Below are positions 1 through 64,000 of a DNA stretch of 64,000 bases, piece by piece. Below the pieces are notes generated by a model that had not been told where the DNA came from, ran no database searches, and saw only the letters and a list, made by a program, of their open reading frames with translations. Positions within the stretch are counted from its first letter, which is position 1, and each line of letters begins with the position of its first letter. The position numbers and the translations under genes are program-made. Source of the stretch: Streptomyces sp. NBC_00483 (GTDB lineage: Bacteria; Actinomycetota; Actinomycetes; Streptomycetales; Streptomycetaceae); the NCBI RefSeq assembly GCF_036013745.1, contig NZ_CP107880.1, positions 6,572,001 through 6,636,000 of the forward strand, read 5' to 3'.

Positions 1-2174
1 GCGCGCTCGCCCTCACGGTGATGTGCGACGCCCTGTTCACCTCGCCGCTGTTGCACGCCAGCTACCGCTCGGGCGAGATCCTGGACGCCGGCTGGTTCGC
101 CGGCTCGCTGCTGCTCGCGTACGCGCCGTGGGTGGGGACGCGGCGCGGTGTGCGCGAGGAGGAGCACTCGCTCGGGCCGGGCGGCCGCTACCAGGTCAGC
201 TACACGCGGCCGATCTCCGGCTCGCTCGCCGCGCTCACCCCGTATCTGGCCGCCGCCGTCTGCACGTTGGGCATTCTCTACAACCTGCTGGACGGGCACC
301 GGGTGGACCGCGTCGTGCTCTTCACGGCGTGCACGGTCGTCCTCGCGCTCGTCATGCGCCAGGGCATCATGCTGCTCGACAACATCACGCTCACCCAGGA
401 GTTGGCGCAGAAGGAGAACCACTTCCGCTCCCTGGTCCAGGGCTCCAGCGACGTCATCATGATCGCCGCACCGAACGGGACGCTGAGATACGTCAGCCCG
501 GCCGCCGCGGGCGTCTACGGGCGGGATGCCGAGGATCTCGTCGGCTCCGAGCTCGCGTCGATCATCCACCCCGAGGACCTCGGGCGTGTGATGCACGAGG
601 TGCGCAGATTCCTCGCCGCGAGCCAGATCGAGGAGCCCACTACGCGCATCGAATGCCGCTTCCGGTCCGGCACGGGCACCTGGCTGAACGTGGAGTCGAC
701 GGTCAACCGCCACCACGGCGGACTGATCCTCAACAGCAGAGACGTGACCGAACGGGTGCGCCTCCAGGCCCAGTTGCAGCACAACGCGGAGCACGACCCG
801 CTGACCGACCTGCCCAACAGGTCGCTGTTCACCAAGCGGGTCGGACAGGCGCTCGCCGGGCGGCGGGCCGGCGACCTGGGCACCGCCGTGCTCTTCATCG
901 ACCTCGACGGTTTCAAGCAGGTCAACGACACGATCGGCCACCAGGCGGGCGACGAGCTGCTCGTCCAGGCGGCGAGAAGGCTGGCCGAATCCGTGCGCGC
1001 ATCGGACACCGCGGCCCGTCTTGGCGGTGACGAGTTCGCGGCGCTGATCGTCGGCGACGGAGGGCGCGACCACGCCGCGAGAGAACAGCAGATCTACGAG
1101 CTGGCCGACCGGCTCAGAATCACCCTGTCCCAGCCGTACTCGATCGACCGGCACGACAATGTGCGGGTCGCCGCCTCCATCGGCGTCGCCTTCGCCGAGC
1201 CGGACATCGGGGCCGGTGAGCTGCTGCGCAATGCCGACCTGGCGATGTACCGGGCGAAGGCGGCGGGCAAGGGCCGCGTCGAGCTGTACGCGCCGCAGAT
1301 GCAGGCCGATGTCGTACGCAAGGCGGAGCTGGCGACGCGGCTGCGGTCGGCGCTGCACGAGGGCGAGTTCGCGCTGCTCCACCAGCCGATCGTCTCGCTC
1401 GACGACGGCCGGATCACGGCGGTCGCCGCGCAGGCCAGATGGCGCAGCGCGCAGGGCATTCTGTTCACCCCCGCCGAGTTCCTGCGGGTGGCCGACGACA
1501 GCGAGCGCACCGCCGAGCTCGGCCGCTGGATGCTGGAGGAGGCCGTCGAGCAGGCCGCCGAGCGCGGGCACAGCGGGCATGCGACGCCGGTCGCCGTGCG
1601 GATCAGCGCCCGCAGGCTCCTCGACCGGGCCATGCCGCTCGGCTCGATAGAAGCGCTCCTCACCCGGCACGGGCTGCCCTCGGGCGCGCTCGTGATCGAG
1701 CTGGCGGACAGCGACCCCAGAGTCCCGCTGGACGAGCTGGAACGGCGTCTGACGGCGCTGCGCCGCCTCGGCGTCCGGATCGCGCTGGACGGCTTCGGCA
1801 GCGGCTATGCGGCCATCACGGCACTGCGCCGCCTGCCCGTCGACGTACTGAAGCTGGACCGCTCGCTGATCGAGGGCGTCGTCGAGTCCGCGCGGCTGCA
1901 CAAGATCACCAGTGGGCTGCTGCGGATCGCGGGCGACCTCGGACTCAACTCCGTGGCGGACGGCGTGGACCTGCCCGAGCAGGTCGCCGCGCTGCGCTCG
2001 ATGGGGTGCACGCACGGGCAGGGCATGGCGTTCTCCGGCCCGCTCGACGAGTACCGGCTGCGCCGCGCGCTCACCTCGGGGGAGTACCCGGTCCCCACGG
2101 GCCCCGCCGAGCCGGTGTTCGCGGGCTTCACCACGCTGCGCTCACATAATGAGACGCCCGTCCCACCCACTTGA
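1..2174 (+). CDS. PAS-GGDEF-EAL c-di-GMP signalling protein, 5' truncated by window edge
   Basis: The frame is open to base 1, so the true start lies outside the window. About 720 residues are visible. They begin with hydrophobic membrane-spanning segments (ending near residue 125 from the GTG at 18), followed by a PAS domain (about 135-255), a GGDEF domain (about 260-430) and an EAL-type domain (about 440-690). The diguanylate cyclase signature GGDEF is intact near residue 336, and an RxxD inhibitory I-site (RASD) lies five residues before it, so synthesis of c-di-GMP with product inhibition is expected. The EAL domain looks degenerate: the EAL signature position reads AAQARW and the DDFGTGYSS loop reads DGFGSGYAA, so phosphodiesterase activity is doubtful. 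In Streptomyces, c-di-GMP controls the timing of development through BldD. The gene ends just before the ilvB leader, and the ilvB promoter probably lies inside its 3' end. Confidence 0.93.
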
Positions 2175-2207
2175 CACGCCCTACGCGCCGGGGGGAGGGT
2201 CAGTGCC

Positions 2208-2249
2208 ATGCGCACCCGAATTCTCGTACTTGGAAAGCGCGTCGGCTGA
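2208..2249 (+). CDS. ilvB leader peptide [13 protein letters not shown]
   Basis: A 13-codon frame opens with ATG at 2208, preceded at 8 bases by a strong Shine-Dalgarno run (GGAGGG, 2194-2199), and ends at TGA 2247. It encodes [13 protein letters not shown]. The block Ile-Leu-Val-Leu is written ATT CTC GTA CTT; ATT, GTA and CTT are rare in this GC-rich genome. All three branched-chain end products of the downstream pathway are represented. Leader-peptide attenuation of ilvB is established for actinobacteria. A possible -10 box CATAAT at 2145-2150, inside the end of the previous gene, would put transcription start near 2157. GCGCGTCGG (2237-2245) can pair with CCGGCGCGC (2294-2302), part of the switch structure; the actual antiterminator was not resolved. 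Confidence 0.85.
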
Positions 2250-2303
2250 AGCTGGGACCACCGGTCAGAACACCGGAAACCCGGCGACCGCACCCGGCGC
2301 GCT

Positions 2304-2337
2304 CCCCTCGCTTGCCTCACGGCACGAGGGGTTTTTT
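2304..2337 (+). terminator. intrinsic terminator / attenuator of ilvB
   Basis: CCCCTCG (2304-2310) pairs with CGAGGGG (2325-2331). An inner TGCC/GGCA helix closes a TCAC tetraloop, and six T residues follow (2332-2337). It lies 55 bases after the leader-peptide stop and about 100 bases before ilvB, with no gene in between, so it must be read through for ilvB expression. Uridine-tract terminators are uncommon in this genome, where most stems lack one. This supports a regulated attenuator. Confidence 0.88.
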
Positions 2338-2439
2338 GTTGCACGGGTGCCGGTTCAGAACCGCCGCCAACCGCCCGACACACACGTAAGACCCTGCATA
2401 ACCCTCGCAAAAACCCTCAGCATCGAGAAGAGAATGCCG

Positions 2440-4290
2440 ATGACCGAGCAGGCCACCGGGGCCAGCCAGCCGCAGCCGCGGCCCCGTTCCGGAGGACAGC
2501 AGTCCGCCCCCGTCGAGCACGTCACGGGTGCGAAGTCCCTCATTCGCTCGCTTGAGGAGGTCGGGGTCGACACCGTATTCGGTATCCCCGGCGGCACGAT
2601 CCTTCCCGCGTACGACCCGATGATGGACTCGAGCCGGGTGCGCCACGTGCTCGTCCGTCACGAGCAGGGTGCGGGCCACGCGGCCACCGGTTACGCGCAG
2701 GCCACCGGCAAGGTCGGTGTCTGCATGGCCACTTCGGGCCCGGGTGCGACCAACCTGGTGACGCCGATCGCCGATGCGATGATGGACTCGGTGCCGCTCG
2801 TCGCGATCACCGGCCAGGTCGTCTCCAAGGCGATCGGCACGGACGCCTTCCAGGAAGCGGACATCGTCGGCATCACCATGCCGATCACCAAGCACAGCTT
2901 CCTGGTCACCAAGGCCGAGGAGATCCCGCAGGCGATCGCCCAGGCGTTCCACATCGCCTCGACCGGCCGCCCCGGCCCGGTCCTCGTGGACATCCCGAAG
3001 GACCTCCTGCAGGCGCGGACGACGTTCACCTGGCCGCCGCAGCAGGACCTGCCCGGCTACCGCCCGGTGACCAAGCCGCACGCCAAGCAGATCCGCGAGG
3101 CCGCGAAGCTGATCACGAATGCGAAGCGGCCCGTCCTCTACGTCGGTGGCGGCGTCCTCAAGGCGGGTGCCACCGCCGAGCTCAAGATGCTCGCCGAGCT
3201 CACCGGAGCGCCCGTCACCACCACCCTGATGGCGCTCGGCGCATTCCCCGACAGCCACCCGCTGCACGTGGGAATGCCGGGCATGCACGGTGCGGTCACC
3301 GCCGTCACCGCGCTGCAGAAGGCCGACCTGATCGTCGCCCTCGGAGCCCGCTTCGACGACCGCGTCACCGGCAACCTGGACAGCTTCGCCCCGTTCGCGA
3401 AGATCGTCCACGCCGACATCGACCCCGCGGAGATCGGCAAGAACCGCGCCGCCGACGTGCCGATCGTCGGGGACGCCCGCGAGGTCATCGCCGACCTGAT
3501 CCAGGCGGTCCAGAAGGAGCACAGCGACGGTCACGCCGGCGACTACACCGCCTGGTGGAAGGACCTCAACCGCTGGCGCGAGACGTACCCGCTGGGCTAC
3601 GACCAGCCCGCGGACGGCTCGCTCTCCCCGCAGCAGGTCATCGAGCGCATCGGCCAACTCGCCCCCGCGGACACGATCTTCGCGGCGGGCGTGGGCCAGC
3701 ACCAGATGTGGGCCGCGCACTACATCCAGTACGAGAAGCCGGCCACCTGGCTGAACTCGGGCGGCGCCGGGACCATGGGCTACTCGGTGCCCGCCGCGAT
3801 GGGCGCCAAGGCCGGCGCGCCGGGCCAGACGGTCTGGGCGATCGACGGCGACGGCTGCTTCCAGATGACCAATCAGGAGCTGACCACCTGCGCCCTGAAC
3901 AACATCCCGATCAAGGTCGCCATCATCAACAACGGCGCCCTCGGGATGGTCCGCCAGTGGCAGACGCTGTTCTACAACCAGCGCTACTCGAACACCGTGC
4001 TGCACGCGGGCCCGGACGGCGAGACCCCGCCCAACAAGGGCACCCGCATCCCGGACTTCGTGAAGCTGAGCGAGGCCATGGGCTGCTACGCCATCCGCTG
4101 TGAGCGCCCCGAGGACCTCGACAAGTGCATCGAGGAGGCGAACTCGATCAACGACCGCCCGGTCGTGGTCGACTTCATCGTCCACGAGGACGCCATGGTG
4201 TGGCCGATGGTCGCCGCCGGCACCTCCAACGACGAGATCATGGCCGCTCGGGACGTCCGCCCCGACTTCGGCGACAGCGAAGACGACTGA
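2440..4290 (+). CDS. ilvB: acetolactate synthase large (catalytic) subunit
   Basis: A protein of about 616 residues, normal for acetohydroxyacid synthase. It condenses two pyruvates to acetolactate (Val/Leu) or pyruvate with 2-ketobutyrate (Ile) in the cytosol. The thiamine-diphosphate N-terminal domain is clear ([12 protein letters not shown], then [16 protein letters not shown] with the ThDP-activating Glu). The central FAD-type domain follows, then the C-terminal GDG...NN metal/ThDP motif ([16 protein letters not shown] ... [14 protein letters not shown]). Two in-frame ATGs occur at 2434 and 2440; 2440 was chosen because GAGAAGAG (2425-2432) is then 7 bases away rather than touching it. 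The first ~25 residues are a Gln/Pro-rich tail. ilvN follows 23 bases downstream, so the two subunits are co-transcribed behind the attenuator. Confidence 0.97.
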
Positions 4291-4313
4291 GACGCAGAGA
4301 GAGACCACGAGAT

Positions 4314-4838
4314 ATGTCCAAGCACACGCTCTCCGTCCTGGTCGAGAACAAGCCCGGTGTCCTCGCCCGGATCACCGCCCTCTTCTCGCGCCGCGGCTTC
4401 AACATCGACTCGCTCGCCGTCGGCGTCACCGAGCACCCCGACATCTCGCGCATCACCATCGTCGTGAATGTCGAATCGCTCCCGCTCGAACAGGTCACGA
4501 AGCAGCTCAACAAGCTGGTCAACGTCCTGAAGATCGTGGAGCTCGAGCCCGACGCGGCCGTGGCCCGCGAGCTGGTGCTCGCCAAGGTCCGCGCCGACAA
4601 CGAGACGCGCTCGCAGATCGTCGAGATCGTCCAGCTGTTCCGCGCCAAGACCGTGGACGTCTCCCCGGAGGCCGTCACCATCGAGGCCACCGGATCCAGC
4701 GACAAGCTCGAGGCGATGCTCAAGATGCTGGAACCCTTCGGCATCAAGGAGCTCGTCCAGTCGGGCACCATCGCGGTCGGCCGCGGCTCGCGCTCCATCA
4801 CCGACCGGAGCCTGCGGGCGCTCGACCGCACCGCGTGA
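4314..4838 (+). CDS. ilvN: acetolactate synthase small (regulatory) subunit
   Basis: A 174-residue regulatory subunit that activates the IlvB catalytic subunit and carries valine feedback inhibition. The N-terminal ACT domain begins at once (SKHTLSVLVENKPGVLARI, with the ligand-loop Asn-Lys-Pro-Gly). A second ACT-like C-terminal domain starts near residue 95 (ETRSQIVEIVQLFRAKTVDV). Longer upstream extensions of the frame lie inside ilvB and can be discarded. The ATG at 4314 gives the family's usual length and sits just after a purine-rich GAGAGACCACGAG run. It forms an operon with ilvB. Confidence 0.97.
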   Translation: MSKHTLSVLVENKPGVLARITALFSRRGFNIDSLAVGVTEHPDISRITIVVNVESLPLEQVTKQLNKLVNVLKIVELEPDAAVARELVLAKVRADNETRSQIVEIVQLFRAKTVDVSPEAVTIEATGSSDKLEAMLKMLEPFGIKELVQSGTIAVGRGSRSITDRSLRALDRTA

Positions 4839-4872
4839 CCGCGCAGCACTCCTGCGCGCCCCTCTCGCATAG

Positions 4873-5955
<1,083 letters not shown>

Positions 5956-5961
5956 GCCTCC

Positions 5962-5999
5962 GGACAATGGGCCGCGGTGGACGCCGCGGCCCGTTGTCC
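5962..5999 (+). terminator. hairpin terminator after ilvC
   Basis: 16-base arms (5962-5977 and 5984-5999) pair with a single T-G wobble around a 6-base loop TGGACG. There is no T-run, as is usual for Streptomyces terminators. It directly follows the ilvC stop codon. Confidence 0.8.
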
Positions 6000-6182
6000 A
6001 TTCCGTCCAGCCTCGGACGAGTGATCCTTCCAGGGAGGCGTAAGCACGGCTCCCTGGCGGCACTACACTGCTGAACACATTCGCGTTGGGCCCACAGCGT
6101 CGTGCGTCTTAATCGCGGCAAGCACCCTCCACCGCCTGCGGCCGTCGGGACGGCCGTCCGCATTGGACCTGTGAGGACTCAC

Positions 6183-7784
6183 GTGAGCACTGCTGCCAAC
6201 GGCAAACCCGTCGTACTCATCGCCGAAGAGCTGTCGCCTGCGACGGTCGACGCCCTGGGCCCGGACTTCGAGATCCGCCAGTGCAACGGCGCGGACCGGG
6301 CGGCCCTGCTGCCCGCCATCGCCGACGTCGACGCGATCCTGATCCGCTCGGCCACCAAGGTCGACGCCGAGGCGATCGCCGCCGCGAAGAAGCTGAAGGT
6401 CGTCGCACGAGCCGGCGTCGGCCTCGACAACGTGGACGTGTCCGCCGCCACCAAGGCCGGCGTGATGGTCGTCAACGCGCCGACCTCGAACATCGTGACC
6501 GCCGCCGAGCTGGCCTGCGGCCTGCTCATCGCCACCGCGCGCAACATCCCGCAGGGCTCGCAGGCCCTCAAGGGCGGCGAGTGGAAGCGCAGCAAGTACA
6601 CGGGCGTCGAGCTCGCGGAGAAGACCCTCGGTGTCGTCGGCCTCGGCCGCATCGGCGCGCTCGTCGCGCAGCGCATGTCCGCCTTCGGCATGAAGGTCGT
6701 CGCGTACGACCCGTACGTGCAGCCCGCGCGCGCCGCGCAGATGGGCGTGAAGGTCCTCTCCCTCGACGAGCTGCTCGAGGTCTCGGACTTCATCACCGTG
6801 CACCTCCCGAAGACGCCGGAGACCCTCGGTCTCATCGGTGACGAGGCGCTGCACAAGGTCAAGCCGAACGTGCGCATCGTCAACGCCGCGCGCGGCGGGA
6901 TCGTCGACGAGGAAGCGCTGTACTCGGCGATCAAGGAAGGCCGCGTCGCCGGCGCCGGCCTCGACGTGTACGCGAAGGAGCCCTGCACGGACTCCCCGCT
7001 GTTCCAGTTCGACCAGGTCGTCTGCACCCCGCACCTCGGCGCCTCCACGGACGAGGCGCAGGAGAAGGCGGGCGTCGCCGTCGCCAAGTCGGTGCGCCTC
7101 GCGCTCTCCGGCGAGCTCGTGCCGGACGCGGTGAACGTCCAGGGCGGCGTCATCGCCGAGGACGTCAAGCCGGGCCTGCCCCTCGCGGAGCGCCTCGGCC
7201 GGATCTTCACCGCCCTCGCGGGCGAGGTCGCGGCCCGCCTCGACGTCGAGGTGTACGGCGAGATCACCCAGCACGACGTGAAGGTGCTCGAACTCTCCGC
7301 GCTCAAGGGCGTGTTCGAGGACGTCGTCGACGAGACGGTGTCGTACGTCAACGCCCCGCTGTTCGCGCAGGAGCGCGGCGTCGAGGTCCGCCTCACCACG
7401 TCCTCCGAGTCGCCCGACCACCGCAACGTCGTCACGGTGCGCGGCACCCTCGGCAACGGTCAGGAGGTCTCGGTCTCCGGCACGCTCGCGGGCCCGAAGC
7501 ACCTGCAGAAGATCGTCGCGGTCAACGAGTACGACGTGGACCTGGCGCTCGCCGACCACATGGTCGTCCTGCGTTACGAGGACCGTCCGGGCGTCGTCGG
7601 CACGGTGGGCCGTGTCCTCGGTGAGGCGGGCATCAACATCGGCGGCATGCAGGTCTCGCGCGCCGACGTCGGCGGCGAGGCCCTCGCGGTCCTGACCGTG
7701 GACGACACGGTGCCGCAGTCGGTGCTGAACGAGCTGTCCGCCGAGATCGGCGCGACCTCGGCGCGGTCGGTCAACCTCGTCTGA
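6183..7784 (+). CDS. serA: D-3-phosphoglycerate dehydrogenase (ACT-domain form)
   Basis: A 533-residue enzyme for the first committed step of serine synthesis, 3-phosphoglycerate to 3-phosphohydroxypyruvate with NAD+. The D-2-hydroxyacid dehydrogenase fold shows the nucleotide-binding motif VVGLGRIGALVAQRM (~residues 150-165), catalytic Arg in NAARGGIVDEEAL, Glu in the following helix, and the catalytic His in TPHLGAST. The long form follows, with an allosteric substrate-binding intervening domain (~320-450) and a C-terminal ACT domain (VLRYEDRPGVVGTVGRVL) that senses serine. GTG at 6183 was chosen because GAGGA (6173-6177) is correctly spaced; upstream in-frame codons have no RBS. A possible -10 TACACT lies at 6064-6069. 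Confidence 0.96.
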   Translation: MSTAANGKPVVLIAEELSPATVDALGPDFEIRQCNGADRAALLPAIADVDAILIRSATKVDAEAIAAAKKLKVVARAGVGLDNVDVSAATKAGVMVVNAPTSNIVTAAELACGLLIATARNIPQGSQALKGGEWKRSKYTGVELAEKTLGVVGLGRIGALVAQRMSAFGMKVVAYDPYVQPARAAQMGVKVLSLDELLEVSDFITVHLPKTPETLGLIGDEALHKVKPNVRIVNAARGGIVDEEALYSAIKEGRVAGAGLDVYAKEPCTDSPLFQFDQVVCTPHLGASTDEAQEKAGVAVAKSVRLALSGELVPDAVNVQGGVIAEDVKPGLPLAERLGRIFTALAGEVAARLDVEVYGEITQHDVKVLELSALKGVFEDVVDETVSYVNAPLFAQERGVEVRLTTSSESPDHRNVVTVRGTLGNGQEVSVSGTLAGPKHLQKIVAVNEYDVDLALADHMVVLRYEDRPGVVGTVGRVLGEAGINIGGMQVSRADVGGEALAVLTVDDTVPQSVLNELSAEIGATSARSVNLV

Positions 7785-7820
7785 GGTTCCTGGGCCGAGT
7801 TTGCTGGTCTGATTAGTACG

Positions 7821-7852
7821 AGGGCCGGGTCACCCACGGGTGACCCGGCCCT
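7821..7852. terminator. bidirectional hairpin terminator, serA / LuxR-type regulator
   Basis: A perfect inverted repeat, with arms starting GGGCCGGGTCACCC (7822-7835) and ending at 7851, lies between convergent genes. Its central bases form the loop, and TCGCGTTT follows on the plus strand. Confidence 0.8.
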
Positions 7853-7858
7853 CGCGTT

Positions 7859-10828
7859 TCAGGACGCCTCCGGCTCGATCAGGCCCTCGCGGTACGCGAT
7901 GCCCACCGCCTCGGTGCGGCTCGCGGCGCCCAGCTTGGCGAGGATGTTCGAGACGTGGACGCTCGCGGTCTTGCCGCTGATGAACAGCTCCTCGCCGATC
8001 TGGCGGTTGGTGCGCCCCCGGCCGAGCAGCCGCAGCACGTCGCTCTCCCGGGCGGTCAGTGCGGCGATACGGTCCCCGGCGGCCGGGGCGTCGGCGAGGC
8101 GGCCCCGCCTGATCAGGGTGTCCAGGGCCTCGCGCAGCGGCTCGGCGCCGAGCCGTACGGCCGCGTCCCGGGCCGCGTACGCCTGCTCGGCGGCCTCCTC
8201 GCGGCGGTCCGCGGTGAGCAGGGCCTCGGCCAACCTCCTCTGGCAGCGGGCCAGTTCGTACGGCTCGCCGTAGTCGAACGCCGTCACGGCCCGTTCCCAG
8301 GCCGCGACGTCGGGGCCGGTCGCGGCGCGCACCCGCTCGGCCTCGGCGCGGGCCAGCCAGGCCAGGCCCTCGGGGCCCTGCTCCGTGCCGTCCTCGCCGT
8401 GGGCCGCCGTGTCGCGGGCCAGCTCCACCAGCTCGGTCGCGGTCACCGCCCAGCGCTCCGAGCCCGCCGTGTCGCCGGAGAGCCGGGCCTCCTCCGCCGC
8501 GTCCGCGACCGCCGCCAGGGCAAGCGCGGCGAGCCGCACCACGGCGTCGGGCCGCGTGCCGCCCGAGACGTCGGTGAGCGACTCGACCGACGCGTGCATC
8601 TGTCGTACGCATTCCTCGGCGTCGCCGCGCAGTGCGGCCGCGTCGGTCAGCACGATCGCGGCGACGAGTGCCGCCATCCAGTCGAAGTGATGGTCGAGCA
8701 GCCCCCGGGCCCCGGTGACGGCCGCGTCGTACTCGCCGCGGGCCAGGGCCACGTACAGCGCGGGCGCGATCGCGAACCCGCCCGCGGGCGGCAGCAGTTC
8801 GGTGTCGGCGGCGGCAGCTCGCGCGCATTCGTCCCAGCGGCCCAGCGTGTAGAGCAGCAGGGACTGCAGGTAGCGCAGTTCGAGGGCGTACGGCGAGGTG
8901 AGGAGGCCGCCGCGGCGGGCGAGGTCGAGGCCGTCGGCGATCCAGGGCAGGCAGGCGTCCAGGTCGCCGGACTCGTAACAGCCGATGGCGAGGTTGTAGA
9001 GGGCCCGCATCTCCACCGGCAGGTTCCCGGCGCCGCCGGCCAGCTCACGGGCGCCGACCAGTCGGTCCCGGCCCTGCCGCGTACGCCGGTTGTGCGCCTC
9101 AAGGCCGACCAGCGAGATCATCAAGTCGGCCCGGGCGTCGGGCAGTTCAAGTCGCTCGGCGATGCCGAGCGCCTGTCGGGCGACGCGCTCGGCGTCCTCG
9201 TTCCTGCCCACGTGCCGCGCGGCCATGACGTGGGTCGAGGCCGCCCACACCCAGGTGCCCGAGGGCGGCTCTGCCGGGATCAGTGCCAGCGCCTCGCTGC
9301 TGTACGTGAACGCGGCTTCCAGGTGGTCGATCCGGATCAGGTTGCCCGCGAGGGTGTAGCGCACGCGCGCCGCGAGCTCGGAGTCGGCATCGGAGCCGGC
9401 CCGGGCGAGCGCGGAGCGGGTGAGCTGGACCGCGCGATGGGGGTCGCCCGCGCGGGCGGCGGCGGCCGAGGCGCGCAGGGTGAGGGTGGCCGTGTCGTCG
9501 GCCTCGGGGCGCGCGGACGCGTCCACCACGGCCCACAGTTCGAGCGCTGTCTCCAGGTGCCGCAGCTCCTCGGCGGGCGCGCCGACGCGCTGGGCGTGGT
9601 CGGCGGCCTCGAGGGAGGCCGCGAGGGCGTCGGCCAGGTCGTGGCTCTCGCGCGAGTGGTGGGCGCGCTCCGCCGCGCTCTGCGGTGAACGGCCCTCGCC
9701 CGCGAGGAGCGCGGCGAACCGCCCGTGCAGCCTGACCCGTTCACCGGGCAGCAGATCCGCGTACACGGCCTCGCGGGTGAGGGCGTGCCGGAACGAGTAC
9801 GTGGCGTCGTCGCCCGGCACGAGGAGCTGGCGTCCGACGGCCTCGCGCAGCGCCGACTCCAGCTCCTCCTCGGGCAGTTGGACGGCGGACCGCAGCAGCT
9901 CGTGCCCGACCCGGCGGCCCGCGACGGCCGCCGTGCGCAGCACCTGCTGGGCGGTCTCGGTGAGTTGCTCGATCCGGATGAGCAGCACGTCGGCCAGGCC
10001 GCTGGGCATGGTGGGGGAGTCGGCCCCCTCGTCGTCGCCGGGCAGCGCGGCGAGCAACTCCTCGGCGTAGAAGGCGTTTCCCTCGGCGCTCTCGACGATG
10101 CGGCGGACGGTGCTGTCGGGCACGGGTCCTGTGCGGCGGGCGCGCACGAGGCGGGCCATGTCCGCGTCGGCCATCGGACGCAGGTCGAGACGGTCGACGG
10201 CAGGCAGCCTGATCAGCTCGGCGAGCAGTGGCCGCAGGGGGTGGCGGCGGTGCAGGTCGTCCGCGCGGTACGAGGCGAAGACGGCGAGGCGGCGGGGCGG
10301 GCCGCCCGGCGCGGGCCGTTGCAGGACGCCCCGGCTGAGCAGGAAGCGGAGCAGGTCGCGGGAGGACTGGTCGGCCCAGTGGAGGTCCTCGACGACCAGG
10401 AGGAGCGGGGTCAGGTCGGCCAGGTCGGCGAGGAGTCCCGCGACGCCCTCGAAGAGTTGGAGGCGGCTGCCGGGGTCGGGCGCGGGGCCTGCCCCCGAGG
10501 CCGCGCCGATGAGCCGGTCCACCGCGGGGTACGCGGCGAAGGCCGGGGCGAGCCGCTCGTCGGCGGCCGCAGCGCCGAGGATCTCCGTGAACGGGAGGTA
10601 CGGCAGGCCCACGTCGCCGAGGTCCACGCAGTGGCCGGTGAGGACGGTCAGGCCGGTGGCGGCGGCGTGTGCCGCGGCCTCCGTCAGCGCCCGGGTCTTG
10701 CCGACGCCGGCGTCCCCGGCGACCAGGACGGCGCGCGGGTCGCCGGCCGCGGCCCGCTCCAGGACGCCGGTGAGCCGGGCGAGTTCGTCCGCCCGGCCGA
10801 TGAACGGCGTATCGAATGTCTGAGCCAC
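7859..10828 (-). CDS. large ATP-binding LuxR-family (LAL/MalT-type) transcriptional regulator
   Basis: About 989 residues. The N-terminal AAA/STAND ATPase region carries Walker A (AGDAGVGKTRALTEAA, ~residues 40-55) and a Walker B-like strand (LLLVVEDLHWADQSS). A long helical TPR-like middle follows. The C-terminal LuxR/FixJ helix-turn-helix is LTARESDVLRLLGRGRTNRQ ... SGKTASVHVSNILAKLGAAS. The combination is that of LAL regulators, which respond to an inducer through the ATPase/TPR body and bind DNA through the C-terminal HTH; the inducer is unknown here. GTG at 10828 was chosen because the protein then begins at the conserved FIGRADEL ATPase opening; AGGATGG lies just upstream. It is convergent with serA and has no obvious operon partner. 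Confidence 0.92.
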   Translation of the reverse strand: MAQTFDTPFIGRADELARLTGVLERAAAGDPRAVLVAGDAGVGKTRALTEAAAHAAATGLTVLTGHCVDLGDVGLPYLPFTEILGAAAADERLAPAFAAYPAVDRLIGAASGAGPAPDPGSRLQLFEGVAGLLADLADLTPLLLVVEDLHWADQSSRDLLRFLLSRGVLQRPAPGGPPRRLAVFASYRADDLHRRHPLRPLLAELIRLPAVDRLDLRPMADADMARLVRARRTGPVPDSTVRRIVESAEGNAFYAEELLAALPGDDEGADSPTMPSGLADVLLIRIEQLTETAQQVLRTAAVAGRRVGHELLRSAVQLPEEELESALREAVGRQLLVPGDDATYSFRHALTREAVYADLLPGERVRLHGRFAALLAGEGRSPQSAAERAHHSRESHDLADALAASLEAADHAQRVGAPAEELRHLETALELWAVVDASARPEADDTATLTLRASAAAARAGDPHRAVQLTRSALARAGSDADSELAARVRYTLAGNLIRIDHLEAAFTYSSEALALIPAEPPSGTWVWAASTHVMAARHVGRNEDAERVARQALGIAERLELPDARADLMISLVGLEAHNRRTRQGRDRLVGARELAGGAGNLPVEMRALYNLAIGCYESGDLDACLPWIADGLDLARRGGLLTSPYALELRYLQSLLLYTLGRWDECARAAAADTELLPPAGGFAIAPALYVALARGEYDAAVTGARGLLDHHFDWMAALVAAIVLTDAAALRGDAEECVRQMHASVESLTDVSGGTRPDAVVRLAALALAAVADAAEEARLSGDTAGSERWAVTATELVELARDTAAHGEDGTEQGPEGLAWLARAEAERVRAATGPDVAAWERAVTAFDYGEPYELARCQRRLAEALLTADRREEAAEQAYAARDAAVRLGAEPLREALDTLIRRGRLADAPAAGDRIAALTARESDVLRLLGRGRTNRQIGEELFISGKTASVHVSNILAKLGAASRTEAVGIAYREGLIEPEAS

Positions 10829-10900
10829 GGGGCCATCCTGGCACGGTCCGGCGGCGTCATCCCTGGCTACAGGCTTCCGCCTTCCGGGCTCCCTGTGCGG

Positions 10901-10942
10901 CGATGCCGGGCGGGCCGGAGTGTTCCGGTCCGCCCGGCATCG
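10901..10942. terminator. long hairpin terminator downstream of the MFS gene
   Basis: Arms 10901-10919 and 10924-10942 form a 19-bp stem with one G-T wobble and a 4-base loop. It lies between the stop of the MFS gene (11000) and the start of the LuxR-type gene (10828), both on the minus strand, so it terminates the MFS transcript. Confidence 0.75.
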
Positions 10943-10999
10943 CATCGTGACCGGTGGGTGGCTGTCGGAGCGGTCAGAGCCGTGAGGCTGTCGGCGTCG

Positions 11000-12574
11000 T
11001 CAGACCGTCGCCTTCTCGTCCGGCGCCGCCGCGGGGGCCCCGGCCTCGTGGTCCGCCGTGTCCTCGCGCACCGTCACCTTGCGCAGGGTCGCCACGGAGA
11101 GGACCGCGGCGGCCAGGAGCACGACCGCCCCCGCGATCGCCGCCGCCTGCATGCCGTTGGTGAAGGCCTCCCGTGCGGCGGTCGTCAGGGCCCGGCCCGC
11201 GTCGCCCGGCAGCTGCCCGGCGACCGCGAGGGCGCCGCCCAGCGTCTCGTGGGCCGCGGCCGGGGCGTCGGCGGGGACGCCGTGGCGGTAGACGGCCGTG
11301 CCGATGGAGCCGAGGACCGCCATGCCGAGGGCGCCGCCGAACTCGGCTCCCGTCTCCAACAGGGACGCGGCGGAGCCGGAGTTGGCGGTCGGGACGGTGC
11401 CGAGCGCCAGGTCCATCATCTGGGACATCACGGTGACGATGCCGGAAGCGAGGACGCCGGCGCCGGCCAGGACCAGCCAGAGCGAGTCGGTGCCGGTGAA
11501 GGCCAGCAGCGCGTATCCGCAGGCGGCGACGGTGAAGCCGCCGGCGACGACATGGGCGCGGTGCACGCCCTTCGCGACGAGCTGCGCGGCGACGGGGGCC
11601 GCCACGCCGACCATGACCGTGGGGAGCAGCGACCAGAGCGCGGCCGCCATGGAGCTCTTGCCGAGCACGGACTGCAGGTACTGGGTGGTGAAGTACGCCG
11701 AGCCCATCATGCCGAAGGACGAGACGAGGTTCAGGACGACGCCGGGGGCGAAGCCGCGGCCGCGGAACAGGGCGGGGGAGATCAGCGGGGACTTGACGGT
11801 GCGCTGGCGGTGCACGAACAGGGCGGCGAACAGCAGCCCCACGGTGATCGAGAGGACGTACCGCACGTTCCAGCCCTCGGACGGGATCTCCTTGATGCCG
11901 TAGATGACGGGCAGCACGGCGGCCATCGACAGCGGCACGCTCAGCAGGTCGAAGCGGCCGGGCTCCGGGTTCTTGGACTCCGGCAGCAGGACCGGGCCGA
12001 GGACCAGGAGCAGCACCATCGCGGGCAGGTTGACAAGGAAGACCGACCCCCACCAGAAGTGCTCGACGAGGATGCCGCTCATCACCGAGCCGAGCGCGAT
12101 GCCGCCGGTCATGACGCCGGACCACATGCCGATCGCCTTCACGCGCTGGCCGGGGTCGGTGAACATCGTGCGGACGATCGCCATGGTGGACGGCATGAGC
12201 GTCGCGCCGCCGACGCCGAGGAGCGCGCGGGCGGCGATGAGCGTCTCGGCGCTGTTCGCGTACGCGGCGAGGACGGAGGCGGTGCCGAAGGCGGCGGCGC
12301 CGAACAGTAGCAGCTTGCGGCGCCCGATGCGGTCGCCGAGCGAGCCCATGGTCATCAGCAGGCCGGCGAGCACGAACGCGTAGATGTCGAAGATCCACAG
12401 CTGTTGGGTGCCGCTCGGCTCCAGGTCGGCGCTGATCTGGGGGATCGCGAAGTAGAGGACGGAGACGTCCATCGAGACCAGGAGCAGCGGAAGCATCAGC
12501 ACGCCGAGGGCGGTCCACTCGCGGCGCCCCGCAAGGGTTTCGGCGGGTGGGGTGGTGCTCGTCGGGTTCGTCAT
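11000..12574 (-). CDS. MFS drug/solute exporter, DHA2 (EmrB/QacA, 14-TM) family
   Basis: A 524-residue integral membrane protein of the 14-helix DHA2 class. The first helix carries the characteristic MDVSVLYFAIPQI, followed by GSLGDRIGRRKLL (MFS motif A) between helices 2 and 3, and motif C-like GSVMSGILVEHFWWGSVFLVNLPA near helix 5. Such pumps export hydrophobic drugs or cations with proton antiport. It is divergently transcribed from a TetR regulator across 148 bases full of repeated operator-like elements, a standard regulator/pump arrangement. The substrate cannot be read from sequence. No strong Shine-Dalgarno precedes the ATG. Confidence 0.93.
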   Translation of the reverse strand: MTNPTSTTPPAETLAGRREWTALGVLMLPLLLVSMDVSVLYFAIPQISADLEPSGTQQLWIFDIYAFVLAGLLMTMGSLGDRIGRRKLLLFGAAAFGTASVLAAYANSAETLIAARALLGVGGATLMPSTMAIVRTMFTDPGQRVKAIGMWSGVMTGGIALGSVMSGILVEHFWWGSVFLVNLPAMVLLLVLGPVLLPESKNPEPGRFDLLSVPLSMAAVLPVIYGIKEIPSEGWNVRYVLSITVGLLFAALFVHRQRTVKSPLISPALFRGRGFAPGVVLNLVSSFGMMGSAYFTTQYLQSVLGKSSMAAALWSLLPTVMVGVAAPVAAQLVAKGVHRAHVVAGGFTVAACGYALLAFTGTDSLWLVLAGAGVLASGIVTVMSQMMDLALGTVPTANSGSAASLLETGAEFGGALGMAVLGSIGTAVYRHGVPADAPAAAHETLGGALAVAGQLPGDAGRALTTAAREAFTNGMQAAAIAGAVVLLAAAVLSVATLRKVTVREDTADHEAGAPAAAPDEKATV

Positions 12575-12592
12575 GGCAGGAACTGTACGAGC

Positions 12593-12693
12593 GTCTTAAA
12601 CGGTTGTCTAGTACGTTTGTGTAAGACGGTCGTCATGGACGGTCGTCATGGACGGTCGTCATGGACGATCGTGTAAGACAGTCGTTTAAGACA
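12593..12693. promoter_or_regulatory. TetR operator region with a 13-bp tandem triplication
   Basis: Between the pump and its TetR regulator, GGTCGTCATGGAC occurs three times head to tail (12628-12640, 12641-12653, 12654-12666). The array is flanked by related half-sites: GTCTTAAAC (12593), GTAAGAC (12621), then GTGTAAGACAGTCGTTTAAGAC and AGCCGTCT up to about 12700. GTCTTA and TAAGAC are inverted complements, so several overlapping palindromes exist. This is the probable binding site of the adjacent TetR protein (inference from position and symmetry). Confidence 0.65.
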
Positions 12694-12722
12694 GCCGTCT
12701 GGAATCTGGGTAGGGTGGGGCC

Positions 12723-13313
12723 ATGGGACACCGCGAAGATCTGCTCGAAGGCGCCAAGCGCTGCCTTCTGGAGAAGGGGTTCGCGCGCACGACGGCGCGC
12801 GACATCGTCAAGGAGTCCGGGGCGAACCTGGCGTCGATCGGCTACCACTACGGGTCGAAGGACGCGCTGCTCGCGCAGGCCTACCTCGCCCTGGTGGAGG
12901 AGTCGTCCGACGTCTTCGACCAGGGCGGTTTCAAGGCCCCGGCCGGTTCGCTGGAGCGCTTCCAGGAGGTCTGGGGGAACGTCATCGAGAGCCTGGGCAA
13001 GCCCGACTCCATGTGGTACCTGGGCATGGAACTCGTGGTGCTGGGCGACAAGTTGCCCGCCGTGCGGGAGATCGTGGGCAAGGCGCAGAGCGAGGGCGGC
13101 CGCGGGACCATCCCCATGTTCATGGGTGGCGAGGAGCCGCCTGCCGACCACCCCGCCGTCGACACTCTCGGCAAGCTCTACATGACGCTGATGACCGGGC
13201 TCATCGCCGAGTACATGCTCGACCCGGAGAGCGCGCCCAGCGCCGAGGAGCTCACCGAGGGGATGCGTCGGTTGATCACGGCCGCGCAGGCCACGGAGTC
13301 CTCACAGTCGTGA
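12723..13313 (+). CDS. TetR-family repressor, probably of the divergent MFS pump
   Basis: 196 residues. The N-terminal TetR helix-turn-helix is typical ([20 protein letters not shown] followed by [12 protein letters not shown] at ~residues 20-55). The C-terminal ligand/dimer domain is of the common TetR_C type seen in pump regulators. It is divergent from the DHA2 exporter at 12574 and probably represses both genes at the repeats between them. It overlaps tail-to-tail by 12 bases with the next gene. Confidence 0.93.
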
Positions 13314-14489
13314 CGCCTTCAACCCCATGTGCAGCAGCAGCCGGTCCTCGCCCTCGTCCAGGTCGAGGCCGGTGAGCTGTTCCACCCGTGACAGGCGGTA
13401 GTACAGCGTCTGGCGGTGGATGCCGAGGGCCGCGGCCGTGCGGCCCGCCTGGCCCGCGCAGTCGAGGAACACCTCGGCGGTGCGCGCCAGTTGACGGTGG
13501 GTGGGGGAGAGCAGGGGCGCGACCGCGGGGTCGTGCGCGGCCTCCGCGGGGAGCGCGGTCAGCAGCCGGTACGGGCCGATCGACGACCACTGCGCGTCGG
13601 GGCCGAGGTGCGGGTCGGCCAGCGCCGCGCGCGCCGCGGCCGTCGCCTCCTGCCAGGCCGTGGCCAGTTCGGCGAGGTCGTCACGCGCGGCGCCGACGCC
13701 CGCCGCCACCGGGGAACCCGCGCGGGCGCGCAGCTTCGCCGCCGCGGTCAGCGCGGGCTCCAGGGCCTCGCGCGAGCGCAGCCGCACCAGCAGGGCGAGG
13801 CACTGGCCCGTCACCCCCCACGGAACCGTGCACAGCGCGTCCGCCGCCGGGACGGTGCGTACCGAAGGAGCGTCGTCGGGGTCCGCCGACGGCCACGGCG
13901 CGACGCAGACCACCGTGTGCAGGCCCGGTGCCCGGTCGCCGAGCGCCGTGCGCAGCGCCGCCACCGCCATGTCCCGCTGCCAGCCCCGCTCCGCCGTGAG
14001 CACGGAGTGGAACTCGCGGGTCAGGTCCGCGCCCGCCTGCGCCTCGTCGGCGAGCTGCGCGCCGATCCGGCCCGCCACCGCCATCGCCGCATCGAGCTGC
14101 TCCTCCGTGGGACCCGGATCGTCGTCGAGCAGCCATACGTAGCCGAGGACGAAACCGTGATGGCGTACGGGCAGACAGATGCGGCCGCGGTAGACGCCGG
14201 CCTCCGGGGTCGCCGGGATCCGGACCGGCTCCTTGGCGCTCGCGATGCCGAAGCCCTCGAACCAGGAGCGGACCGCCGAGGTCGAGCCGCGCGTCAGGAT
14301 CGAGCGCGTGCGCACCGGGTCGAGCGCCGCCTCGTCGAAGCCGTCGGTGTCGTCGTCGGCGCTGGCCTGGGCGCCGAAGGCGATGAGGCGGAAGTCGCGG
14401 TTCTCGAGGGTCGCCGGGGCGCCGAGCAGCGCCGAGATCTCGTCGACCAGCTCCTGGTAATCACCTTTCACCCCGCCATTCTCACCCAT
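13302..14489 (-). CDS. PucR/CdaR-family transcriptional regulator, probable proline-catabolism regulator
   Basis: About 395 residues. A GAF-like N-terminal sensory part (~1-150) is followed by the PucR C-terminal helix-turn-helix: [20 protein letters not shown] ... [19 protein letters not shown] near the end. PucR regulators usually activate degradation genes for purines, amino acids or similar compounds in response to substrate. It is divergently transcribed from the proline dehydrogenase/P5C dehydrogenase genes with a 200-base shared promoter, so proline catabolism is the likely target (inference). ATG at 14489 was chosen over the GTG one codon upstream because it is 6 bases from GAGGGG. 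Confidence 0.88.
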
Positions 14490-14690
14490 CACGGACCCCT
14501 CTTCATACAGATGTCTGAGGTGGGGGCCACAGATGCGTGACAGGTGTCGATGGCACAGGATCGGAGGGATCCTTAGATTTCTGAGTGGTTCTCCGTGCCG
14601 TCCCGTTACGCACGGAAATGGACCTTTTGACGTACTGAATCAGTGGTCCGTTCCCACCCGCTCTCAACTCGTGATCCGTGGAGGTGCCCC

Positions 14691-15617
14691 GTGCTGGCTC
14701 CCTTGATCCTCGCCGCGTCGCGCAGCGACAAGATGCGCGCTTTCGTGTCGGCGGCGCCGGGCACCAAGCAGGTCGTCGACCGCTTCATCGCCGGTGAGTC
14801 GGTCGACGACGTCGTGCCGATCATCGAGGACGCCGCCGCCAAGGGACTTGAGGTCACGCTCGACGTCGTCGGTGAGGACATCACCACCGTCGAGCAGTCG
14901 CAGGCCGCGCGCGACGCCTATCTGGACCTGGTCGAGCGCCTGAAGGACCTGGGCCTCGGCACGAAGGCCGAGATGTCCGTGAAGCTGTCGATGTTCGGCC
15001 AGGCGCTGGAGGGCGGCCACGAGCTGGCCCTCGCCAACGTACGGCCCGTCGTCGAGGCCGCCGCGAAGATCGGCACCACGGTCACCCTCGACGCCGAGGA
15101 CCACACCACCCTCGACTCGATGTTCGCCATCCACGAGGAGTTGCGGAAGGACTTCCCGCAGACGGGCTGCGTCATCCAGGCGTACCTGTTCCGCACCGAG
15201 GACGACGCCCGCCGCCTGGCCGCCGCCGGCAGCCGCGTGCGCATCGTGAAGGGCGCCTACAAGGAGCCCGCCGAGGTCGCGTACCAGGACAAGGCCGAGA
15301 TCGACAAGGCGTACGTGCGGATCATGCGCATCCTCATGGAGGGCGCCGGGTACCCGATGATCGGGTCCCACGACCCGCGGCTCGTGGCCATCGCCCAGGA
15401 GCTCGCGCGGCAGGCCGGGCGCAAGCTGGACGAGTACGAGTTCCAGATGCTGTACGGGATCCGCAGCGACGAGCACCTGCGGCTCGCCGCCGAGGGGCAC
15501 CGGATGCGTGTCTACACCGCGTACGGCACCGACTGGTACGGATACTTCATGCGCCGCCTCGCGGAGAAGCCGGCCAACCTTCTCTTCTTCGCCCGCTCGG
15601 TCCTCACCAAGGGCTGA
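14691..15617 (+). CDS. proline dehydrogenase (monofunctional, FAD)
   Basis: A 308-residue enzyme that oxidises L-proline to delta-1-pyrroline-5-carboxylate with FAD and feeds electrons to the respiratory chain. The (beta/alpha)8 PRODH barrel shows the usual conserved runs: RIVKGAYKEPAEVAYQ (substrate/FAD region), YEFQMLYGIRSDEHLRLA, and the C-terminal RVYTAYGTDWYGYFMRRLAE with the carboxylate-binding arginines. GTG at 14691 is preceded by GGAGGTG. It is followed 99 bases later by P5C dehydrogenase, so both steps to glutamate lie together as separate polypeptides, unlike the fused PutA of proteobacteria. Confidence 0.95.
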   Translation: MLAPLILAASRSDKMRAFVSAAPGTKQVVDRFIAGESVDDVVPIIEDAAAKGLEVTLDVVGEDITTVEQSQAARDAYLDLVERLKDLGLGTKAEMSVKLSMFGQALEGGHELALANVRPVVEAAAKIGTTVTLDAEDHTTLDSMFAIHEELRKDFPQTGCVIQAYLFRTEDDARRLAAAGSRVRIVKGAYKEPAEVAYQDKAEIDKAYVRIMRILMEGAGYPMIGSHDPRLVAIAQELARQAGRKLDEYEFQMLYGIRSDEHLRLAAEGHRMRVYTAYGTDWYGYFMRRLAEKPANLLFFARSVLTKG

Positions 15618-15716
15618 CCCCCAGGGCCGAACCCCAGGGCTGACCCTCTGGGCACGACCCAACCAAGCTTCCCGTTCCGTCCCCAACTCCCCGACCCCCG
15701 AAGGAGATACGGACCC

Positions 15717-17354
15717 ATGACCCTCGACGCCGTGACCCAGGTCCCCGCCCCGGTCAATGAGCCGGTGCACGGCTACGCCCCCGGTTCCCCGGAGCGTGCC
15801 CGCCTGGAGGTCAAGCTCAAGGAGCTGGCCGAGAACCCGATCGAGCTGCCCTGCACCATCGGCGGCGAACGTCGTTTGGGTGGCGGCGAGCGCTTCGACG
15901 TCGTGCAGCCGCACAACCACAAGTCCGTCATCGGTACGTACGCCAACGCCACCGAGCAGGACGCCCAGGACGCGGTCGACGCCGCCCTGGCCGCGGCCCC
16001 GGCCTGGCGCGCGACGTCCTTCGACGACCGCGCCGCGATCATCCTGCGCGCCGCCGAGCTGCTGTCCACGAAGTGGCGCGAGACGCTGGCCGCCTCGACG
16101 ATGCTCGGCCAGTCGAAGACCGCGCAGCAGGCCGAGATCGACACTCCCTGTGAGCTCATCGACTTCTGGCGCTTCAACGTCCACTACGCCCGCAACCTGC
16201 TCGCCGAGCAGCCGCCGGCGAACTCCACGGGCGTGTGGAACCGCATGGACCACCGCCCGCTGGAGGGCTTCGTCTACGCGATCACGCCGTTCAACTTCAC
16301 GGCCATCGCGGGCAACCTGCCGACCGCGCCCGCGCTGATGGGCAACGTCGTCGTCTGGAAGCCGTCCCCGACGCAGACCCACGCCGCCGTGCTGCTGCTG
16401 CAGCTCCTGGAGGAGGCCGGTCTTCCGAAGGGTGTCATCAACCTGGTGACGGGTGACGGTCTGGCCGTGTCCGAGGTGGCGCTCAACCACCGTGACCTGG
16501 CTGGTATCCACTTCACCGGTTCGACCAAGACCTTCCAGCACCTGTGGAAGACGGTCGGCAACAACATCGAGAAGTACCGCACCTACCCGCGTCTCGTCGG
16601 CGAGACCGGCGGCAAGGACTTCGTCGTCGCCCACCCGAGCGCCGACCGCGCCGTCCTCAAGACGGCCCTGACCCGTGGCTCCTTCGAGTTCCAGGGCCAG
16701 AAGTGCTCCGCGTCGTCGCGTGCGTACATCCCGGCCTCCATCTGGAACTCCGGTTTCAAGGAGGAGTTCGCGGCCGAGGTCGACGGCATCACCATGGGTG
16801 ACGTCACCGACCTGTCGAACTTCATCGGCGCCGTCATCGACGACCGCGCGTTCGCCAAGAACAAGGCGGCGATCGACCGGGCGAAGTCCGACGAGTCCTG
16901 CACGATCGTCGCCGGTGGCACGTACGACGACTCCGTCGGCTACTTCGTGCGTCCGACGGTCGTCGAGTGCTCGGACCCGGCCAACGAGGTGTTCTCCACG
17001 GAGTACTTCGGCCCGTTCCTCGCCGTGCACGTCTACGAGGACGACCAGTACGACGCCATGCTGGAGCAGATGGAGTCGGCCTCGGACTACGCGCTGACGG
17101 GCTCGGTCATCGCGAACGACCGTGCGGCCGCGGCCCACACGATGGAGAAGCTCCGGTACGCCGCGGGCAACTTCTACATCAACGACAAGTCGACCGGGGC
17201 GGTTGTCGGGCAGCAGCCGTTCGGTGGTGGGCGTGCGTCCGGTACGTGTGACAAGGCGGGGGCGCCGCAGAACCTGCAGCGTTGGACGCTGACGCGGGCG
17301 ATCAAGGAGACGTTGGTTCCGCCGACGGACTACGTGTACCCGCACATGGGCTGA
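15717..17354 (+). CDS. pruA: L-glutamate gamma-semialdehyde (P5C) dehydrogenase
   Basis: A 545-residue aldehyde dehydrogenase of the P5CDH class, converting glutamate semialdehyde to glutamate with NAD+. Visible motifs are the cofactor-binding VVWKPSPTQTHAAVLLLQ and FTGSTKTFQHLW, the general-base Glu in LVGETGGKDFVVAHPSAD (a hallmark of this class), and the catalytic Cys in FQGQKCSASSRAYIP. The ATG at 15717 follows GAAGGAGAT. Together with the upstream proline dehydrogenase it completes proline to glutamate. Confidence 0.96.
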   Translation: MTLDAVTQVPAPVNEPVHGYAPGSPERARLEVKLKELAENPIELPCTIGGERRLGGGERFDVVQPHNHKSVIGTYANATEQDAQDAVDAALAAAPAWRATSFDDRAAIILRAAELLSTKWRETLAASTMLGQSKTAQQAEIDTPCELIDFWRFNVHYARNLLAEQPPANSTGVWNRMDHRPLEGFVYAITPFNFTAIAGNLPTAPALMGNVVVWKPSPTQTHAAVLLLQLLEEAGLPKGVINLVTGDGLAVSEVALNHRDLAGIHFTGSTKTFQHLWKTVGNNIEKYRTYPRLVGETGGKDFVVAHPSADRAVLKTALTRGSFEFQGQKCSASSRAYIPASIWNSGFKEEFAAEVDGITMGDVTDLSNFIGAVIDDRAFAKNKAAIDRAKSDESCTIVAGGTYDDSVGYFVRPTVVECSDPANEVFSTEYFGPFLAVHVYEDDQYDAMLEQMESASDYALTGSVIANDRAAAAHTMEKLRYAAGNFYINDKSTGAVVGQQPFGGGRASGTCDKAGAPQNLQRWTLTRAIKETLVPPTDYVYPHMG

Positions 17355-17371
17355 GCGCCTCTGTAGCGGTG

Positions 17372-17408
17372 CCGCCCCCGGTCGAGGTGTTCCCTCGGTC
17401 GGGGGCGG
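17372..17408 (+). terminator. hairpin terminator after pruA
   Basis: CCGCCCCCG and CGGGGGCGG, plus inner CGAGG/CCTCG separated by a GT/GT internal loop, close a 5-base loop. TT follows. It ends the proline catabolic unit. Confidence 0.75.
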
Positions 17409-17433
17409 TTCTGCGTGGGCCGGCCCTACGCCA

Positions 17434-17479
17434 CGGGGCTCCGCCCCGGACCCCGCGCCTCAAGCGCCGGCGGGGCTTA
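17434..17479. repeat. interspersed palindromic repeat (copy A)
   Basis: Two linked modules are visible: a short palindrome CGGGGCTCCGCCCCGG, then CCCCGCGCCTCAAGCGCCGGCGGGGCTTA. The same modules recur at 27804-27936 and 33081-33172. This copy abuts, and its last bases form, the stop codon region of the minus-strand oxidoreductase gene. Confidence 0.7.
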
Positions 17480-18397
17480 GATGGTCAGGACGATTTTGCC
17501 CTGGGTGTGGCCCGATGAGCCCAGTTCGTGGGCCTTGGCTGCTTCTTCCAGGGGGAGGGTCGCCGATACGTGGGCGCGGAGGCGGCCCGCGGCCATCAGG
17601 GCCGCGACCTTGCGGAGGGTGGCGCCCGAGGGCTGGACCGAGATGGGGGCGAAGCGGACGCCGCGGGTCTCGGCGTCCTCCTGGGTGACGCCGGGGTCCC
17701 AGAGCATCGCCGAGGCCAGGAGGGCGCCGGGGCGCAGGGTGACCAGGGTGCGCGGGCCGTAGTCGCCGCCGATCAGGTCCAGGGCCACGTCCACGTCACG
17801 CAGGGAGTGGGCGAAGTCGGTGGTCGTGTAGTCGATGAGCTCGTCGACGCCGAGTTCGCGCAGGAAGTCGTGCTTGTCGGCGCCCGCGGTACCGATCACG
17901 TACGCGCCCTCGGCCTTGGCTATCTGCACCGCCACGTGCCCGACGCCGCCGCCCGCCGCATGGATCAGCACCCGGCGGGCGGGACCGATCTGCCCGATGT
18001 CGACGAGCGCGAGCCAGGAGGTGAGCGCCGCCGCGGGCAGCGCCGCCGCCTGGATGTGGTCGACATTGCCCGGCTTGGGCGCCAGGTGCTCGGTGCGGAT
18101 CACGACGTACTCGGCGTAGCCGCCGCCCCGGATCATGGCGAACACCTCGTCGCCCGGCCGGAATTCGGTGACGTCCTGGCCCGCCGACTCGACGACGCCC
18201 GAGACGTCCCAGCCGAGCGTGAACGGGGGGTCGCCGAAGAGCGGCGCGTCGCCGGAGCGCGCCGACCGGTCCACCGGGTTCACCCCCACGGCCCGGACCC
18301 GGACCAGTACCTCGCCCGCCCGCGGCTCGGGCCGCTCCACCTCCACCACTTCGAGCACCTCGGGTCCGCCGAGCCGGCGCTGACTGATGACGCGCAT
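17477..18397 (-). CDS. zinc-independent MDR-family NADPH:quinone-type oxidoreductase
   Basis: A 306-residue medium-chain dehydrogenase/reductase of the quinone oxidoreductase type. The N-terminal GroES-like domain contains RAVGVNPVDRSARSG and GWDVSGVVESAGQDV. The Rossmann domain has VLIHAAGGGVGHVAVQIAKA (NADPH-binding AxxGxxG-type motif, ~residues 140-160) and the usual GVDELIDYTTTDF. No structural-zinc cysteine cluster is visible. ATG at 18397 was chosen because GGAGGAG lies 7 bases upstream; longer in-frame extensions lack an RBS. The physiological substrate is unknown. Confidence 0.9.
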   Translation of the reverse strand: MRVISQRRLGGPEVLEVVEVERPEPRAGEVLVRVRAVGVNPVDRSARSGDAPLFGDPPFTLGWDVSGVVESAGQDVTEFRPGDEVFAMIRGGGYAEYVVIRTEHLAPKPGNVDHIQAAALPAAALTSWLALVDIGQIGPARRVLIHAAGGGVGHVAVQIAKAEGAYVIGTAGADKHDFLRELGVDELIDYTTTDFAHSLRDVDVALDLIGGDYGPRTLVTLRPGALLASAMLWDPGVTQEDAETRGVRFAPISVQPSGATLRKVAALMAAGRLRAHVSATLPLEEAAKAHELGSSGHTQGKIVLTI

Positions 18398-18664
18398 GGT
18401 GGGACTCCTCCCCAGGGTCGGCCCGGCCATCGCGGCCCGGCCGGTACTGGGTCCATCGTGGGACGTGGGCGACGACCGCGCCATGCCGCGGAGAGCGCCA
18501 TGTCCGGGCGTCGGCGAAAGGTCGGCACCGTAGCACTCTTCGAATCAACTCCCGGGCAGATTCGGGTAGTTGGTGCCATGAGCGGTCCTGGCGGCGGGCG
18601 AGGGGCTTTACTGTGACCCGCATCACATGATGCGCCCGCTCGGCAGCAGCAGAAGGGGACCGCC

Positions 18665-19468
18665 ATGAACGCGTGCGATCTGACGGGGCGCAAGGCGCTG
18701 GTGACCGGGGGCGCCCAGGGGCTCGGGGCGGCGGCGGCCGAGGCACTCGTGCGCGAGGGTGCCGCCGTCGTCATCGCCGACGTCCAGGAGGACGCGGGCC
18801 GCGCGACCGCCGAGAGGCTGCAGAAGTCGGGCGGCGCGGCGACGTTCGTCCCGCTCGACGTGGCCGACGACGAGAGCTGGGAGACGGCCGTCGGCCGCGC
18901 CGTGGACGAGCTCGGCGGCCTCGACGTCCTCGTCAACAACGCCGGTGTCGAGATCTCGGGGCTGGTCGTCGACCTCGACCCGCGGGACGTCCGCAGGATG
19001 CTCGACGTCAACGTCCTCGGCGTCGCGCTCGGCCTCAAGCACGCCTTCCGGGCGATGCGCCCGGGCGGCAGGGCCGGCCGGGGTGGGGCGGTCGTCAACA
19101 TCTCGTCGGTGGCCGCGACGATCCCCTTCCCCGGCATCGCCTGCTACGCCGCGACGAAGTCCGCGGTCGACCGGCTGACCCGGGTGGCCGCCCTGGAATC
19201 CGGCAGGCTGAGCTACGGCGTGCGGGTCAACTGCCTCTACCCGGGCCTGGTTCCCACCGCGATGGGTACCCGCCTCGCCCAGGACATGGAGACCCTGGGA
19301 CTGTGGCCGAGCGCCGAGGCGGCCGTGGGGGACGTCATCGCGCGGACCCCGCTCGGACGGCTCGGCGAGGCCGCCGACATGGCCGACGCGGTCGTCTTCC
19401 TCGCCTCCGACGCCGCCCGCTTCATCACCGGCGCGGGGCTTCCGGTCGACGGGGGCATGGGCATGTGA
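18665..19468 (+). CDS. SDR-family NAD(P)-dependent oxidoreductase
   Basis: 267 residues, classical short-chain dehydrogenase. Cofactor motif TGGAQGLG (~15-22), NNAG (~92), catalytic Ser in NISSVAATIPFPGIA and the YxxxK pair in CYAATKSAVDRL are all intact. The end matches the Val-Asp-Gly-Gly-Met terminus of many 3-ketoacyl/steroid-type SDRs. The substrate cannot be assigned. It stands alone; 267 bases separate it from the divergent oxidoreductase. Confidence 0.92.
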   Translation: MNACDLTGRKALVTGGAQGLGAAAAEALVREGAAVVIADVQEDAGRATAERLQKSGGAATFVPLDVADDESWETAVGRAVDELGGLDVLVNNAGVEISGLVVDLDPRDVRRMLDVNVLGVALGLKHAFRAMRPGGRAGRGGAVVNISSVAATIPFPGIACYAATKSAVDRLTRVAALESGRLSYGVRVNCLYPGLVPTAMGTRLAQDMETLGLWPSAEAAVGDVIARTPLGRLGEAADMADAVVFLASDAARFITGAGLPVDGGMGM

Positions 19469-19594
19469 GGCGGGTGTGGCCCGAGAGCCGATTCCCGATT
19501 GTCACGGATTCGGGATCTGTCCATTCTCTCGTGCGGCGTGGAGTTGTGCTCTAAAGTCCCGAAGGCCCCCTCGGTCGACAAAGCTGGCGCAACC

Positions 19595-20635
19595 ATGATG
19601 ACTTCTCAAGAAGAAATTCGATTCCTTTCGCCGGGCGCGGGCGCAGGCGCGGGTGCGAGCTTCGGAGAAGACGTGCGCCGAGTTTCCGGGGAACTCGCGA
19701 GCCATAGCACGGCCGTTCTCTTCTGTTTCCTGCTGCTGACGACGATCGGCGCCGCCGTGGTGCGGCTCTATCTTCAGTCACGGGTGCTCGACTCGCTGCG
19801 GACGGTGACCCGCACCCTGCAGGAGGGGTTGCTGCGCCCGCTGCCGGGCCGGGTGGGCGGGCTGCGCACGGAGGTCCGCTACCTGGCGGCGCACCGCGAG
19901 GCCCGGATCGGCGGGGACATCTACGACGTCGCCTGCACGCCCTTCGGGGTGCGGCTGCTCATCGGCGACGTGATGGGCAGCGGCATGCCGGCGGTCGGCA
20001 CCGCCCTGGACACCCTCGGCGCCTACCGTGAACTGGTCCAGTGCGAGGCCCGGTTGACCGTGGTGGCCCAGCGTATGGACGCGGCGCTGGCCCGCCGTGA
20101 GCACTGTGAGGACTTCGTCACCGCGCTGCTGCTCGGCACGAACGGCGACGACGGAGAGCTCGAGCTGGTCTGCTGCGGCCACCCGCCGCCCCTGCTGATC
20201 CGCGGGCGCCATGCCACCTTCGTGGATCCCCTGCCGCCGTCACCGCCGCTCGGCCTGATCCGGCTGGAGAACGAGTGGTGCCGGTCGAGCACGATGTCCC
20301 TCGCCGCGGGCGACCGGCTGCTGCTCTACACCGACGGAGTCACCGAGGCACGGAGCGGCAGCGGTGAGTTCTATCCGCTCGCGGAACGCGCGGTGGCCCT
20401 TTACGACCGGGACCCCGGGACATTCCTCGACGCGATCTCGGCGGACCTGGTCCGCCATGTGAAGGGGCGACCGAAAGACGATGCCGCGCTCCTTCTGGTC
20501 GACTACGGAGATATTCGGGCGGAAGACGGCCAATTTCGGTCGCACAGCCCTCGGTTGACCCGAGATCCTCGGGCGGTCCGCATTCCCGGAATTGATGAAT
20601 ACCGCACACGAAGTGATCTGCGCGAGACGAGGTAA
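19595..20635 (+). CDS. membrane-anchored PP2C-family (SpoIIE-type) serine phosphatase
   Basis: About 346 residues. One membrane helix (STAVLFCFLLLTTIGAAVV, ~35-55) is followed by a cytoplasmic PPM/SpoIIE phosphatase domain. Metal-binding signatures are present: EARIGGDIYDV (first Asp), LLIGDVMGSGMPA (second Asp), GDRLLLYTDGVTEAR and the late DDAALLLVDY. Such phosphatases dephosphorylate anti-sigma-factor antagonists or other Ser/Thr phosphoproteins. The ATG pair at 19595/19598 was preferred over an upstream extension because it begins the recognisable MMTSQEE N-terminus; its RBS is weak. The next gene starts 2 bases after the stop, so the two are translationally coupled. Confidence 0.85.
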   Translation: MMTSQEEIRFLSPGAGAGAGASFGEDVRRVSGELASHSTAVLFCFLLLTTIGAAVVRLYLQSRVLDSLRTVTRTLQEGLLRPLPGRVGGLRTEVRYLAAHREARIGGDIYDVACTPFGVRLLIGDVMGSGMPAVGTALDTLGAYRELVQCEARLTVVAQRMDAALARREHCEDFVTALLLGTNGDDGELELVCCGHPPPLLIRGRHATFVDPLPPSPPLGLIRLENEWCRSSTMSLAAGDRLLLYTDGVTEARSGSGEFYPLAERAVALYDRDPGTFLDAISADLVRHVKGRPKDDAALLLVDYGDIRAEDGQFRSHSPRLTRDPRAVRIPGIDEYRTRSDLRETR

Positions 20636-20637
20636 TC

Positions 20638-22692
20638 GTGGCCCACCAGCTGCCGACGGAGCACACCCCTTTCATCGGACGCCGCCGCGAACTCGACCTG
20701 TTGCGACAACTGAGTGCGCGCTCCCGGCTGGTGACGGTGACCGGCCTCGGCGGGATCGGCAAGACCCGCCTCGCCCTGCGTGCCGCGGCCGACGTGGCGG
20801 ACGGGTTCGCCGACGGCGCCTGGTGCGTCGAGCTCCACGAACTCCAGGACGCCGAACTGCTCGTGCACGCGGTCACCACGGCACTGCACGCCACCGACCA
20901 CACGACCCGGCCCCAGCACGAGGTGCTCACCGGGCACCTCGCCGACAAGCACCTGCTGCTCGTCCTCGACACCTGCGAACACCTCATCGGGGCCTGCGCG
21001 GAGCTCGCCGCGCGGCTCCTCGCCGCGGCCCCCGGGCTGCACATCCTCGCCACCAGCAGGCAGCCTCTCGGCCTGTCGGGGGAGGAGATCTTCGCCGTCG
21101 CGCCGATGTCCGTCGCGCCCGACGCGGTGCGGCTCTTCATGCAGCGCGCCCACGCCGCCCACCCGGAGTTCCGGCTCACCGCCCGCACCAGGCCGGTCGT
21201 GGAGCGCATCTGCGCGCGCCTCGACGGCATTCCGCTCGCGATCGAACTCGCCGCGGGACGGCTGCGCGGCGAGGAGACCGAGGAACTCCTCGCCCTCCTG
21301 GAGGACCGCTTCCAGCTCGTCCGCGACGAGCCGGAGTACACCGGCCGGCACAGCACGCTGCGGACGACCATCGGCTGGAGCCACGAACTCTGCCTGCCCG
21401 CCGAGCGGTTGCTCTGGGCCCGCCTCTCCGTCTTCGCCGGCAGCTTCTCCCGCGGAGCCGCCGAGAAGGTGTGCGCCGACGCCGCCCTGGAGCGCTCGGC
21501 CATCGGCCCCCTGCTCCTGGGCCTCGTGGAGAAATCCCTGCTCGTACGCGAGGACGGCCCGGGCGGCGAGAAGTTCAGGCAGCTCGACACCGTCCGGGGC
21601 TACGGCGCCGAGTGGCTGCGGCGGCTCGGCGAGGAGCAGCGCGTGCGCGCCCGCCATCTCGCCTGGTGCCAGGAGTTCGCCGTGCAGGGCGAGGCGGTGT
21701 GGTTCGGTCCTGGCCAGACCGCCGTGTTCCGCACCACCCGGCGCGCGCACGCACAGCTCCTCGCCGCGCTCGACTTCGCCCTGTCGACACCGGGCCACGA
21801 ACGGGCCGGGGCGCGGCTCGCCGGGACGCTCTGGTTCTACTGGGTCGGCTGCGGGCTCCTCAGCGACGGCCGCTACTGGGTGGACCGCGCGCTCGCCGCG
21901 GTCCCGGGGCCGCACCCGGAGCGGCTCAAGGCGCTGTGGGTCGGCGGCTACATCGCCATCCTCCAGGGGGACGCGCGGCCCGCGGCGGTCATGCTCACCG
22001 AGTGCCGGGCCGAATCCCTGCGCGCCGATGACGACGCGGCGTACGCGTACGCCACCCACCGCCTGGGGTGTGCCGCGCTGATGCGCGACCAACACGCCAC
22101 GGCGGAGCGGTACTTCAGGGCGTCCCTGGCCAGCTACGCCGAGCTCGGCGAGCTCGACAGCAACGTCATGATGGCCCGCATCGAGCTGGCCATGGCCCTC
22201 GCGTTCCAGGGCGACCTGGCGGCGGCCGTCCCGCTGTGCGAGGAGGCCCGCGCCACCTGCGAGGAGCACGGCGAACGCTGGGCGAAGGCCTACGCCCTCT
22301 ACGTCCTCGCCTTCGCCGCCTGGGCCGGGGGCCGCAGCGAGGAGGCGACGCGCCTGGCCGGCGACTGCCTGGTCATCAACTACGAGTTCCGCGACCTGGT
22401 CGGGGTCGTACTGCCCGTCGAGGTCATCGCCCTGCTGTGGGCCTCGCGCGGCGACTGCGAGCAGGCGGCCGTGCTGCAGGGCGCCGCGCGCCGGATCTGG
22501 GACCGGGTGGGCCTGCCCCTGTTCGGCTCCGTGTACTTCAACGCGCCGCACGACACCGCCGTCGCGCTCGCCCGCGAGACCCTCGGCGACCAGGGGTACG
22601 AGGCGGCGTTCGAGCGGGGCGGCGGGCTGGGCCTCGAAGAGGTGGTCGCGCTGGCCCTGGGGCGGACGCAGGAGCCGATGCGGGCCCACTGA
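20638..22692 (+). CDS. AfsR/LAL-like STAND ATPase lacking a DNA-binding domain
   Basis: 684 residues starting at GTG 20638. The NB-ARC/STAND ATPase opens with FIGRRRELDLLRQLS, Walker A TGLGGIGKTRLALRAAA (~35-50) and Walker B LLLVLDTCEHL. Then follow the sensor ATSRQPLGLSGEEIFAV and the winged region DGIPLAIELAAGRLR, typical of AfsR/SARP and LuxR-type ATPase regulators. A TPR-like C-terminal half follows. It stops at EEVVALALGRTQEPMRAH, exactly where relatives continue into a LuxR helix-turn-helix; no HTH remains in any frame before 22973. It may therefore act as a protein-protein signalling ATPase with the coupled PP2C phosphatase. This is inference. Confidence 0.88.
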   Translation: MAHQLPTEHTPFIGRRRELDLLRQLSARSRLVTVTGLGGIGKTRLALRAAADVADGFADGAWCVELHELQDAELLVHAVTTALHATDHTTRPQHEVLTGHLADKHLLLVLDTCEHLIGACAELAARLLAAAPGLHILATSRQPLGLSGEEIFAVAPMSVAPDAVRLFMQRAHAAHPEFRLTARTRPVVERICARLDGIPLAIELAAGRLRGEETEELLALLEDRFQLVRDEPEYTGRHSTLRTTIGWSHELCLPAERLLWARLSVFAGSFSRGAAEKVCADAALERSAIGPLLLGLVEKSLLVREDGPGGEKFRQLDTVRGYGAEWLRRLGEEQRVRARHLAWCQEFAVQGEAVWFGPGQTAVFRTTRRAHAQLLAALDFALSTPGHERAGARLAGTLWFYWVGCGLLSDGRYWVDRALAAVPGPHPERLKALWVGGYIAILQGDARPAAVMLTECRAESLRADDDAAYAYATHRLGCAALMRDQHATAERYFRASLASYAELGELDSNVMMARIELAMALAFQGDLAAAVPLCEEARATCEEHGERWAKAYALYVLAFAAWAGGRSEEATRLAGDCLVINYEFRDLVGVVLPVEVIALLWASRGDCEQAAVLQGAARRIWDRVGLPLFGSVYFNAPHDTAVALARETLGDQGYEAAFERGGGLGLEEVVALALGRTQEPMRAH

Positions 22693-22972
22693 CGCCCTGG
22701 GACTGGGGGGACCGATGGTGCCGATGGGACTGGAGAGGTGGGTCCCGTCTCAGATAGTAGGAAGTCCGAGTAATTGTGGAGACAGAAGCAGAGACCTGTC
22801 CTAGCTTTGTAGAAGCCGAACGACTCGCCCGATCCGGCGAATGGCGGCCGCGAGCCGGAGCACCTGGCAGGCAACCCCTGCAGCTCCTGCTTCCCGCCCT
22901 TCCGGCGCCTCGAAATCCCCTTGCGCACATGGCGCGCGAGGATTCCCACGGATCTCAAGGAGTCGATCCCTC
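22693..22972. other. 280-bp gene-free stretch, promoter/leader of the small protein gene
   Basis: It contains an AT-richer patch (22750-22810, including TAGTAGGAAG and CCTAGCTTTGTAGAAG) that may be a promoter. A GC-rich segment 22835-22945 follows, with several short complementary runs that could fold in RNA. No recognised riboswitch consensus was identified. Confidence 0.4.
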
Positions 22973-23116
22973 ATGGCCACTGCGACGCCCGTCCGCCGCC
23001 GAGTCCGTCACGTCTCCCCGTCGAGCGAAGCCGACCGCCAGGCCGCCAGGACCGCGGCCGCCGCCCTCCAGCGCGCGCTGGACCGCAGGGACAACGGCGG
23101 CGAGACAGGTCACTGA
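22973..23116 (+). CDS. small basic hypothetical protein, 47 aa
   Basis: An ATG at 22973 preceded by AAGGAG (22958-22963) opens a 47-residue frame with a basic N-terminus (PVRRRVRHVSPSSE) and an amphipathic helical C-terminus (DRQAARTAAAALQRALDRRD). No known domain is recognised. The good Shine-Dalgarno and coherent charge pattern favour a real gene. It converges on the phosphatase gene 6 bases later. Confidence 0.6.
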   Translation: MATATPVRRRVRHVSPSSEADRQAARTAAAALQRALDRRDNGGETGH

Positions 23117-23122
23117 GCCACC

Positions 23123-24703
23123 TCAGGACCCCCTCTTCACCTCGAAGTGGTCGATGCGCTCGCCGGTCTCGGCCAGCGCCGACACCTTCATCCGGCCCTT
23201 CTCCACCTCCACCGCGAGGAACGAGAAGCCGGTGTACCGCACCCGGGACCACTCAACGGTGTCCGGGTCGGGCAGGCGTGACTTCGTCCAGTGGAAGGTG
23301 ACGATCGACTCCCGGTCGTGCACGTCGCCTTCGTAGCTGTCCGGCACGCCCGGCCCGAAGCCGTAGAGGTCCTTGCCGGCGCCGCCCGCGGTGACGTACA
23401 CGATGCCGTCGCGCGTCGGATCGGTCGACGCGCCGACCGGCACCGGCTTGCCGACCTCCCCGTTCCCCGTGCCCTTGATCGCGTCCGTGCGCTCATAGAC
23501 GTGGTTGTGCCCGTTGATCACCAGATCCACCTGGTGCTTGGCGAACAGCGGCACCCACGCGTCGCGCACCCCGCCGTCCGAGGCGTGCGTCGACGTCGAG
23601 TACGCGCAGTGGTGGAAGAAGACGACCACGAACTCGATGTCGTCCCGCGCCCGCAGCTCACCGAGCCGCTTGTCGAGCCAGGCGGTCTGCTTCCCGTCCA
23701 GGTAGCCCTTGTTGGCGGGGATCTCGTACGAGACGTCGTTCGCGTCGAGCGCGACCACACCGACACCGCCGTACGTGAAGGAGTAGACGCCGGGCGCCCT
23801 GTCCGGGTCGGGGCCGTTGTCGGGCAGCGACCAGCGGGCGCTCTGCCCGCCGTACCCGTTGGGCGAGTACCAGGCCTCCATGTCGTGGTTCCCGGTCGTC
23901 ACCATCCACGGCACCGACTTGGCGACCGTCTCCGTCTGCGCGAGGAACTGGTCCCACACACGGGCGTCGTACGTGTCCGATTCCTTGCCGTGGCCGCTGC
24001 TGTCGGCGTAGCAGATGTCGCCCGCGTGCAGGTGGAAGGACGGGTACTGGCCGAGGATCACCTGGTCGTTGGCGAGCGCGTCGTAGCTGACGCCCTGGTC
24101 GCCGAAGGCCGTGAAGACGAACGCCTCCGGGGCGGCCGGCGCCGTACGGAAGGTGCCGAGGGTGCCCAGGCGCTCCGCGTCCGCCGGGTCGAAGCCGTCG
24201 TGGCCGACGCCGTAGTAGTACGTCGTGCCGGGCCTGAGGTTGTCGAGCGCCGCGTGCAGATAGAGCTGCTCGACCTCGGGGAGCTTCTTCGACAGGGACG
24301 GCGTGTGCAGGGCGCGCACCTCCGCCGGGATCTTCCGGCTCAGCTCCCAGGGCTTCGACCCCACCCGCAGATACGGGTTCCTGACCGCGAACGGCACCTG
24401 CCACGAGATCCGCATCTGCGTCTTCGGGTCGGCGCCGAAGGCGAGGTGCCGGCCGAAGGGGGCCACGAGGGAGCCGTCCACCTGCGCCGCGGCTGCCCGC
24501 GCCGGGAGCAGCGGCGCCGCGTACGCGCCCGTCGCCGAGCCGCCGCCGAGCAGCGCGGCCCCGCCCATGGAGGCCGCGGCCCCCGTCAGGGCGCGGCGCC
24601 TGCTGAACTTCTTCCGCAGGTACTCGTGTTGCTCGGGCATGCTCAGGCGCCGGGCGAGGTGTTCGGGGATGCCGACATTGGGGGTGTCAGGAGCGGTGGT
24701 CAT
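23123..24703 (-). CDS. Tat-exported purple-acid-phosphatase-like metallophosphoesterase
   Basis: About 526 residues. The N-terminus carries a twin-arginine signal (FSRRRALTGAAAS, hydrophobic run, then ATGAYAAP, ~residues 35-65), so the enzyme is exported folded. A fibronectin-III-like N-terminal domain (~85-200) precedes the calcineurin-like phosphoesterase core. That core shows GDQG, the metal ligands in HAGDICYAD, TTGNHDMEAWY (GNHD), FFHHCAYS and the C-terminal GHNHVYER. It likely releases phosphate from organic phosphates outside the cell. ATG at 24703 was chosen because it puts the Tat motif at a normal distance; an upstream extension would add about 30 atypical residues. It is divergent from leuB. 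Confidence 0.92.
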   Translation of the reverse strand: MTTAPDTPNVGIPEHLARRLSMPEQHEYLRKKFSRRRALTGAAASMGGAALLGGGSATGAYAAPLLPARAAAAQVDGSLVAPFGRHLAFGADPKTQMRISWQVPFAVRNPYLRVGSKPWELSRKIPAEVRALHTPSLSKKLPEVEQLYLHAALDNLRPGTTYYYGVGHDGFDPADAERLGTLGTFRTAPAAPEAFVFTAFGDQGVSYDALANDQVILGQYPSFHLHAGDICYADSSGHGKESDTYDARVWDQFLAQTETVAKSVPWMVTTGNHDMEAWYSPNGYGGQSARWSLPDNGPDPDRAPGVYSFTYGGVGVVALDANDVSYEIPANKGYLDGKQTAWLDKRLGELRARDDIEFVVVFFHHCAYSTSTHASDGGVRDAWVPLFAKHQVDLVINGHNHVYERTDAIKGTGNGEVGKPVPVGASTDPTRDGIVYVTAGGAGKDLYGFGPGVPDSYEGDVHDRESIVTFHWTKSRLPDPDTVEWSRVRYTGFSFLAVEVEKGRMKVSALAETGERIDHFEVKRGS

Positions 24704-24776
24704 GAAGGGGAACTTCCCAGTAACTTCCAACTCCCGCCATACATACGGGTGAACAAAAAGCGGCGATCGCGCGGAC

Positions 24777-24813
24777 GTCCACATCATGGACACCGCGTGT
24801 CATCCCATGGGAC
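24777..24813. promoter_or_regulatory. cluster of three small palindromes upstream of leuB
   Basis: GTCCACATCATGGAC (24777-24791), GACACCGCGTGTC (24789-24801) and TCCCATGGGA (24804-24813) lie nearly end to end, 20-55 bases before the leuB start. Symmetry and position suggest binding of a dimeric amino-acid regulator; which one cannot be read from the sequence. Confidence 0.5.
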
Positions 24814-24831
24814 GAGGAGTACGGTGCTCGC

Positions 24832-25875
24832 ATGTCTCGCAGCATCAATCTCGCAGTGATCCCCGGTGACGGTATCGGCCAGGAGGTCGTGGCCCAGGGT
24901 CTCAAGGTCCTCTCCGCCGTCCTTCCGCAGGATGTGAAGCTGGAGACCGAGGACTACGACTTCGGCGCCAAGCGCTACCACGCCTCCGGTGAGACCCTCA
25001 CCGACGCCGACCTCGACTCGCTCAAGAAGCACGACGCGATCCTGCTCGGCGCCATCGGCGACCCGTCGGTGCCGTCCGGCGTCCTGGAGCGCGGCTTCCT
25101 GCTCAAGCTCCGCTTCGCGTTCGACCACCACGTCAACCTGCGTCCGTCGAAGCTCCTTCCGGGTGTTTCGACCCCGCTCGCGGGCGAGCCGGACATCGAC
25201 TTCGTCGTCGTCCGTGAGGGCACCGAGGGTCCGTACACGGGCAACGGCGGCACGATCCGCAAGGGCACCGAGCACGAGGTCGCCACCGAGGTCTCCGTCA
25301 ACACCGCCTTCGGTGTGGAGCGCGTGGTCCGTGACGCCTTCGCCCGCGCCCAGGCCCGCCCCCGCAAGAAGCTCACGCTGGTCCACAAGAACAACGTGCT
25401 GACCTTCGCGGGCCACCTGTGGACGAACATCTTCAACAAGGTGGCCAAGGAGTTCCCCGAGGTCACCACCGACTACATCCACGTCGACGCCGCGACGATC
25501 TACCTCGTCACCGACCCGGCCCGCTTCGACGTGATCGTCACCGACAACCTCTTCGGCGACATCATCACCGACCTCGCCGCGGCCGTCTCCGGCGGCATCG
25601 GCGTCGCGGCCTCCGGGAACATCAACCCGAGCCGCGAGTTCCCGTCCATGTTCGAGCCCGTGCACGGCTCGGCCCCGGACATCGCGGGCCAGGGCAAGGC
25701 CGACCCGAGTGCCACGATCCTCTCGGTCGCCCTTCTCCTGCGTCACCTCGGCTACGAGGCCGAGGCCGCGCGCATCGAGACCGCGGTCTCCGCGGACCTC
25801 GGCGAGCGCGGCGACTCCGTGCGCAGCACCGACGAGATCGGTGACGCCCTCGTCGCCCGAGTAGTAGCCGGCTGA
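24832..25875 (+). CDS. leuB: 3-isopropylmalate dehydrogenase
   Basis: A 347-residue beta-decarboxylating dehydrogenase that converts 3-isopropylmalate to 2-oxoisocaproate (leucine pathway) with NAD+ and Mg2+. Family signatures: the opening [17 protein letters not shown], the substrate-binding [16 protein letters not shown], the catalytic Lys in [12 protein letters not shown], and the metal-binding signature [22 protein letters not shown]. The ATG at 24832 lies downstream of GAGGAG. It is monocistronic by spacing: divergent phosphatase on the left, terminator on the right. Confidence 0.97.
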
Positions 25876-25898
25876 CCCGGCGCTCACCATTACGGCAG

Positions 25899-25932
25899 CA
25901 GCCGCCGGGTCGCACACCGCGCCCGGCGGCTG
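25899..25932 (+). terminator. hairpin terminator after leuB
   Basis: CAGCCGCCGGG (25899-25909) pairs perfectly with CCCGGCGGCTG (25922-25932), followed by TTCTTGT. Confidence 0.82.
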
Positions 25933-25969
25933 TTCTTGTGCGGCCCCTGGGTGCGACCATCAACCCCAA

Positions 25970-26143
25970 GGGTTCTGTCGTCACACTCCCGTCTGCCTCG
26001 CGACGTCTGGCACGCACGCTCGCGGCGTTGCCGAAAGGACCGAGTAGCTCCGCTACTAGGACCTTCCGGCGCCTTGCGATCGCACGCACCAGACGCCGCG
26101 AGGCCGCCCTTCGGGCGACGACGGGAGTGTGACGACAGAACCC
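25970..26143. repeat. 174-bp MITE-like inverted-repeat element, no ORF
   Basis: The ends are perfect 24-bp inverted repeats (25970-25993 and 26120-26143; the left begins GGGTTCTGTCGTCACACTCC). The arms stay complementary with scattered mismatches to a TCC loop at 26049-26051, flanked by GTAGC/GCTAC. The right arm has about 15 extra bases (GCCCTTCGGGC, 26106-26116) that form their own small hairpin. The whole element could fold as one ~80-bp hairpin. There is no coding capacity and no obvious target duplication. It sits between the leuB terminator and the ilvE promoter. Confidence 0.85.
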
Positions 26144-26224
26144 GGGCCGCTTCACGTACGCGTACTCACCAGGGCAATTTCCGAGCACACCCCGCCTCGC
26201 GCGATAATCGAACGTGGGGCCGCG

Positions 26225-26326
26225 ATGTACGTGGAAGCTCGGACGCGCCTCCCTGTCCTGCGGACCTGGGAGTGCATACGTGAACGCGGTCCGTCACAAC
26301 CAACGGTGAAGGACACGCAACCATGA
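26225..26326 (+). CDS. possible 33-aa upstream ORF translationally coupled to ilvE
   Basis: An ATG at 26225 opens a 33-codon frame whose TGA (26324-26326) overlaps the ilvE ATG (26323-26325) as ATGA. The peptide includes [19 protein letters not shown] at about 26200-26205 could be the -10 box for this transcript. No strong Shine-Dalgarno precedes it, so it may be a chance frame. Confidence 0.3.
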
Positions 26327-27411
26327 CGACGCCCACGATCGAGCTCAAGCCCACCGCCACCCCGCTGTCCGCCGCGCAGCGCGAGGAGATCCTGGCGAAC
26401 CCGGGATTCGGCCGCCACTTCACGGATCACATGGTGACCGTCAAGTGGACCGAGGGGCGGGGCTGGCACGACGGGCAGCTGGTGCCCTACGGACCGCTCT
26501 CCCTCGACCCGGCCACGAACGTCCTGCACTACGCGCAGGAGATCTTCGAGGGCCTGAAGGCCTACCGCCGCCCCGACGGTTCGGTCGCCACCTTCCGGCC
26601 CGACATGAACGCCAAGCGCTTCCAGCACTCCGCCTGGCGCCTCGGCATGCCGGAGCTGCCGGTCGAGACCTTCGTCGAGGCCTGCGACCTGCTCGTCCAG
26701 CAGGACAAGGACTGGGTGCCCGCGCACGGCGGCGAGGAGTCCCTCTACCTGCGCCCGTTCATGATCGCGACCGAGATCGGCCTGGGCGTGAAGCCCGCGA
26801 ACGAGTACCTCTTCATCGTCATCGCCTCGCCCGCCGGCGCGTACTTCTCCGGCGGCGTGAAGCCCGTCTCCATCTGGCTCTCCGAGGACCGCGTGCGCGC
26901 CGTCCCCGGTGGCGTCGGCGACGCCAAGACCGGCGGCAACTACGCGGCGTCCCTGCTCGCGCAGGCCGAGGCCGCCGCCAAGGGCTGCGACCAGGTCGCC
27001 TACCTCGACGCCGTCGAGCACAAGTGGGTCGAGGAGCTGGGCGGCATGAACCTGTACTTCGTGTACGGCAACAAGATCGTCACGCCGACCCTGACCGGTT
27101 CGCTGCTCGCGGGCGTCACCCGTGACTCGCTCCTCCAGGTCGCCCGCGACCTCGGCTACGAGTCGGAGGAGCGCCGCATCTCCATCGACGAGTGGCAGGC
27201 CGCCACCGAGTCCGGCGAGCTGACCGAGGTCTTCGCGTGCGGCACCGCCGCCGTCATCACGCCCGTCGGCACGGTCAAGCGCGCGAGCGCCGAGTGGACC
27301 CAGTCCGGCGGCGAGGCCGGCGAGGTCACGATGAAGCTGCGCAACGCGCTCCTGGACATCCAGCGCGGCAAGGCGGAGGACAAGCACGGCTGGATGCACG
27401 AACTGGGCTAG
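26323..27411 (+). CDS. ilvE: branched-chain amino acid aminotransferase
   Basis: A 362-residue PLP fold-type IV aminotransferase that makes the last step to Val, Leu and Ile with glutamate as donor. Recognisable are [30 protein letters not shown], the PLP-lysine in [20 protein letters not shown], the [17 protein letters not shown] segment, and the phosphate-binding [15 protein letters not shown]. The ATG at 26323 gives the expected length. It is followed by a 17-bp terminator stem. Confidence 0.97.
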
Positions 27412-27432
27412 TCCGCGTCAGGTGTACGAAGA

Positions 27433-27470
27433 TCGGCCCCCGTCCCGCGCGCTCGCGGGACGGGGGCCGA
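27433..27470. terminator. hairpin terminator after ilvE
   Basis: Perfect 17-bp arms (27433-27449, 27454-27470) enclose a CGCT loop. It also faces the convergent small gene at 27489. Confidence 0.85.
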
Positions 27471-27488
27471 CGCATGTCCGGGGCCCGC

Positions 27489-27695
27489 TCAGTCCCCGTC
27501 GTCGGAACTGCTCGACCGGCTCCCCGACCAGCCGGAGCCCTTCCCCTTCTTCGCGGCCTGTCCCAGCGCGCCGAGAACGATGAGCAGAACCTGCCCGCAG
27601 CGCAGCAGCCCGGCGGCCGTGTACTTGGCCGCACGGATCACGTTCGTCCTGGCCGCGGATCTGGTGGAGCTCCCGGCTCCGGTGGTGTCCGTCAT
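27489..27695 (-). CDS. small hypothetical membrane protein, 68 aa
   Basis: ATG at 27695, with GGGAGG about 10 bases upstream, opens 68 residues. A short Ser/Thr-rich N-terminus precedes one hydrophobic segment (AAGLLRCGQVLLIVLGALGQA, ~residues 27-47) and a Lys/Gly/Ser-rich tail ending SSSSDDGD. It is a single-pass membrane topology with no recognisable domain and no assigned function. It is convergent with ilvE. Confidence 0.6.
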   Translation of the reverse strand: MTDTTGAGSSTRSAARTNVIRAAKYTAAGLLRCGQVLLIVLGALGQAAKKGKGSGWSGSRSSSSDDGD

Positions 27696-27803
27696 GCGTG
27701 TCCTGCCTCCCCGTGAGGTCCCTGCCCGGTGGCAGGGAGCCTCCCACACGTTCCTGTTCCCCCACCCCACCCCGCCCCTTCCCGAAAGTCCTGCCGGACG
27801 GGC

Positions 27804-27936
27804 CGCCTCAATCGCCGGCGGGGCTTGATGTCAAGAAGTTCTGCTGGGCGGGCCTCGTCAATCGCCGGCGGGGCTTGATAAATCAAGCCCCGCTCTTGGA
27901 CGAGAGCCCGTGGGGGTCCGGGGGCGAAGCCCCCGG
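27804..27936. repeat. interspersed palindromic repeats (copies B and C) and associated hairpins
   Basis: CCTCAATCGCCGGCGGGGCTTGA at about 27806-27828, then the same core TCAATCGCCGGCGGGGCTTGA at about 27858-27878. The latter runs into its own inverted complement: GCGGGGCTTGAT/ATCAAGCCCCGC with a 2-base loop, 27868-27893. CCGGGGGCGAAGCCCCCGG (27918-27936) completes the cluster. It is the same family as 17434 and 33081. Confidence 0.75.
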
Positions 27937-27972
27937 GGACGGGACGGGAAGGGGCGGTGGGGGCGTCTGGTT

Positions 27973-28056
27973 TAGAGCTGCGCTCTATGTGTGTCGGCTC
28001 ATGGAGCGCGCCCAGGGCTGCCCACGTGCGGCGTCAACGTTTAGAGTGGCGTTCTA
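27973..28056. promoter_or_regulatory. two TetR-type operators upstream of ureAB
   Basis: TAGAGCTGCGCTCTA (27973-27987) is a perfect palindrome with a 3-base centre. TAGAGTGGCGTTCTA (28042-28056) is a near copy, 69 bases downstream. Both are preceded by TT and lie just before the ureAB start at 28081. The TetR gene ending this cluster (31533) is the likely ligand-responsive binder. This is inference from gene order and site symmetry. Confidence 0.65.
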
Positions 28057-28080
28057 AGAACGACGAGGAGGCGTGACGGC

Positions 28081-28776
28081 GTGAGACTGACCCCCACGGA
28101 ACGCGACCGGCTGCTGCTGTTCGGTGCCGCCGAGCTCGCGCGGGCCCGCAAGGGCCGCGGCCTGCGGCTCAACGTGCCGGAGGCGACCGCCCTGATCGCG
28201 GACACCGTCTGCGAGGCGGCCCGCGACGGGAAGCGGCTCGCCGAGGCGATCGAGGCGGCGCGGTCCGCGCTCGGGCCCGAGGACGTGCTGCCGGGCGTCG
28301 CCGATGTGGTGACCGAGGTGCACGTGGAGGCGGTCTTCGACGACGGCTCGCGGCTCGCGGTCGTGAGTGACCCGATCGGCGGGGGCGAGGGGGACGCGGC
28401 GCCCGGCGCGCTGCTGCCAGGGCCCGAGCACGAGGACCCGCGGCCCGAGCTGACGCTCACCGTCACCAACACGGCGACCGTCCCGGTCTCCGTCACCTCC
28501 CACTTCCACTTCTTCGAGGTCAACCCGCGCCTGGACTTCGTACGGGACAAGGCCTACGGGATGCGGCTCGCGGTGCCCGCGGGGTCGTCGGTGCGGTTCG
28601 GGCCGGGGGAGACCCAGGACGTCGGGCTGCTGCCGATCGGCGGGGCCCGGGTCGCCATCGGGTTCGCGGGCCTCGTCGACGGCCCGCTGGATGCGCCCGG
28701 CGCCCGCGAGGAGGCGCTGCGCCGCGCCGCCGCCTGCGGATATCTGGGTGCCAAGACCGAGGAGGAGGGCCGATGA
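28081..28776 (+). CDS. ureAB: fused urease gamma-beta subunit (UreA-UreB)
   Basis: 231 residues. The N-terminal ~100 match the gamma subunit (MRLTPTERDRLLLFGAAELA ... GLRLNVPEATALIAD ... VLPGVADVVTEVHVEAVF). The rest matches the beta subunit (LTVTNTATVPVSVTSHFHFF ... VPAGSSVRFGPGETQDV). Gamma-beta fusions are known in some bacterial ureases. The subunit packs with UreC to form the trimeric apoenzyme. Start GTG 28081 follows GAGGAG at about 28065. The stop overlaps the ureC start by 4 bases (ATGA). No ureD, ureE, ureF or ureG lies anywhere in the window, so nickel loading would need accessory genes elsewhere. Confidence 0.93.
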   Translation: MRLTPTERDRLLLFGAAELARARKGRGLRLNVPEATALIADTVCEAARDGKRLAEAIEAARSALGPEDVLPGVADVVTEVHVEAVFDDGSRLAVVSDPIGGGEGDAAPGALLPGPEHEDPRPELTLTVTNTATVPVSVTSHFHFFEVNPRLDFVRDKAYGMRLAVPAGSSVRFGPGETQDVGLLPIGGARVAIGFAGLVDGPLDAPGAREEALRRAAACGYLGAKTEEEGR

Positions 28777-30485
28777 GCCGCCCCGGAGGCCACGCCGCCG
28801 AAGCCCGCCGACTGACCCCGTACGAGTACGCGGGGACGCACGGCCCGCGCGCCGGCGACCGCGTCCGGCTCGGGGACTCGGGGCTGACCATCAAGGTCGA
28901 GTCCGACTCCCAGGCGTACGGGGACGAGTTCCTCGCCGGATTCGGCAAGACCGCGCGCGACGGCCTGCACCTGAAGGCCGCCGCCGTCCGCGACACCTGC
29001 GACATCGTGATCAGCAACGTCGTGGTGATCGACGCCGCGCTCGGGATCAGGAAGGTCTCCATCGGGATCCGCGAGGGCCGCATTCACGCCGTCGGGCGGG
29101 CCGGCAACCCGGACACGATGGACGGTGTCGACGTCGTCGTCGGCACGGGCACCACGATCGTGTCCGGCGAGGGCATGATCGCCACCGCCGGAGCCGTCGA
29201 CACCCACGTGCACCTGCTCTCGCCGCGCATCATGGAGGCCTCGCTCGCCTCCGGCGTCACCACGATCATCGGCCAGGAGTTCGGCCCGGTCTGGGGCGTC
29301 GGGGTCAACTCGCCGTGGGCGCTCAAGCACGCCTTCTCCGCCTTCGACGCCTGGCCCGTCAACATCGGCTTCCTGGGCCGGGGTTCGTCCTCCGACGGTG
29401 CCCCGCTGGTCGAGGCACTCGCCGAGGGCGGCGCCTGCGGCTTCAAGGTGCACGAGGACATGGGCGCGCACACCCGCGCCCTGGACACGGCGCTTCGGGT
29501 CGCCGAGGAGCACGACGTCCAAGTCGCCCTGCACAGCGACGGGTTGAACGAGTGCCTGTCGGTCGAGGACACACTCAAGGTCCTCGAAGGGCGGACCATC
29601 CACGCCTTCCACATCGAGGGCTGCGGCGGCGGCCACGTGCCAAATGTGTTGAAAATGGCGGGAGTTCCGAACGTCATCGGGTCCTCCACCAACCCCACCC
29701 TCCCGTTCGGCCGGGACGCCGTCGCCGAGCACTACGGGATGATCGTCTCCGTCCACGACCTGAAGACGGACCTGCCCGGCGACGCCGCGATGGCCCGCGA
29801 CCGGATCCGCGCCGGGACGATGGGCGCCGAGGACGTGCTGCACGACCTGGGCGCCATCGGCATCACGTCATCGGACGCGCAGGGCATGGGGCGCGCGGGG
29901 GAGACCGTTCGCCGGACGTTCGCGATGGCCGGGAAGATGAAGGGCGAGCTCGGCGACCCGGGCGTCGGCCACGACAACGAGCGCGTCCTGCGCTACATGG
30001 CGAAGCTGACCATCAACCCCGCCATCGCGCACGGCCTCTCGCACGAGATCGGCTCCATCGAGCCCGGCAAGATGGCCGACATCGTGCTGTGGCGCCCCGA
30101 GTACTTCGGCGCGAAGCCGCAGCTCGTCCTGAAGTCCGGCTTCCCCGCGTACGGGGTGGTGGGCGACCCCAACGCCGCCACCGACACCTGCGAACCCCTC
30201 GTCCTCGGCCCGCAGTTCGGGGCGTACGGAGCGACGGCCGCCGAGCTGTCGGTCGCCTTCGTCGCGCAGGCCGCCGTCGACGACGGCCACGACACGATGC
30301 CCACCCGCAGGCGCCGCGTCGCCGTGCGCGGCACGCGCGGCATCGGCCCGGCCGATCTGCGTCTCAACTCCCGTACGGGAGCGGTCGACGTGGACCAGCG
30401 CACGGGCCTCGTCACCCTTGACGGCGACCCGCTCCGCTCCGAACCGGCCGAGTCCGTCTCCCTCAACCGCCTCTACTTCCTGTAA
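28773..30485 (+). CDS. ureC: urease alpha (catalytic) subunit, divergent
   Basis: 570 residues, normal length. All nickel ligands are present by position: His145 and His147 (DTHVHLL), carbamylated Lys225 (GFKVHED), His254 (LHSDGLNE), His280 (FHIEGCGGGH) and Asp368 (TSSDAQ). The substrate His227 and the general-acid flap His328 also remain. The flap is atypical: the usual MVCHHLD reads VSVHDLK, so the flap cysteine is Val327 and the second His is Asp329. Other normally invariant residues also differ (CP to SP after HVH; HTD to HSD; HTEGAGGGHAPD to HIEGCGGGHVPN). Either a low-activity urease or an enzyme with a changed substrate is possible. It is co-transcribed with ureAB and aguA. Confidence 0.9.
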   Translation: MSRPGGHAAEARRLTPYEYAGTHGPRAGDRVRLGDSGLTIKVESDSQAYGDEFLAGFGKTARDGLHLKAAAVRDTCDIVISNVVVIDAALGIRKVSIGIREGRIHAVGRAGNPDTMDGVDVVVGTGTTIVSGEGMIATAGAVDTHVHLLSPRIMEASLASGVTTIIGQEFGPVWGVGVNSPWALKHAFSAFDAWPVNIGFLGRGSSSDGAPLVEALAEGGACGFKVHEDMGAHTRALDTALRVAEEHDVQVALHSDGLNECLSVEDTLKVLEGRTIHAFHIEGCGGGHVPNVLKMAGVPNVIGSSTNPTLPFGRDAVAEHYGMIVSVHDLKTDLPGDAAMARDRIRAGTMGAEDVLHDLGAIGITSSDAQGMGRAGETVRRTFAMAGKMKGELGDPGVGHDNERVLRYMAKLTINPAIAHGLSHEIGSIEPGKMADIVLWRPEYFGAKPQLVLKSGFPAYGVVGDPNAATDTCEPLVLGPQFGAYGATAAELSVAFVAQAAVDDGHDTMPTRRRRVAVRGTRGIGPADLRLNSRTGAVDVDQRTGLVTLDGDPLRSEPAESVSLNRLYFL

Positions 30486-30497
30486 GGGATCAAGCCC

Positions 30498-31529
30498 ATG
30501 ACGTATGTGATGCCGCCCGAGTGGGCCCCGCACGAGCGCACGTGGATGGCGTGGCCGGGCCCCAACCCGACCTTCTCCGACGAGAGCGAACTGGCCGGGG
30601 CGCGGGCCGCGTGGGCGGGTGTCGCGAACACGGTGCGCCGGTACGAGCCGGTGACGATGGTCGTCGGACCGGGGCAGCTGGAGTCCGCGAAGGCGCTCCT
30701 CGACCCGTCCGTGGACCTGGCCGAACGAGAGCTGGACGACGCGTGGATGCGCGACATCGGCCCCACGTTCGTCAAGCACGGCGAAACCGGTGAACTGGCC
30801 GCCGTGGACTGGACGTTCAACGGCTGGGGCGCCCAGGACTGGGCCCGCTGGGAGCACGACTCCAAGATCGCCCGGCATGTCGCCGACCTCGCGGGCACAC
30901 CGGTGCACTCCACCGCGCTCGTCAACGAGGGCGGCGGCATCCACGTCGACGGCGAGGGCACGGTGCTGCTGACGGAGACGGTCCAGCTCGACCCCGACCG
31001 CAACGGGGGCCGCGCGAAGGAGGACGTCGAGGCCGAGATCCACGCCCGGATCGGCACGTCCAAGGCGATCTGGCTGCCGCGCGGACTCTCCGCGGACTAC
31101 GGCGAGTTCGGCACGCGTGGACATGTCGACATCGTGGCGGCCTTCGCGGCGCCCGGCGTCGTCCTCGTCCACTCGCAGCGGGACCCGGCGCACCCGGACT
31201 TCGAGGTCAGCCGCGAGATCGTCGGCGTACTGTCCGGGCAGACCGACGCGCAGGGCAGGCCCCTGGAGATCGTCGAGGTCCCGGCCCCGACGGTACTCAC
31301 GGACGAGGAGGACGGCGGCTGGGTCGACTACTCGTACATCAACCACTACCTCTGCAACGACGGCGTGGTGCTGTGCGGCTTCGACGACCCGAACGACGAG
31401 GAGGCCGCGGCGATCTTCCGCAGGCTCTTCCCGTCCCGGACGGTCACCCTCGTCGACGCCCGCACGATCTTCGCGGCGGGCGGCGGCATCCACTGCATCA
31501 CCCAGCAGCAGCCGCGCGCGGGAGCCTGA
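30498..31529 (+). CDS. aguA: agmatine deiminase
   Basis: 343 residues of the guanidine-modifying (PAD-like) fold. It hydrolyses agmatine to N-carbamoylputrescine and ammonia in the cytosol. The opening MPPEWAPHERTWMAWP, the substrate-contacting WMRDIGPTF, the NEGGGIHVDGEG acidic turn, the catalytic His in TRGHVDIVAAF and the nucleophilic Cys333 in GGGIHCITQQQP are all present. The ATG at 30498 is 12 bases after ureC and has AAGGGA as RBS. The linkage with a urease-like enzyme suggests that the carbamoyl product or its breakdown is handled by the neighbouring proteins (inference). Confidence 0.95.
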   Translation: MTYVMPPEWAPHERTWMAWPGPNPTFSDESELAGARAAWAGVANTVRRYEPVTMVVGPGQLESAKALLDPSVDLAERELDDAWMRDIGPTFVKHGETGELAAVDWTFNGWGAQDWARWEHDSKIARHVADLAGTPVHSTALVNEGGGIHVDGEGTVLLTETVQLDPDRNGGRAKEDVEAEIHARIGTSKAIWLPRGLSADYGEFGTRGHVDIVAAFAAPGVVLVHSQRDPAHPDFEVSREIVGVLSGQTDAQGRPLEIVEVPAPTVLTDEEDGGWVDYSYINHYLCNDGVVLCGFDDPNDEEAAAIFRRLFPSRTVTLVDARTIFAAGGGIHCITQQQPRAGA

Positions 31530-31532
31530 ACG

Positions 31533-32138
31533 GTGACCGGGACACAGCGGCGGCGCACACCGGCGCCGCCGCGCGAGGACGTGCTCGCCGCGACCATGGC
31601 GATGATCGCCGAGCACGGCCTGGAGCGGCTGACGCTGGCCGCGCTCGGCCGCGAGGTCGGCATGAGCAGCGGGCACGTCGCGTACCACTTCGGCAGCAAG
31701 GACGAACTGCTGCTGCGCACGCTGGAGTGGAGCGAGGGCCGACTGGGCGCGCGACGCCGGGAGTTGCTGGTCCGCGGATCCAGTGCGCGTGCCCGGCTCG
31801 ACGCGTACGTCGACCTGTACGTCCCGGACGCGCCGCGCGACCCGCACTGGACGCTGTGGCTGGAGGTGTTCAACCGCTCGCGCAACGCCGACGACGACGC
31901 GCGCGCCCGCCAGGCCGCCATCGAGGGGGCCTGGCACCGCGACCTCGTGGCGCTGCTGGCCGAGGGCATCTCACGCGGAGAGTTCGGGGCGCTCGACCCG
32001 GACCGCTTCGCCACCCGCCTGCGGGCGCTGCTCGACGGCTTCTCCATCGCGGTGGCGATCGGCCTGCGCGCGGACCGGGAGCAAGTCATGGGCCACGTAC
32101 GGGAGTTCCTGGACGAGGGCCTCGAACCCAGAGGATGA
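31533..32138 (+). CDS. TetR-family regulator of the urease/agmatine deiminase operon
   Basis: 201 residues, GTG start 3 bases after aguA. The HTH region (HGLERLTLAALGREVGMSSG, then HVAYHFGSKDELL) resembles BetI-type TetR proteins, and the C-terminal domain is of the BetI-like class. It is the last gene of the ureAB-ureC-aguA unit, so it probably autoregulates through the two TAGAG palindromes at 27973 and 28042. The effector may be agmatine or a related polyamine (inference). Confidence 0.9.
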   Translation: MTGTQRRRTPAPPREDVLAATMAMIAEHGLERLTLAALGREVGMSSGHVAYHFGSKDELLLRTLEWSEGRLGARRRELLVRGSSARARLDAYVDLYVPDAPRDPHWTLWLEVFNRSRNADDDARARQAAIEGAWHRDLVALLAEGISRGEFGALDPDRFATRLRALLDGFSIAVAIGLRADREQVMGHVREFLDEGLEPRG

Positions 32139-32162
32139 CCCAATCCAGGGGGTGACTCGAAC

Positions 32163-33020
32163 CTAGAGGGTGAAGCGCAGCGGGGTCCCGGGCGCCGCCT
32201 GGGCCGCCGCGCCGAGTGCCGCTTCCTCCACGACGGCGATCACCGGATAGCCACCGGTCGTCGGATGGTCGTGGAGGAACACCACGGGCCGCCCGTCCGG
32301 CGGCACCTGCACCGCACCCAGTACCATGCCCTCGCTGGGTAGCTCACCGTCCAACTCCCGCTCCAGGGCGGGCCCTTCGGTACGCAGGCCAATCCGGTTG
32401 CTGTTGCCCGAGACGGTGTACGTGGCGGTGACGAAGGTCCGCCGCGCAGCCTCGGTGAACCAGTCCGCGCGCGGCCCGAACCGCACCGGCAGCACGAGCT
32501 CGGCCGGGGGAGCGGGCCACGGCGCGGCCACCGGCAGCACGGGCCGCGCGGCGGGCGCCTCGCCGACGGGCAGCACGTCCCCCGCGCGGAGCGGCGCGGG
32601 CCCGAGCCCCGACAGCAGATCGGTGGCCCGACTCCCGAGCACGGCCTCGACGGCGACCCCTCCGGCGACGGCGACGTAGGACCGCACACCGGCACTGACG
32701 GCCCCCACGTCGAGGACGGCCCCGGCGGGTACGTACACGGGGACGCCCCAGGCCACGGGCGCGCCATCAACGGTGACCGGGCAGGGCGCGCCACCCACGA
32801 CAACCGTGACGCCACGGTCGGGCCGCAACGCACACCCGGTGAGGGTCGTCTCCAGTACGGCGGCACCCTCCGGGTTCCCGACCAGCCGATTGGCGAGCCG
32901 CACGGCATCCGCATCGAGCGCCCCCGACCGGGGAACCCCCAGATGCGCATACCCGACCCGCCCAAGATCCTGCACGGTGGTGAGCGCCCCGCCCCGAACG
33001 ACGGTGATCTTCCCGGTCAT
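32163..33020 (-). CDS. pxpC: 5-oxoprolinase subunit PxpC (biotin-dependent carboxyltransferase-like)
   Basis: 285 residues of the AHS2/KipA-like family. The opening ITVVRGGALTTVQDLGRVGY and the following GVPRSGALDADAVRLANRLVG are diagnostic, as is NRIGLRTEGPALER near residue 205. PxpC works with PxpB and PxpA in ATP-dependent hydrolysis of 5-oxoproline (pyroglutamate) to glutamate. The ATG at 33020 overlaps the pxpB stop (ATGA). The stop is 24 bases from the convergent TetR gene. Confidence 0.94.
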   Translation of the reverse strand: MTGKITVVRGGALTTVQDLGRVGYAHLGVPRSGALDADAVRLANRLVGNPEGAAVLETTLTGCALRPDRGVTVVVGGAPCPVTVDGAPVAWGVPVYVPAGAVLDVGAVSAGVRSYVAVAGGVAVEAVLGSRATDLLSGLGPAPLRAGDVLPVGEAPAARPVLPVAAPWPAPPAELVLPVRFGPRADWFTEAARRTFVTATYTVSGNSNRIGLRTEGPALERELDGELPSEGMVLGAVQVPPDGRPVVFLHDHPTTGGYPVIAVVEEAALGAAAQAAPGTPLRFTL

Positions 33021-33787
33021 CGCCCAAGCTCCGATTCCGGGACATCAGGCAAATCAAGCTCCGCTTTGGGACGAGAGCCAGCGGGGTCCGGGGCGGAGCC
33101 CCGATCTTTCAGCCCCGCCGGCGATTGAGGCGCGGGGTCCGGGGCAGAGCCCCGAGTCGTCAACCCCGCCGGAGCGAAACGAACCCGGGTCCCAGGCGAC
33201 AGCAACGCCGCGGACTCCCGCAACGGATCCCACAACCCTGAGGGATCCGGCATCGACCCGATCAACTGCCACCCCCCGGGCGTGGCCCGCGGATACACGG
33301 CCGAGTAACCCCCGGCAACCGCTACCGCCCCGGCAGGGACCTTCGTACGCGGCGTCGCCCGCCTCGGTACATGCAACTCCTCCGGCAACCCCGCCAGATA
33401 CCCGAACCCCGGCGCGAACCCGCAGAAGGCCACGCGATACGTGTACGAGGCGTGCCGCGCGGCGACGTCCTCCTCGGACACCCCCCACAGCTTCGCCACC
33501 TCGGCCAGATCCGGCCCGTCGTACACGACAGGAATCGTCACGACGTCCCCGTCCGCCACGACGCCCAACGGCACGTCCCACTCGCCCAATTGGCGCGCGA
33601 GCGCATCCCGCTCCGCCACCCCGTCGAGCAGCACCGTCCGCGCCCCCGGCACGATCTCCCGCACCGGCGGCAGCACCCCCGCGCCCCGCCTGCGCAGCAC
33701 CTCCGCGTGGAACGCCCCCGCGTGCTCGGCGTCGTCGAACTCCACCAGCAGCGCATGCCGCCCGGCAGTCCGTACGCGCAGGCTCAC
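33017..33787 (-). CDS. pxpB: 5-oxoprolinase subunit PxpB (KipI-like) with repeat-encoded C-terminal extension
   Basis: 256 residues. The AHS1/KipI-like domain covers ~1-208 (AFCGFAPGFGYLAGLPEELH, VPRRATPRTKVPAGAVAVAG, GGWQLIGSMP, PGTRVRFAP). GTG at 33787 overlaps the pxpA stop by 4 bases. After the normal family end (near 33164) the frame continues about 48 residues, Ala/Pro/Ser/Asp-rich, with GSAPDP appearing twice. This tail is encoded by a copy of the interspersed palindromic repeat found elsewhere in the window. The extension keeps the ATGA overlap with pxpC, so the insertion was in frame or selected for. Confidence 0.92.
   Translation of the reverse strand: MSLRVRTAGRHALLVEFDDAEHAGAFHAEVLRRRGAGVLPPVREIVPGARTVLLDGVAERDALARQLGEWDVPLGVVADGDVVTIPVVYDGPDLAEVAKLWGVSEEDVAARHASYTYRVAFCGFAPGFGYLAGLPEELHVPRRATPRTKVPAGAVAVAGGYSAVYPRATPGGWQLIGSMPDPSGLWDPLRESAALLSPGTRVRFAPAGLTTRGSAPDPAPQSPAGLKDRGSAPDPAGSRPKAELDLPDVPESELGR
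33081..33172. repeat. interspersed palindromic repeat inside the 3' end of pxpB (copies D and E)
   Basis: CGGGGTCCGGGGCGGAGCCC followed by CG (33081-33102), and its near copy 33132-33153 (one base different), are separated by the core GCCCCGCCGGCGATTGAGGCG (33111-33131). Another partial core, AACCCCGCCGGAGCG, starts at 33161. They are the same modules as at 17434 and 27804, but here lie within coding sequence. Confidence 0.75.
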
Positions 33788-34548
33788 GTGAACGCCCCGA
33801 CCTTGACCCCGGCACCCTCGAGCGCCACCCGCACCCGCGCCGCGATCGCCGCCGCGCCCGGGGTGTCACCGTGAACGCACAACGACCGCGCGGCGACGGT
33901 GACATGGGACCCGTCGACCGCCTCGACCCCGCCGTCCACCGCGAACGCGACGGACCGGCGCACCACGGTGTCCGCGTCCTCGACGACGGCGTGCGGCTCG
34001 CGGCGCGGCACGAGCGTGCCCTCGGGGGTATAGGCCCGATCGGCAAAGGCCTCCCGCACCGGCGTAAGCCCCAACTCCTCAGCGGCACGCAGCAGTTGAG
34101 ACCCGGGAAGCCCCAGCACGGGCAGCGTGCCACCGGCGAGCCGCACCCCCTCGACGACCGCGCGGGCCTGCTCTGCGTCACGCACGGTCCGGTTGTACAG
34201 CGCCCCGTGCGGCTTCACGTACGAGACCTCGGCCCCGGCCGCCTCCGCGAACACCCTGAGCGCCCCGATCTGGTACGCCACTTCGGCCGCCAGCTCGTCC
34301 GGCGGTACGTCCATCGCGCGCCGCCCGAACCCGGCGAGGTCCCGGTACGAGACCTGCGCCCCGATCCGGACGCCGCGCTCGGCGGCCAGATCGCAGACCC
34401 GGCGCATCACGGAGGGATCGCCGGCGTGGAAGCCGCAGGCGACGTTGGCACTGGTCACCACGGAGAGCAGGGCCTCGTCGTCGGTGAGGGTCCACCGGCC
34501 GAAGCCTTCGCCGAGGTCGGCATTGAGGTCGATGACGTCCTGGATCAC
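33784..34548 (-). CDS. pxpA: 5-oxoprolinase subunit PxpA (LamB/YcsF family)
   Basis: 254 residues. The family's opening IDLNADLGEGFGRW and the metal/substrate segments SANVACGFHAGDPSVMRRVC, VSYRDLAGFGRR and VKPHGALYNR are intact. With PxpB and PxpC it forms the prokaryotic ATP-dependent 5-oxoprolinase. It is the first gene of the three-gene operon, all joined by 4-base overlaps. Start GTG 34548 lies 15 bases from the operator palindrome centred near 34571. Confidence 0.95.
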   Translation of the reverse strand: MIQDVIDLNADLGEGFGRWTLTDDEALLSVVTSANVACGFHAGDPSVMRRVCDLAAERGVRIGAQVSYRDLAGFGRRAMDVPPDELAAEVAYQIGALRVFAEAAGAEVSYVKPHGALYNRTVRDAEQARAVVEGVRLAGGTLPVLGLPGSQLLRAAEELGLTPVREAFADRAYTPEGTLVPRREPHAVVEDADTVVRRSVAFAVDGGVEAVDGSHVTVAARSLCVHGDTPGAAAIAARVRVALEGAGVKVGAFT

Positions 34549-34563
34549 GAACTCAACGTAGAG

Positions 34564-34662
34564 GATCGTTCAACGATCCGACAAGGGTCGAGATTCTCGC
34601 GCCCTGGGAAACCTGCCCGGACGTCCGAATTCCGGAACCCCTTGTTAGATCGTTGAACGATC
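34564..34662. promoter_or_regulatory. twin 15-bp palindromic operators between pxpA and the DUF969 gene
   Basis: GATCGTTCAACGATC (34564-34578) and GATCGTTGAACGATC (34648-34662) are perfect palindromes around a single central base, 84 bases centre to centre, about eight helical turns. One lies next to each divergent start. The form resembles GntR-family sites. No GntR gene lies in the window, so the regulator must be encoded elsewhere. Confidence 0.78.
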
Positions 34663-34720
34663 CCCTAAGGTCCGTGCATCTCTCATCCATAAGTGCGTCC
34701 CTCATCGAAAAGGCCGCCGC

Positions 34721-35473
34721 ATGATCGTTCTGCTCGGCGTGCTCGTGGTGATCCTCGGATTCGTCACGCGCCGCAATCCCGTCCTCGTGGTCGGCGTCGC
34801 CGGCATCGTCACCGGGCTGCTCGGCAAGATGAACCCGCTGGAGATCCTCGCCGCCTTCGGCACCTCCTTCGCCGACAGCCGCTCCGTCACCGTCTTCGCC
34901 ATCGTGCTGCCGGTGATCGGCCTCCTGGAGCGCTACGGCCTGCGCGAGCAGGCCCGCACCCTGATCGGGAAACTCGGCAAGCTCAGCGCCGGCCGCTTCC
35001 TCACCGCGTATCTGCTGGTCCGCCAGGTCACCGCCGCCTTCGGCCTCAACAACCTCGGCGGCCCCGCCCAGGCGGTGCGCCCGCTCGTCGCGCCGATGGC
35101 CGAGGCCGCCGCCGAACGGAAGTCGGGGGCCGTACTGCCGGACAAGCTGCGCGAAAAGGTCCGCTCCTACTCGGCGTCCGCCGACACCGTCGGCGTCTTC
35201 TTCGGCGAGGACTGCTTCATCGCGATCGGCTCGATCCTGCTGATCACCGGCTTCGTGAACTCGACGTACCACGAGCACCTCGAGCCCACCCAGCTCGCAC
35301 TGTGGGCGATCCCGCTGGCCGTCTGCGCCTTCGTCATCCACGGCGCCCGGCTGCTGCTCCTCGACAAGCAGCTGGAGCGCGAGATGGCGCTCGCCGTCGC
35401 CGAACACGAGATCCCGCTGCCGAAGCAGTCGTCGGGTGAGTCCGGGAAGTCCGGGAAGGAGACCGCGAAGTGA
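34721..35473 (+). CDS. DUF969 membrane protein, probable pyroglutamate transporter subunit
   Basis: 250 residues with about five or six hydrophobic helices (MIVLLGVLVVILGFVTRRNP; VVGVAGIVTGLLGKM; SVTVFAIVLPVIGLLERYGL; CFIAIGSILLITGFV; LALWAIPLAVCAFVIHGARL). It matches DUF969. This family occurs beside DUF979 and pyroglutamyl-peptidase/oxoprolinase genes in many bacteria, so a two-component carrier for pyroglutamate or related compounds is proposed (inference from context). It overlaps the DUF979 gene by 4 bases (GTGA). Confidence 0.85.
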   Translation: MIVLLGVLVVILGFVTRRNPVLVVGVAGIVTGLLGKMNPLEILAAFGTSFADSRSVTVFAIVLPVIGLLERYGLREQARTLIGKLGKLSAGRFLTAYLLVRQVTAAFGLNNLGGPAQAVRPLVAPMAEAAAERKSGAVLPDKLREKVRSYSASADTVGVFFGEDCFIAIGSILLITGFVNSTYHEHLEPTQLALWAIPLAVCAFVIHGARLLLLDKQLEREMALAVAEHEIPLPKQSSGESGKSGKETAK

Positions 35474-36429
35474 TCAAGGTCGAATGGCTCTACTGGCTGA
35501 TCGGTCTCGTCTTCGTCGTCATGGCCGTGCAGATGGCGAAGGACCGCACCAACCCCAAGCGCTGGACGTCGGCCGCCTTCTGGGGGCTGCTCGGACTGAC
35601 CTTCCCCTACGGCACCGGGGTCGCGGGCGGCTCGAAGGCGCTGCCCGCCGAACCCCTCGGCGTCGCGGTCCTCGCACTGATCGCGCTTGCCGGGTTCAAC
35701 TTCATCGGCAAGGGCGAACCGGTCACCACCACGCAGGAGCAGCGCGAGAAGTCGGCGGCCCGCCTCGGCAACAAGCTCTTCATCCCGGCGCTCACCATCC
35801 CGCTGGTCGCCATCATCTGCGCCTCCTTCCTCGACGAATCGGGCCTCTTCGAGACCGGCCAGGCCACCCTCCTCGGGCTCGGCGTCGGCTGCCTCGTGGC
35901 GCTCGTCGTCGGGATGCTGGTCACCGGCGAGCGCAAGGTGTCGACGCCGATCCACTCCGGCCGCTCGATGCTGGAGGCCATGGGCTCGGCGCTGCTGCTG
36001 CCGCAGCTCCTCTCCGTCCTCGGCTCGATCTTCGCGGTCGCCGGCGTCGGCACCCAGGTCGGGAAGATCACCGACGCCGTGCTGCCGGACAACTCCAAGT
36101 ACCTGGCCGTGATCGCGTACTGCGTCGGCATGTTCCTGTTCACCGTGATCATGGGCAACGCGTTCGCCGCGTTCCCCGTCATGACGGCGGCGATCGGCTG
36201 GCCGGTGCTCATCCAGCAGATGGGCGGCAACGAAGCGGCGGTCCTCGCGATCGGCATGCTCGCGGGCTTCAGCGGCACGCTCGTCACGCCCATGGCGGCC
36301 AACTTCAACATCGTCCCGGCGACGCTCCTCGAACTGAAGGACCAGTACGGGCCGATCAAGGCGCAACTCCCGACGGGCTTCGCGCTCCTCGGCTGCAACA
36401 TCGTGATCATGGCGCTCTTCGCGTTCTAG
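35470..36429 (+). CDS. DUF979 membrane protein, partner of the DUF969 protein
   Basis: 319 residues, GTG start at 35470 overlapping the previous stop. Roughly nine membrane helices are visible, including YWLIGLVFVVMAVQMA, AVLALIALAGFNFIGKG, FIPALTIPLVAIICASFL, the conserved YLAVIAYCVGMFLFTVIMGN and the polar NAFAAFPVMTAAIGWP. It matches DUF979. It is co-translated with DUF969, and the pcp gene starts 9 bases later. Confidence 0.86.
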   Translation: MIKVEWLYWLIGLVFVVMAVQMAKDRTNPKRWTSAAFWGLLGLTFPYGTGVAGGSKALPAEPLGVAVLALIALAGFNFIGKGEPVTTTQEQREKSAARLGNKLFIPALTIPLVAIICASFLDESGLFETGQATLLGLGVGCLVALVVGMLVTGERKVSTPIHSGRSMLEAMGSALLLPQLLSVLGSIFAVAGVGTQVGKITDAVLPDNSKYLAVIAYCVGMFLFTVIMGNAFAAFPVMTAAIGWPVLIQQMGGNEAAVLAIGMLAGFSGTLVTPMAANFNIVPATLLELKDQYGPIKAQLPTGFALLGCNIVIMALFAF

Positions 36430-36438
36430 GAGGTCTGT

Positions 36439-37113
36439 ATGTCGGGGTACTCAGGGGTCTCCGGGGCGACGCCTCGCGTTCTGCTCACCGGGTTCGAACC
36501 GTTCGGTGGGGAGTCCGCGAACCCGTCGTGGCAGGTGGCGGAGGCGGTCGCCGCCACGCCACCACCGGGCCTGGCCGTCACGGCGGTCCAACTCCCGTGC
36601 GTCTTCGGCGAATCGCTGACGGCACTGCGCTCCGCGGTCGCCGAGGTGGAGCCCGACCTGGTCGTCTGCCTCGGCCAGGCGGGCGGCCGCCCCGGCGTCA
36701 CCGTCGAGCGGGTGGCGATCAACGTCGACGACGCCCGCATCCCCGACAACGCCGGGTCCCAGCCGATCGACGTACCGGTGGTGCCGGGCGGCCCCGCGGC
36801 CTACTTCTCCACGCTCCCGGTGAAGGCATGCGTCGCGGCGATGAGGGAGGCAGGTGTCCCGGCGGCACTCTCCAACACGGCCGGAACGTTCGTCTGCAAC
36901 CACATCGCGTACGGCCTCGGGCACCTCATCGCCACGGAACTCCCGCACATCCGGGGCGGCTTCGTCCACGTCCCGTGGTCCCCGGCCCAGGTCACGGCCG
37001 GCACGTCCCCGTCCCTCCCGATCGAGACGGTGGCCAAGGGCATCCGAGCGCTCCTGCTGGCCGCAGCGACGACCAGCGAAGACCTACGGGTAACCGAGGG
37101 CGCAACCCACTGA
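36439..37113 (+). CDS. pcp: pyroglutamyl-peptidase I (pyrrolidone-carboxylate peptidase)
   Basis: 224 residues, cysteine peptidase family C15. It removes N-terminal pyroglutamate from peptides. The opening VLLTGFEPFGGESANPSW is diagnostic. The catalytic triad is visible: Glu90 (GVTVERVAIN), Cys153 (GTFVCNHIAYG) and His177 (GFVHVPW). There is no signal peptide, so it acts in the cytosol. It shares an operon with DUF969/DUF979; its product is the substrate of PxpABC. Confidence 0.95.
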   Translation: MSGYSGVSGATPRVLLTGFEPFGGESANPSWQVAEAVAATPPPGLAVTAVQLPCVFGESLTALRSAVAEVEPDLVVCLGQAGGRPGVTVERVAINVDDARIPDNAGSQPIDVPVVPGGPAAYFSTLPVKACVAAMREAGVPAALSNTAGTFVCNHIAYGLGHLIATELPHIRGGFVHVPWSPAQVTAGTSPSLPIETVAKGIRALLLAAATTSEDLRVTEGATH

Positions 37114-37228
37114 TCTCTTCAGGGGCGCGGGGAACTGCGCGAACGCAACCAAACGCAGAACCGCACCCGGCGACGCACACGCACCCCGCGGACACGCACC
37201 CGCACCCCGCCCCACCGAAGGACACGCC

Positions 37229-38194
37229 ATGCTCACCCCGGACGAAACCGCCCAACTGGCGGCAGCCAACGTCACTCGCGAATACCCCAACTTCACCGCC
37301 CACCTCACCACCTCCCCGGACGACCGCCCCCGCCCCAGCGACCTCCACCCCGCCTTCTACGGCGCCTACGACTGGCACTCGTCGGTTCACATGCACTGGC
37401 TGCTGCTCCGGACCCGGCCGGAGGCCCACGCCCACGCCGACGTACTGGACCGCCACCTCACGCGCGAGAACCTCGCCCGGGAAGCCGAATACCTCCTCGC
37501 CCGCCCGAGTTTCGAGCGCCCCTACGGCTGGGCCTGGCTCGTCGCGCTCGCGGCCGAGTGCCACGGCACCCGCTGGGCCGACGCCTTCGCCCCCGCCGTG
37601 GACGCGGTCGACCGCCTCCTCACGGACTGGCTCCCGAAGGCCACGTATCCCGTACGCCACGGCAACCACCCCAACAGCGCCTTCGCCCTCGGCCTGATCC
37701 TCGACACGGGGGAGCGCTCCGGGCTGCCCGCCCGAACGCTCGACGCCGTACGCGACCGCCTGCGCAGCTGGTTCGCCGACGACCACGACGCGCCCGCCCA
37801 CTGGGAGCCCTCCGGCCAGGACTTCCTGTCACCGGCCCTGACGGAGGCCGACGCGATGCGCCGCGTATTCGAGAACGCCGACGACTTCGCCACCTGGCTC
37901 GACCGCTTCCTCCCGGCCCTCGCCACCGACGCCCCCTGCCCGCTGCTCGACGTACCCGTCGTCTCCGACCACAGCGACCCGCAGATCGGCCACCTCCTCG
38001 GCCTCGCGCTCTCCCGCGCCGCCGCCCTGCGCACGATCGCGGACGCCCTGCCCCAGGGAGTCGTACGCGAGCGGCTCACGAAGGCCGCACAGGAACACCT
38101 CGACGCCGGTCTCCCGGCCGTCGAGAGCGGCGACTTCACGACCGACCACTGGCTCGCGACGTTCGCCGAACTGGCCCGTGAATCCCGTGCGTGA
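37229..38194 (+). CDS. DUF2891 family protein
   Basis: 321 residues matching DUF2891: the N-terminal FYGAYDWHSSVHMHWLLLR, FERPYGWAWLVALAAE, YPVRHGNHPNSAFALGLILD and the acidic EPSGQDFLSPALTEADAM. The layout is an all-alpha (alpha/alpha) barrel-like helical protein with conserved His/Trp/Asp, which suggests a hydrolase or lyase, but no biochemical function is established. It follows pcp by 115 bases and may belong to the same pyroglutamate locus. Confidence 0.82.
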   Translation: MLTPDETAQLAAANVTREYPNFTAHLTTSPDDRPRPSDLHPAFYGAYDWHSSVHMHWLLLRTRPEAHAHADVLDRHLTRENLAREAEYLLARPSFERPYGWAWLVALAAECHGTRWADAFAPAVDAVDRLLTDWLPKATYPVRHGNHPNSAFALGLILDTGERSGLPARTLDAVRDRLRSWFADDHDAPAHWEPSGQDFLSPALTEADAMRRVFENADDFATWLDRFLPALATDAPCPLLDVPVVSDHSDPQIGHLLGLALSRAAALRTIADALPQGVVRERLTKAAQEHLDAGLPAVESGDFTTDHWLATFAELARESRA

Positions 38195-38273
38195 ACACTA
38201 TGAACGCAAGTAAGCGTGATCGTTGCCCGGGTGCCCTTGCCCTGAGCATGACGATTCCCGCATCGTGCCGATC

Positions 38274-39596
38274 ATGGGACGAGAACAATGGAAGAAGGTC
38301 CTGGTCGGATCGGCCGGGAACATGGTCGAGTGGTTCGACTGGTTCGTATACGCGAGCTTCGCTACGTACTTCGCGGGATCCTTCTTCCCGAGCGGCAACC
38401 CGACCGCCCAGCTGATGAACACCGCCGGCATCTTCGCCGTCGGCTTCTTCATGCGCCCCGTGGGCGGCTGGCTGCTCGGCCGGGTCGGTGACCGCAAGGG
38501 CCGCAAGGCGGCACTGACCCTCACGGTCAGCCTGATGTCGGCGTCGGCGGTCCTCATCGCCGTCGCGCCGACGTACGGCGTGGCCGGCTACGGCGGCGCC
38601 GTGGTCCTGCTGATCGCCCGCCTGCTGCAAGGACTTTCGGTCGGCGGCGAGTACGCGGCCAGCGCCACGTACCTCACCGAGGCGTCCAGCCCGGAGAAGC
38701 GCGGCTTCGCCTCCAGTTTCCAGTACGTGTCGATGACGGCGGGCCAGATCGTCGGCCTCGGCCTGCAGATCCTGCTCCAGCGCACGATGTCCGACGAGGC
38801 CCTGCACAGCTGGGGCTGGCGCATCCCGTTCATCATCGGCGCCCTCGGCGCGGCGATCATCTTCTACCTGCGCCGCAACATGCTGGAGACCGACGTCTAC
38901 GAGGAGTCGGCCGACGACGACGCCACCGTGGGCGGCGACGACAAGGGCACCATCAAGGCACTGTGGGCGCACAAGCGCGAGGCCTTCCTGGTCATCGCGC
39001 TGACCATGGGCGGCACCGTCGCGTACTACACGTACACGACGTACCTGACGAAGTACCTGTCCAACTCGGCGGGCCTGAGCAAGGAGACGGCCACGCTCGT
39101 CTCGTTCTGCGCGCTCGTCGTCTTCGCCTGCCTTCAGCCGGTCGCCGGTGCGCTCTCCGACCGGATCGGCCGCCGCCCGCTCCTGATCACCTTCGCGATC
39201 GGCTCGACCTTCCTGACGGTCCCGATCATGACGTTGCTCCAGCACGCGGGTTCGTTCTGGCCGGCCCTCGGCCTCTCCCTGCTGGCTCTCGTCATCGTGA
39301 CGGGCTACACGTCCATCAACGCCTGCGTGAAGGCCGAGCTGTTCCCGACGGGCATCCGCGCCCTCGGCGTCGCCCTCCCGTACGCCATCGCCAACGCGCT
39401 GTTCGGCGGCACCGCCGAATACGTGGCGCTCTGGTTCAAGGACGCGGGCATCGAGTCCGGCTACTACTGGTACGTCGCCGGCTGCGCGGCCGTCTCGCTG
39501 ATCGTCTACCTGTCGATGCGCGAGACCCGCGACATCGACCTGAACCGGGTCAAGTCCGAGGAAACCACCACGGAAACGGCCAAGCAGGTCGCCTGA
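38274..39596 (+). CDS. MFS transporter, metabolite:H+ symporter (MHS/KgtP-ProP) family
   Basis: About 440 residues, 12 membrane helices. The N-terminal VLVGSAGNMVEWFDWFVYAS and FFMRPVGGWLLGRVGDRKGR (motif A) are characteristic of the MHS group, which imports dicarboxylates, citrate, proline or betaine. GLSVGGEYAASATYLTEASS is the conserved helix-5 region. Start ATG 38274 was chosen because it begins the usual MGREQWKKV; its RBS is weak. Context suggests an organic acid, but the substrate is unproven. A 16-bp terminator follows. Confidence 0.88.
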   Translation: MGREQWKKVLVGSAGNMVEWFDWFVYASFATYFAGSFFPSGNPTAQLMNTAGIFAVGFFMRPVGGWLLGRVGDRKGRKAALTLTVSLMSASAVLIAVAPTYGVAGYGGAVVLLIARLLQGLSVGGEYAASATYLTEASSPEKRGFASSFQYVSMTAGQIVGLGLQILLQRTMSDEALHSWGWRIPFIIGALGAAIIFYLRRNMLETDVYEESADDDATVGGDDKGTIKALWAHKREAFLVIALTMGGTVAYYTYTTYLTKYLSNSAGLSKETATLVSFCALVVFACLQPVAGALSDRIGRRPLLITFAIGSTFLTVPIMTLLQHAGSFWPALGLSLLALVIVTGYTSINACVKAELFPTGIRALGVALPYAIANALFGGTAEYVALWFKDAGIESGYYWYVAGCAAVSLIVYLSMRETRDIDLNRVKSEETTTETAKQVA

Positions 39597-39624
39597 CCAG
39601 GCCCTGAACCCCCTAGATCAAGGC

Positions 39625-39660
39625 GCCCCGGCCCCTCCTGCGACCAGGAGGGGCCGGGGC
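39625..39660. terminator. hairpin terminator after the MHS transporter
   Basis: 16-bp perfect arms (39625-39640, 39645-39660) with a CGAC loop, followed by TTCTTCT. It lies between convergent genes. Confidence 0.88.
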
Positions 39661-39683
39661 TTCTTCTCGTGCGGGGGCGGGCG

Positions 39684-40430
39684 TCAGATGCCGAGCCGTC
39701 GCGCGATCCCGTCGAGCACGCAGTCGAGGCCGAACTCGAACTCCCAGGCAGGGTCGTCCTTGCGGGTCGCCGACATGGCGTACTCCCTATAGGTCGGGTA
39801 ACGGCCGCTGCCCATCAGGTAGTTCATCTGCGGGGCGAGTGCCTGCCGGGTCTCGACCCCGCTCTCCCAGCCGTGTTCGCGCTTGTACTGGCCCAGCGCG
39901 ATCTCGACCTGTGTCGCGCCGTGGACGAACGCGCTGACCGAACGGAACGCCGCCATCATCGAGTCGGCGTCGAGATCGCGGCCGTCCAGCGCCCTCAACT
40001 GCCGCTCCGCCACGGCCATCCGCGCCGGAGTGAGCTGGACGACCGGTAGCGGCGTCTGTCCCAGCCAGGGGTGGCGGAGCATCAACTCCCTTGTCTGCAA
40101 GGCGAAGGAGCGCAACACCTCGCGCCAGTCGGTCACGTCGTCGGGCACGGTCAGCTCGCCCGAGACCCGGTCGAACATCAGCGCCCACAGGTCCTCCTTG
40201 CCGGAGACGTGCCGGTACGCGGCCATGGGTGCGACACCGAGCCTGGTGGCGAGACGGCGCATGGTGACGGCGTCGCCGCCCTCCTCGTCCGCCAGCTCCA
40301 CGGCCGCCGCGGCGATCCGGTCGAGGGTCAGCGAGGCGCGCCGCGTGGGCGCGGGCCGCTCCAGCCGCTCCCAGAGCGAGGGCTCGACGAGCCGGCTCTC
40401 CGCGTCCCCGGTCTTCTTCTCTGCTGCCAC
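39684..40430 (-). CDS. TetR-family repressor (TetR_C1 type)
   Basis: 248 residues. After a charged N-terminus, LTLDRIAAAAVELADEEGGD and AVTMRRLATRLGVAPMAAYR then HVSGKEDLWALM form the TetR DNA-binding domain (~45-95). The C-terminal domain resembles tetracycline-repressor C1 (VSGELTVPDDVTDWREVLRS ... FEFGLDCVLDGI). GTG at 40430 was chosen for the strong upstream GGGAGGAG. It is divergent from an FMN reductase and an MFS pump across an elaborate palindrome. Confidence 0.9.
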   Translation of the reverse strand: MAAEKKTGDAESRLVEPSLWERLERPAPTRRASLTLDRIAAAAVELADEEGGDAVTMRRLATRLGVAPMAAYRHVSGKEDLWALMFDRVSGELTVPDDVTDWREVLRSFALQTRELMLRHPWLGQTPLPVVQLTPARMAVAERQLRALDGRDLDADSMMAAFRSVSAFVHGATQVEIALGQYKREHGWESGVETRQALAPQMNYLMGSGRYPTYREYAMSATRKDDPAWEFEFGLDCVLDGIARRLGI

Positions 40431-40468
40431 GACCCCGGCTCCTCCCGATCCCACCCTCGCCTGCGTTC

Positions 40469-40541
40469 GTGTACAGCGTATCCCCAGTAGACGCCGTACA
40501 CATTGATGTGTACGTTGTACGCCATCGGATACGTCGTACAC
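40469..40541. promoter_or_regulatory. nested palindromic operator between TetR and the FMN-reductase gene
   Basis: The centre is a perfect 9-bp inverted repeat CGTACACAT/ATGTGTACG with a 2-base spacer (40495-40514). Outer arms GTGTACAGCGTATCC (40469-40483) and GGATACGTCGTACAC (40527-40541) are also inverted complements, with two mismatches. The whole 73 bp is symmetric about 40505. GTAC/GTACA half-sites recur throughout. It is probably bound by two dimers of the adjacent TetR protein. Confidence 0.75.
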
Positions 40542-40570
40542 AAACTCATCCGCAAGCAGGGGGATCCTTC

Positions 40571-41170
40571 ATGTCTACGCACAGCTCCAGCCCGCTCCGT
40601 GTCGCCGTCCTGATCGGCTCCACCCGCGAGGGCCGGTTCGCTCCGGTCGTCACGCGCTGGCTCGCCGGACAGCTCGGCCAGCGCGCCGATCTGCGCGCCG
40701 ATGTCGTCGACCTCGCCGAGACCCCCCTGCCGACCGTGCTGCCCGCTTTCGGCCAGGAGCCGCCGCCGGGCGCGAAGGAGGCGCTCGCTCTCGTCACGCC
40801 GCGCCTCGCGGCCGCCGACGCGTTCGTCTTCGTCACGCCCGAGTACAACCACAGCTTCCCCGCGTCCCTGAAGAACGCGATCGACTGGCACAACCAGGAG
40901 TGGCACGGCAAGCCGGTCGCCTTCGTCTCGTACGGCGGCCTGTCCGGCGGTCTCCGCGCGGTCGAGCAACTCCGCGTAGTGATGGCCGAGTTGCACGCCA
41001 CGACCATCCGCAACACGGTCAGCTTCCACAACGCGTGGGGCGCCTTCGACGCGGAGGGGCGCGTCGACGATCCGGCCGTGGACGCCGCCGCGAAGGCGAT
41101 GCTCGACCAGCTGACGTGGTGGGCGCATGCGCTGCGTGACGCCAAGTCCGTTCGTCCGTACGCGGCTTGA
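40571..41170 (+). CDS. NADPH-dependent FMN reductase
   Basis: 199 residues, flavodoxin-like NADPH-dependent FMN reductase (FMN_red). The opening VAVLIGSTREGRFAPVVTRW, FVTPEYNHSFPASLKNAIDW (flavin-binding and the conserved EYN) and VSYGGLSGGLRAVEQLR are diagnostic. It probably supplies reduced flavin or reduces quinones/azo compounds as a detoxifying enzyme. ATG 40571 follows AGGGGGA. The MFS exporter starts 13 bases after its stop, so both form an inducible detoxification unit under the divergent TetR. Confidence 0.93.
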   Translation: MSTHSSSPLRVAVLIGSTREGRFAPVVTRWLAGQLGQRADLRADVVDLAETPLPTVLPAFGQEPPPGAKEALALVTPRLAAADAFVFVTPEYNHSFPASLKNAIDWHNQEWHGKPVAFVSYGGLSGGLRAVEQLRVVMAELHATTIRNTVSFHNAWGAFDAEGRVDDPAVDAAAKAMLDQLTWWAHALRDAKSVRPYAA

Positions 41171-41183
41171 GCGGGCGAGCGTC

Positions 41184-42608
41184 ATGGCCACGAACCTGAC
41201 CACCACGGCCGGTCCGAGTGCCGACACGACCGGCGCGCCCTCCCGGATCGTGATCGCGGGCCTGCTGCTCGGCATCGTGCTCGCCACGCTGGACGGCACG
41301 ATCGTCGGCACGGCCCTGCCCGTCATCGTCGACGACCTCGGTGGCCTGGATCATCTGTCCTGGGTGGTGACCGCCTATCTACTCGCCACGGCCGTCACCA
41401 CCCCGCTCTGGGGCAAGATCGGCGACCTCTACGGCCGCAAGGGCAGCTATCTCACCTCGATCGTCATCTTCCTCGCCGGGTCCGTCCTGTGCGGACTCGC
41501 CCAGGACATGGGGCAGTTGATCGCCTTCCGGGCGGTCCAGGGCATCGGCGCGGGTGGCCTGTTCGTGGGCGCGCTCTCGCTCGTGGGGACACTGCTCGGC
41601 CCAGCGGAGGCGGGCCGCTCGCAGTCCGTCATCGGCGTGCTGCTGCCCGCCGCGATGATCGGCGGGCCGCTGCTCGGCGGCTTCCTCACGGACCAGCTGA
41701 ACTGGCGGTGGGCGTTCTACGTCAATGTGCCCGTCGGGGCCGTCACCCTCGCCATCGTCGGGGCGGGCGTACGGGTGCGTACGGAGCGGGTACGGGCACG
41801 GGTCGACCTCGCGGGCGCCGCGCTGCTCACCGCCGCGATCCTCGCCCTGACGCTGCTGTCGTCCTGGGCCGGGGTGACGTACGCCTGGATGTCGCCGCAG
41901 ATCGCGGCGCTCGCACTGGTCTCGGTCGCGGCCCTCGCAGGGTTCGTCGCGGTGGAGCGGCGAGCGGCCGAGCCGGTGATCCCGCCCCGGCTGTTCCGCG
42001 ACCGCAACTTCGGCGTCGCGCAGGTGCTGACCTTCACCGCGGGGGCGGCGATGATCGCGGCCGCCACCTATCTGCCGCAGTACATGCAGCACGTACGGGG
42101 CATGTCGTCGACGGGCAGCGGGCTGCTGCTGCTTCCCCTGATGCTCGGCATGATGGGCGCCCAACTGGCCATCGGGCGCCGGGTGAGCAACGGCGGCCGC
42201 TACAGGCGCTACCCGATCGCGGGCGGCGCTCTCGCGACGGCGGGCGCCCTGGCCCTGCTCCTGCTGGGCGCCGAAACGGCGACCTGGGCGGCATCCGCCC
42301 TGCCCCTGGCCCTGGGCATCGGCCTCGGGTGCCTGTTTCAGCCCTCCCTGCTGATCACCATGAACAGCGCCGAGCCCCGTGACATCGGCGCGGCCGGCGG
42401 GACACAGACGCTGCTGCGGACCGTCGGAGGCTCGCTCGGCGTGGCGGTGCTCGGGTCCGTGTTCGCCCAACGGGCGCACGGCGGCTCCGACCCGGAGGGG
42501 ATCGTCGCCGGGTTGCACGGGGTGGCGGTCGGGTCGGCAGTGCTGTGCGCGGTGGCTTTCGCGGCGGCGCTCCTTGTCCAGGAAGCGCCGCTCCGCGGGG
42601 CCGCCTGA
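41184..42608 (+). CDS. MFS multidrug exporter, DHA2 (14-TM) family
   Basis: 474 residues, DHA2/EmrB-type. Helix 1 carries IVLATLDGTIVGTALPVI, then WVVTAYLLATAVTTPLWGKI and GKIGDLYGRKGSY (motif A); helix 5 carries GPLLGGFLTDQLNWRWAFYV (motif C). It likely exports a toxic compound sensed by the divergent TetR. ATG 41184 gives a normal N-terminus. The RBS is weak, consistent with coupling to the FMN-reductase stop 13 bases upstream. Confidence 0.93.
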   Translation: MATNLTTTAGPSADTTGAPSRIVIAGLLLGIVLATLDGTIVGTALPVIVDDLGGLDHLSWVVTAYLLATAVTTPLWGKIGDLYGRKGSYLTSIVIFLAGSVLCGLAQDMGQLIAFRAVQGIGAGGLFVGALSLVGTLLGPAEAGRSQSVIGVLLPAAMIGGPLLGGFLTDQLNWRWAFYVNVPVGAVTLAIVGAGVRVRTERVRARVDLAGAALLTAAILALTLLSSWAGVTYAWMSPQIAALALVSVAALAGFVAVERRAAEPVIPPRLFRDRNFGVAQVLTFTAGAAMIAAATYLPQYMQHVRGMSSTGSGLLLLPLMLGMMGAQLAIGRRVSNGGRYRRYPIAGGALATAGALALLLLGAETATWAASALPLALGIGLGCLFQPSLLITMNSAEPRDIGAAGGTQTLLRTVGGSLGVAVLGSVFAQRAHGGSDPEGIVAGLHGVAVGSAVLCAVAFAAALLVQEAPLRGAA

Positions 42609-42622
42609 CCGCATCGTGAGAC

Positions 42623-42651
42623 CACAGCCCGGCCCTCGGCCGGGCTGTGGC
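42623..42651 (+). terminator. hairpin terminator after the MFS exporter
   Basis: A 13-bp perfect stem (CCACAGCCCGGCC, 42623-42635, and its complement 42639-42651) with a CTC loop, 15 bases after the MFS stop. Confidence 0.82.
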
Positions 42652-42662
42652 AGACTGCGGGC

Positions 42663-42713
42663 GTGCTCTCGTTCGCCAGCATTATTGGCAGCAGGCGCGC
42701 CGGTCCGCAGTGA
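42663..42713 (+). CDS. putative cimA leader peptide MLSFASIIGSRRAGPQ
   Basis: A 16-codon frame with a GTG start (42663) and TGA at 42711 encodes MLSFASIIGSRRAGPQ. The adjacent Ile codons ATT ATT (42681-42686) are rare in this genome. They face the first enzyme of the citramalate route to isoleucine. The GTG sits 6 bases after CAGACT (42652-42657), a possible -10 box, so the transcript may be leaderless. No good Shine-Dalgarno is present, which fits that idea. A hairpin (CCACCT/AGGTGG, 42714-42740) and then a T-tract terminator (42769-42793) follow before cimA, the classic layout of ribosome-mediated attenuation. Confidence 0.68.
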   Translation: MLSFASIIGSRRAGPQ

Positions 42714-42768
42714 CCACCTCGTACGACCCGGTACAGGTGGACACCGTCGTCCTCGACCCGCGCGCAGA

Positions 42769-42793
42769 CCTCTCGCACCCGCGAGAGGTTTTT
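42769..42793 (+). terminator. intrinsic terminator / attenuator upstream of cimA
   Basis: CCTCTCGC (42769-42776) pairs with GCGAGAGG (42781-42788) around ACCC, followed by TTTTTCTGTTT. It is 56 bases after the leader stop and 108 bases before cimA, with no other gene between them. It is one of only two clear T-tract terminators noticed in the window, the other being the ilvB attenuator. Confidence 0.85.
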
Positions 42794-42900
42794 CTGTTTC
42801 TGGCCCACCCGTAGCCAGGCGGAGAGCGCGAGGGATCATAGATGGACGGTGGAGCCGGTCATTCCGGTAGACCGAGATCCCCATCAGGAGCCAGATCAGC

Positions 42901-44532
42901 ATGAGCAGCAGCCTCAGTGAACGTCCCAGTGCACAGCCCACTGAACTCGACGATTCCTTCCACGTCTTCGACACCACGCTGCGCGACGGCGCGCAGCGCG
43001 AGGGCATCAACCTCACCGTCGCGGACAAGCTGACCATCGCACGGCACCTGGACGACTTCGGCGTGGGCTTCATCGAGGGCGGCTGGCCCGGTGCCAACCC
43101 CCGCGACACGGAGTTCTTCGCCCGCGCGCAGGAAGAGATCGACTTCAAGCACGCGCAGCTCGTCGCCTTCGGCGCCACCCGCAGGGCGAACGCCAAGGCG
43201 AGCGAGGACCCGCAGGTGCGGGCCCTTCTGGAGTCCGGCGCCCCGGTGGTCTGCCTGGTCGCCAAGTCGCACGACCGGCACGTCGAACTGGCCCTGCGCA
43301 CGACCCTCGAAGAGAACCTGGAGATGGTCCGCGACACGGTCTCGTACCTGGTCGCGCAGGGTCGCAGGGTCTTCGTCGACTGCGAGCACTTCTTCGACGG
43401 TTACCGCGCCAACGCCGAGTACGCGAAGTCCGTCGTCCGGACCGCGCACGAGGCCGGCGCCTCCGTCGTCGTCCTCTGCGACACCAACGGCGGCTTCCTG
43501 CCCGCCCAGGTCCAGGCGGTCGTCTCCACCGTCCTCGCCGACACCGGCGCCCGGCTCGGCATCCACGCCCAGGACGACACGGGCTGCGCCGTCGCCAACA
43601 CCCTCGCCGCGGTGGACGCGGGCGCGACCCACGTCCAGTGCACGGCGAACGGCTACGGCGAGCGCGTCGGCAACTCCAACCTCTTCCCGGTCGTCGCGGC
43701 CCTGGAGCTCAAGTACGGCAAGAAGGTCCTCCCCGAGGGCTCGCTGCGCGAGATGACCCGTATCTCGCACGCCATCGCCGAGGTCGTGAACCTCACCCCG
43801 TCCACGCACCAGCCGTACGTGGGTGTCTCGGCGTTCGCCCACAAGGCGGGCCTGCACGCCTCCGCGATCAAGGTCGACCCGGACCTGTACCAGCACATCG
43901 ACCCGGACCTCGTCGGCAACCACATCCGGATGCTGGTCTCCGACATGGCGGGCCGCGCCTCCATCGAGCTCAAGGGCAAGGAGCTCGGCGTCGACCTCGG
44001 CGGCGACCGTGAGCTGGTCGGCCGGGTCGTCGAGCGGGTCAAGGAGCGCGAACTCCAGGGCTACACGTACGAGGCCGCGGACGCGTCGTTCGAACTCCTC
44101 ATGCGCGCCGAGGTCGAGGGCAAGGAGCGCAAGTACTTCCAGGTCGAGTCCTGGCGCGCGATCGTCGAGGACCGCCCCGACGGCTCCCACGCCAACGAGG
44201 CCACGGTGAAGCTGTGGGCCAAGGGCGAGCGCATCGTCGCCACGGCGGAGGGCAACGGCCCGGTCAACGCCCTCGACCGCGCGCTCCGCGTCGGCCTGGA
44301 GCGGATCTACCCGCAGCTCGCGAAGCTGGAGCTGGTCGACTACAAGGTCCGCATCCTGGAGGGCAAGCACGGCACGTCCTCCACGACCCGCGTCCTCATC
44401 TCGACCTCCGACGGCACCGGCGAGTGGTCCACGGTCGGCGTCGCCGAGAACGTGATCGCGGCGTCGTGGGACGCGCTGGAGGACGCTTACACCTTCGGTT
44501 TGCTGCGCGCGGGCGTGGAACCGGTCGAGTAA
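42901..44532 (+). CDS. cimA: (R)-citramalate synthase
   Basis: 543 residues, LeuA/CimA-type alpha-isopropylmalate synthase superfamily. It condenses acetyl-CoA with pyruvate to citramalate, a threonine-independent route to 2-ketobutyrate and isoleucine. The HMGL-like barrel starts with FHVFDTTLRDGAQREGINLT (metal-binding Asp/Arg), with IHAQDDTGCAVANTLAAVDA and VQCTANGYGERVGNSNL. The C-terminal LeuA dimer/allosteric domain (~410-535) senses Ile. The longer length and the THQPYVGVSAFAHKAGLHAS segment fit CimA rather than LeuA. ATG 42901 is the natural start. Expression is probably attenuated by the upstream leader. Confidence 0.93.
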   Translation: MSSSLSERPSAQPTELDDSFHVFDTTLRDGAQREGINLTVADKLTIARHLDDFGVGFIEGGWPGANPRDTEFFARAQEEIDFKHAQLVAFGATRRANAKASEDPQVRALLESGAPVVCLVAKSHDRHVELALRTTLEENLEMVRDTVSYLVAQGRRVFVDCEHFFDGYRANAEYAKSVVRTAHEAGASVVVLCDTNGGFLPAQVQAVVSTVLADTGARLGIHAQDDTGCAVANTLAAVDAGATHVQCTANGYGERVGNSNLFPVVAALELKYGKKVLPEGSLREMTRISHAIAEVVNLTPSTHQPYVGVSAFAHKAGLHASAIKVDPDLYQHIDPDLVGNHIRMLVSDMAGRASIELKGKELGVDLGGDRELVGRVVERVKERELQGYTYEAADASFELLMRAEVEGKERKYFQVESWRAIVEDRPDGSHANEATVKLWAKGERIVATAEGNGPVNALDRALRVGLERIYPQLAKLELVDYKVRILEGKHGTSSTTRVLISTSDGTGEWSTVGVAENVIAASWDALEDAYTFGLLRAGVEPVE

Positions 44533-44571
44533 GCACCCGCGTTTGTGGGCGAAGCGAGTTAGCGTCGATAC

Positions 44572-45909
44572 ATGAGGCCCCTTATCGCCGCCCTCGCCGC
44601 CCCGCTCCTCGCTCTGGGCGCCACCCTCGCGGTGGCGCCACCCGCCTCGGCGGCCACGGACGTGTCCACCGTGGCCGACGCCCTGGAGAAGAGCCCCGTC
44701 TACGTCGCGCCCGGCGCGTCCGCCGGACTGACGTCGGACGACGTCGACGCGCTCGAGAACAAGATCAAGGACGCGGACAAGCCGGTGATGGTGGCGGTGC
44801 TGCCCGCCGACTTCCCGACGCAGAAGCTGTTCAGTGACCTGCGGGCGAAGACCGGGGTCGTGGGCGTGTACGGGGTCCGCCTCGGCGATCGGTTCGACGC
44901 GCGCGCGGACTCTCGGGTGATGTCGCAGCAGTCCGTCAAGAACGCGGTCGACAGCGTTCAGGGCCAGTCGGCCAAGAGCCAGCTCGACGACTTCGTGAGT
45001 ACGTCGGTCCGTACGGCCAAGGGCTCGGCCCCGTCCGCCTGGGACGCGGGTGGCGGTGACGACGGCGTCTCCGCCGGGCCGCTGATCGGCGTCGGCGCGG
45101 TCGTGGTGATCGGCGGAGCCGGTGTGTACGCCCTGAGCAGGCGGAACCGGCGCAGGCGCGAGGAGGAGCAGCGCGAGGCGCTCGACAAGCTGCGGGTCGT
45201 GGTGGACGAGGACATCACCGCGTTCGGCGAGGAACTCGACCGGCTCGACTTCCACCCGGCGGAGGCAGGGGCCGACGACGCGATGCGCGCGGACTTCGAG
45301 CGGGCCCTCGACGCGTACGAGAAGGCCAAGCAGTACATGGCCGACGCCCAGCGCCCGGACGACGTGCGCGGCGTGACGCAGGCCCTCGAGGACGGCCGGT
45401 TCTCGCTCGCTCAGCTCGCCGCGCGCCGTGAGGGCCGCCCGCTGCCCGAGCGCAGGGCGCCCTGCTTCTTCGACCCGCGCCACGGCCCCTCCACCGAGGA
45501 CGCCGAGTGGACGCCGCCCGGTGGCTCGTCCCGCGAGGTCCCGGTCTGCGCGGCGGACGCGACGCGGCTGCGGGACGGCGAGGACCCGCACGTGCGCACG
45601 GTCGACGCGGGGGAGGGGGAGCGCCGCCCGTACTACGAGGCGGGTCCGGCGTACGGCCCGTGGGCCGGCGGCTACTTCGGCGGCGGCATGCTGCCGGGCC
45701 TGCTGGTCGGCACGGTGCTCGGCTCCATGCTGGCGAGCCCCGCCTACGCGGCCGACTACGGCGGCGGTGACTTCGGTGGCGGCTTCGACGGCGGCGACGT
45801 CTCCGGGTCCGACTTCGACCCGGGAGACTTCGGCGGCGGCTTCGGCGACGGCGGAGGCGGGGGCGACTTCGGTGGCGGCGGCGGAGGCGACTTCGGCGGT
45901 GGTTTCTGA
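44572..45909 (+). CDS. secreted/membrane-anchored protein with glycine-rich C-terminus
   Basis: 445 residues. A signal peptide is evident (MRPLIAALAAPLLALGATLA ... PPASA). An extracytoplasmic domain (~30-150) precedes one transmembrane helix (GPLIGVGAVVVIGGAGVYAL, ~165-185) with a following basic stop-transfer run (SRRNRRRREEEQ). A cytoplasmic helical region comes next. A second hydrophobic stretch (GGGMLPGLLVGTVLGSMLAS) leads into a Gly/Asp/Phe tail (GGGDFGGGFDGG repeats). No catalytic family is recognised; the domain order resembles Streptomyces 'TPM-like' membrane proteins of unknown role. Confidence 0.85.
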   Translation: MRPLIAALAAPLLALGATLAVAPPASAATDVSTVADALEKSPVYVAPGASAGLTSDDVDALENKIKDADKPVMVAVLPADFPTQKLFSDLRAKTGVVGVYGVRLGDRFDARADSRVMSQQSVKNAVDSVQGQSAKSQLDDFVSTSVRTAKGSAPSAWDAGGGDDGVSAGPLIGVGAVVVIGGAGVYALSRRNRRRREEEQREALDKLRVVVDEDITAFGEELDRLDFHPAEAGADDAMRADFERALDAYEKAKQYMADAQRPDDVRGVTQALEDGRFSLAQLAARREGRPLPERRAPCFFDPRHGPSTEDAEWTPPGGSSREVPVCAADATRLRDGEDPHVRTVDAGEGERRPYYEAGPAYGPWAGGYFGGGMLPGLLVGTVLGSMLASPAYAADYGGGDFGGGFDGGDVSGSDFDPGDFGGGFGDGGGGGDFGGGGGGDFGGGF

Positions 45910-45946
45910 GGGCTGCTCCCCCCGCCGCAGGCCGGGGGAGCAGCCC
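45910..45946. terminator. hairpin terminator between convergent genes
   Basis: GGGCTGCTCCCCC (45910-45922) and GGGGGAGCAGCCC (45934-45946) form a 13-bp stem. It lies between the Gly-rich protein gene and the mycosin-like gene. Confidence 0.8.
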
Positions 45947-45963
45947 TCAGACCTCGGTGTGCG

Positions 45964-47139
45964 TCAGCGCGCGGCCCCGGCCGGTCGCCGCCTGCGGCCG
46001 AGGAGGATCGCGCCGATGACGAGCAGCAGGCCCGCTCCCGCCGCGCCGAGGCCCCCCAGCCAGATGTCCTGCTCCATGGGGGCGTGCTTCGAGCGCGCGG
46101 TGCCGTCGGGCGTGCCCAGGTGTTCCTTGCCGGTGTACTTCACCGGCACCGTCCGGTCCGCCGGGGCGGAGGCGGCGGCGCGCACCGCCGCCGGGGCGTC
46201 GAGCGTGCCGTAGCCGACGAGGGCGTTGTGGCCGCCCGTCGGGTGATGGGCCGTCGTGGTGAGCACCGAGCGGACCTGGGCGGGGGTCAGCTTCGGGTGG
46301 TCGGCGAGCATGAGGGCGACGACGCCGGACGCGAACGCGCAGGCCGGGGACGTGCCGTCGCCGACCATGGAGCCACCGGCCTTCTTGGCCATGGTGACGT
46401 CGACGCCCGGCGCGGCCACCGCGTTGTACGAGCGCACCGTGGAGAAGGCCCCCCGCGCACCTTTCTTGTCGGTCGCCGCCACCGCGATGACGCTGGGGTA
46501 ACCGGCGGGGTACGCGCCCGTGTTGCCGTTGTCGGCGCTGTTGCCCGAGCTGGCGAGGACGGGGATGCCCTGGCTGACCGCGTGACCGATGCTCTGTGAC
46601 TCGGCCGAATTGTGCTGCGAGATCATGTTGTTGTCGTCGCCCAGGGAGAGCGAGATGACGTCCGCGCCGTGCTTGACCGCGTAGTCGATGCCCTTGGAGA
46701 TCGGGCTTGTGCCCTTCTTCGCCTGCTCGTTCTTGTGGTCCGCCTCGTCGATGACCCGGATGGAGAGGACCTGGGCCTGCGGTGCGACCTTGAGGACGGA
46801 CGACGCCATCGCGGTGCCGTGGCGGCCGAAGGAGTCGCTGTCCTGGCTCGCGCCGTCGCCCACGTAGTCCGGCCCTGTCGTCACCCGGCCCGCGAGCGCC
46901 GGGTGGTCCGCGTTGGCGCCCGTGTCCAGGACGGCGACCGTGATGCCCTTGCCCTGGCTGAGCGCGTGCGCGGCCGGCAGGCCGAGCGCGGCCGACTCCC
47001 AGCCCGCAGGGACGCCCGGAGCGGCGGACGCGGGGGCTGTGGCCAGGGCGCACAGCAGACCGGTCAGCGCCGTGGTCTTGATGGCCGCGGTGAACATCGT
47101 CCTGGTCCTCGTGGTTCGTGTCGTCCTCGTGCGTCGCAT
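45964..47139 (-). CDS. mycosin-like membrane-anchored subtilisin (S8) protease
   Basis: About 391 residues. The subtilisin catalytic triad is intact: Asp in TVAVLDTGANADHPAL, His in SFGRHGTAMASSVLKVAP, Ser in GDGTSPACAFASGVVALM, plus the oxyanion Asn in LASSGNSADNG. A signal peptide (AAIKTTALTGLLCALATAPA, then SAAPG) and a C-terminal transmembrane helix followed by GRRRRP match mycosins (MycP), the type VII secretion-associated proteases. No EccB/C/D/E or WXG100 gene is nearby, so the partner system is unknown. ATG 47139 is 2 bases after the upstream stop (coupling). An internal ATG at 47097 has the better Shine-Dalgarno and removes a TR-rich N-terminal tract. Confidence 0.9.
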   Translation of the reverse strand: MRRTRTTRTTRTRTMFTAAIKTTALTGLLCALATAPASAAPGVPAGWESAALGLPAAHALSQGKGITVAVLDTGANADHPALAGRVTTGPDYVGDGASQDSDSFGRHGTAMASSVLKVAPQAQVLSIRVIDEADHKNEQAKKGTSPISKGIDYAVKHGADVISLSLGDDNNMISQHNSAESQSIGHAVSQGIPVLASSGNSADNGNTGAYPAGYPSVIAVAATDKKGARGAFSTVRSYNAVAAPGVDVTMAKKAGGSMVGDGTSPACAFASGVVALMLADHPKLTPAQVRSVLTTTAHHPTGGHNALVGYGTLDAPAAVRAAASAPADRTVPVKYTGKEHLGTPDGTARSKHAPMEQDIWLGGLGAAGAGLLLVIGAILLGRRRRPAGAAR

Positions 47140-47141
47140 GG

Positions 47142-48161
47142 TCACTTCGCCCCGGCCATCTGCAGATCGCTCAGGTGGTTGATGAACGTGAAGGCGAGGT
47201 CCTCCGCGTCGCCCTGCCAGGACTCCCGGTCCTCGATCCCGGCGTTGACGGGCTCGCCGAAGCTGCCGGGCAGATTGGCGACCGACGTGCCGTCCACCGC
47301 ACCGAGGGTGACCCCGACGGCGTAGGGCATGCTGTCGCCCGAGACCGACGTGAGCTCGGCGGCGCCGCGCCGGTCGTTGGACCACCGGGCGGCGAGGGTG
47401 CCCTTCACGGGCAGGACGTTCACCGCGCCCTCGACACCGCCCTGATCCTCGAAGAACTGACGGAGCCGCTTCTTCGCCGAGGTCTCGGCGTCACCGCCGG
47501 CCGCGGGCAGCACGACGACGACCACCGTCGCCACCTGGTTGCCCGTCGGGTCCACATAGGTGGCCCGCAGGACGGCCTCGCACTTCAACTCGGCGGCCTT
47601 CTTACGGGTCTTGCCGGTCAGCCCCGCCGCGCAGGAGGTGTCGTCGGAGAGCCCCAGGCGACGCCACTCGGCATGCTTGGGGTTCGTGAGCGGACCGTCG
47701 TAGCTCGCCCGTCCGCCGACCGTGTCCGGCAGGACGGCGTCGGCGGTCTCGTTGCGCCACAGGACCTTCCCGTAGGAGGTGTTGGCGATCGTCTGTCTGC
47801 TGTTGCTGTACGCGTGAGCGGCGAGCGCCCCGCCGCCGAGCAGGAGCGGCACGCCCAGCACGGCGAGCAGCACGCTCGCGACGCCCCGGCCCTTGCCGGA
47901 CGAGGGAGCAGGGGGCGGGACCGGGCCGCCGGGCGGCATCTGCTGCTGGGGGAAGGAAGGGGGGCCCTGCGGCATGGACGGCTGGCCGGCGGGGGGCCAC
48001 GGATATCCCTGCGGCGCCTGATATCCCGGGTTGGCGGGGTATCCCTGGCCCGGCGCGGGCTGCTGCGGAGGCTGCGGCGGTTGCTGCCAACCAGCCGACT
48101 GCGGCGGCTGGTTGTACGGGTTCGCCGCGCCTGGGTCTCCGGGCGGAGTGGGATAGGACAT
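47142..48161 (-). CDS. proline/glutamine-rich single-pass membrane protein
   Basis: 339 residues. The first ~95 are Pro/Gln/Gly-rich (PQPPQQPAPGQGYPANPGYQ), cytoplasmic by the positive-inside rule. One transmembrane helix (ASVLLAVLGVPLLLGGGALA, ~100-120) leads into an extracytoplasmic domain of ~220 residues with two cysteines that may form a disulfide (DTSCAAGL ... AELKCEAVL). No enzymatic family is recognised. It is coupled to the mycosin-like protease 2 bases downstream, so it may be a substrate or partner of it. ATG 48161 is preceded by AGGGGG. Confidence 0.82.
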   Translation of the reverse strand: MSYPTPPGDPGAANPYNQPPQSAGWQQPPQPPQQPAPGQGYPANPGYQAPQGYPWPPAGQPSMPQGPPSFPQQQMPPGGPVPPPAPSSGKGRGVASVLLAVLGVPLLLGGGALAAHAYSNSRQTIANTSYGKVLWRNETADAVLPDTVGGRASYDGPLTNPKHAEWRRLGLSDDTSCAAGLTGKTRKKAAELKCEAVLRATYVDPTGNQVATVVVVVLPAAGGDAETSAKKRLRQFFEDQGGVEGAVNVLPVKGTLAARWSNDRRGAAELTSVSGDSMPYAVGVTLGAVDGTSVANLPGSFGEPVNAGIEDRESWQGDAEDLAFTFINHLSDLQMAGAK

Positions 48162-48328
48162 GGTCCCCCTGTCTCGCACGGGCCGGTGCGGCCCGCCGTG
48201 GTGTGCTCCTGTCAGAGCCCGGTGAGCTTATGTCAGCCGACCGCGGAACTTCCGTCACACGTGCGAGGACCTACGGAATCCATGCCGGTCCGGTCGTCAC
48301 GTACATGGCGAGCCAAGCCTGGTGGCGG

Positions 48329-49720
48329 TCAGTTGCGGCTCAGTGTCCGTGTCAGGCCCGCCACCACGGTCGTCGTCAGAATCCAGCCGATCGCGATCAG
48401 TCCGTACGCCAGCGCCTGCACGCCCACCTGGTCCCAGTGCCAGCCGTCGCGCTGGCCGAGGCCGCCGACGGGGATCATCAGGTCGAGGGTGTACGCGACC
48501 GGGTTGAACGGTGCCCCCTCGCCCGGCTTGTTGGCCACGGGCGTGTGCGCATGGAAGACGAGTGAGCCGAGCAGCGTGAGCAGCGCCAGCCAGATCCCGG
48601 CGATCCACGGCCGGTACCCGTAGCCGACCGTCACTTCGAGGAGCAGTCCCCACGCCCGCCCGAGCGGACGCTGAGCGCGCCTGCGCTTGCGCTCCCGTAC
48701 GAGCAGCACGCGCCGCGCCTCGTCGTCGTGGCCCAATCTCCGGTAGTGCGCGGCCAGTTGCTCGTACGACTGCGGGGCGAACACGGGCTGGTGGCGCAGC
48801 CAGTCGAGCCGGTTCGTGGTGTCGTCGTGCTGGCTCCCGGCCGTCAACTCCAGCCAGTCGTACGTGAGTCCGTCCAGGCCGAGCGGGCGGTGCCAGGTGT
48901 CGGGGCGGTCCTGGATACGGGTCGCACGCGCGTTGCGGAGGTTCACGCCACCTGCGGGCGGCCGCGCGAAGCGCAGGTCGAGTGCCTCCACCTGCATCCC
49001 CACACACATCAATGACGATCCCACGCCGAGAAGTTCGGCTCCGTTGAACGACAACAGGTCGTCGATCCGGGCGCCGCGCAGCCGGACCCTGCCGTCGACC
49101 CTGCACCCCTCCTGCATACGGACGGTCGACGCCCGCACGTTGTCCCCGTTGAACGCGACCATGTCCGGCTCCGGCATCACGATCCGCGCCCCGCGCAACC
49201 AGATCCCACCGGGCAACTCGGCGCCCGGCAGCAGTACTTGGCCGTGCGCGACGAACCCGTTGTCGCAGAACACGCCGCCCTGCATCACGAGCCCGCCCGC
49301 GTTCAGGGCGATGCTCTCCGAGGAAGTCAGATGCGCCCCGTCGAGCCGCAGCCCGCCCGCGATGTGCGTGTGGACGAGGTTCACGGCGCCGCGCCGCCCA
49401 CCGCTGATCGTCGACCTGCGCAGGTCGAGCCGACCGCCAATCTGCGCGGTGGGCGCGACGAACCCGGGCAGCTCGCACTCCGTCACGGTGAACGCGAGCG
49501 TGCTCGCACCCTCCAACGTCATCGGTCCGTCGAAGCGGCACCCCTCGAACCGTACGAGCCGCTTGATCTCGGCCCCGTCCAGCGCCAGCGCCCCGCGCAC
49601 GCGCGCATCGCGCAACACATACGGGTCCGGCCCCGCGTCCGCGTCGAGAATGTCCCGCCGCACCACAGCCGCGTCGACGCTCCGCTCAGGGGCGGGTGTC
49701 GACGGCACGGGTGGCGGCAT
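48329..49720 (-). CDS. membrane protein with an N-terminal pentapeptide-like beta-solenoid
   Basis: 463 residues. The N-terminal ~270 show quasi-regular repeats like GALALDG / LVRFEGC / GRLDLRRS / GGLRLDGA / GIWLRGA / GRVRLRGA, typical of pentapeptide-repeat right-handed helices. A short basic linker (VRERKRRRAQRPLGRAWG) leads to two hydrophobic segments near the C-terminus (WIAGIWLALLTLLGSLVFHA; VGVQALAYGLIAIGWILTTT), so the solenoid is probably cytosolic and membrane-tethered. Similar Streptomyces proteins are often labelled membrane-associated oxidoreductase, but no cofactor motif is seen. ATG 49720 was chosen for the GAGGAG 4 bases upstream; an earlier ATG at 49789 has a poor RBS. Confidence 0.8.
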   Translation of the reverse strand: MPPPVPSTPAPERSVDAAVVRRDILDADAGPDPYVLRDARVRGALALDGAEIKRLVRFEGCRFDGPMTLEGASTLAFTVTECELPGFVAPTAQIGGRLDLRRSTISGGRRGAVNLVHTHIAGGLRLDGAHLTSSESIALNAGGLVMQGGVFCDNGFVAHGQVLLPGAELPGGIWLRGARIVMPEPDMVAFNGDNVRASTVRMQEGCRVDGRVRLRGARIDDLLSFNGAELLGVGSSLMCVGMQVEALDLRFARPPAGGVNLRNARATRIQDRPDTWHRPLGLDGLTYDWLELTAGSQHDDTTNRLDWLRHQPVFAPQSYEQLAAHYRRLGHDDEARRVLLVRERKRRRAQRPLGRAWGLLLEVTVGYGYRPWIAGIWLALLTLLGSLVFHAHTPVANKPGEGAPFNPVAYTLDLMIPVGGLGQRDGWHWDQVGVQALAYGLIAIGWILTTTVVAGLTRTLSRN

Positions 49721-49906
49721 CGGGCTCCTCGGGGTCCGTCCAGCGGCGGGTGCGCGCTCCGCCGGGGGCCGCGCGTGTGACCGCAGCATGCCCTACTTCG
49801 GCGGATGGATGCCGTTGGATGACCACCTTGCCCACCCCGCAGGAAAACACGAGTTGGCGGTCACGAAACTCGTGACCGCCTGAACTCGCCGACGCAGTGG
49901 GCCGGT

Positions 49907-50524
49907 TCAGGCCTCCTTGATCGCCGAGATGTCGAAGTTGAGCTTGATCTTGTCGGAGATGAGGACGCCACCGGTCTCGAGCGCGGCGTTCCAGGTGAGG
50001 CCCCAGTCCGAGCGGAGGATCTCGGTCTTGCCCTCGAAGCCGACGCGCTCGTTGCCGAACGGGTCCTTCGCGACGCCGTTGAACTCCAGGTCGATGGTGA
50101 GCGGCTTGGTGGTGCCGAGGATCGTCAGGTCACCCGTGATGCGGTAGTCGTCGCCGCCCAGGGACTCGGCGGAGGTCGACCGGAAGGTCATCGTCGGGAA
50201 CTCGTCGATCTTGAAGAAGTCGGCGCTCTTCAGGTGGCCGTCACGGTCCTCGTTACCGGTCGAGATGCTCGCCATCTGCACGTCGAAGGAGGCCGTGGAC
50301 TTCGCCGGGTCCGAGCCGTCCAGGTGCAGCGAGCCGGTGAAGTCGCTGAAGCTGCCCTTCACGTTCGTCACCATGGCGTGCCGGGCGACGAAGCCGAGCG
50401 TGGTGTGAGCGGGGTCGACGGTGTAGTCGCCGGTGACGGCGGCGAGGTCCGGGTTGGCCGGCGCGTCGGCAGCGGCGGTGGCGGGGGTGGTGGCGGACTC
50501 GTTCTTGCGGCCGAAGATGCCCAT
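49907..50524 (-). CDS. YceI-family lipid/isoprenoid-binding protein
   Basis: 205 residues. The YceI lipocalin-like beta-barrel covers ~30-205 (GDYTVDPAHTTLGFVARHAM, VKGSFSDFTGSLHLDGSD, ITGDLTILGTTKPLTIDLEF, GFEGKTEILRSDWGLTW). YceI proteins bind long-chain polyisoprenoids or amphipaths. There is no signal peptide here; the first 30 residues are an Ala/Thr-rich linker after GIFGRKNE. ATG 50524 follows AAGGAG with ideal spacing. A large inverted repeat lies about 50-120 bases upstream. Confidence 0.92.
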   Translation of the reverse strand: MGIFGRKNESATTPATAAADAPANPDLAAVTGDYTVDPAHTTLGFVARHAMVTNVKGSFSDFTGSLHLDGSDPAKSTASFDVQMASISTGNEDRDGHLKSADFFKIDEFPTMTFRSTSAESLGGDDYRITGDLTILGTTKPLTIDLEFNGVAKDPFGNERVGFEGKTEILRSDWGLTWNAALETGGVLISDKIKLNFDISAIKEA

Positions 50525-50576
50525 GACGTGCTCCTTGGGGACGGGCGGCACGGGGGGTGCCAGGTGGAGTGATGCG

Positions 50577-50642
50577 TGATGTTGAACGTTGAACTATCAA
50601 CTGGTTCGACTGTAGCGCGATGATGTTCAATGTTCAACATCA
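50577..50642. promoter_or_regulatory. MarR-type inverted repeat upstream of the yceI-like gene
   Basis: TGATGTTGAACGTTGAAC (50577-50594) and GTTCAATGTTCAACATCA (50625-50642) are inverted complements at 17 of 18 positions. Each arm holds two TTGAAC/GTTCAA half-sites, so four half-sites are present, with an extra TCAACTGGTTCGA between. TTGAA-type symmetry and a downstream YceI gene are typical of MarR-family control. No MarR gene is adjacent. Confidence 0.7.
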
Positions 50643-50923
50643 AACGATGCGTGTTTCCTCGATTACAGCCCGATATGGTCCGGGTCGCCCTTTCGGGTGT
50701 GTGCGCGGTGCGCGCCGACGGCGGTGACGGCGGCGGTGACGGCGGCGGTGTGAGGCGGGTCTCAGGGCGCCGCTTTGTGTGACGTCTACAAGGCGGACCC
50801 GCGCTGAGCAGTCACTTCGGCCCCCCGGCGGCCGGGTTCTGTTCAGGGCTACCAGGAAAACGGGCCGGAGACTGTACGGAGTCGACGGACGGTTTTCATG
50901 GGTGCCTTTCGTAAGGTCACTAC
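50643..50923. other. 281-bp gene-free stretch, accB promoter side
   Basis: It contains a GGCGGTGAC/GGCGGC mini-tandem (50718-50750) and an AT-richer patch just before accB (TTTCGTAAGGTCACTACATG) with TAAGG as the probable ribosome site. No ORF or RNA gene was recognised. Confidence 0.4.
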
Positions 50924-52519
50924 ATGACCGTTTTGGACGACAGCGCCTCGAACCCTGGGGACGAGCCCACCGACGCCCGTGGACGCGTGGCCGAGCTGCA
51001 CGCGATCCGTGCGCAGGCACTGGCCGGACCCAGCGAGAAGGCGACCGCGGCCCAGCACGCGAAGGGGAAGCTGACGGCGCGCGAGCGCATCGCGCTGCTC
51101 CTCGACGAGGGTTCGTTCAACGAGGTCGAGCAGCTGCGCCGGCACCGGGCCACCGGCTTCGGCCTGGAGGCCAAGAAGCCCCACACCGACGGTGTCATCA
51201 CCGGTTGGGGCACGGTCGAGGGCCGCACGGTCTTCGTCTACGCGCACGACTTCCGGATCTTCGGTGGCGCGCTGGGTGAGGCCCACGCCACGAAGATCCA
51301 CAAGATCATGGACATGGCCATCGCGGCCGGCGCGCCCCTGGTCTCGCTCAACGACGGCGCGGGCGCCCGTATCCAGGAGGGCGTCTCCGCCCTCGCCGGC
51401 TACGGCGGCATCTTCCAGCGCAACACCCGGGCGTCCGGCGTCATCCCGCAGATCAGCGTGATGCTCGGCCCGTGCGCGGGTGGCGCGGCGTACAGCCCGG
51501 CGCTCACGGACTTCGTGTTCATGGTCCGTGACACCTCGCAGATGTTCATCACGGGCCCGGACGTGGTCAAGGCCGTCACGGGCGAGGAGATCACTCAGAA
51601 CGGGCTCGGTGGCGCCGACGTCCACGCGGAGACGAGCGGCGTCTCGCACTTCGCGTACGACGACGAGGAGACCTGCCTCGCCGAGGTCCGTTACCTGCTC
51701 TCGATGCTCCCGCAGAACAACCGGGAGAACCCGCCGACCATCGAGTCCGACGACCCGGCGGAGCGCCGCGGTGACGTCCTGCTCGACCTGGTCCCGGCCG
51801 ACGGCAACCGCCCGTACGACATGACCAAGGTCATCGAGGAGCTCGTCGACGACGGCGACTACCTGGAGATCCACGAGCGCTGGGCGCGCAACATCATCTG
51901 CGCCCTGGCCCGGCTCGACGGCCAGGTCGTCGGCATCGTCGCCAACCAGCCGCAGGCCCTCGCGGGCGTCCTGGACATCGAGGCCTCGGAGAAGGCCGCC
52001 CGGTTCGTCCAGATGTGCGATGCTTTTAACATCCCCATCGTGACCCTGCTCGACGTCCCCGGCTTCCTGCCCGGCGTCGACCAGGAGCACGGCGGCATCA
52101 TCCGGCACGGCGCCAAGCTGCTGTACGCGTACTGCAACGCCACCGTGCCCCGGATCTCGCTGATCCTGCGCAAGGCGTACGGAGGTGCGTACATCGTCAT
52201 GGACTCCCAGTCCATCGGCGCCGACCTCACCTACGCCTGGCCGACCAACGAGATCGCGGTCATGGGCGCCGAGGGCGCGGCCAACGTGATCTTCCGCCGG
52301 CAGATCGCCGAGGCCGAGGACCCCGAGGCGATGCGCCAGAAGATGGTCAAGGAGTACAAGGCCGAGCTGATGCACCCGTACTACGCGGCGGAGCGCGGCC
52401 TGGTCGACGACGTGATCGACCCCGCGGAGACGCGTGAGGTGCTGATCAAGTCCCTGGCGATGCTGCGCACCAAGCACGCCGACCTGCCGTCCCGCAAGCA
52501 CGGCAACCCGCCGCAGTAA
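50924..52519 (+). CDS. accB: acyl-CoA carboxylase beta (carboxyltransferase) subunit
   Basis: 531 residues, crotonase-fold carboxyltransferase with both halves intact: N-half ARERIALLLDEGSFNEVEQL and GARIQEGVSALAGYGGIF with the CoA oxyanion turn SVMLGPCAGGAAYSPAL; C-half LLDVPGFLPGVDQEHGGIIR and LRKAYGGAYIVM. It transfers carboxyl from biotin to acetyl- or propionyl-CoA to give malonyl- or methylmalonyl-CoA for fatty acids and polyketides. The biotin-carrying alpha subunit is not in the window. It is followed 28 bases later by the epsilon subunit gene, which marks it as the Streptomyces acetyl/propionyl AccB rather than PccB. Confidence 0.95.
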   Translation: MTVLDDSASNPGDEPTDARGRVAELHAIRAQALAGPSEKATAAQHAKGKLTARERIALLLDEGSFNEVEQLRRHRATGFGLEAKKPHTDGVITGWGTVEGRTVFVYAHDFRIFGGALGEAHATKIHKIMDMAIAAGAPLVSLNDGAGARIQEGVSALAGYGGIFQRNTRASGVIPQISVMLGPCAGGAAYSPALTDFVFMVRDTSQMFITGPDVVKAVTGEEITQNGLGGADVHAETSGVSHFAYDDEETCLAEVRYLLSMLPQNNRENPPTIESDDPAERRGDVLLDLVPADGNRPYDMTKVIEELVDDGDYLEIHERWARNIICALARLDGQVVGIVANQPQALAGVLDIEASEKAARFVQMCDAFNIPIVTLLDVPGFLPGVDQEHGGIIRHGAKLLYAYCNATVPRISLILRKAYGGAYIVMDSQSIGADLTYAWPTNEIAVMGAEGAANVIFRRQIAEAEDPEAMRQKMVKEYKAELMHPYYAAERGLVDDVIDPAETREVLIKSLAMLRTKHADLPSRKHGNPPQ

Positions 52520-52547
52520 CCGGCACTAGTCGTAGGAGACCTGCCAC

Positions 52548-52739
52548 ATGTCCATGCCTGACATCCGCGTCGAGAAGGGCCACGCCGAGCCGGAGGAGGT
52601 CGCGGCCATCACCGCGATCCTGCTGGCCCGTGCCGCCGCCACTCCCGAGGCCCCGGCGCACCACGTCCGGCACAACCGCGCGGGGTGGCGCCGCCTGGAG
52701 CGCGAGCCCGGCTTCCGCGCGCCGCACAGCTGGCGCTGA
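52548..52739 (+). CDS. accE: acyl-CoA carboxylase epsilon subunit
   Basis: A 63-residue small subunit. MPDIRVEKGHAEPEEVAAIT followed by an Ala-rich helix (AILLARAAATPE), then HNRAGWRRLEREPGFRAPHS with WR as the terminus, is the typical AccE pattern. It binds the beta subunit and raises carboxylase activity. Start ATG 52548 follows AGGAGACC. It is in an operon with accB. Confidence 0.94.
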   Translation: MSMPDIRVEKGHAEPEEVAAITAILLARAAATPEAPAHHVRHNRAGWRRLEREPGFRAPHSWR

Positions 52740-52766
52740 CGCACCCGCTCAGCACCTCGAAGCACC

Positions 52767-52805
52767 GAAGAGGCCCCGTCTCCCGAGAGGAGACGGGGCC
52801 TCTTC
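52767..52805 (+). terminator. hairpin terminator after accE
   Basis: 17-bp perfect arms (52767-52783 and 52789-52805) with a CGAGA loop. It overlaps the expected 5' end of the following TetR-like sequence. Confidence 0.85.
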
Positions 52806-52807
52806 GT

Positions 52808-53418
52808 GTGGGCGCCTTGTCCGGCGCGGTCGCCCACGCAGTGAGGGAGCGGACACCCGTATCGTCGACGCGGCGCTGGCGCTGCTGCTGGAGCGCGGCT
52901 ACGACCGCTTCTCCGTCGACGAGGCCGCCTCGCGGGCGGGCGTCGCGAAGACCACCCTGTACCGCCGCTGGCCCACCAAGGACCATCTCGTGGTGGCCGT
53001 GGTCGGACGCTTCCAGGACACCGTGCCGGTCGAGTACGGCGGCGACGTCCGCGCCGACCTCACGCGCTACCTCAACGCGATCGTCGCCGGGCTCGACCGC
53101 ATGCGGCAGGCCGGCCGCCCCGCCACGTCGGGGGACACTTCCGCCGGTTTGGTCGCCGAGGTCGCCGCCGCGGCCGCCCGCCACCGGGACGTCGGCGAGG
53201 CCGTGCAGCCCATGTTCCGGCGCCGCAACGCGCTGGTGCTGACCCTGCTCGAACAGGCTAGGGAGCAGGGCGAGTTGCGCGCGGACCTCGACCCCGAAGT
53301 GCTCTTCGACCAGCTCGCCGGCGCGCTCTACTACCGGCTCCTGATCACCGGCCGCCCGCTCGACGCGGCCTATGTCGACCAGCTCGTCACGGACGCCCTG
53401 CGCGGCGCCCTGGCCTGA
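52808..53418 (+). pseudogene. TetR-family regulator lacking an in-frame start
   Basis: A complete TetR body is readable: RRGRPRSEGADTRIVDAALA, FSVDEAASRAGVAKTTLYRR then WPTKDHLV, and a full C-terminal domain ending at 53418. No ATG, GTG or TTG lies in frame between the accE terminator and the HTH. The nearest in-frame start is inside accE (52630). GTG at 52808 opens MGAL... one frame away and could join RRGRPR only by a one-base insertion, so a frameshift close to the N-terminus is likely. It stands next to a broken SRPBCC gene, supporting decay of the pair. A sequencing error or unusual CTG start is the alternative. Confidence 0.6.
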
Positions 53419-53425
53419 CTCCCGC

Positions 53426-53487
53426 CCCTCGACGTACACCCCTCGACGCACACCCCTCGACGCACACCGCTCGACGCACAGCGCTCG
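53426..53487. repeat. 14-bp tandem repeat, four copies plus partial
   Basis: The unit CCCTCGACGCACAC occurs at 53426 (one mismatch), 53440, 53454 and 53468 (two mismatches), with a partial fifth copy to 53487. It lies between the TetR-like and SRPBCC-like remnants. Confidence 0.85.
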
Positions 53488-53528
53488 TCAGCACGTCCGT
53501 TCGCCACCGACGCGAAAGAGGACCCACG

Positions 53529-53962
53529 ATGGCTGATACGTCACTGACCGCCCCGCAGGCCGGCACCTCCACGGCCTCCTCCCGGCCTACCAGGAGTGGA
53601 ACCCGTTCATGACCTCGGCGCGAGTGACCTCCTCCGGCGGCCGTCTGACGGAGGGCGCGCGACTGCGGATCGTGATGCACGACTCCGGCGGAGACAGCAC
53701 CTTCGAGCCGCAGGTCCAAGTCGCCGATGCCGGAGTGGAGTTGCGCTGGCTCGGGAAGATGGGGCCCGGTTGGATCGCCGACGGGCAGCACCGCTTCACC
53801 GTCGAACGGCTCGGCCCGCACCGCGTCCGTCTCACCCAGAGCGAACGCTTCACCGGAGTCGCCGTGCCCTTCGCCCAGGGCGTCCTGACGTCCCGGACGC
53901 TGCCGCAGTTCCGGGCCATGAACGAGGCGCTGGCCGAACGGGCCGAGGCGCTAGGGTCCTGA
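53529..53962 (+). pseudogene. SRPBCC/polyketide-cyclase-like gene, internally deleted and frameshifted
   Basis: The ATG at 53529 encodes MADTSLTAPQAGT... and meets a stop within 27 codons. The recognisable SRPBCC sequence (LLPAYQEWNPFMTSARVTSS ... VELRWLGKMGPGWIADGQHR ... TQSERFTGVAVPF) runs in another frame from about 53579 to 53962. Intact relatives have about 25-30 more residues between the start and PAYQEWNPF, so a deletion plus frameshift has broken the gene. A shortened product from ATG 53609 (MTSARV, 117 aa) would lack the N-terminal strand and helix. Confidence 0.68.
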
Positions 53963-53967
53963 CCCCC

Positions 53968-54021
53968 CTGACACGGCGAATGGCCGCACCCGGCAAGGGG
54001 TGCGGCCATTCGCCGTGTCAG
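53968..54021. terminator. 24-bp perfect-stem bidirectional terminator
   Basis: Arms 53968-53991 and 53998-54021 pair perfectly around GGCAAG. It lies between the SRPBCC remnant and the convergent cvnD gene. Confidence 0.88.
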
Positions 54022-54031
54022 GGTCGGGCGA

Positions 54032-54622
54032 CTACCGGAGGCGGGCCATGAGGGCGTGCTCCACCAGCGTGATCAGCGTCGACTTGGCGTCCGCGCGGTG
54101 GCGGGCGTCCGTCGTGATGATCGGGGTGTCGGGGCCGATCTGGAGGGCCTCGCGGACCTCGTCCGGGTTGTACGGCTGCGCGCCGTCGAAGCCGTTGAGG
54201 GCGATGACGAAGGGCAGGCCGGAGTTCTCGAAGTAGTCGACCGCGGGGAAGCAGTCGGCGAGGCGGCGGGTGTCGACGAGGACGACGGCGCCGATCGCGC
54301 CGCGCACCAGGTCGTCCCACATGAACCAGAAGCGGTCCTGGCCCGGCGTACCGAAGAGGTACAGGATCAGGTCCTGGTCGAGCGTGATGCGGCCGAAGTC
54401 CATGGCGACCGTCGTGGTCGTCTTGTCCCCGGTGTGGGTCAGGTCGTCGATGCCCGCGGACGCGGACGTCATGACGGCCTCGGTGCGCAGCGGGTTGATC
54501 TCGGAGACGGCGCCCACGAACGTCGTCTTTCCGACGCCGAAACCACCTGCCACCACGATCTTCGCCGATGTGGTGGAACGGCTTGGAGCAGCCGGCCCTC
54601 CGCTAGAGCTTGCGAAGTCCAC
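54032..54622 (-). CDS. cvnD: conservon GTPase CvnD (first tandem cluster)
   Basis: 196 residues, Ras-like small GTPase of the conservon/MglA-like group. P-loop GGFGVGKTTFVGAVSE (~residues 27-42), switch region GIDDLTHTGDKTTTTVAMDF, and LYLFGTPGQDRFWFMWDDL (G3, DxxGQ equivalent as GTPGQ). The G4 motif reads NGFD rather than NKxD (ALNGFDG), as in this family. With CvnA, B and C it forms a membrane-associated complex analogous to a eukaryotic G-protein module. GTG at 54622 overlaps cvnC by 20 bases. From memory this cluster corresponds to S. coelicolor cvn2 (numbering not verified). Confidence 0.93.
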   Translation of the reverse strand: MDFASSSGGPAAPSRSTTSAKIVVAGGFGVGKTTFVGAVSEINPLRTEAVMTSASAGIDDLTHTGDKTTTTVAMDFGRITLDQDLILYLFGTPGQDRFWFMWDDLVRGAIGAVVLVDTRRLADCFPAVDYFENSGLPFVIALNGFDGAQPYNPDEVREALQIGPDTPIITTDARHRADAKSTLITLVEHALMARLR

Positions 54623-55199
54623 TGAGCACCCTTTCGAGCAATGTCACGTCTGGCTGGCCGCCGGCGCTCTCGTCGCCGCCGGGCTGATGGATGGCGACCA
54701 GTCCCGCCTCCGCGAGGTCGGCGACGAGAATCCTGGCCACACCGAGAGGGATCGTCAGGAGGGCCGAGATCTCGGCCACCGACTTGATCTCTCGGCAGAG
54801 AGTGCAGATCCGCTGGTGCTCGGGCAGTTGGCCCTGCAACTGGTGCGGCTGCGCGGTGGTGTGCACCAGCGCCTCGATGGCGAGCTGGTACCGCGGCCTT
54901 GTGCGGCCGCCCGTCATGGCGTACGGGCGCACCAGCGGGTTGTTCTTTGCGGCGGGTGCGGGATTCGCGTCGGGGCGCGGCTGCGGCTGCACGGGCTGGA
55001 TGCGCGGCGCGGGCGGCTGGTCGTAGGGACCGGGCTGCCGGGTCGGTCGGGCGTGGTTCGCCGACGAGGGGGAAGACGGGAAGTTGTACCGGTTCTGGGA
55101 TCCGTCGTCACCCATGCCCGCCTGGCCCCGCCCCTGGCCGTGGCCGTAGGGCGGCCACTGGGCCGACGAACCGCTCGGGGGTGTTGCTGAACCAGACAC
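54603..55199 (-). CDS. cvnC: conservon DUF742 protein CvnC (first cluster)
   Basis: 198 residues. The C-terminal ~110 are the DUF742 winged-helix-like domain (LVRPYAMTGGRTRPRYQLAI, LPEHQRICTLCREIKSVAEI, SALLTIPLGVARILVADLAE). The N-terminal ~85 are a Gly/Pro/Gln-rich disordered region not shared with the second-cluster CvnC. Its stop overlaps the cvnD start. It acts with CvnB and CvnD downstream of the CvnA sensor. Confidence 0.93.
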   Translation of the reverse strand: MSGSATPPSGSSAQWPPYGHGQGRGQAGMGDDGSQNRYNFPSSPSSANHARPTRQPGPYDQPPAPRIQPVQPQPRPDANPAPAAKNNPLVRPYAMTGGRTRPRYQLAIEALVHTTAQPHQLQGQLPEHQRICTLCREIKSVAEISALLTIPLGVARILVADLAEAGLVAIHQPGGDESAGGQPDVTLLERVLSGLRKL

Positions 55200-55293
55200 G
55201 AACTTCCTCCTCCGACTGCGCTGGGCACCATCACTGTGGAGCCGCGTCCCGAAACCTTACGGCCCCGGGACACGAATACGCACTGCCTGTCTG

Positions 55294-55716
55294 TTAGTTG
55301 AGAAGGCTTCCCTGAAGCTCCGCCCGCAGGTCCGGCGTGAGAACCGTGCCCGCCCGGTCGACAAGAAGGGCCATCTCGTACCCAACGAGGCCAATGTCCG
55401 CCTCGGGGTGTGCAAGGACGGCGAGAGAAGAGCCGTCGGAGATGGACATGATGAAGAGGAATCCTCGCTCCATCTCCACAACTGTCTGGTTCACCGGGCC
55501 GCCTTCGAAGATGCGGGAGGCGCCCGCGGTCAACGAGGTCAGACCCGAGGCGACGGCCGCCAACTGGTCGGCGCGGTCGCGGGGGAACCCTTCGGACATC
55601 GCCAGAAGGAGTCCGTCGGCGGAGACCACCACCGTGTGGGACACACCGGGGGTGTTGTCCACGAAGTTGGTGATCAACCAGTTCAGGTTCTGTGCCGCCT
55701 GGCTCATCGGGCTCAC
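55294..55716 (-). CDS. cvnB: conservon roadblock/LC7 protein CvnB (first cluster)
   Basis: About 140 residues, roadblock/LC7 fold (MSQAAQNLNWLITNFVDNTP, VVVSADGLLLAMSEGFPRDR, TVVEMERGFLFIMSISDGSS). Roadblock proteins regulate small GTPases, here CvnD. GTG 55716 is 7 bases after GGAG and 1 base after the cvnA stop. ATG 55707 is an alternative, giving 137 residues, but is poorly spaced from the RBS. Confidence 0.93.
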   Translation of the reverse strand: MSPMSQAAQNLNWLITNFVDNTPGVSHTVVVSADGLLLAMSEGFPRDRADQLAAVASGLTSLTAGASRIFEGGPVNQTVVEMERGFLFIMSISDGSSLAVLAHPEADIGLVGYEMALLVDRAGTVLTPDLRAELQGSLLN

Positions 55717-55717
55717 A

Positions 55718-58700
55718 CTAACGCTCCTGGTTGTAGGTGCTGTCAGGGCCGAAGCCCTGGCCGTTCGTATCACTGCTGCCTTCACTGCGTCCCCGCTGTA
55801 CGCCGCGACGCAGGTTGCTGAGCCTGCCCCTGACGTCCTCGGGGGCGCGGGAGACCTGTGGGCCGCCCTGCGGCGTCGACTCCGCCGTGCCCTCGACCAG
55901 GTTGGCCTTGGGCACCCGGCGCGGAAGTCCGGACGCGGTGACCCCGCCCGCCTTCGGCTTCTTGAGCTGCTCCGCGCGCACCCACCGGGCGTCGTTGGCA
56001 GAGCGCCAGTCGGTGTCGTCCTCGGAGCGGGTCTCGGGGGCCTGCTGGGGGGTCGGCGCGGGCTCCTGCGGGGCACCGCCACCGCGCCGCGGCAGACCTG
56101 CGTCGGTCAGCGCGTGGGGTGCGGAAGGGGCCGGTCCGGCCGAATCTGCCGAGGGGGTGGCACCGTGTCCGTCGAAGCCTACGCGTTCCCGGTCCGCTGC
56201 GGCAGTGCCCGGAGCGGATTCCGCTTCGGTGCCGAACGGGCCCTGGAAATCGGGTCGGTAGGGCTCCCGGAAGGCGTCCTGCGCCTGCCAGTCGGCTCGC
56301 TGCGAGGACGGCTCGAAGGGGTTGTACGGCTCCTGCGGGGCTTCCGCATAGCCGTCCTGCGGGGCGTACCCGGAGGCGAACCCGTCCGGCTGTCCGGTGC
56401 CGTGGGTGGGCTGTACGGGGACGAACCCGTCGAAACCGTTCTGCTGCCGGTCGTCGAAACCGCCCTGCTGCCGGCCGTCGTAGCCGCCCCGGTGCTCGTC
56501 GTAGACGCCCTGCTGCGGATCGTCGTAGCCGAGCTGCCGGCGGTTGTCGTACGGGGCCTGCCGGGTGTCGTACGGGTTCTGCTCCGCGAAGGGCGGACGG
56601 TCCTGCTGCGGCTGCTGTGGCTGGAAGTCGTCGCGGAAGAGCGGGCGTTCCTGTTGCGGCTGCCGCTGGTCCTGGACGGGGTCGTCCTGCTGCTGCGCCT
56701 CCAGGGCCGCACGGCGCTCCTCACGCATGAGGGAGCGGCCGACCGGGTCCAACTCGCGGGCGTCGTCCGGGATGTCGTACTGGCTGTCGTCGAAGCCGAG
56801 TTCGGCGGCCGTGCGCAGCGGGGTGTGCTCGAACGCGGCCTGCTTCGGGATCATCGTCGAGACGGTGAACTCGGAGTCCTCCTGGACCCCGCCGCCACCA
56901 CCGTGCGTGATCGCCTCGGGCAGCATGACCAGCGACGTCGTACCCGCCTGCTCGCCCGAGGGGCGCAGCTGCACGCGGATGCCGTGCCGGTCCGACAGGC
57001 GGCCGACCACGAACAGGCCCATGCGCTGGGAGATCGCGGCGTCCACCGTCGGCGGGTTGGCCAGCTTGTGGTTGATGTCCGCGAAGTCCTCGGCGGTGAG
57101 GCCGATGCCCTTGTCGTGGATCTCGATCATGACGCGGCCGTCGGGGAGACGGGTCGCGGTGACGCGGACCTTGGTCTGCGGCGAGGAGAACGTCGTGGCG
57201 TTCTCCAGAAGCTCGGCGAGCAGGTGCACGAGGTCGGTGACCGCGCGGCCGTGGATCTCGGCCTCGGGGACGCCGGCCAGCTCGATGCGCTCGTACTGCT
57301 CCACCTCGGAGGTCGCGGCGCGCAGCACGTCGACCAGCGGGACCGGCTGGTCCCAGCGGCGGCCGGGCTCCTCGCCCGCGAGCACCAGGAGGTTCTCGCC
57401 GTTGCGGCGCATACGGGTCGCGAGGTGGTCCAGGCGGAAGAGGTTCTCCAGCTGGTCCGGGTCGGCCTCGTTGTTCTCCAGGTCGGTGATGAGGGTCAGC
57501 TGGCCCTCGATCAGCGACTGGTTGCGGCGCGACAGGTTGGTGAAGATCGCGTTGATGTTGCCCCGGAGCAGCGCCTGCTCGGCGGCGAGCCGGACGGCCT
57601 CGCGGTGCACCTGGTCGAAGGCGCGGGCGACCTCGCCGATCTCGTCCGTCGTGACGATCGGGATCGGCTGTACGCGGGTGTCCACCCGGCCCGGCTCGGT
57701 GCGCGAGAGCTGGTCGACGAGCATCGGCAGGCGCTGCTCGGCCACGTCGAAGGCGGCGGAGCGCAGCCGGCGCATCGAGCGGGACATCTGCCGGGCCATC
57801 TGGCCGGCGATCAGGACGGCGACGAGCAGGGCGATCACGACGGCGGCGCCGATGATGATCGCCTCGCGCTTGGCGTCGGCGGCGATCCCGGAGGCCTCGG
57901 TCACGGCCTTGTCCGCGAGATTCGACTCGATCGTGCGATAGGCGTCGAACTTCGCCGTGTTGACCGCCCACCAGTTCTCGGGCGTGACGCCCTTCTGGGC
58001 GAGCGCGAGCCTGGCACTCGGCTGGGTGCTGGGCAGGGCCACCACGGCGCCGACCATCTTGGTGTTCTCGGGCGGCGGGATGTACGAGGGGTTCTTGGCC
58101 TTGGCCGCGGCGGCCTGCTTGGCGCCGTCGGACTTCAGCCTCTTGATCGTGCCCTGGAGCTTCTGGAGGTCCTCGGCCGTACCGCCGCCCTTGTACTCCT
58201 CGATGGCGATGTTCTCGAGGTAGGCGTAGCTGCCGAGCGCGGTGCGCTGACGGGTCAGGTTCGTGGCACCGGGGCCGGGCTTCACCAGGAGGTGCATGCC
58301 GATGGACCGCTCCAGCGAGAGCGCCGCCTTGGTCAGCGAGATCGCGTAGACGGTACGGCCGTAGCTGGTGATGTTGCCGGTGCCGAGGCCGAGCTCGTTG
58401 GCGAACTCCATCAGCGGGTGCTGGATGGCGACGTAGCCCTCTTCGGTCTGCACGCCGGGCAGCCTGGAGGTGTACGCGGCGGCCCGCAGCTTCTTCAGCT
58501 GGGGCTCGACCTTGGTGAACTGCGCCATGCGGCGCTCGAGGCCTTCCTTCTGCGGCATGTTCGCTGCCGCGGCGTGGAACTTCTCGGCGGCGGTGTCCGT
58601 GGCCTCGCGGGCCTTGGCGACCTGGGGGTCGTCCGTCTTGCCCTGGAGGAGGGGCGCCGCGGTGCTGTCGCGCTCCTCGATGAGGCGGTTGCCGTACGTC

Positions 58701-58990
58701 AGCGAGGCCTGCACGAGGCGTGCGGTGCTCTCGGCGTCCTCGGCCTCCTGCCAGGTGTCGATCGAGTTCGACACCTGGAAGCCACCCATGACGAGGCCGA
58801 CGAGCACGGGTATGAGAAGGATGGCGTTCAGCTTGGTGGGTACACGCCAGTTACGGGGCGACATGCGTCCGCCCGACGACGCCGGCGCCGTGGCCTCGGC
58901 CGCCGGCGCGGTCCGCGCCGCGTCGCGCGGGGGCGGGGTGAAGTTGCCCCGCGCCGAGACCGGCTCGGGACTGTTCTTGCTTCGCCTCAC
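55718..58990 (-). CDS. cvnA: conservon sensor histidine-kinase-like protein CvnA (first cluster)
   Basis: 1090 residues, GTG start. A disordered N-terminus (~1-50) precedes TM1 (LNAILLIPVLVGLVMGGFQV). A nitrate/nitrite-sensing (NIT-like) extracytoplasmic domain of ~300 residues follows, then TM2 (IIIGAAVVIALLVAVLIAGQ, ~375-395), a HAMP-like linker, a degenerate dimerisation helix (LFRLDHLATRMRRNGENLLV) and a HATPase_c domain (LAELLENATTFSSPQTKVRV, IEIHDKGIGLTAEDFADINH, RMGLFVVGRLSDRHGIRVQL). The C-terminal ~370 are Gln/Pro/Asp-rich and disordered, ending in a conserved LSNLRRGVQRGR motif shared with the second CvnA. Confidence 0.94.
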   Translation of the reverse strand: MRRSKNSPEPVSARGNFTPPPRDAARTAPAAEATAPASSGGRMSPRNWRVPTKLNAILLIPVLVGLVMGGFQVSNSIDTWQEAEDAESTARLVQASLTYGNRLIEERDSTAAPLLQGKTDDPQVAKAREATDTAAEKFHAAAANMPQKEGLERRMAQFTKVEPQLKKLRAAAYTSRLPGVQTEEGYVAIQHPLMEFANELGLGTGNITSYGRTVYAISLTKAALSLERSIGMHLLVKPGPGATNLTRQRTALGSYAYLENIAIEEYKGGGTAEDLQKLQGTIKRLKSDGAKQAAAAKAKNPSYIPPPENTKMVGAVVALPSTQPSARLALAQKGVTPENWWAVNTAKFDAYRTIESNLADKAVTEASGIAADAKREAIIIGAAVVIALLVAVLIAGQMARQMSRSMRRLRSAAFDVAEQRLPMLVDQLSRTEPGRVDTRVQPIPIVTTDEIGEVARAFDQVHREAVRLAAEQALLRGNINAIFTNLSRRNQSLIEGQLTLITDLENNEADPDQLENLFRLDHLATRMRRNGENLLVLAGEEPGRRWDQPVPLVDVLRAATSEVEQYERIELAGVPEAEIHGRAVTDLVHLLAELLENATTFSSPQTKVRVTATRLPDGRVMIEIHDKGIGLTAEDFADINHKLANPPTVDAAISQRMGLFVVGRLSDRHGIRVQLRPSGEQAGTTSLVMLPEAITHGGGGGVQEDSEFTVSTMIPKQAAFEHTPLRTAAELGFDDSQYDIPDDARELDPVGRSLMREERRAALEAQQQDDPVQDQRQPQQERPLFRDDFQPQQPQQDRPPFAEQNPYDTRQAPYDNRRQLGYDDPQQGVYDEHRGGYDGRQQGGFDDRQQNGFDGFVPVQPTHGTGQPDGFASGYAPQDGYAEAPQEPYNPFEPSSQRADWQAQDAFREPYRPDFQGPFGTEAESAPGTAAADRERVGFDGHGATPSADSAGPAPSAPHALTDAGLPRRGGGAPQEPAPTPQQAPETRSEDDTDWRSANDARWVRAEQLKKPKAGGVTASGLPRRVPKANLVEGTAESTPQGGPQVSRAPEDVRGRLSNLRRGVQRGRSEGSSDTNGQGFGPDSTYNQER

Positions 58991-59373
58991 TCGACCAACA
59001 ACCTCTCGGCGTCGGCACCTACGTTGTGCCGCGGTATGTCTCCAGGCCCATTCCTACTGGGCAGTTCAGCGCATTCCAGCACGTCAGGAGGCACACCTCC
59101 AAACAGTCGGAAGCGGAAGCTCCGCGTGACGCACACCCCAGATAAAACGGTCATAAAGAGCGAGCCCCGCCAAAAGGCGGGGCTCTTGTGAGCGCAGTGG
59201 AACCGGCTGTGCGCGACGTGTGTCGGTGCCCTGGGAATTCTCTTTCGAAACGTTATGAACACCAGGGCCCGGCGTGTCAAAGGCCACAGGGGGCGCCGAA
59301 TGGGCTACGACAACTGCCGTATGGATCCAGCCACTTGATGACCGAGATCCGACCGTTTTTGACAGGCGCCCGG
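58991..59373. other. 383-bp intergenic region between the two conservons
   Basis: It holds the promoter of the first cvnABCD cluster (58991-59160) and the terminator of the second (59162-59185). An AT-richer patch with CCTGGGAATTCTCTTTCGAAAC lies around 59230-59255. No coding sequence is supported. Confidence 0.5.
59162..59185 (-). terminator. terminator of the second conservon operon
   Basis: GAGCCCCGCC / GGCGGGGCTC arms with an AAAA loop; on the minus strand it is followed by a T-rich stretch (GCTCTTTATGACCG). It stands about 190 bases after the cvnD stop at 59374. Confidence 0.75.
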
Positions 59374-59961
59374 TTACTTCAAGCGGGCCATGAGGGCATG
59401 CTCGACCAGCGTGATCAGACCGCTCTTCGCGTCGGCGCGGTGCCGGGCGTCGGTGGTGATGATCGGGGTGTCCGGGCCGATCTGCAGGGCCTCGCGCACC
59501 TCTTCGGGGGCGTACGGCTGGTGCCCGTCGAAGCCGTTGAGGGCGATGACGAAGGGCAGGCCGGAGTTCTCGAAGTAGTCCACGGCCGGGAAGCAGTCGG
59601 CGAGGCGGCGGGTGTCGACGAGGACGACGGCGCCGATCGCGCCGCGCACCAGGTCGTCCCACATGAACCAGAAGCGGTCCTGGCCCGGCGTACCGAAGAG
59701 GTACAGGATCAGGTCCTGGTCGAGCGTGATGCGGCCGAAGTCCATGGCGACGGTGGTCGTCGTCTTGTCCCCGGTGTGCGTCAGGTCGTCGATCCCGGCG
59801 CTCGCCGAGGTCATGACGGCTTCCGTGCGCAGCGGGTTGATCTCGGAGACCGCCCCGACGAACGTGGTCTTGCCGACGCCGAAGCCGCCCGCCACCACGA
59901 TCTTCGCCGAGGTGGTGGCACGGGCGGTTCCCACGGAACCGTCAGAGCTTGCGAAGTCCAC
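59374..59961 (-). CDS. cvnD: conservon GTPase CvnD (second tandem cluster)
   Basis: 195 residues, nearly identical to the CvnD at 54032. The two share the P-loop GGFGVGKTTFVGAVSE, the switch region, GTPGQDRFWFMWDDL and the ADAKS...LITLVEHALMARL terminus; differences cluster at the N-terminus and around HQPYAPEEV. The DNA is also identical over a long block (see findings). GTG 59961 overlaps cvnC by 20 bases. From memory this cluster corresponds to S. coelicolor cvn1. Confidence 0.93.
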   Translation of the reverse strand: MDFASSDGSVGTARATTSAKIVVAGGFGVGKTTFVGAVSEINPLRTEAVMTSASAGIDDLTHTGDKTTTTVAMDFGRITLDQDLILYLFGTPGQDRFWFMWDDLVRGAIGAVVLVDTRRLADCFPAVDYFENSGLPFVIALNGFDGHQPYAPEEVREALQIGPDTPIITTDARHRADAKSGLITLVEHALMARLK

Positions 59962-60352
59962 TGAGCACCCTTTCGAGCAGAGTCACGTCCGGCGCACCGC
60001 CGTTGGCCTCGTCGCCGCCCGGCTGGTGAATGGCGACGAGCCCGGCCTCGGCCAGGTCCGCGACGAGGATCCGGGCCACGCCGAGCGGCATCGAAAGCAG
60101 CGCCGAGACCTCGGCCACCGACTTCACCTCGCGGCACAGGTGGCAGATGCGCTGGTGCTCAGGCAGCAGCGTCACCAGGGCCGCGGGGTCGGCCGTCGTG
60201 CTCACCAGCGCCTCGATGGCGAGCTGGTAGCGCGGGCGGGTCCGGCCACCGGTCATCGCGTAGGGGCGGACCAGGGGCTGGTCGCCCTCGAAGCCGTACC
60301 CGGCGTGGGCGGTGGCGCCGTACGGGTCGTGTGAGTCGGTGGGCGGGGTCAT
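59942..60352 (-). CDS. cvnC: conservon DUF742 protein CvnC (second cluster)
   Basis: 136 residues, DUF742 domain with the same core as the first cluster (LVRPYAMTGGRTRPRYQLAI, LPEHQRICHLCREVKSVAEV, ARILVADLAEAGLVAIHQPG). It has only a short N-terminus (MTPPTDSHDPYGATAHAGYG) instead of the Gly/Pro-rich tail. The stop overlaps the cvnD start by 20 bases. 171 bases separate it from cvnB, and that gap holds no clear gene. Confidence 0.93.
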   Translation of the reverse strand: MTPPTDSHDPYGATAHAGYGFEGDQPLVRPYAMTGGRTRPRYQLAIEALVSTTADPAALVTLLPEHQRICHLCREVKSVAEVSALLSMPLGVARILVADLAEAGLVAIHQPGGDEANGGAPDVTLLERVLSGLRKL

Positions 60353-60523
60353 GGATCCTCCGGGCGGGACGACAAGTGCGGGGGCCTGCCGTCTGAGGGT
60401 GGGCCGGTGGGGGGATTGTGACGGCGGAATATCGGGTGTGCGGATTGCGTGCGCTGACTGGATTCCGGGACTGCCGATGAAGCAGACTGCGGGGGTGGCC
60501 GGGGTTACCGGCCGTTACGGGCC

Positions 60524-60946
60524 TCAGTGCAGAAGGCTGCCCTGAAGCTCTGCGCGCAGGTCGGGGGTGAGCACCGAGCCCGCCCGGTCGACCATCAGCG
60601 CCATCTCGTAGCCGACGAGGCCGATGTCGCAGTCGGGGTGTGCGAGCACGGCGAGCGACGAGCCGTCCGAGATGGACATGAGGAAGAGAAAGCCGCGCTC
60701 CATCTCCACGACCGTCTGATTCACCGGGCCGCCCTCGAAGATCCGGGACGCGCCGGCCGTGAGCGAGGTGAGACCCGACGCCACGGCCGCCAGCTGGTCC
60801 GCGCGATCGCGCGGGAACCCCTCGGACATCGCGAGCAGCAGCCCGTCCGCGGACACCACGACCGTGTGCGAGACACCCGGCGTGTTGTCCACGAAGTTCG
60901 TGATCAACCAGTTCAGGTTCTGTGCCGCCTGGCTCATCTGGCTCAA
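60524..60946 (-). CDS. cvnB: conservon roadblock/LC7 protein CvnB (second cluster)
   Basis: 140 residues from a TTG at 60946, immediately after the cvnA stop with GGAG at good spacing; ATG 60937 would give 137. Sequence is almost identical to the first CvnB (SQAAQNLNWLITNFVDNTPG, VVVSADGLLLAMSEGFPRDR); one difference is DCDIGLVGY in place of EADIGLVGY. It is the GTPase-regulating partner of CvnD. Confidence 0.92.
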   Translation of the reverse strand: MSQMSQAAQNLNWLITNFVDNTPGVSHTVVVSADGLLLAMSEGFPRDRADQLAAVASGLTSLTAGASRIFEGGPVNQTVVEMERGFLFLMSISDGSSLAVLAHPDCDIGLVGYEMALMVDRAGSVLTPDLRAELQGSLLH

Positions 60947-63900
60947 CTAACGCTCCTGCTGGTGAGTGGGGCGGGGGTAGCTGCCGGTGTTTCCGGCCTG
61001 CCGCCCCTGCTGAATGCCCCGACGGAGATTGGTCAGCCGACCGCGCACCTCGTCGGGCGCGCGCGAGACCTGAGGACCGGTCTGAGTCTGCTGCTCCTGA
61101 GCGGTGCCCGCCACCAGGTTCGCCCTCGGCACACGGCGGGGCAGACCGGAGTGGGTGACGCCGCCCGCGGCGGGCTTGCGCACCCGCTCGGCCTGGCGCA
61201 TCAGGTCGTCGTTGGGGGACTGCCGCCAGTTGGCCTCGGCCGGGTCCTGGGACGCGGCGGGGCGCGACGGGGCGGCCGAGGGGGCCTGGCCCTGCTGCTG
61301 CCGCTGCGGGAGACCCTGATCGAGGCGCCCGTTCGGCGACTGCATGCCCTGGCTGCGGCCCTGACCGTTCTGGTTCCGACCGTTCTGACCCTGGCCCTGG
61401 CCCTGGCCCTGGCCTTGGTTCTGACCCTGGCTCTGGCCGTTCTGGCCGTGGAACCAGTTCGTCTCCAGGTTGTCGTACAGCGGCGTACGGCCGTCCCCGC
61501 CCGAGTTGTCGCCCGGCGGCAGGAAGTCCTCCTGCGAGGGCTGCGCCGGGATGCCCTGGTCCTGACCGCCGTTGCGCTGAGGCGGCTTCGGGGGCGTGAA
61601 CTCGAACTGGCCGGTCGCCGAGCGGCCCTGGGGCTGCGCGTACTGGCCGGTGTTCGCCGGGTCGCTCGGCGGACGGTTGTACTGGCCGGTGTCGGCCGGG
61701 TCCTGGGAGCGCGGGAACTGGCCGGTGCCGGACGAGGGGTCCTGCGGGCGGGGGAAGCCGCCGCTGTCGGACGGGCCCTGCGGCTGGTTGAACCGGCCGG
61801 TGGCCGACGGATCCTGAACACGCGGGAACTGAGCGGTGCTCGACGGCTCCTGCGGGTTCTGGAACTGACCGGTGGCCGACGGGTCGCCCTGCGCCTGGTT
61901 GTACTGGCCGGTGTTCGCCGGGTCCTGGGAGCGCGGGAACTGGCCGGTGCCGGACGAGGGGTCCTGCGGGCGCGGGAAGCCGCCGCTGTCCGTCGGACCC
62001 TGCGGCTGCGCGAACCGGCCGGTGGCCGACGGGTCGCCCTGCTGCCGGCCGTACTGACCGGTGGCGGACGGGTCCTGGACGCGCGGGAACCGGTCGGTGC
62101 TCGGGTCCTGCGGGCGCTGGTGCCGGCCGGTGCTCGACGGGCCGCCCTGCTGCTGGTTGAACTGGCCGGTGGCGGACGGGTCCTGACGGTCCGTGAAGCC
62201 GCCGTCCCGGAAGCCGCTCGCCGCGTCGGGCCCGCCGGTGTTGCCGTCACGCGGGCCGAAGACGTCGGAGCGGACGAACTGGCCGGAGTCCTGCGCCGGG
62301 CCGTGACCACCCTGCTGGGGCGGGCCCTGGCGGTCGTCGCGGACGCGTGGGAACGGGGCCGTGGTGTCCGGCTCGTCGTGACCGCGCGGAGCGTCCAGGT
62401 TCGGCTGCGCGTTCTCGTCGCTCCAACTCGGCGTACGGGGCTGCGGGTTGCCGCCCGGCAGCTCGGCACGCGGGCCACCGCCGCGCGGGGGCAGCATCGG
62501 GCGCCGGCCCCGCGGCTCGTTGGGGTCGCTGTGGGTGCGCTGCTGCGGCGGCACGGGGCCGCCGGGAGCCTGCCCCTTGCCGAACGCGTCGGGAGCGGAA
62601 GGACCGGAGGGGGCCGAGGGGCCCGAAGGACCGTTGGCACCGGAATTGGCCGGCGCCTGCGGGCCACCGCCGCGCCCGGGCAGCGCCGCACGCGGCCCAC
62701 CCGTACCGGCACCGACCTGCGGCCGCCCACCGGGAGCACCGGAGCCGCCCCCGAGGAGACCAGGAGGACCACCGGCGTTGCCGGGCGCCTGGCCGCGCCG
62801 CGCGGCGGCGACACCGGCCGCGGCCTGCGCGGCGGCCGGACCACCGGAACCACCGGGGCCGCCCTTGCCGGAAGGCTTCTTGCCGCCCTGCGCGACATCC
62901 ACGGGGAGCATGACCAGCGCGGTCGTACCACCGGAGTCGGAGGGGCGGAGCTGGATGCGGATGCCGTGGCGCTGCGACAGCCGACCGACCACGAACAGAC
63001 CCATGCGGCGGGACACCGAGACGTCCACGGTGGGCGGCGCCGCCAGGCGCTCGTTGATCGCGGCGAGGTCCTCGGGCGAGAGGCCGATGCCGGTGTCGTG
63101 GATCTCGACGAGCACCCGCCCGTCGGGCAGCGCGTGACCGGTCACCTTCACCTTGGTCTGCGGCGAGGAGAACGAGGTCGCGTTCTCGAGCAGCTCGGCG
63201 AGCAGGTGCACGAGGTCGTTGACCACGCGGCCGGCGACTTCGGTCGCGGGCACGGCGGCCAGCTCGATGCGCTCGTACTGCTCCACCTCGGACGCGGCGG
63301 CACGCAGCACGTCGACGAGCGGCACGGGCCGCGTCCAGCGACGACCGGGCTCCTCACCGGCGAGAACGAGGAGGTTCTCACCGTTACGGCGCATGCGGGT
63401 CGCGAGGTGGTCGAGCTTGAACAGCGACGACAGCTGGTCCGGGTCGGCCTCGCGGGACTCCAGCTCGGAGATGAGCGACAGCTGACGCTGGATGAGGCCC
63501 TGCGAACGGCGCGAGAGGTTGGTGAACATCGCGTTGACGTTGCCTCGCAGGAGGGCCTGCTCGGCGGCGAGACGCACGGCCTCGCGGTGCACGTCGTCGA
63601 AGGCCGCGGCCACCTTGCCGATCTCGTCGCGCGAGTGCACGCCGACCGACTCCACGGACGTGTCGATGTCCTGGGGGTCGGACTCGGACAGCTCGCGGAC
63701 CAGCTCGGGCAGGCGGTCCTGGGCGACCTTGGTCGCGGTGTCCTGGAGCCGGCGCAGCGAGCGGATCATGGACCGGGCCACGACGAAGGCGCCGACGAGC
63801 GAGACGCCGAGCACGAGCAGGATCAGCGCACCGTTGATGATGGCCGAGCGCTCGGAGGCGTTGCGCAGCTCGCGGGCCTGCTGCTCCATCTGGTTGAGCA

Positions 63901-64000
63901 GCGTCAGCTCGATCTTGGACATTTCCTGGACGCGCGTGGTGTCCGCGTCGACCCAGTCCTTGTACGAGCGCTTGTCCTGCGACTTGATGCCGTCGGACTT
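60947..64000 (-). CDS. cvnA: conservon sensor CvnA (second cluster), N-terminus outside window
   Basis: The frame is open to the right edge (64000), so the start and extracytoplasmic sensor domain are missing. Visible from the N-side: a hydrophobic membrane helix (AIINGALILLVLGVSLVGAF), HAMP-like linker, dimerisation helix (LFKLDHLATRMRRNGENLLV) and HATPase_c (LAELLENATSFSSPQTKVKV, VEIHDTGIGLSPEDLAAINE, RMGLFVVGRLSQRHGIRIQL). The C-terminal ~650 residues are low-complexity: Gly/Pro-rich, then a region of degenerate DPS/ATGQF/GGFPRPQ repeats, then a GQGQNQGQGQ run. It ends in a conserved RGRLTNLRRGIQQGRQ motif. Confidence 0.93.
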   Translation of the reverse strand, partial: KSDGIKSQDKRSYKDWVDADTTRVQEMSKIELTLLNQMEQQARELRNASERSAIINGALILLVLGVSLVGAFVVARSMIRSLRRLQDTATKVAQDRLPELVRELSESDPQDIDTSVESVGVHSRDEIGKVAAAFDDVHREAVRLAAEQALLRGNVNAMFTNLSRRSQGLIQRQLSLISELESREADPDQLSSLFKLDHLATRMRRNGENLLVLAGEEPGRRWTRPVPLVDVLRAAASEVEQYERIELAAVPATEVAGRVVNDLVHLLAELLENATSFSSPQTKVKVTGHALPDGRVLVEIHDTGIGLSPEDLAAINERLAAPPTVDVSVSRRMGLFVVGRLSQRHGIRIQLRPSDSGGTTALVMLPVDVAQGGKKPSGKGGPGGSGGPAAAQAAAGVAAARRGQAPGNAGGPPGLLGGGSGAPGGRPQVGAGTGGPRAALPGRGGGPQAPANSGANGPSGPSAPSGPSAPDAFGKGQAPGGPVPPQQRTHSDPNEPRGRRPMLPPRGGGPRAELPGGNPQPRTPSWSDENAQPNLDAPRGHDEPDTTAPFPRVRDDRQGPPQQGGHGPAQDSGQFVRSDVFGPRDGNTGGPDAASGFRDGGFTDRQDPSATGQFNQQQGGPSSTGRHQRPQDPSTDRFPRVQDPSATGQYGRQQGDPSATGRFAQPQGPTDSGGFPRPQDPSSGTGQFPRSQDPANTGQYNQAQGDPSATGQFQNPQEPSSTAQFPRVQDPSATGRFNQPQGPSDSGGFPRPQDPSSGTGQFPRSQDPADTGQYNRPPSDPANTGQYAQPQGRSATGQFEFTPPKPPQRNGGQDQGIPAQPSQEDFLPPGDNSGGDGRTPLYDNLETNWFHGQNGQSQGQNQGQGQGQGQGQNGRNQNGQGRSQGMQSPNGRLDQGLPQRQQQGQAPSAAPSRPAASQDPAEANWRQSPNDDLMRQAERVRKPAAGGVTHSGLPRRVPRANLVAGTAQEQQTQTGPQVSRAPDEVRGRLTNLRRGIQQGRQAGNTGSYPRPTHQQER
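61600..62190 (-). repeat. intragenic repeat array in the CvnA C-terminal tail
   Basis: Degenerate 10-15-residue units (QDPSATGQF, GGFPRPQDPSSGTGQFPRSQ, DPANTGQYN, EPSSTAQFPRVQ) are repeated about 15 times. Two blocks of about 130 bp (around 61678-61805 and 61896-62030) are nearly identical at DNA level, indicating recent internal duplication. Confidence 0.75.

Follow-up and report, generated by a model that had tools for sequence, protein, structure and literature searches.

The citramalate synthase gene cimA of Streptomyces sp. NBC_00483 is preceded by a short reading frame with paired isoleucine codons, a conserved helix and an intrinsic terminator. Judging from the sequence of this locus and of its relatives, the unit is very probably (about 85%) a ribosome-mediated transcription attenuator that would sense charged tRNA-Ile and control cimA. 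This conclusion draws on comparison of the frame, its codons, the distances, both helices, the contact between them, and the match between regulatory codon and downstream gene. The window, that is the whole stretch of 64,000 nucleotides that was analyzed, covers positions 6572001-6636000 of a genome that consists of a single contig of 10.2 Mb, and coordinates below are counted from its first letter. The compact leader unit lies between an upstream transporter-like ORF (41127-42608), which we take to be of the MFS type, and cimA (42901-44532), with the following features:

42607..42621, + strand: candidate NdgR/LtbR-like operator box GACCGCATCGTGAGA, agreeing with 14/15 positions of KTYCRSMWYSYGRRM (consensus from the part of PMC8222616 consulted)
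42651..42656, + strand: -10 box CAGACT, 6 nt 5' of the GTG, read from the sequence and predicting a leaderless transcript
42663..42713, + strand: leader peptide cimL MLSFASIIGSRRAGPQ, with GTG start and TGA stop, defined from the sequence and its relatives
42681..42686, + strand: regulatory codons ATT ATT (Ile-Ile), 14 nt 5' of seg2
42695..42705, + strand: seg2 GCGCGCCGGTC, 5' strand of the switch helix
42710..42744, + strand: nested hairpin P1, GTGaCCACC.../...GGTGGaCAC, overlapping the cimL stop codon, with double-sided changes in 2/7 pairs
42755..42765, + strand: seg3 GACCCGCGCGC, 3' strand of the switch helix, touching the terminator
42766..42793, + strand: intrinsic terminator AGACCTCTCGC-ACCC-GCGAGAGGT followed by a T-run, its pairs covarying in alignment A3 (see below)
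42901..44532, + strand: cimA, citramalate synthase of 543 aa (TIGR00977, 641 bits, cut-off 450)

The cimL frame reads GTG CTC TCG TTC GCC AGC ATT ATT GGC AGC AGG CGC GCC GGT CCG CAG TGA. Its ATT-ATT pair had been pointed out in the original prediction, as had the CAGACT box, a CCACC(T)/AGGTGG hairpin, and a stem with a T-run, all upstream of cimA. Each was recovered: 42710-42744 contain the hairpin, and 42766-42793 the CCTCTCGC/GCGAGAGG stem with its T-run, which places the terminator between the cimL frame and cimA. The rarity of ATT claimed for this genome also held, since five coding sequences of the window contain 106 ATC codons and a single ATT; among the Ile codons of the parsed cimA leaders, 137 are ATT and 80 are ATC. 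The 138-nt leader folds with -64.6 kcal/mol (z -5.59), a stability equaled by 0/200 shuffles, and its minimum-energy fold contains seg2:seg3 and the terminator together, as adjacent hairpins. The CCACCT hairpin is not the switch helix: it is a nested, Streptomyces-type extra that is missing from the compact elements of other families, and the conserved pairing is seg2:seg3, which had been overlooked.

Several other observations were made around the locus. Between the cimA ribosome-binding site and the terminator, many Streptomyces-type loci share a conserved stretch, GGTGGAGCCGGTCATTCCGGTAGACCGAGATCC (42848-42880), which contains an inverted repeat and is retained even at a leader-less cimA copy (L045). 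A strong hairpin, CCACAGCCCGGCC...GGCCGGGCTGTGG, at 42622-42650 abuts the -10 box of the leader; it is not seen in most of the relatives compared, and may mark where the upstream transcript ends. A BLAST search of the genome for a second copy of the element returned no convincing match, the best other one having E 0.027. Two leuA genes are also present in the genome (L063 and L064), and both are accompanied by Leu leader frames (MRFGLLLLSCRGEGL and MFRGLLLLGCRGGA).

The leader region was matched in 57/61 relatives searched. All 37 same-genus genomes, this one among them, have a leader frame 5' of cimA that includes one or more Ile codons, the second Ile position being ATT, ATC or ATG. Thus, the loss of the frame or of its Ile codons in close relatives, which would have spoken against the original prediction, was not seen at the main cimA. 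In nine of these 37 leaders (L022, L025, L030, L042, L043, L046, L047, L049 and L050), indels shift the frame 3' of the Ile codons, and the seg2 RNA strand is retained although the amino acids differ. A peptide altered past its Ile codons with an RNA strand that is kept fits the need of an attenuator, not that of a functional peptide. A pattern that required an ATT/ATC-ATN pair and a terminator and left the distance from the codons to seg2 free matched 46 of the 50 loci first fetched. In all 46 elements, the first Ile codon lies 11-15 nt from seg2, whereas the seg2-seg3 loop varies from 4 to 57 nt; seg2 and seg3 form 9-11 pairs, interrupted by one mismatch at most, the exception being L006, in which the outermost base is changed. 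The four failures were L031, with a terminator and no Ile frame, L039, which returned in a later search as L110 with a Val-Ile leader, and two second cimA copies without leader, L044 (behind an ilvE-like gene) and L045, in the same-genus genomes G014 and G024. The L045 product is 88% identical to the window protein over 526 residues, and its upstream region is decayed.

Both helices are maintained by compensatory changes. In alignment A1 (32 sequences), seg2:seg3 shows double-sided changes in 5/9 pairs, with 99.6% of cells paired. Alignment A3 comprises 57 non-Streptomyces elements, 49 of them matches of R1, the covariance model built from A1, and eight of them Ile leaders found without R1; 11 near-duplicates or odd ones were excluded. 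Here, double-sided changes affect 6/10 pairs of helix 1 (seg2:seg3) and 7/10 pairs of the terminator, amounting to 108 double-sided cells against 25.9 in shuffles, and to 13 pairs against 8.5. Since part of A3 was found by a model that favors the structure, the percentage of pairing is inflated; the count of changed pairs suffers less from this bias. The terminator 5' arm, nearly invariant in Streptomyces-type elements, varies and covaries outside Streptomyces, and the Streptomyces-type seg2:seg3 helix carries a C.C mismatch.

Model R1 and a second model, R2, built from A3, were then searched against 394 genomes of the class Actinomycetes. R1 matched 185/394 genomes in 77/137 genera, including 40 same-genus genomes (own included), and the genus was absent from the 20 non-matching genomes listed. 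The cimA gene (TIGR00977) is present in 310/394 genomes: in 177/185 of those with an R1 match and in 133/209 of those without (Fisher p 4e-16). Of the eight R1-positive genomes that lack cimA, four have weak matches (E 0.001-0.006), and the assembly of G294 is 81% complete; the other three belong to one family, whose examined locus, L138, carries the element upstream of ilvB, the codons being Val-Val. All 60 R1 regions fetched outside the genus were re-matched by R1, and cimA follows the element by 3-166 nt in 58 of them, the two others being L138 and L134. The frame is readable in 103/103 parsed cimA elements (start codon GTG in 60, ATG in 43), and in all of them an Ile codon stands shortly before the covarying helix; since this layout underlies R1, R2 and the first pattern, matches found later were selected for it. 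When 20 cimA upstream regions were chosen for having no R1 match, eight had an Ile leader with two hairpins and 12 did not. These 12 regions, which come from several families, and the two second copies speak against a universal leader on cimA. The leader-less cases include small-genome families in which cimA follows an ilvE-like gene (L161, L170-L172). R2 matched 274/394 genomes in 112/137 genera, with two or three matches per genome in many, a tally at E<=0.01 that contains some noise since three matches were judged false, one before a transporter-like ORF (L198) and two at plain terminators (L241 and L242).

The genes behind 53 R2 matches were identified in 38 genomes, which were chosen as R2-positive. 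A first set of 29 second or only matches comprised 16 ilvB, 11 leuS-like, one ilvA-like and one false; a second set of 24 comprised three cimA, eight ilvB, 11 ilvA-like and two false. In the first set, leuS was assigned from recognizable leucyl-tRNA synthetase sequence, and was confirmed at L215 (TIGR00396, 651 bits, cut-off 548). The best models for the ilvA-like protein of L190 are those of threonine ammonia-lyase, below their cut-offs (282.8 of 378.75 bits). The codons follow the genes. The ilvB leaders, which carry V/L/I codons, contain Val in 23/23 cases with a readable frame (one had no frame), leuS leaders contain Leu in 10/10, ilvA-like leaders Ile in 12/12, and other leaders Ile in 5/5. 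That the regulatory codon tracks the downstream gene is strong comparative evidence for leader-peptide attenuation. Taken together with the Ile codons, the distance and the two covarying helices, this match between codon and gene supports the Ile leader-peptide attenuator of cimA that had been predicted. The window itself holds a second member of this group:

2209..2250, + strand: sister leader peptide IlvL before ilvB (sequence not shown), the same peptide as S. lividans IlvL in Table 4 of PMC8079986, a source consulted in part
2226..2336, + strand: ilvB attenuator with the same touching-hairpin layout, second-best R1 match in the window (E 0.002)
2440-4239: ilvB

Some elements stand before other kinds of genes. 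At L033, and putatively at L035, the element precedes a stand-alone LeuA allosteric domain (PF08502 at L033), and at L032, L034 and L134 small proteins follow it, that of L134 being weakly ACT-like (PF13291, E 0.0014); the downstream proteins of L034 and L031 gave no family match. The small proteins behind these copies of the element or terminator may be Ile-controlled regulators of branched-chain enzymes.

In one Frankia-type family (f20), sampled as R2-positive, the element stands before the ilvA-like gene in all 11 genomes of the second set and in G088, with leaders ending in ...LMAIT* or ...LMIIN*. No Ile leader was found at any of the six cimA upstream regions fetched from this family: four (L156, L157, L158 and L160) have another conserved hairpin in common, which comes with neither an Ile leader nor a clear T-run, and nothing was seen at L159 and L167. 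A pattern made from the f20 leaders retrieved ten named records, nine from Frankia, Pseudofrankia or Parafrankia and one from Pseudomonas, the latter rejected as a chance match. An ilvA-like gene lies downstream in 8/9 Frankia-group records, the ninth locus ending too soon. The ilvA route is the other known entry to isoleucine. With the element on the ilvA-like gene and none at the cimA regions fetched, the Ile attenuator in the Frankia-type family seems, from these sequences, to be placed on that entry.

From the layout at cimA, we infer the start site, the sensing of Ile-tRNA, the direction of the switch and its steric step as follows. Transcription would start at or next to the GTG, and the leader peptide would be made from a leaderless message. 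When isoleucine is ample, the ribosome would pass ATT-ATT, reach the stop codon and cover seg2; seg3 would then stay single-stranded, the terminator would fold, and transcription would end 5' of cimA. When Ile-tRNA is short, the ribosome would wait on ATT-ATT, 11-15 nt from seg2, leaving seg2 free to pair with seg3, mostly over 9-12 pairs, with the end of this helix against the foot of the terminator stem. A duplex at that foot would be unable to enter the RNA polymerase exit channel, the last pairs before the T-run would stay open, and read-through would follow. Because the switch helix shares no bases with the terminator, it would have to act by the space it takes; the gene logic needs seg2:seg3 to relieve termination, which makes their contact the simplest lever. 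In a more tentative extension, to which we give somewhat less than an even chance, cimA, ilvA-like, ilvB and leuS genes may share one actinobacterial attenuator design, a steric antitermination by a ribosome-gated touching hairpin, in which a codon change swaps the amino acid sensed and the Ile version sits on the enzyme that opens isoleucine synthesis in the lineage, cimA in most and ilvA-like in Frankia.

The contact is nearly constant. Among the minimum-energy folds of 164 elements, 154 could be parsed; helix 1 directly abuts the terminator (0 nt) in 139 of them, with a gap of 1 nt in 13 others and of 2 nt in the remaining two. The ten unparsed folds, the window's own included, have extra outer pairing, and they show a gap of 0-1 nt as well. 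That the minimum-energy fold holds both hairpins at once counts against the attenuator proposed for cimA, as does the lack of an overlap between antiterminator and terminator, by which the classical form is defined.

The main rival to the steric step is that seg2:seg3 serves mainly as a pause hairpin, holding RNA polymerase in the terminator arm for the ribosome to catch up, and that ribosome-polymerase coupling sets termination. Hairpin 1:2 of the trp leader is such a pause hairpin. The near-invariance of the Streptomyces-type terminator 5' arm fits this proposal, as does the position of that arm, which, given the geometry of such pauses, is the expected RNA 3' end of a hairpin-stabilized pause. 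However, the arm varies and covaries outside Streptomyces, and a pause alone leaves the 11-15 nt between codon and seg2 unexplained. We regard a mainly pausing role as unlikely, and both functions could coexist.

Classical attenuators use strand 3 twice, as a partner in the antiterminator and as the 5' arm of the terminator. An antiterminator of this kind, sharing bases with the terminator and overlooked here, would match the mode of the known E. coli leaders, and short stretches able to pair with the terminator arm do exist (GAGGUU in L036, GAGGU in L034). Yet, in a search for a leader strand complementary to the terminator 5' arm, 0/100 cimA elements scored at p<=0.05 (mean z -0.86 in 34 Streptomyces-type and -0.46 in 66 other elements), against 4/6 E. 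coli leaders (thrL, leuL, ilvL and pheL); the power of this test is limited, since it misses trpL (p 0.14) and hisL (p 0.44). By the same test, seg3 scored in 43/66 compact elements and in only 3/34 Streptomyces-type ones, because the C.C mismatch splits the ungapped helix. No strand shared between antiterminator and terminator was thus found, and we hold the classical arrangement to be improbable. Two further pairings were tried and rejected. An H-type pseudoknot between the switch-helix loop and the terminator arm looked suggestive by eye in L034, L036, L040 and L041, but was not general and did no better than shuffles, and a possible helix between CTCTCG, at the beginning of the frame, and the 3' arm of the terminator is lost, by eye, in relatives such as L017, L030 and L046.

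The upstream signals are also recurrent. In 100/103 cimA leaders, the chosen start codon is preceded at 4-8 nt by an xAxxxT box, a count to which the choice of starts, which favored such boxes, contributes. A leaderless leader peptide had been thought unusual; in the part of PMC8079986 consulted, six of eight S. lividans leader peptides are described as leaderless, and such leaders are common in Streptomyces. An NdgR/LtbR-like box (at least 13/15 positions) occurs within 80 nt upstream at 42/46 loci, mostly at one place, against 218/920 background windows. By eye, a candidate box of this type is also present at about 2143-2156, upstream of the ilvB leader promoter. The sequences suggest two layers of control, an operator and an attenuator, at both the cimA and the ilvB leaders.

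The nearly fixed place of this box would also suit a purely protein-mediated control, in which a regulator binds the hairpins or the operator box and the leader peptide is a by-product. A protein has been proposed to act on the LEU element (PMC1262725), and codon substitutions in the S. coelicolor ilvB leader reportedly had no effect on regulation (Craster 1999, as cited in PMC1262725 and consulted there only), a result that counts against the attenuator because the ilvB leader of the window has the same layout. A by-product would not be expected to switch its codons with the gene, though, and the helix sequences vary while their pairing is kept, making this proposal less probable still than a classical attenuator. 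Least probable of all is a constitutive early terminator or transcript end that does not switch, which would agree with the strong terminator and with both hairpins folding together but leaves the conserved Ile codons, the codon swap and the narrow distances unaccounted for.

The steric attenuator proposed for cimA shares with E. coli thrL, leuL, ilvL, pheL, trpL and hisL the codons for the end product, a ribosome-gated upstream strand and an intrinsic terminator before the first gene. It differs from them in that the antiterminator helix touches the terminator arm without overlap and that the message is probably leaderless. The ilvB leader (IlvL) of Streptomyces, Mycobacterium and Corynebacterium is its closest counterpart in the window, where IlvL has the same layout, with ILV codons rather than Ile alone. 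In a 2005 survey (PMC1262725), ilvB leader peptides and terminators were reported, the mode of regulation was unclear, and attenuator components were often missing. The ilvB-II motif of Corynebacterium, as described in the part of PMC10272879 consulted, likewise has a uORF with BCAA codons and two stem-loops, the second a terminator. It is reported for ilvB, and its proposed antiterminator pairs the P1 loop with the lower terminator stem P2a, overlapping it, whereas no such overlap was found at cimA for the terminator 5' arm. In the Streptomyces leuS attenuators (PMC1262725; LeuL2 in the part of PMC8079986 consulted), a Leu leader is also followed by antiterminator and terminator hairpins, with a different target and different codons. 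The LEU element of leuA (PMC1262725) likewise has a leader peptide, which precedes the gene of a homologous synthase; it is a pseudoknot in whose base stem the run of Leu codons is paired to the ribosome-binding site of leuA, and no terminator is described for it. The cimA leader appears to fall outside this class, as it has a terminator with a T-run and its minimum-energy fold consists of two hairpins. A T-box, riboswitch or other Rfam family was also rejected: no match reached the gathering score in the window, only weak matches below it occurred in the leader stretch, and none at E<=0.5 in 10 loci of relatives.

The 2005 survey (PMC1262725) covers trp, cys, ilvB, leuS, leuA and ileS, and cimA is absent from it; none of the eight leader peptides in the part of PMC8079986 consulted belongs to cimA. 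No description of cimA attenuation was found among the best matches in open-licence literature, where absence is not proof. In the same literature, 'citramalate' and 'leader peptide' occur together in one paper, on an archaeon, and neither 'citramalate' nor 'cimA' appears in the portion consulted of the main text of an S. clavuligerus Term-seq paper.

The isoleucine pathway supplies precursors of many antibiotics. With the attenuator proposed here, the citramalate route to isoleucine would join the attenuated actinobacterial pathways, across many families. The touching hairpin would be the missing attenuator part in the puzzle of ilvB regulation left by the 2005 survey, and the position of the Ile leader, at cimA or at an ilvA-like gene, may reveal by which entry a lineage makes its isoleucine.
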